Of a stretch of DNA of 14,167 nt, positions 1-14,167 are shown one piece after another; the first letter of the stretch is position 1, and each line of letters opens with the position of its first letter. The DNA comes from a bacterium (lineage in GTDB: Bacteria > UBP6 > JAFGXH01). The stretch spans positions 1-14,167 of the forward strand of contig JAMOQH010000066.1 in assembly GCA_027064085.1 (NCBI GenBank). Direction: 5' to 3'. The notes beneath the pieces were generated by a model. It saw nothing but the letters and a program-made list of their open reading frames with translations. It was not told where the DNA came from and did not search any database. Position numbers and translations under genes: made by a program.

Positions 1-312
1 CAATTGATTAGAGCTTCAAGATCAGTTACTGCAAATTTAGCTGAAGGATACGGTAGATTCCATTATAAAGAAAATATTCAATTTTGCAGACAAGCAAGAG
101 GCTCTCTTTTTGAATTAATAGATCATCTGACTGTGGCCTTAGATGAAAAATATATAAATACAGATGAATTCAATTCTTTGAGAGCTAAATGTTATAATTT
201 AATCAAAAAGCTCAATAGTTTAAAAAGTTTAAAATATCTAAAATTCAACCGGAGAAAACAAAATGACTACACCACTACCCACTATACTACTATACTACTA
301 CACTACTCAACC
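1..312 (+). mobile_element. S23-gene repeat unit, copy A (left end outside window)
   Basis: Bases 1-295 align without gaps to 10691-10985 with 10 substitutions (at 102, 117, 129, 138, 147, 156, 182, 186, 187 and 249). Copy A then has 12 extra bases (296-307, made of TAC/ACT triplets), after which both copies read CAACC (308-312 and 10986-10990). Beyond CAACC the two flanks are unrelated, so CAACC marks the right boundary of the repeat. The unit is in the same orientation as copy B and 10,690 bp away. Calling it mobile is inference from the sharp boundary, the inverted ends and the unrelated flanks. No transposase is encoded and no target-site duplication is obvious. Confidence 0.6.
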
Positions 313-333
313 GTAAAGGATAGCCATGAATAA
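1..333 (+). CDS. Four-helix-bundle protein, S23/23S-rRNA IVS family (5' end cut by window), copy A
   Basis: The reading frame is open from base 1 and gives 110 residues beginning QLIRASRSVTANLAEGYGR. The RA(S)xSVxxNxAEGxGR and ARGSxxELxDHL signatures belong to the S23/TIGR02436 family. These are small all-helical proteins, first found in intervening sequences of 23S rRNA and also found as stand-alone genes; their molecular role is unclear. The missing N-terminus (about 43 residues) lies upstream of the window, judging from the complete copy at 10562. The C-terminus is low complexity (repeated Thr, Tyr and His) because it translates a CCACTA/TACTAC-type sequence, then continues into host sequence to a stop at 331-333. 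It overlaps the start of the flippase stub at 326 by 8 bases. Family assignment is firm; function is not inferred. Confidence 0.88.
   Translation, partial: QLIRASRSVTANLAEGYGRFHYKENIQFCRQARGSLFELIDHLTVALDEKYINTDEFNSLRAKCYNLIKKLNSLKSLKYLKFNRRKQNDYTTTHYTTILLHYSTVKDSHE
272..312 (+). repeat. Right inverted end of S23 unit, copy A
   Basis: This 41-bp stretch runs from CCACTACCC to CAACC. Its reverse complement aligns to the left end of copy B (10509-10545) with 32 matches, 5 mismatches and one 4-base gap; both start GGTTGA and finish TAGTGG. It is built from TAC/ACT-like triplets, so part of the match could come from shared low complexity. The matching terminal GGTTG/CAACC and the coincidence with the repeat boundary argue for a real element end. 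Confidence 0.6.
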
Positions 334-559
334 CAAACTACTAAACAACCTAAAACCAAAGAGTGAATTTACAAAAAATGTATTAACTCTAATGACAGGG
401 ACAACTATTGCTCAGGCAATTCCTATAGCGATTAGTCCTATTTTAACGAGACTATATACTCCTGAAGATTTTGGGGTGTTTGTTTTGTATGGCATAATAA
501 ATTTATATTTATTATTTTTAAAGTTAGAATTAAATATTATTGCGAAGGTTTTTATATGA
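326..559 (+). pseudogene. Truncated Wzx-type flippase (N-terminal remnant)
   Basis: The open frame encodes only 77 residues. Its first 53 or so look like the N-terminus of a polysaccharide flippase (PST/Wzx): residues 14-48 run from KNVLTLMTGTTIAQAIP to LTRLYTPEDFGVF, the conserved amphipathic start, first membrane helix and (Y/T)xPExFG turn. Flippases usually have 400-480 residues and 12-14 helices. Here the similarity stops near base 490 and the frame ends after an unrelated, Leu/Ile-rich tail. An AAAGGA SD sits at 315-320, five bases before ATG 326, and its TGA (557-559) overlaps the ATG of wecB at 556, so the stub may still be translated and couple to wecB. A full-length, different flippase lies at 2959, so this is best read as a deletion remnant and not a working transporter. 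Confidence 0.75.
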
Positions 560-1677
560 AGTTACTATTTATCTTCGGAACACGACCTGAAACTATAAAG
601 ATGGCTCCACTGATTAAAGTTTTTAAAGATAATCCAAAATTTAATATAAAGGTATGTGTTACAGCGCAGCATAGAGAGATGCTTGATCAGGTATTGAACT
701 TTTTTGATATAAAACCAGATTATGATTTAAACATAATGAAACCTAATCAGACACTTTTTGAATTAACCGCAAATTTAATAAAGCGGCTTGAAGATGTTTT
801 AGAATCATCCAAACCTGACTTGATTTTTATTCAGGGAGACACAACAACAGCATTTGTTGGAGCATTGGCTGGCTTTTACAAAAAAATAAAGGTTGCACAT
901 ATTGAAGCAGGACTAAGAAGCCACAATAAATATTCGCCATTTCCTGAAGAGATAAATAGAATATTAGCAGGTCACATTGCAGATTATCATTTTGCACCTA
1001 CAGAAAAAGCTAAAGAGAATCTTGCAAAAGAAGATATCAAAGAAAATGTTTGGGTTGTGGGAAATACCGTAATTGATGCATTGTTTTTGGGTCTAAAGAT
1101 TATAGATGAAAATCGAGATTTAAAATCCCAAATAGAATCCTATTTTAATTCAAAATTCAACATTCAGAATTCAAAATTGATTTTAGTAACCGGTCATCGC
1201 AGAGAAAGCTTTGGTAAGCCTTTTGAAAATATCTGTTATGCATTAAGAGAGATTGCAGATGCCAATGACGATGTTGAAATTGTATATCCCGTTCATCTCA
1301 ATCCCAATGTTCAAGAACCAGTAAAAAGAATTTTAAGCAATCATCCAAAAATCCACTTAATAGAACCTTTAAGTTATCCTTATTTGATCTGGTTGATGAA
1401 TAAGGCTTATCTAATACTGACCGATTCAGGTGGCATTCAAGAAGAGGCACCATCTTTAGGAAAGCCTGTTTTGGTTATGAGAGATGTTACAGAAAGGATA
1501 GAAGGCATTAATGCTGGCACGGCAAAGCTGGTTGGAACAGATAAGGATAGAATAATAAAAGAAACGCTGCTTTTATTGAAAAATAAAGATGAATACGAGA
1601 GAATGACAAAGGCTGTAAATCCTTATGGCGATGGTAAGGCCAGTATGAGGATATTAGAAATTGCAAAAAATATGTAG
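556..1677 (+). CDS. wecB: UDP-N-acetylglucosamine 2-epimerase (non-hydrolysing), WecB
   Basis: This cytoplasmic enzyme interconverts UDP-GlcNAc and UDP-ManNAc. The 373-residue length is typical and the family landmarks are in order: GTRPETIK at 8-15, VTAQHREMLDQVL at 35-47, QGDTTTAFVGA at 93-103, HIEAGLRS at 115-122, PFPEEINR at 128-135, VTGHRRESFG at 211-220, YPVHLNPNV at 244-252 and TDSGGIQEEAPSLGKPV at 289-305. Asp95, Glu117, Glu131 and His213, the catalytic residues of the E. coli enzyme, are all present at the same numbers. The ATG overlaps the stop of the flippase stub (ATGA), and wecC follows after 7 bases, so the pair is probably cotranscribed. The variable linker at residues 198-207 is encoded by a heptamer tandem repeat. 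The G+C is visibly higher than in the genes after 2959: 20 of 60 bases at 1201-1260. Confidence 0.96.
   Translation: MKLLFIFGTRPETIKMAPLIKVFKDNPKFNIKVCVTAQHREMLDQVLNFFDIKPDYDLNIMKPNQTLFELTANLIKRLEDVLESSKPDLIFIQGDTTTAFVGALAGFYKKIKVAHIEAGLRSHNKYSPFPEEINRILAGHIADYHFAPTEKAKENLAKEDIKENVWVVGNTVIDALFLGLKIIDENRDLKSQIESYFNSKFNIQNSKLILVTGHRRESFGKPFENICYALREIADANDDVEIVYPVHLNPNVQEPVKRILSNHPKIHLIEPLSYPYLIWLMNKAYLILTDSGGIQEEAPSLGKPVLVMRDVTERIEGINAGTAKLVGTDKDRIIKETLLLLKNKDEYERMTKAVNPYGDGKASMRILEIAKNM
1148..1175 (+). repeat. Four heptamer tandem repeats inside wecB
   Basis: Four back-to-back 7-bp units read ATTCAAA, ATTCAAC, ATTCAGA and ATTCAAA, followed by a partial ATT. They encode the residues around SKFNIQNSK (199-207) in the non-conserved linker just before the VTGHRR motif. 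Because 7 is not a multiple of 3, gain or loss of one unit would shift the frame of wecB, although the units are already diverged. Confidence 0.8.
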
Positions 1678-1681
1678 GAGG
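1676..1681 (+). promoter_or_regulatory. Shine-Dalgarno site of wecC
   Basis: AGGAGG, followed by GGG, overlaps the wecB stop codon (1675-1677). It lies 3 bases before ATG 1685 and 9 bases before GTG 1691. It rules out the longer TTG frame opening at 1661 and leaves a small doubt between ATG 1685 and GTG 1691, since 3 bases is a short spacing. Confidence 0.75.
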
Positions 1682-1684
1682 GGG

Positions 1685-2959
1685 ATGAAAGTGGTAGAAT
1701 ATTATCTAAACAGCTTAAAAAATAAACCTAATGTGAGCGGTAAAGTTTGTGTAATGGGGTTGGGATACATAGGGTTACCTACGGCAGCACTTCTTGCTAA
1801 TAGAGGTTATGAAGTAGTTGGCGTTGATGTTAAGCGGGATGTTGTAGAAATAATAAATTCAGGTAAAATCCATATTAAAGAGCCGGGATTGGATACATTT
1901 GTAAAGGCTGCTGTTCAATCAGGTAAATTGAAAGCTTACATCAAACCCAAGGAATCTGATGTGTTTATAATAGCAGTACCTACGCCTTTCTATAATGATA
2001 ATAGTGAGGTACCCAAGCCAAATATTGAATATGTGCTAGATGCAACAAATATCATAGCTCCTTATTTGAAAGAGGGAAATATAGTTATTCTTGAATCAAC
2101 TTCCCCTGTGGGAACAACTGAAAAAATAACAAACCTATTAAAAAAAATAAGACCGGAGTTATTTAAGAATGATGATATTAGATTGTATATAGCTCACTGT
2201 CCTGAAAGGGTTTTGCCGGGGAGAATAATGAAGGAATTGATAGAGAATGATAGAATCGTCGGTGGAATAAATAAGAGGTCTTCTGAAGTGGTTGCTGATT
2301 TTTACAGAACTTTTGTTTCTGGCAAAGTTCTAACGACGGATGCCAAAACGGCAGAACTTTGTAAACTAGTAGAAAATTCTTATCGGGATGTGAATATTGC
2401 TTTTGCCAACGAGCTGTCAATTATTTGTGATAAGTATGATATAGATGTGTGGGAGTTGAGAGAATTAGCTAATAGGCATCCGAGGGTGAACATTCTTTTT
2501 CCAGGGGTTGGGGTAGGAGGACATTGTATAGCGGTTGATCCGTGGTTTATCGTTTCAGATGCTCCTGAAGAGGCTAAGTTAATTAAAACCGCAAGAGAAG
2601 TAAATAACTATAAAACAGAATGGGTAATAGAAAAGATTAAAAATGAAATTTTAAAATATGAATTAGAAAATAGAAAAAAGCCAAAAGTGGCGTTAATGGG
2701 GCTTGCATTTAAACCAGATATTGATGATTTAAGAGAATCACCAGCTTTGTATATTGCAAGAAAATTAAACAGTGAATTTGATAATTTAATATTTGTAGAG
2801 CCAAATATTGAAAAATTTGATGAGTTTGAAATTACTGATTATAATAAGGCTATTGAGGAAGCTGATATTATTGTATTTTTAGTTGCTCATAAAGAGTTTA
2901 GGGATTTAGATGTAAAAGATAAAAAAATTTTAGATTTTTGTGGAGCAAAAAATCAATAA
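1685..2959 (+). CDS. wecC: UDP-N-acetyl-D-mannosamine dehydrogenase, WecC
   Basis: This NAD-dependent nucleotide-sugar dehydrogenase performs the two-step oxidation of UDP-ManNAc to UDP-ManNAcA. From ATG 1685 it has 424 residues. The Rossmann fold has VCVMGLGYIGLPTA (21-34) with acidic D48. ESTSPVGTTE (137-146), HCPERVLPG (171-179), ELCKLVENSYRDVNIAFANE (224-243), GVGVGGHCIAVDPWF (274-288) and GLAFKPDIDDLRESPA (339-354) complete the UDP-Glc/GDP-Man dehydrogenase pattern. Cys281 is the expected catalytic thiol. The HCIAVDPWF form and the adjacent wecB favour the ManNAc dehydrogenase subgroup over UDP-glucose dehydrogenase. A UDP-GlcNAc 6-dehydrogenase is a less likely alternative. The stop TAA shares its last base with the ATG of wzx (TAATG at 2957-2961). 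Confidence 0.93.
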   Translation: MKVVEYYLNSLKNKPNVSGKVCVMGLGYIGLPTAALLANRGYEVVGVDVKRDVVEIINSGKIHIKEPGLDTFVKAAVQSGKLKAYIKPKESDVFIIAVPTPFYNDNSEVPKPNIEYVLDATNIIAPYLKEGNIVILESTSPVGTTEKITNLLKKIRPELFKNDDIRLYIAHCPERVLPGRIMKELIENDRIVGGINKRSSEVVADFYRTFVSGKVLTTDAKTAELCKLVENSYRDVNIAFANELSIICDKYDIDVWELRELANRHPRVNILFPGVGVGGHCIAVDPWFIVSDAPEEAKLIKTAREVNNYKTEWVIEKIKNEILKYELENRKKPKVALMGLAFKPDIDDLRESPALYIARKLNSEFDNLIFVEPNIEKFDEFEITDYNKAIEEADIIVFLVAHKEFRDLDVKDKKILDFCGAKNQ

Positions 2960-4188
2960 TGAATAAACTAATACAACTCATATCCTCATCTACAGGATTA
3001 TTAACAATATCGCAAATCATTTCATTAGGATTTGCATTTATATCTTCTATAGTAATAGCAAACTCATTAGGGCTTGAAAAATTTGGGATATATACATTTT
3101 ATTTTAGTATTACTTCTATTTTTTTATTGTTTTTTAGATTTGGGTATTTTTCATCAGTAGGGGTGTTGATTGTGAAGACTAATAATATTAGAAGACAATC
3201 TGAATTAATAGGTACTGGGTTTGTTTTATCAATTTTAATTGGTGTTGGATATAGTTTATTTTTATTTTTAATTAGTAACTATATAGATAGTTTTTTCAAA
3301 AGTAACATAAGAGAGTATATATTACATACATTGCCGTTTTTAGTTTTTTTGCCACTTACAATGTATCTTAATCAAGTAGTACAATCTTTGAATAATTACA
3401 AACCACTAATAATTTACAATGTATTATCAGCTTTTATATCTTTTATAATGGTTTTGTTTTTGTATTTTTCTCATTTAATTAATATAGAGTATTTGATTTT
3501 TTCAAAAATTATTCCAATGAGTGTTATTATTTTAGCTATTTTTATTGTCTTTTTTAAAATGAGTTTTTCAAATTTATTTAAAAATACGAGCCTAATAAAT
3601 TTAAAAAATAAAAAGCATGGATTTCATTTGTATTTAGGGCAAATTGCTGATCAGTTTGTATATAAGAGCGATGAACTTATGATAAATTATTTTGTAGGGA
3701 GTAGTGAACTTGGACTTTATAAAATAGCTCAGCAACTAACTACTCCTTTTGGAATGCTTGCAAAAAATTATGCATTTTCAAAGTTTAAAATTGTAGCAAA
3801 TAGTTCTTTTGTAGATAATAAACTACAAGAAACACTTTTAAAAATATCTATTTTTTCTATGATAGCAAGTATTGTTTTTTCTTATATAATAATAAATTAT
3901 TTTTATATAGATGAATATCATTTTGCTTTTTATATAGCTATAATTTTAAATATAGCAATATTTTTTAACTCTATTTTTCAATTATACAATAATTTTTTAA
4001 ATGGTCACTCTTTAGGAAAAGTTACGAGAAATAATTCAATTAAAATGAGTATTGTTAATTTAGGCGGAAATCTTTTATTTATTCCATTTTTGGGAGCTAT
4101 TGGAGCAGGATTTGCATCACTAAGTGCAATGTTTAGTTATTGGTATTTCAGTTTAAAAGAATATAAAAAGTTTATAAATAGGGGTTAA
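2959..4188 (+). CDS. wzx: Polysaccharide flippase, Wzx/PST type
   Basis: This hydrophobic protein of 409 residues has about 12 predicted membrane helices separated by short Lys/Asn-rich loops. The N-terminus (SSSTGLLTISQIISLGFAF, then IANSLGLEKFGIYTF) has the pattern of MOP-superfamily polysaccharide transporters: an amphipathic start, a first helix, and a small-residue LGxExFGxY turn. Such proteins flip undecaprenyl-diphosphate-linked repeat units across the inner membrane. No OAG-polymerase (Wzy) features, such as a large periplasmic loop, are evident. ATG 2959 was chosen because it overlaps the wecC stop; the frame opens earlier at a TTG (2938) inside wecC, which is less plausible. Base composition becomes far more AT-rich from here on. 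It differs from the flippase stub at 326, so the locus has carried two flippase lineages. Confidence 0.88.
   Translation: MNKLIQLISSSTGLLTISQIISLGFAFISSIVIANSLGLEKFGIYTFYFSITSIFLLFFRFGYFSSVGVLIVKTNNIRRQSELIGTGFVLSILIGVGYSLFLFLISNYIDSFFKSNIREYILHTLPFLVFLPLTMYLNQVVQSLNNYKPLIIYNVLSAFISFIMVLFLYFSHLINIEYLIFSKIIPMSVIILAIFIVFFKMSFSNLFKNTSLINLKNKKHGFHLYLGQIADQFVYKSDELMINYFVGSSELGLYKIAQQLTTPFGMLAKNYAFSKFKIVANSSFVDNKLQETLLKISIFSMIASIVFSYIIINYFYIDEYHFAFYIAIILNIAIFFNSIFQLYNNFLNGHSLGKVTRNNSIKMSIVNLGGNLLFIPFLGAIGAGFASLSAMFSYWYFSLKEYKKFINRG
4180..4184 (+). promoter_or_regulatory. Shine-Dalgarno site supporting a TTG start
   Basis: AGGGG lies in the last codons of wzx, six bases before TTG 4191. I see no in-frame ATG or GTG near the beginning of the next gene, so this site is the main evidence for the unusual start codon. 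Confidence 0.65.
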
Positions 4189-4190
4189 AA

Positions 4191-5054
4191 TTGGATAACA
4201 GTATAAAAATAAAAATATGGCTTTTAAACCAATTAAATGGAGATGAAAAAGGTGATAAATGGGGGCATAGGTGGAGAGGAACTCAAAAAATTAGGTATGA
4301 AGAGACAATAGAATTTGTAAAGAAAAATATTGATGTTAATAAAAAATATGATATATTAGATATAGGTTGTTCTCATGGTGATTTTACTAAAGTAATTGTA
4401 GAAACTTTTAAAAACTCTAATATATTTGCTACTGACATTTCAGAGAATGCTATAAAATCAGCTAAAAAGTATGTAGGCAAAGGAGATTATGAGATATCTG
4501 AACTCCCTAATTTGCCTTTTAGAGGTAAAAAATTTGATTTAATTTTTGCTATTGAAGTTTTATATTATTTAGAGGAGAAAGATAGATTGAAATCATTTGA
4601 GAATATTTATAATAAATTAAATAAGGGCGGATATTTTGTGTTTAGTTCAGTTATAGATGATGGTGGTGGTAGATATTTTGATGAAAATGATGCAATAGAA
4701 AAAATAAAAAAATATTTTAAAATATTAGATATTGGATATGTTCGCACAAAAGGTGCAGTAAAGTTTGAACAATTTTTTATGAGGTTTATTTTATATTACA
4801 ATATTTTACAAAATATTGATGTATATAAGTCAAAAAAATATTCAAATGGTTTAAAATCAATAATAGTGAAGTTGTTGTCAAATAAAATAGTAAATTTGTT
4901 TATAAAAATATTAATTTATCCTTTTTATAAAGTAAGTGAACTGATAATATCTAGTAAAACTATTATGAAGATTATAAAAAATATGACGATTATATGCTGC
5001 GAAAAAAAAGTAAGAGGAAATATACTTATTATTGGAAGGAAAATAAGTGATTAA
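4191..5054 (+). CDS. Class I SAM-dependent methyltransferase
   Basis: This protein has 287 residues. A Rossmann methyltransferase core occupies roughly residues 40-160: motif I is ILDIGCSHGDF (55-65), the acidic ribose-binding residue is in ATDIS (80-84), and LPFRGKKFDLIFAIEVLYYL (108-127) supplies motifs II/III. The LNKGGYFVFSS strand follows. The methyl acceptor cannot be read from the sequence; in this setting it is most likely a sugar or aminosugar of the repeat unit or its nucleotide precursor. The C-terminal 100 residues are basic and hydrophobic (around KSIIVKLLSNKIVNLFIKIL) and may bind membrane or another protein. The start is TTG with a good SD. Only two bases separate it from the wzx stop, and it overlaps the next gene by 8 bases. 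Confidence 0.85.
   Translation: MDNSIKIKIWLLNQLNGDEKGDKWGHRWRGTQKIRYEETIEFVKKNIDVNKKYDILDIGCSHGDFTKVIVETFKNSNIFATDISENAIKSAKKYVGKGDYEISELPNLPFRGKKFDLIFAIEVLYYLEEKDRLKSFENIYNKLNKGGYFVFSSVIDDGGGRYFDENDAIEKIKKYFKILDIGYVRTKGAVKFEQFFMRFILYYNILQNIDVYKSKKYSNGLKSIIVKLLSNKIVNLFIKILIYPFYKVSELIISSKTIMKIIKNMTIICCEKKVRGNILIIGRKISD
5034..5040 (+). promoter_or_regulatory. Shine-Dalgarno site deciding a GTG start
   Basis: GGAAGGA lies inside the end of the methyltransferase gene, six bases before GTG 5047. It supports translation of the deacetylase-like gene from GTG, so that the product begins MIKSKVIITIDTE. Confidence 0.7.
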
Positions 5055-5907
5055 AAGTAAAGTTATCATTACAATTGATACAGAAGTTGGAGAAAAGGCT
5101 AAAAATTTTGATGGTGGATTTGAAAAACTAGTAATTGGTGATATAAATGGTGAATTTTATGGTGTTCCTAAAATTATGGAACTTTCTGAAAAGTATGGAT
5201 TTAAATGTGAATTTTTTGTAGATGTTTATGAATATAAAAAGTTTGGGGAAGAAAGATTTAAAAAGCTATGTCAAGATATAGATAAAAGAGGACATGAGGT
5301 TCAACTTCATACTCATCCATCTTATGCTTATGATAAAGATAGAATAAATATGTATGAATATTCCATTGAAGAGCAAATAAAAATAATAAAAGATGGTAAA
5401 GAGCTTATAAAAAAATGGATAGATAAATACCCTATTGCTCATAGAGCAGGTAATTATGGAGCTAATGATGATACTTTAATAGCTTTAAAAGAGAATGGTA
5501 TTTTTATTGATTCATCATTTTTCTATAAACATCCAAATTCAAAAATAAATGCACCTACTATAAATACACCTATCTTATATAAAGATGTATTACAATTCCC
5601 TATAACTGTGGCTAAGCATTTTCCAAGAAGAAAAGGAATACCAATACCAATAAAAAAGAAATATTTTAAATTAGATGTAAATGGTATGGATAAAAATAAA
5701 ATTATACAATCTATTAAGCAATTGCAAGGACAAGTTGAATATATAATATTGTTTTTACATAGTTCTAGTTTTATAAAGACTGACCATAATAAATTGGATA
5801 GATTTGAAGTTAATTTTAAAGCAATTGAAAGTTTTGAAAGTGCTTTGGCTTATTGTAGAAAAGAAAATATTAATTCTATTTTATTTAAAGATATAATCAA
5901 ATGTTAA
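5047..5907 (+). CDS. Polysaccharide-deacetylase-fold protein (CE4/NodB superfamily, WbmS-like)
   Basis: This protein has 286 residues. CE4-like landmarks appear in order: ITIDTEV at 8-14 (motif 1, Asp11), GHEVQLHTHP at 82-91 (metal-binding His cluster, His83/88/90), AHRAGNYG at 131-138 (motif 3, Arg133) and FLHSSSF at 236-242 (motif 5, His238). The family uses a divalent metal to remove N- or O-acetyl groups from glycans. Motif 1 is IDTE, not the classical TFDD, so whether this subgroup deacetylates sugars, cleaves another bond or is catalytically altered is open. No signal peptide is visible, which suggests cytoplasmic action on a nucleotide sugar or lipid-linked intermediate, not on the finished polymer. 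It overlaps the methyltransferase (8 bases) and the next gene (7 bases). Confidence 0.82.
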   Translation: MIKSKVIITIDTEVGEKAKNFDGGFEKLVIGDINGEFYGVPKIMELSEKYGFKCEFFVDVYEYKKFGEERFKKLCQDIDKRGHEVQLHTHPSYAYDKDRINMYEYSIEEQIKIIKDGKELIKKWIDKYPIAHRAGNYGANDDTLIALKENGIFIDSSFFYKHPNSKINAPTINTPILYKDVLQFPITVAKHFPRRKGIPIPIKKKYFKLDVNGMDKNKIIQSIKQLQGQVEYIILFLHSSSFIKTDHNKLDRFEVNFKAIESFESALAYCRKENINSILFKDIIKC

Positions 5908-7088
5908 AGAATTTACAAGAATACACAAATAATTTATTAAATTGGATAGAAAAAAATGGTTATGCTGGATGGGATCCTTATGATGTACAAGGTAGTGAAT
6001 TTTATACAAAGTATTTACAAAGTGGAAATAGATTTTTTCATAAAGTAGGTAGGATTTTAATAAATCAAGCAAATTTTTATACTCCATTTTTTATAAGAAA
6101 AATATTGGGTATAAAATCAAAAATTAATGCAAAAGCTATGGCACTATTATCATTATCTTTTATAAAATTATATCAATTAACTAAAGATGAAAAATATTAT
6201 AAAAAATATAATGAATGCATAGAGTGGTTGTTATCTCATAATCATTCTAAAAAAGAAAATACTCTGGGTTGGGGGTATCCTTTTGATTGGCATTCATTGA
6301 TATTTATACCAAAAGAGACTCCTCTTTGTGTGCCAACGGTATTGGTTGGTCATGCATTGCTTGATGAATATGAGAAATTACAAAATCAAGAAAGAAAAGA
6401 GAGTATTATAAAGATAAAAAATTTTTTATTATCTCTAAATAGGACTCAAGTTTATGATAGAATATGTTTTAGTTATTCTCCTATTGATGATTATATGGTA
6501 ATAAATGCAAATTTATATACTGCATCATTTCTTACAAGATATGCTGTATTATTTGATGATAGAGAAGTTTTAGAATTAGCAAGAAAATCAAGAAATTTTG
6601 CAATTTCCCAACAAGAAAAAGATGGTAGTTGGCCATATTGGTCAAAATTATATAAAGTAAAAATGAAGCCTTATGTAGATAATTATCATACAGGTATAAA
6701 ATTACAGTGGCTAAAAATATGTAATGAATATGATTATAATGAAAAAGAAAAAAAAGCTATAGAAATTGGAACAAAATATTATTATGAAAATCTTTTTACA
6801 GAAGAAGGAATTCCAAAATTAGCAGATAACCAAATATACCCTGTGGATATTCACGGACCTGCTCAAGCATTTGTAACATTTAATTATGTAGGAATTAAAG
6901 AGTATGAAGAGATTTTAGAAAAAGTTTATAATTTTGTAAATAGTAAAATGAGAGATAAAGAAGGATTTTATTATTATAGAATCAATAAATTTGGTCATAT
7001 CTCAAAAATTCCATATTTAAGATGGGCGGAAGCTTGGATGTTGTACGGATTGGTTAATTTAATTGAATATAAACAAAGGAAAAGTTGA
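5901..7088 (+). CDS. VpsJ-like alpha/alpha-toroid protein of polysaccharide loci
   Basis: This 395-residue, mostly helical protein has aromatic-rich motifs repeated at regular intervals: GWDPYD (23-28), GWGYPFDW (123-130), DGSWPYW (241-247), VDNYHTG (259-265), PVDIHGPAQ (314-322) and RWAEAWM (374-380). Spacing and composition fit an (alpha/alpha)-barrel with one aromatic, acid-lined cleft, as in glycan-active toroid enzymes. Relatives occur in exopolysaccharide clusters (VpsJ of Vibrio) and are often mislabelled as delta-aminolevulinate dehydratase; I see no reason for that name here. It has no signal peptide, so it probably acts in the cytoplasm, perhaps as an epimerase, hydrolase or lyase on a sugar intermediate. 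The activity is not established. The ATG overlaps the deacetylase-like gene, with only a weak SD, so translation is probably coupled. Confidence 0.7.
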   Translation: MLKNLQEYTNNLLNWIEKNGYAGWDPYDVQGSEFYTKYLQSGNRFFHKVGRILINQANFYTPFFIRKILGIKSKINAKAMALLSLSFIKLYQLTKDEKYYKKYNECIEWLLSHNHSKKENTLGWGYPFDWHSLIFIPKETPLCVPTVLVGHALLDEYEKLQNQERKESIIKIKNFLLSLNRTQVYDRICFSYSPIDDYMVINANLYTASFLTRYAVLFDDREVLELARKSRNFAISQQEKDGSWPYWSKLYKVKMKPYVDNYHTGIKLQWLKICNEYDYNEKEKKAIEIGTKYYYENLFTEEGIPKLADNQIYPVDIHGPAQAFVTFNYVGIKEYEEILEKVYNFVNSKMRDKEGFYYYRINKFGHISKIPYLRWAEAWMLYGLVNLIEYKQRKS

Positions 7089-8806
7089 TGTGTGGAATAT
7101 TGATGGTATATGATAAAAAAAGAAAAATAGAAAAGAAAGAAATAGTAAAACTAAGAGATTTCATGATTCATAGAGGTCCTGATGATGCAGGTATTTTTGT
7201 AGATGAGCAAGAAAATATAGCATTAGCACATAGAAGGCTTTCGATTTTAGATTTATCTGCTGCTGGTCATCAGCCTATGACGATAGATGAAAATTATATA
7301 GTATTTAATGGAGAAATTTATAATTATGTTGAGTTGGCTCAAGAAAGTAAGATTAGCTTACAAAGTAATCATTCTGATACTTTTGTATTATTGAATTTGC
7401 TTAATAAATATAAAGAGAAAATTTTAAATAACTTAAATGGAATGTGGGGATTTGTATATTATGATACATTTAACAAAGAACTTTTAATTTCAAGAGATAG
7501 ATTTGGGAAAAAACCGCTGTATTATTATGAAGATGAAAATGTATTTATAGTATCTTCTGAAATAAAGCCTATTTTATATTCAAAATATTATAAGAAAGAA
7601 ATAAACCAAAATGCAGTTAATGAATATCTAAAAACGGGTTTGGTGGATGGACTTGAAGAGACATTTTTTAAAGGTATTAAAAGATTTCCATCAGCTCATT
7701 ATGGGATTTATGATTTAAAAGAAAAAAGGTTTAAAATTATTAGAAGATATTATTCAATCGAAGAATCTATTTATGAAGTGTCAGATAATGAAGAAGAAAA
7801 TATTGCAAAATTTAAAGAATTGTTTTTTGATGCAGTAAAAATCAGACTTAGAAGTGATGTAGAAGTTGGAACTTGTCTTAGTGGCGGACTTGATAGTAGT
7901 AGTATATATTGTGTTGCTAGTGAAATTTCAGATAAACCAATTCAGTCTTTTTCATCAAGGTTTAAAGAAGAGGGTTATGATGAAGGATATTTTATAGATA
8001 AAGTTATACAAAAATATCCTGGTAAAAATCATTTTGTATTTCCTGAATATGATAATTTTGAAGAAAAATTGAGAAAAATAATATATTATCTTGAAGAACC
8101 AAGTAAAGCAATGGGAGTTTATCCACAATGGCATGTGATGGAGTTAGCCTCAAAACATCTTAAAGTTTTGCTTGATGGACAAGGTGGAGATGAGATTTTA
8201 GCAGGGTATGATCCTTATTATGTAAGTTTTTTAGCGGATATAAAAAATCCTATTAAATTTTTTAGTGAAGTTTTAGCTATTGTGGATAAAAAAGGTGTTG
8301 GAATTTTAAAATTTTTAGCTAAAGGGACATTAGGTAGATATTTAAAGGGTAAAAAAGAATTTCAAAATTCATATTTAGCAACAAAGCTTTTATATGATGT
8401 TTATAGAGATATGTTGCCTGCTCTTGTAAAATATGAAGATAAAATAGGAATGGCTTTTTCAATTGAAGCAAGAATGCCATTTTTAGATTATAGATTAGTA
8501 AATTTTGTGTTTTCTCTTGAAAATAAATATAAAATTAGGAATGGATGGAATAAATGGATTTTAAGAAAAGCTATGAAAGGTATATTACCAGACGAAGTTA
8601 CTTATAGAAAAGATAAAAAAGGTTTTCCAACTCCATTTAATAAGATATTAGAGAAAAATAAACATTTGGAAAAATTTATACCTAAAAGTGTAAATGGAGA
8701 GTGGGAAAAATGGCGATATGTATCACTTGGAATTTGGAAAGAAATGTTTTTTGAAAATCAAAATGGAGAAGATAATGAAAACAAAAAAAATATTAATGTT
8801 ACTTGA
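7088..8806 (+). CDS. asnB: AsnB-type glutamine amidotransferase / asparagine synthetase
   Basis: From ATG 7088 the product has 572 residues and begins MCGI, so Cys2 becomes the N-terminal nucleophile of the class II glutaminase domain (HRGPDD 28-33, AHRRLSILDL 47-56, NGEIYNY 74-80, SDTF 96-99). The synthetase domain has the ATP PP-loop SGGLDSS (265-271), LLDGQGGDEILAGY (361-374) and, late, EARMPFLDYRLVNF and KGFPTPF. All key residues are intact. In polysaccharide loci, AsnB homologues typically transfer ammonia to a uronic acid carboxylate and give a sugar uronamide; here the WecB-WecC product ManNAcA is the obvious candidate. True asparagine synthesis cannot be excluded. AAGGA lies about 7 bases upstream, and TGATG joins it to the previous gene. 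It overlaps the next gene by 32 bases. Confidence 0.9.
   Translation: MCGILMVYDKKRKIEKKEIVKLRDFMIHRGPDDAGIFVDEQENIALAHRRLSILDLSAAGHQPMTIDENYIVFNGEIYNYVELAQESKISLQSNHSDTFVLLNLLNKYKEKILNNLNGMWGFVYYDTFNKELLISRDRFGKKPLYYYEDENVFIVSSEIKPILYSKYYKKEINQNAVNEYLKTGLVDGLEETFFKGIKRFPSAHYGIYDLKEKRFKIIRRYYSIEESIYEVSDNEEENIAKFKELFFDAVKIRLRSDVEVGTCLSGGLDSSSIYCVASEISDKPIQSFSSRFKEEGYDEGYFIDKVIQKYPGKNHFVFPEYDNFEEKLRKIIYYLEEPSKAMGVYPQWHVMELASKHLKVLLDGQGGDEILAGYDPYYVSFLADIKNPIKFFSEVLAIVDKKGVGILKFLAKGTLGRYLKGKKEFQNSYLATKLLYDVYRDMLPALVKYEDKIGMAFSIEARMPFLDYRLVNFVFSLENKYKIRNGWNKWILRKAMKGILPDEVTYRKDKKGFPTPFNKILEKNKHLEKFIPKSVNGEWEKWRYVSLGIWKEMFFENQNGEDNENKKNINVT
8765..8768 (+). promoter_or_regulatory. Shine-Dalgarno site of the GT4 gene, inside asnB
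   Basis: GGAG sits six bases before ATG 8775. It selects that start over the upstream in-frame ATG codons at 8694 and 8763, which would add residues not expected before the canonical KKILMLLEHPFPPD glycosyltransferase start. Confidence 0.6.
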
Positions 8807-9971
8807 GCATCCATTCCCACCAGATATTAGAGTAGAAAAAGAAGCAAAAGCATTGCTTAAAGCAGGATTTAATTTGAGTTTAGTGTGTGCAGATGATGGC
8901 AAAAAGGAATATAATTGGAATGGGATGAAACTTTATAAAGTTCCTTTTAAAAAAGATATTATTTCAAAAGTTTTAAGAAAAGCACTTGTGATACATCCAG
9001 ATTTTTATGGATATTTAGATGAATTATTAAAAAAAGAATATTTTGATGTTATTCATGTTCATGATTTAAGGCTTGTTCCAACAGCTCTTAAAATAAAAGA
9101 AAAATATGGTTGCAAAGTAGTAGCAGATTTGCATGAAAATTATCCGGCAGGTGTAAGAGAATGGAACAAATCAAGTAGTGGTTTAAAGGGGTTTGTTAAA
9201 AGGAGTTTAGATAATTATGAAAAATGGTTTAAAATTGAGAGGGAGGTAGTTAAAAAAGTAGATAAAATCATAGCTGTAGTAGATGAGATGAAAAATAGAA
9301 TGATAGAACAACATAATATTCCAGAGGATAAAATAATAGTTGTTTCAAATCTTGAAGATGAAGATTTTGTAAAAAAAGCTAAAGTTGATGAAAGTTTGAT
9401 ACAAAAATACAAAGATAAATTTGTAGTTTTATATATTGGCGGTTTTGGAGCACATAGAGGGATAGATACGGCTATAAAAGGTATGAAGTATCTTGATAAA
9501 AATGATATTTTGTTACTTTTAGTTGGTCGAGGAAGTAAAAAAATAGAAAATAAATTTAAATCTTTGATAAAAGAAAACAGTTTAGAAAATAGAGTTGAAA
9601 TAATAGGTTGGCAACCTTTTGAAAAGGTGTTTACTTATCAAAAATTAGCAAATATTTGTATAGTCCCACATAATAGCAATGAACATACAGATAATACCAT
9701 TCCTCATAAATTATATCAATATATGATGGTAGGAAAACCAATAGTAGTATCATCTTGCCCACCACTTGCAAGAGTTGTGAAAGAATCAAATAGCGGATTG
9801 GTTTTTAAAGCTGGTAATCCAAAAGATTTTGCTAAAAGAGTTTTAGAAATTTATGAAAATAAAGAATTACAAGCAAAATTTTCTAAAAATGGATTAAAAT
9901 ATACATTTGAAGATAATCATACTTGGCAAGAAGAGAGTAAGAAATTGATAGCTTTTTATAGAAGTATTTAA
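8775..9971 (+). CDS. Glycosyltransferase family 4 (GT-B fold)
   Basis: This protein has 398 residues. The N-terminal acceptor domain begins KKILMLLEHPFPPDIRVEKE (4-23), with FDVIHVHDLRLVPTALK (90-106) and VVADLHENYP (115-124). The C-terminal nucleotide-sugar domain has LYIGGFGAHRGIDTAIKG (219-236), VEIIGWQPFEKVF (274-286) and IPHKLYQYMMVGKPIVVSS (309-327), which corresponds to the family's E/K-x-x-x-x-G donor-binding region. GT4 enzymes are retaining transferases acting at the cytoplasmic face of the membrane. The donor and linkage cannot be predicted. It ends the first continuous gene train: the next 500 or so bases hold only a gene remnant and simple repeats. Confidence 0.9.
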   Translation: MKTKKILMLLEHPFPPDIRVEKEAKALLKAGFNLSLVCADDGKKEYNWNGMKLYKVPFKKDIISKVLRKALVIHPDFYGYLDELLKKEYFDVIHVHDLRLVPTALKIKEKYGCKVVADLHENYPAGVREWNKSSSGLKGFVKRSLDNYEKWFKIEREVVKKVDKIIAVVDEMKNRMIEQHNIPEDKIIVVSNLEDEDFVKKAKVDESLIQKYKDKFVVLYIGGFGAHRGIDTAIKGMKYLDKNDILLLLVGRGSKKIENKFKSLIKENSLENRVEIIGWQPFEKVFTYQKLANICIVPHNSNEHTDNTIPHKLYQYMMVGKPIVVSSCPPLARVVKESNSGLVFKAGNPKDFAKRVLEIYENKELQAKFSKNGLKYTFEDNHTWQEESKKLIAFYRSI

Positions 9972-10021
9972 GTATAAATTTTATTTATAGATAGAAATGC
10001 GAGAGATTAATTATAAATTTT

Positions 10022-10402
10022 GGGCAGCATTTTTTAAGATTTGAAGTTCCTACTACCTGGCAAATATGGGAAAAAGCTGGGATGAGTTGGGATAGTACAC
10101 TCAGTTATGCCGACAAAGAAGGTTTCAGATGCGGGACTTGCTATGAGTATTCGGTATTTGATATATTAAATAGAGAAAAGCTAAAGCTGAAAGAAAGACC
10201 TTTGATTATAATGGAAGGAACGCTTGTGAATTACCAAAACTTTACGCCAGAAGAAATGGAAGAGAGAATAAAAAATTTAGCGGATAAAGTAAAACAATAC
10301 AATGGGCAATTTGTGTTTTTGTGGCACAATAGCAGTTTTGGTGGAAGTTGGAAGAAGTTTGAGTATATTTATGAAAAGGTTATTTGTGGTAATTTGTTGT
10401 AA
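10022..10402 (+). pseudogene. 3' remnant of a second polysaccharide-deacetylase family gene
   Basis: An open frame readable from about 9995 becomes recognisable at 10022. It gives GQHFLRFEVPTTWQIWEKAG, then the downstream residues STLSYADKEGFRCGTCYEY, RPLIIMEGTL and FLWHNSSF. This is the C-terminal third of the polysaccharide-deacetylase family proteins seen in O-antigen clusters, which carry (R/G)QHxLR, DSTLxxADxxGFRCGTC and a final LWHNSxF motif and normally span 300-450 residues. The N-terminal catalytic half is absent: a stop lies in frame at 9992-9994 and no homologous sequence precedes it. An ATG at 10082 could start a 106-residue fragment, but no good SD is evident. It differs from the deacetylase-like protein at 5047. 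Its last codons run into the decamer array, so the end may also be altered. Confidence 0.78.
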
Positions 10403-10440
10403 TTTGTTGTAATTCATCGTAAATTGTAGTTATTTATTGT
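10381..10440 (+). repeat. Degenerate 10-bp tandem repeat, six units
   Basis: Six consecutive decamers follow a consensus of AATTTGTTGT. Units 2 and 3 are identical, and the others differ at 2-4 positions. The array begins within the last codons of the deacetylase remnant (stop 10400-10402) and leads directly to a hexamer array. The period is one helical turn. I see no recognised regulator site in it. Confidence 0.75.
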
Positions 10441-10450
10441 GATTATGAAA

Positions 10451-10486
10451 GTGAGTGTGAATGTGAATGTGAAGGTGAGAGCGAAT
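10451..10486 (+). repeat. 6-bp tandem repeat, six units (consensus GTGAAT)
   Basis: The hexamers are GTGAGT, GTGAAT, GTGAAT, GTGAAG, GTGAGA and GCGAAT, in register without gaps. The array is non-coding and lies between the decamer array and the left end of the S23 unit. The 10403-10561 stretch holds nothing else that I can support except the inverted end and the SD of the S23 gene. Confidence 0.75.
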
Positions 10487-10508
10487 GGGGAAGAAAAATG
10501 TTTATAAT

Positions 10509-10545
10509 GGTTGAATAGTATAGTGGTATAATAGTTTAGTAGTGG
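10509..10545 (+). repeat. Left inverted end of S23 unit, copy B
   Basis: This 37-bp stretch starts GGTTGAATAGTATAGTGG and ends TAGTAGTGG. Its reverse complement matches the right end of copy A (272-312) at 32 of 37 positions with one 4-base gap, and the shorter right end of copy B (10962-10990) less well. Confidence 0.6.
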
Positions 10546-10561
10546 AGTAATGGAGTGAGGA

Positions 10562-11008
10562 ATGGAGGAAAGCAAACCAAATTTTACATTTGAAGATTTG
10601 GATATATGGAAAGAAGCAAGGGATACGAGAAATCAAATATCTAAACTTGTAAAAATTTTTCCAAAAGAAGAGAAATATAGGCTTTCAGATCAATTGATTA
10701 GAGCTTCAAGATCAGTTACTGCAAATTTAGCTGAAGGATACGGTAGATTCCATTATAAAGAAAATATTCAATTTTGCAGACAAGCAAGAGGTTCTCTTTT
10801 TGAATTGATAGATCATCTAACTGTGGCTTTAGATGAGAAATATATGAATACAGATGAATTCAATTCTTTGAAAGCGGAATGTTATAATTTAATCAAAAAG
10901 CTCAATAGTTTAAAAAGTTTAAAATATCTAAAATTCAAACGGAGAAAACAAAATGACTACACCACTACCCACTATACTACTATACCAACCACCAATAAGG
11001 AGAGCTAA
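10562..11008 (+). CDS. Four-helix-bundle protein, S23/23S-rRNA IVS family, copy B (complete)
   Basis: This protein has 148 residues. It begins MEESKPNFTFEDLDIWKEAR, with the family-typical FxDLxIWxxA start, then LSDQLIRASRSVTANLAEGYGR (41-62), FCRQARGSLFELIDHLTVALD (71-91) and a Lys-rich fourth helix ending near residue 127. The four-helix core is followed by a roughly 20-residue Thr/Tyr/His tail that comes from the inverted-repeat end. The SD GGAG (10552-10555) is six bases before ATG 10562. The stop at 11006-11008 falls between the SD and the first ATG (11011) of the broken epimerase, so translation could be coupled. The protein is basic at its C-terminus and related in fold to Avd accessory proteins, but no retroelement is present. 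Its function is unknown. Confidence 0.9.
   Translation: MEESKPNFTFEDLDIWKEARDTRNQISKLVKIFPKEEKYRLSDQLIRASRSVTANLAEGYGRFHYKENIQFCRQARGSLFELIDHLTVALDEKYMNTDEFNSLKAECYNLIKKLNSLKSLKYLKFKRRKQNDYTTTHYTTIPTTNKES
10962..10990 (+). repeat. Right inverted end of S23 unit, copy B (shortened)
   Basis: This 29-bp stretch runs CCACTACCC to CAACC. Relative to copy A it lacks 12 bases of TAC/ACT triplets just before the terminal CAACC, which fits slippage within the triplet run. It lies inside the 3' end of the S23 gene and encodes the Thr/Tyr-rich tail. Confidence 0.6.
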
Positions 11009-11093
11009 TAATGAAGATATTAACCATTCTCGGTGCTCGTCCGCTAAGGAGAGCTAATAATGAAGATATTAACCATTCTCGGTGCTCGTCTGC
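10996..11093 (+). repeat. 49-bp tandem duplication over an epimerase start
   Basis: Bases 10996-11044 and 11045-11093 are the same 49-bp sequence with one difference (C at 11042, T at 11091). Each unit contains a full AAGGAG SD and an ATG (11011 and 11060), followed by codons for MKILTILGAR. Since 49 is not a multiple of 3, translation from the first ATG leaves the epimerase frame after ten residues and stops at 11119-11121, giving a 36-residue product. The single change converts the Pro codon of the GARPQ motif to Leu in the copy that remains in frame. Confidence 0.92.
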
Positions 11094-11521
11094 AATTTAT
11101 AAAGGCTGGGGCAGTAAGTAGAGAGATAGAAAGGCGAAGGGCTAAAGGCGAAAGGCTAAGGGAAATTATTGTTCATACAGGCCAACATTATGATTTTAAT
11201 ATGAGTGATATATTTTTTGAAGAGCTGCATTTGCCAAAGCCTGATTATTTTCTTGGTGTAAATGGGCTAAATCATGGCGCAATGACTGGGCAGATGATGG
11301 AAAAAATTGAAAAAGTGGCTTTAAAAGAGAAACCAGATGTTATAATGGTTTATGGTGATACAAACTCAACGCTTGCAGGTGCAATTGTAGGAAGCAAACT
11401 TCATATTCCAATTGCTCATATAGAAGCAGGGCTTAGAAGTTTTAATATAAAAATGCCGGAAGAAGTAAATAGAATATTGACTGATAGAGTAGTTCAACTG
11501 ATACAGCTGCGGATAGCTTAA
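11060..11521 (+). pseudogene. Truncated UDP-sugar 2-epimerase (WecB/WbpI-like)
   Basis: The 153-residue product matches the N-terminal half of non-hydrolysing UDP-sugar 2-epimerases: MKILTILGAR, HTGQHYDFNMSDIFFEEL (39-56), VYGDTNSTLAGA (97-108), HIEAGLRSFN (120-129), MPEEVNRILTDRV (132-144). The wording (TGQHYDxxMSDxFFxEL, DTNSTLAGA, RSFNxxMPEE) fits the WbpI-like subgroup and differs from the intact wecB at 556. The complete family length is about 370. Here the frame diverges after TDRV and stops, so the domain with the catalytic His and SGG motif is missing. Another frame at 11494-11547 reads STDTAADSL, faintly like the family's PTxTAxxNL segment, which suggests a small deletion. The 49-bp duplication, the Pro-to-Leu change at residue 11 and a heptamer array add to the damage. 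It is almost certainly inactive. Confidence 0.85.
11132..11159 (+). repeat. Four heptamer tandem repeats inside the epimerase remnant
   Basis: Four 7-bp units read AGGCGAA, GGGCTAA, AGGCGAA and AGGCTAA, also readable as two 14-bp units with one difference. They encode the residues around RRAKGERL (26-33), which fall between REIE and the conserved IIVHTGQHYD, where relatives have only a few residues. The insertion is in frame. Confidence 0.75.
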
Positions 11522-11567
11522 TAAAAGTTGATTTTGATTATGTTTAAGAAATACAAATAAATCGGTG

Positions 11568-11574
11568 GGGAGGA
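11568..11574 (+). promoter_or_regulatory. Shine-Dalgarno site of the second methyltransferase
   Basis: GGGAGGA is five bases before ATG 11580. It excludes the GTG at 11565, which overlaps the SD itself. The 58 bases between the epimerase remnant's stop and this start show no convincing promoter or terminator. Confidence 0.75.
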
Positions 11575-11579
11575 TATTA

Positions 11580-12371
11580 ATGAGAGATTATTGGAAAAAT
11601 AGAGCTAAACAATATGATGCTAGATTTATAAAAATAAAAAATTATTTAAAAACCAATCTTTTTATCGATTTTTTTTGGAGTGTAAGATATGCAGAACAAT
11701 ATTTTCTAAAAAAATATATAAATAACAATGACGTTGTTTTAGATGTAGCTTGTGGAGCAGGAAAAGAAATTCTAGTTAAAAAAGCAAAAAAAGTAATAGG
11801 TATCGATATTAGTGGTTATCCAAAAAATATTGCACTTTCTAAAGGATATTATAAGTGCCTTGAATATGAGTACCTAGATTATAAAATAGAAATAAATGAT
11901 AAAGATATAGATATTGTTACTGCGATCAACCTCAATGCATATGTCAGTTTTGAAGTTTTTAAAAAAATTCTATTTAATGCTCTCAAAAATTTAAAAAAGG
12001 ATGGTAAAATATTATTAATAGCGGAGCTTGATAATGATGGAATTGGGTATAGAGTAATGAAAAAAATAAGTCCATCTAAATTCAAAAGGTATGTTCTTGG
12101 GATGCAACATAACTTTCTTGAATATGAAGATACTTTAAAACAAAAGATAGAAAAAGAATTTCCCAATTTAAAATTGCTTTACGAAAGAGATTTGGTTATA
12201 ATGTCACCTTTCTCACGCTATCTTGCCTTCTGTTGCAATAAAAATATTGATAATATTATCTTAAAAATATTATCATATTTAGTAGATATACCAATAAGCT
12301 TATTTAATAATCTATATATAATTTTCAATAACCGACCCAGAAAATCTTTTTTTAAAGGGACTTGTTTATGA
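11580..12371 (+). CDS. Class I SAM-dependent methyltransferase, second
   Basis: This protein has 263 residues. The nucleotide-binding motif is VVLDVACGAGKE (52-63), the acidic residue is in VIGIDIS (72-78), a DIDIVTAIN strand follows, and LKKDGKILLIAELDNDGIGY forms the post-core strand. The N-terminus (MRDYWKNRAKQYDARF) has the DYWxxRAxxYD pattern common in methyltransferases of glycan and quinone pathways. The C-terminal 60 residues are hydrophobic and may touch the membrane. It is unlike the methyltransferase at 4191 outside the core motifs. The acceptor is unknown; a sugar hydroxyl or a lipid-linked saccharide is likely from context. It is the first gene after the scrambled zone, the composition returns to very AT-rich here, and its stop overlaps the next start (ATGA). 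Confidence 0.82.
   Translation: MRDYWKNRAKQYDARFIKIKNYLKTNLFIDFFWSVRYAEQYFLKKYINNNDVVLDVACGAGKEILVKKAKKVIGIDISGYPKNIALSKGYYKCLEYEYLDYKIEINDKDIDIVTAINLNAYVSFEVFKKILFNALKNLKKDGKILLIAELDNDGIGYRVMKKISPSKFKRYVLGMQHNFLEYEDTLKQKIEKEFPNLKLLYERDLVIMSPFSRYLAFCCNKNIDNIILKILSYLVDIPISLFNNLYIIFNNRPRKSFFKGTCL
12354..12360 (+). promoter_or_regulatory. Shine-Dalgarno site of the second GT4 gene
   Basis: AAAGGGA lies seven bases before ATG 12368. This supports ATG over the TTG at 12362, which is only one base from the site. Confidence 0.65.
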
Positions 12372-13483
12372 ATATAAAAAAGATACTAACGATAACTTAT
12401 AATGATTTACGCATACCTTATGGACCTTCTGTTCATTTTTTAGAATTATGGAACAATATAAAAGATTTAGATAAAAATATTGAAATAATTGGCATTTCTC
12501 CTTCTTGGACTAAAAATAAGGAAATTATAATTAAACCAAAATTCACTTTAAAGGAGATAAATGTCCCCAATATCCCATTTGTTAGACAATTAATTTATGA
12601 TTTTTATATAATGATTTTTACTCTGTTAAATTATAAAAAATTCGATATTATTTATATTAGACTTTCGAATTTTCATTTATTCTCTGGATTGATTTTAAAA
12701 TTGTTTAAAATTAATTATATATTGGAATTAAATGGTATCATAAAAGATGATACATTAAATGCTAACAAAAGTCTTTTTTATAGAATATTAGCAACTTATA
12801 GTGAAAAGCTTTTATTAAAAAATGCAAAAGGTTGTATTGCAGTGTCAGAAGGGATAAAAAAATTTGCAAGCCAATATTGTGATTGTGAAAACATCAAAGT
12901 AATTCATAATGGTGTAAATAGTGAATTATTTGAAATAATAAATTATTCCACAAGCTTGAAAAATATTGTATATGTTGGAACTTTTACCCCATGGGATGGA
13001 CATAAAAAAATATTAAAACTAGCTACAAAGTTTCCTTCAATCAATTTTATATTTGTTGGAGATGGATTAAATAGGATTCAATTACAAGAAAAATACAGGC
13101 ATTATAAAAATATTATGTTTTTAGGATATGTAAATTACAAACAGTTAAAAAACATTTATTCCCAAGCGGATGGAGGTATAGTTTTGTATGAACGAAACTT
13201 TAGAAACAACATGAAACTATCATCATTAAAAACATTAGAGTATATTGCAAGTGGACTACCGGTTTTTTCAACGAATGTTCCAGGACAAGAATTTATATTT
13301 GAAAACAATATTGGTTACGAGGCAGGTAAAAATATTGAAGAAGATTTTAAATGTTTTATATCTAATTATAAAAAATATAAAAAAAATGTTTATTGTTACA
13401 GAGAAAAATTAAAAAAAAATGTATCTTGGTCAGTGAAAGCGCAAGGAACAATTCAATTTATAAGAGATATTGTAAATGTGTAG
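12368..13483 (+). CDS. Glycosyltransferase family 4 (GT-B fold), second
   Basis: This protein has 371 residues. The N-terminal domain contains KKILTITYNDLRIPYGPSVH (4-23), where the small-residue GxSVH loop is typical, then FDIIYIRLSNFH (92-103) and YILELNG (117-123). GCIAVSEGIKKF (155-166) and VIHNGVNSELF (178-188) form the domain junction. The donor domain has IVYVGTFTPWDGHKKIL (200-216), INFIFVGDG (225-233), MFLGYVNYKQLKNIYSQAD (250-268) and LKTLEYIASGLPVFSTNVPG (287-306), where the Glu in KTLEYxAxG binds the nucleotide-sugar in this family. It is a cytoplasmic retaining sugar transferase with unknown donor. It overlaps the previous gene by 4 bases and the next by 8. Confidence 0.9.
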   Translation: MNIKKILTITYNDLRIPYGPSVHFLELWNNIKDLDKNIEIIGISPSWTKNKEIIIKPKFTLKEINVPNIPFVRQLIYDFYIMIFTLLNYKKFDIIYIRLSNFHLFSGLILKLFKINYILELNGIIKDDTLNANKSLFYRILATYSEKLLLKNAKGCIAVSEGIKKFASQYCDCENIKVIHNGVNSELFEIINYSTSLKNIVYVGTFTPWDGHKKILKLATKFPSINFIFVGDGLNRIQLQEKYRHYKNIMFLGYVNYKQLKNIYSQADGGIVLYERNFRNNMKLSSLKTLEYIASGLPVFSTNVPGQEFIFENNIGYEAGKNIEEDFKCFISNYKKYKKNVYCYREKLKKNVSWSVKAQGTIQFIRDIVNV

Positions 13484-14167
13484 CATCTTAGGATATTACA
13501 ACTATAATAAAGATATAAAAGTATATAATGACTTATTGAAACATCGGGGGCCAGATAATTCTACTATAAAAAAATATAATTTCAAAGACAAATCTCTTTT
13601 TTTAGCTCATAACCGTTTAGCTATCCAAGATTTAGATCCAAAAGCAAATCAACCTATGGAAAATGAAAAATTTGTAATTGTTTTTAATGGGGAGATTTAC
13701 AATCATTTTGAAATAAGGAAAGAATTAGCTTTTAATAAATGGCAAACACATTCTGACACCGAAACTATCCTTTGGGCTTTTACGGAATTGGGTATTGAGA
13801 AAACAATAAATAAATTTAACGGAATGTTTGCAATAGGACTTTTTGATAAGGTTAATCAAAAACTATACCTAATTCGTGATAGAATAGGGATAAAGCCTCT
13901 ATATTGGACTTTTCAGAATGGAAGTTTTATTTTTAGTAGTGAATTAAAGGGAATTGATGAGAGTTTTAAAAAAGTTGACTATAATGGTTTAATTAGATTT
14001 GTAAGCTTAGGTTATATTCCAAATGATAAAAGTTATTATAAGAATATTTATAAATTAAAACCTGCCCATTATTTAATTTTTGATGGTGATAATGTTAAAA
14101 TTAAAAGATATTGGGATTTGCCAAAAGAAAAAATAGATATTTCGTTTAATGAAGCAGTAGAAGAAGT
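13476..14167 (+). CDS. asnB: AsnB-type glutamine amidotransferase, second (3' end outside window)
   Basis: From ATG 13476, 230 codons are open to the window end. The glutaminase domain is complete: MCSILGYY with nucleophile Cys2, HRGPDNS (23-29), AHNRLAIQDL (44-53), FNGEIYNH (70-77), HSDTETIL (92-99), FNGMFAIGLFD (114-124) and IRDRIGIKPLYW (133-144), then KLKPAHYLIF and the YW that leads into the synthetase domain. The ATP-binding SGGxDSS would lie just beyond the window. Residue 3 is Ser where nearly all relatives have Gly; the rest of the active site looks intact. It is clearly divergent from the amidotransferase at 7088, so the locus encodes two distinct enzymes. It overlaps the glycosyltransferase stop by 8 bases. 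A role in forming a sugar uronamide is inferred from context. Confidence 0.9.
   Translation, partial: MCSILGYYNYNKDIKVYNDLLKHRGPDNSTIKKYNFKDKSLFLAHNRLAIQDLDPKANQPMENEKFVIVFNGEIYNHFEIRKELAFNKWQTHSDTETILWAFTELGIEKTINKFNGMFAIGLFDKVNQKLYLIRDRIGIKPLYWTFQNGSFIFSSELKGIDESFKKVDYNGLIRFVSLGYIPNDKSYYKNIYKLKPAHYLIFDGDNVKIKRYWDLPKEKIDISFNEAVEE

Follow-up and report, generated by a model that had tools for sequence, protein, structure and literature searches.

The 14,167-nt stretch of DNA analysed here (hereafter, the window) is an entire contig (G000:C66) of an AT-rich 3.65-Mb draft genome and, from ORF calls and profile searches, contains a polysaccharide gene cluster with an S23 unit inside it, i.e., the unit lies among protein-coding genes rather than in a 23S rRNA gene. 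On the forward strand, the unit opens with a C-free left arm (10509-10561), a period-8 patch made of a degenerate 8-nt tandem repeat (TAGTATAG TGGTATAA TAGTTTAG TAGTGGAG and so on), continues with a gene for a 148-aa S23/four-helix-bundle (23S rRNA IVP) protein (10562-11008), and closes with a G-free right arm of the reverse-complement repeat type (10956-10990) that ends in CAACC and is translated within the 3' end of the S23 ORF. The protein matches PF05635 across the full domain (E 6.7e-34, 116.7 bits against a cut-off of 33.8) as well as TIGR02436, and its best PDB match by phmmer is Xanthomonas XCC0516 (2GSC, E 5.9e-13). An earlier note on this DNA had described 10509-10990 as a discrete, transposase-free unit in which the S23 gene lies between ends able to pair in RNA, and the analysis bore this out, with S23 as the sole ORF of the unit, no transposase inside it, and a left arm that aligns with the right arm better than shuffled sequence does (score 17, 5/2000 shuffles) and is predicted to form a duplex of -32.7 kcal/mol with it.

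A sister S23 copy, its 5' end lost at the contig end, occupies positions 1-333 of the same strand and is 97% identical over 295 nt to 10691-10985, with six synonymous and four non-synonymous codon differences. Its right arm (266-312, again ending in CAACC) is 12 nt longer, as repeat arrays are expected to vary in this way, and the match that the note had seen between the left end of one copy and the reverse complement of the right end of the other was recovered: 10509-10556 aligns with few mismatches and small gaps (score 25, 0/2000 shuffles), with a computed duplex of -45.1 kcal/mol. The reported loss of similarity right after CAACC (308-312 and 10986-10990) was likewise confirmed, and the genes downstream differ; the left border of the unit is supported by one copy only, the left end of the sister lying beyond the contig. 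In the whole-flank test described below, the own-arm match of the window unit is modest (z 2.4), and the unit is an ordinary member of the S23 cassette class whose own-arm pairing is somewhat weak.

Just 5' of the unit lies a gene-less, degenerate period-6 patch of GTGAAT type (10446-10500, forward strand), preceded by another gene-less patch of GTAATTTGTT type (10380-10445, forward strand) that resembles the arms of a third S23 unit of the same genome, on contig C161 (alignment 32 versus a null of 19.3 ± 1.8). Directly 3' of the unit, a 49-nt stretch that includes the RBS and the start of a wecB-like gene has been duplicated in tandem at 98% identity (10996-11093), so that the wecB-like start codon is present twice, and the N-terminal part of a truncated UDP-GlcNAc 2-epimerase follows (11060-11521), bearing an in-frame heptamer patch (AAAGGCGAAGGGCTAAAGGCGAAAGGCTAAGGG) with the apparent extra residues RRRAKGERL. 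An intact wecB also holds a period-7 patch (1143-1188, AATTCAAAATTCAACATTCAGAATTCAAAATTGA), with the in-frame reading FNSKFNIQNSKLI. Downstream of the sister copy, 326-559 encodes a short N-terminal fragment of a polysaccharide flippase-like protein, and a flippase homologue on contig C161 is likewise found 3' of an S23 unit, a different one with other arms. Elsewhere in the genome, three related octamer arrays (CTTATCCTATTATAATATGATAATAGGATGATATGATGA and so on) with a common start occur at L152:3880-4254 (G000:C189) with no S23 nearby. Position 1 of the window, the contig start, falls inside the repeated S23 unit. Short-read assemblies typically break at repeats such as this one, and further S23 copies may be hidden in the assembly gaps of the genome.

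Beyond the window, we drew on whole genomes and GTDB contigs for a set of 107 distinct S23 loci, of which 106 were usable, spanning Bacteroidota, Omnitrophota, Nitrospira, Cyanobacteria and others, and compared the 300 nt upstream of each gene with the reverse complement of the 300 nt downstream, counting z>3 as a match and using 316 random placements of the same geometry within the same loci as the control. Matching arms were found at 78% of the 106 loci versus 2.5% of the placements (Mann-Whitney p about 1e-38), an independent repeat on 30 Flavobacteriaceae loci picked by Pfam score gave 60% versus 0%, and 12/14 S23 genes of cyanobacterial plasmids carried such arms at z>4, with about 20-40% of S23 loci being without a clear arm match. 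Own-arm scores exceeded those of arms swapped between loci in most cases. A low-complexity artefact, which the earlier note had raised as a possible explanation of the symmetry, was ruled out by the random placements, the shuffles and the swapped-locus controls. Inside orthologous sites, matched arms differed significantly from swapped arms in 2/5 groups (p 0.04 and 0.03), though not by energy; selection for arm pairing inside a site is weakly shown.

Structurally, the S23 gene spans about 360-450 nt and the whole cassette about 450-530 bp. Lag analysis gives an arm period of 7 nt (also 8 and 14), the lag-7 peak across arms identifying these as heptamer arrays overall, with the window unit itself at period 8. 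The arms are also strand-asymmetric, with 8% C upstream, 8% G downstream and more G than C upstream of S23 in 65/69, and their computed duplexes at operon loci mostly fall between -45 and -70 kcal/mol. As in an rRNA intervening sequence (IVS), the S23 ORF is thus enclosed by complementary ends, but a conserved terminal inverted repeat of the transposon or MITE kind was not found, the arm sequence being unique to each unrelated locus. The C161 unit, which is 32% identical to the window gene, has wholly different arms (AGTTATTTATAGTTATT and so on). The three S23 stretches of the window genome, the 97%-identical pair included, agree with the several copies per genome that the note had anticipated, whereas its identical GGTTG/CAACC borders did not recur at other S23 loci, C161 among them. 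Differing borders are the outcome that the note had named as refuting, and for this motif it applies. A stronger feature takes the motif's place, namely degenerate heptamer arms whose match is confined to their own locus; GGTTG/CAACC is therefore one instance of locus-specific complementary arms. A conserved GGTTG/CAACC terminus was ruled out as such, since borders differ at every unrelated S23 locus. Judging from the sequences, what is conserved is a design: the upstream arm recurs downstream as its reverse complement, in a sequence specific to the locus. Variants also occur: two pyrH|frr cassettes (L040, L041) have three arms, a G-type, a C-type before S23 and a C-type after it, with each C-type arm stopping just short of a start codon, and one genome (G035; loci L020, L029, L035) holds 11 S23-like matches, several of them as divergent pairs about 220 nt apart.

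With respect to location, S23 is co-directional with both neighbours at 80 of the 96 loci where both were identified and antisense to both at 3 (80:3, binomial p about 1e-20). The sites lie between housekeeping genes, including sdhA|sdhB, sufC|sufD, sufB|sufC, pyrH|frr and a position after lpd, all named from recognisable protein sequence without a family search, and also at cas6|cas4, where cassettes (L320, L321) occupy CRISPR operons of cyanobacterial plasmids; a figure legend in PMC10910872 has 23S rRNA IVP among the domains shown. Xanthomonas records were absent among the S23 matches on plasmids, and no 23S motifs were seen in the S23 loci checked alongside our repeat-patch scan. A published table for Flavobacterium columnare places guanylate kinase, a four-helix-bundle gene and nadD in a row, the same intercistronic pattern as in the cassettes here, and files this arrangement under phage elements (PMC5524665). 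We considered a phage origin and rejected it, since searches of phage records and of viral contigs gave no relative.

Several junctions exist in more than one state, as the earlier note had predicted with its empty sites in relatives, which we found at S23 junctions elsewhere. At sdhA|sdhB, the interval in Aequorivita UBA3180 is 530 nt with S23 and in NORP10, whose sdhA is 94% identical, 3 nt; three further congeners carry S23 with other heptamers, another (L118) has a 71-nt hairpin consisting of arms only, and S23 also sits at this junction in Zunongwangia and Arenibacter. The UBA3180 S23 protein is 70% identical to the Zunongwangia copy versus 50-56% to those of its congeners. At sufB|sufC in 30 Algoriphagus relatives, 2 junctions are filled (with differing arms), 26 are ordinary spacers of 17-189 nt and 2 hold S23-less heptamer arrays, the last two lying in <2 kb of spacer where about 0.1 or fewer would be expected at measured patch rates. 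On Nostoc plasmids, one junction carries an insert in pNsp_a and pC052_D that is missing in pNsp_c, and the next is filled in pNsp_c by another S23 with other arms and is empty in pC052_D, the sequence left of the pNsp_c insertion being identical to the empty pC052_D at 249/250 positions. TTCTA at one Nostoc junction and ATG at another may be target repeats, other pairs being too diverged to judge; termini and target duplications differ between insertions, and some insertions bring additional non-repeat sequence with them, such as about 36 nt past the right arm in L316. Taken as a whole, the S23 cassette looks like a mobile element.

The arms also bear on the dispersed heptamer repeats of bacteria. 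Away from S23, we counted 26 degenerate, gene-less 7/8-mer patches in the S23-positive Flavobacteriaceae/Flavobacteriia samples (577 kb) and 1 in the S23-negative ones (369 kb), a density about 17 times higher in the former (binomial p 3e-5, with imperfect independence as the positive sample comprised S23 flanks plus one genome), and a first, cross-phylum sample pointed in the same direction. Patches were closer to the S23 arms of their own genome than to those of other genomes (KS p 0.0085), and in the roughly 1.3 Mb sampled, wherever patches formed inverted pairs without S23, the gap between them was short and held no other cargo gene. Heptamer arrays, partly as inverted pairs, have been reported in Beggiatoaceae (TAACTGA), Cyanobacteria (GGGGA(C/T)T in Nostoc), Bacteroidetes including Aequorivita, and Xanthomonas (GGGAATC), in papers that do not mention S23 (PMC4679880, PMC4692102). 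These short tandemly repeated repetitive sequences resemble S23 arms in being degenerate 7-nt tandem arrays, mostly intergenic, sometimes in inverted pairs and patchy across phyla, and differ in that the arrays here form S23 cassette arms and are rare in the absence of S23. It is plausible, and testable, that S23 cassettes drive bacterial heptamer repeats.

Among known systems, the cassettes are most like 23S rRNA IVSs with an S23p ORF, in which the S23 gene also lies within the loop of a complementary-end stem. The IVS of Coxiella burnetii has its S23 ORF, directly preceded by GACAGAT heptamers in varying number, in the loop of a 28-bp stem and is cut out by RNase III, excision without religation having been shown for this and other IVSs (PMC4990558). 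It shares with the cassettes a similar size (428-444 nt; PMC4990558), variable heptamers beside the ORF, the lack of a transposase and a host RNA that tolerates the cut, whereas the cassettes differ in occupying intergenic sites of protein operons instead of 23S rRNA, in having long degenerate heptamer arrays unique to each locus as arms, and in reaching many copies per genome. As an analogy for the S23 cassette, the earlier picture of an IVS relocated to an operon works well, and the nearest description, and our best reading, is a mobile, intercistronic relative of 23S rRNA IVSs. Avd of diversity-generating retroelements (DGRs) is reported to have a four-helix-bundle fold homologous to that of S23 (PMC10053308), but no reverse transcriptase (RVT_1) was found in the window genome (about 95% complete), and none is needed by the distribution in Flavobacteriaceae. 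MITEs and REP elements likewise lie scattered between genes as small repeats that have inverted ends and encode no transposase; the cassette differs from them in carrying a conserved gene of its own and in having ends without a conserved sequence.

Mechanistically, we posit that a cassette inserts between operon genes in the sense direction and would therefore be co-transcribed with its host genes. The arms would then pair in the transcript, forming a stem with S23 in the loop, and a double-strand RNase (RNase III, following the Coxiella IVS) would excise the hairpin and part the flanking cistrons. At an intercistronic site this should do no harm, much as an IVS is tolerated in 23S rRNA. Since repetitive arms could pair in shifted register, their length and unit may change while pairing is kept. 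The S23 protein, a pentamer related to Avd, probably binds the hairpin RNA; spread would fit an RNA or single-strand intermediate on which host enzymes act, and where the S23 gene was lost, repeat hairpins or single arrays would remain. At the level of sequence, the architecture, its recurrence across phyla, the locus-specific complementarity, the sense orientation, the filled, empty and gene-less junctions and the near-identical copies in one genome are established, and by analogy with IVSs the cassette is probably processed as an RNA hairpin. We consider the reading as a whole, a mobile sense-oriented intercistronic S23 cassette between complementary heptamer arms, cut from the transcript as an RNA hairpin and encoding an RNA-binding S23 protein, to be fairly likely.

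Other explanations can be set against the same observations. Slippage or recombination might make heptamer arrays between genes first, with S23 as a passenger that persists only where arrays flank it; patches far from S23 exist, and the published repeats in Beggiatoaceae, Cyanobacteria, Bacteroidetes and Xanthomonas make no mention of S23. However, the roughly 17-fold scarcity of patches in S23-negative Flavobacteriaceae, the inversion and orientation of the arms relative to S23, and the restriction of S23-less inverted patch pairs to short gaps without another cargo gene make this order of events unlikely. The cassette could instead be a MITE-like, non-autonomous DNA transposon that carries S23 as cargo and is mobilised in trans by a Y1/REP-type or other transposase whose target is a hairpin and not a sequence. 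Single-strand transposases that recognise hairpins exist, the window genome has three Y1_Tnp genes, and short target repeats flank two Nostoc insertions; yet four genomes with 8-13 S23 copies (G062, G107, G133, G152) have no Y1_Tnp match, end sequences are not conserved, and so strong a sense bias is unexpected for a DNA transposon without selection, which leaves this option quite improbable.

Copying of the hairpin RNA by a resident reverse transcriptase, with S23 acting like Avd, would suit the resemblance of PF05635 to this DGR accessory protein (PMC10053308) and the sense orientation, which fits an RNA intermediate. We nonetheless judge it very improbable, given that neither the window genome nor many genomes with 7-16 S23 copies have an RVT_1 match, past or transient enzymes being conceivable. 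The distribution gives no support to the idea that the element depends on a reverse transcriptase or Y1 transposase resident in the genome. Least convincing, and in our view extremely improbable, is an inherited, non-mobile operon gene, with arms that are nothing more than attenuator or RNA-stability hairpins: the conservation of several sites within a genus (e.g., sufC|sufD in Aequorivita) speaks for it, but one and the same junction occurs in filled, empty and arms-only versions, S23 proteins at the same junction are less alike within a genus than one of them is to the copy of another genus, two distant S23 units precede homologous flippase genes in the window genome, and nearly identical copies precede different genes.

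Returning to the mobile S23 cassette between complementary arms, the architecture is real and general and apparently previously undescribed; we found no account of stand-alone S23 genes flanked by heptamer arms in the literature searched, with preprints and most subscription papers lying outside it. Somewhat doubtfully, we also raise the possibility that S23 cassettes are the autonomous members of an element that moves without its own transposase, recombinase or reverse transcriptase, relying on the S23 pentamer together with an RNA/DNA hairpin specific to each locus. Its gene-less relics or non-autonomous forms would then be the dispersed heptamer repeats seen in Bacteroidota, in Cyanobacteria and probably in Xanthomonas and Beggiatoaceae, and the 23S rRNA IVS would be a special case of insertion into an rRNA gene. 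No role has been agreed for stand-alone S23 genes, common as they are, nor any origin for the dispersed heptamer repeats of several bacterial groups; the cassette architecture unites the two. It gives S23 a concrete context, namely a predicted RNA hairpin around its own gene, carries the IVS idea from rRNA to mRNA operons, and makes mobility, RNA processing and repeat-making testable in culturable strains, Nostoc or Aequorivita for example.
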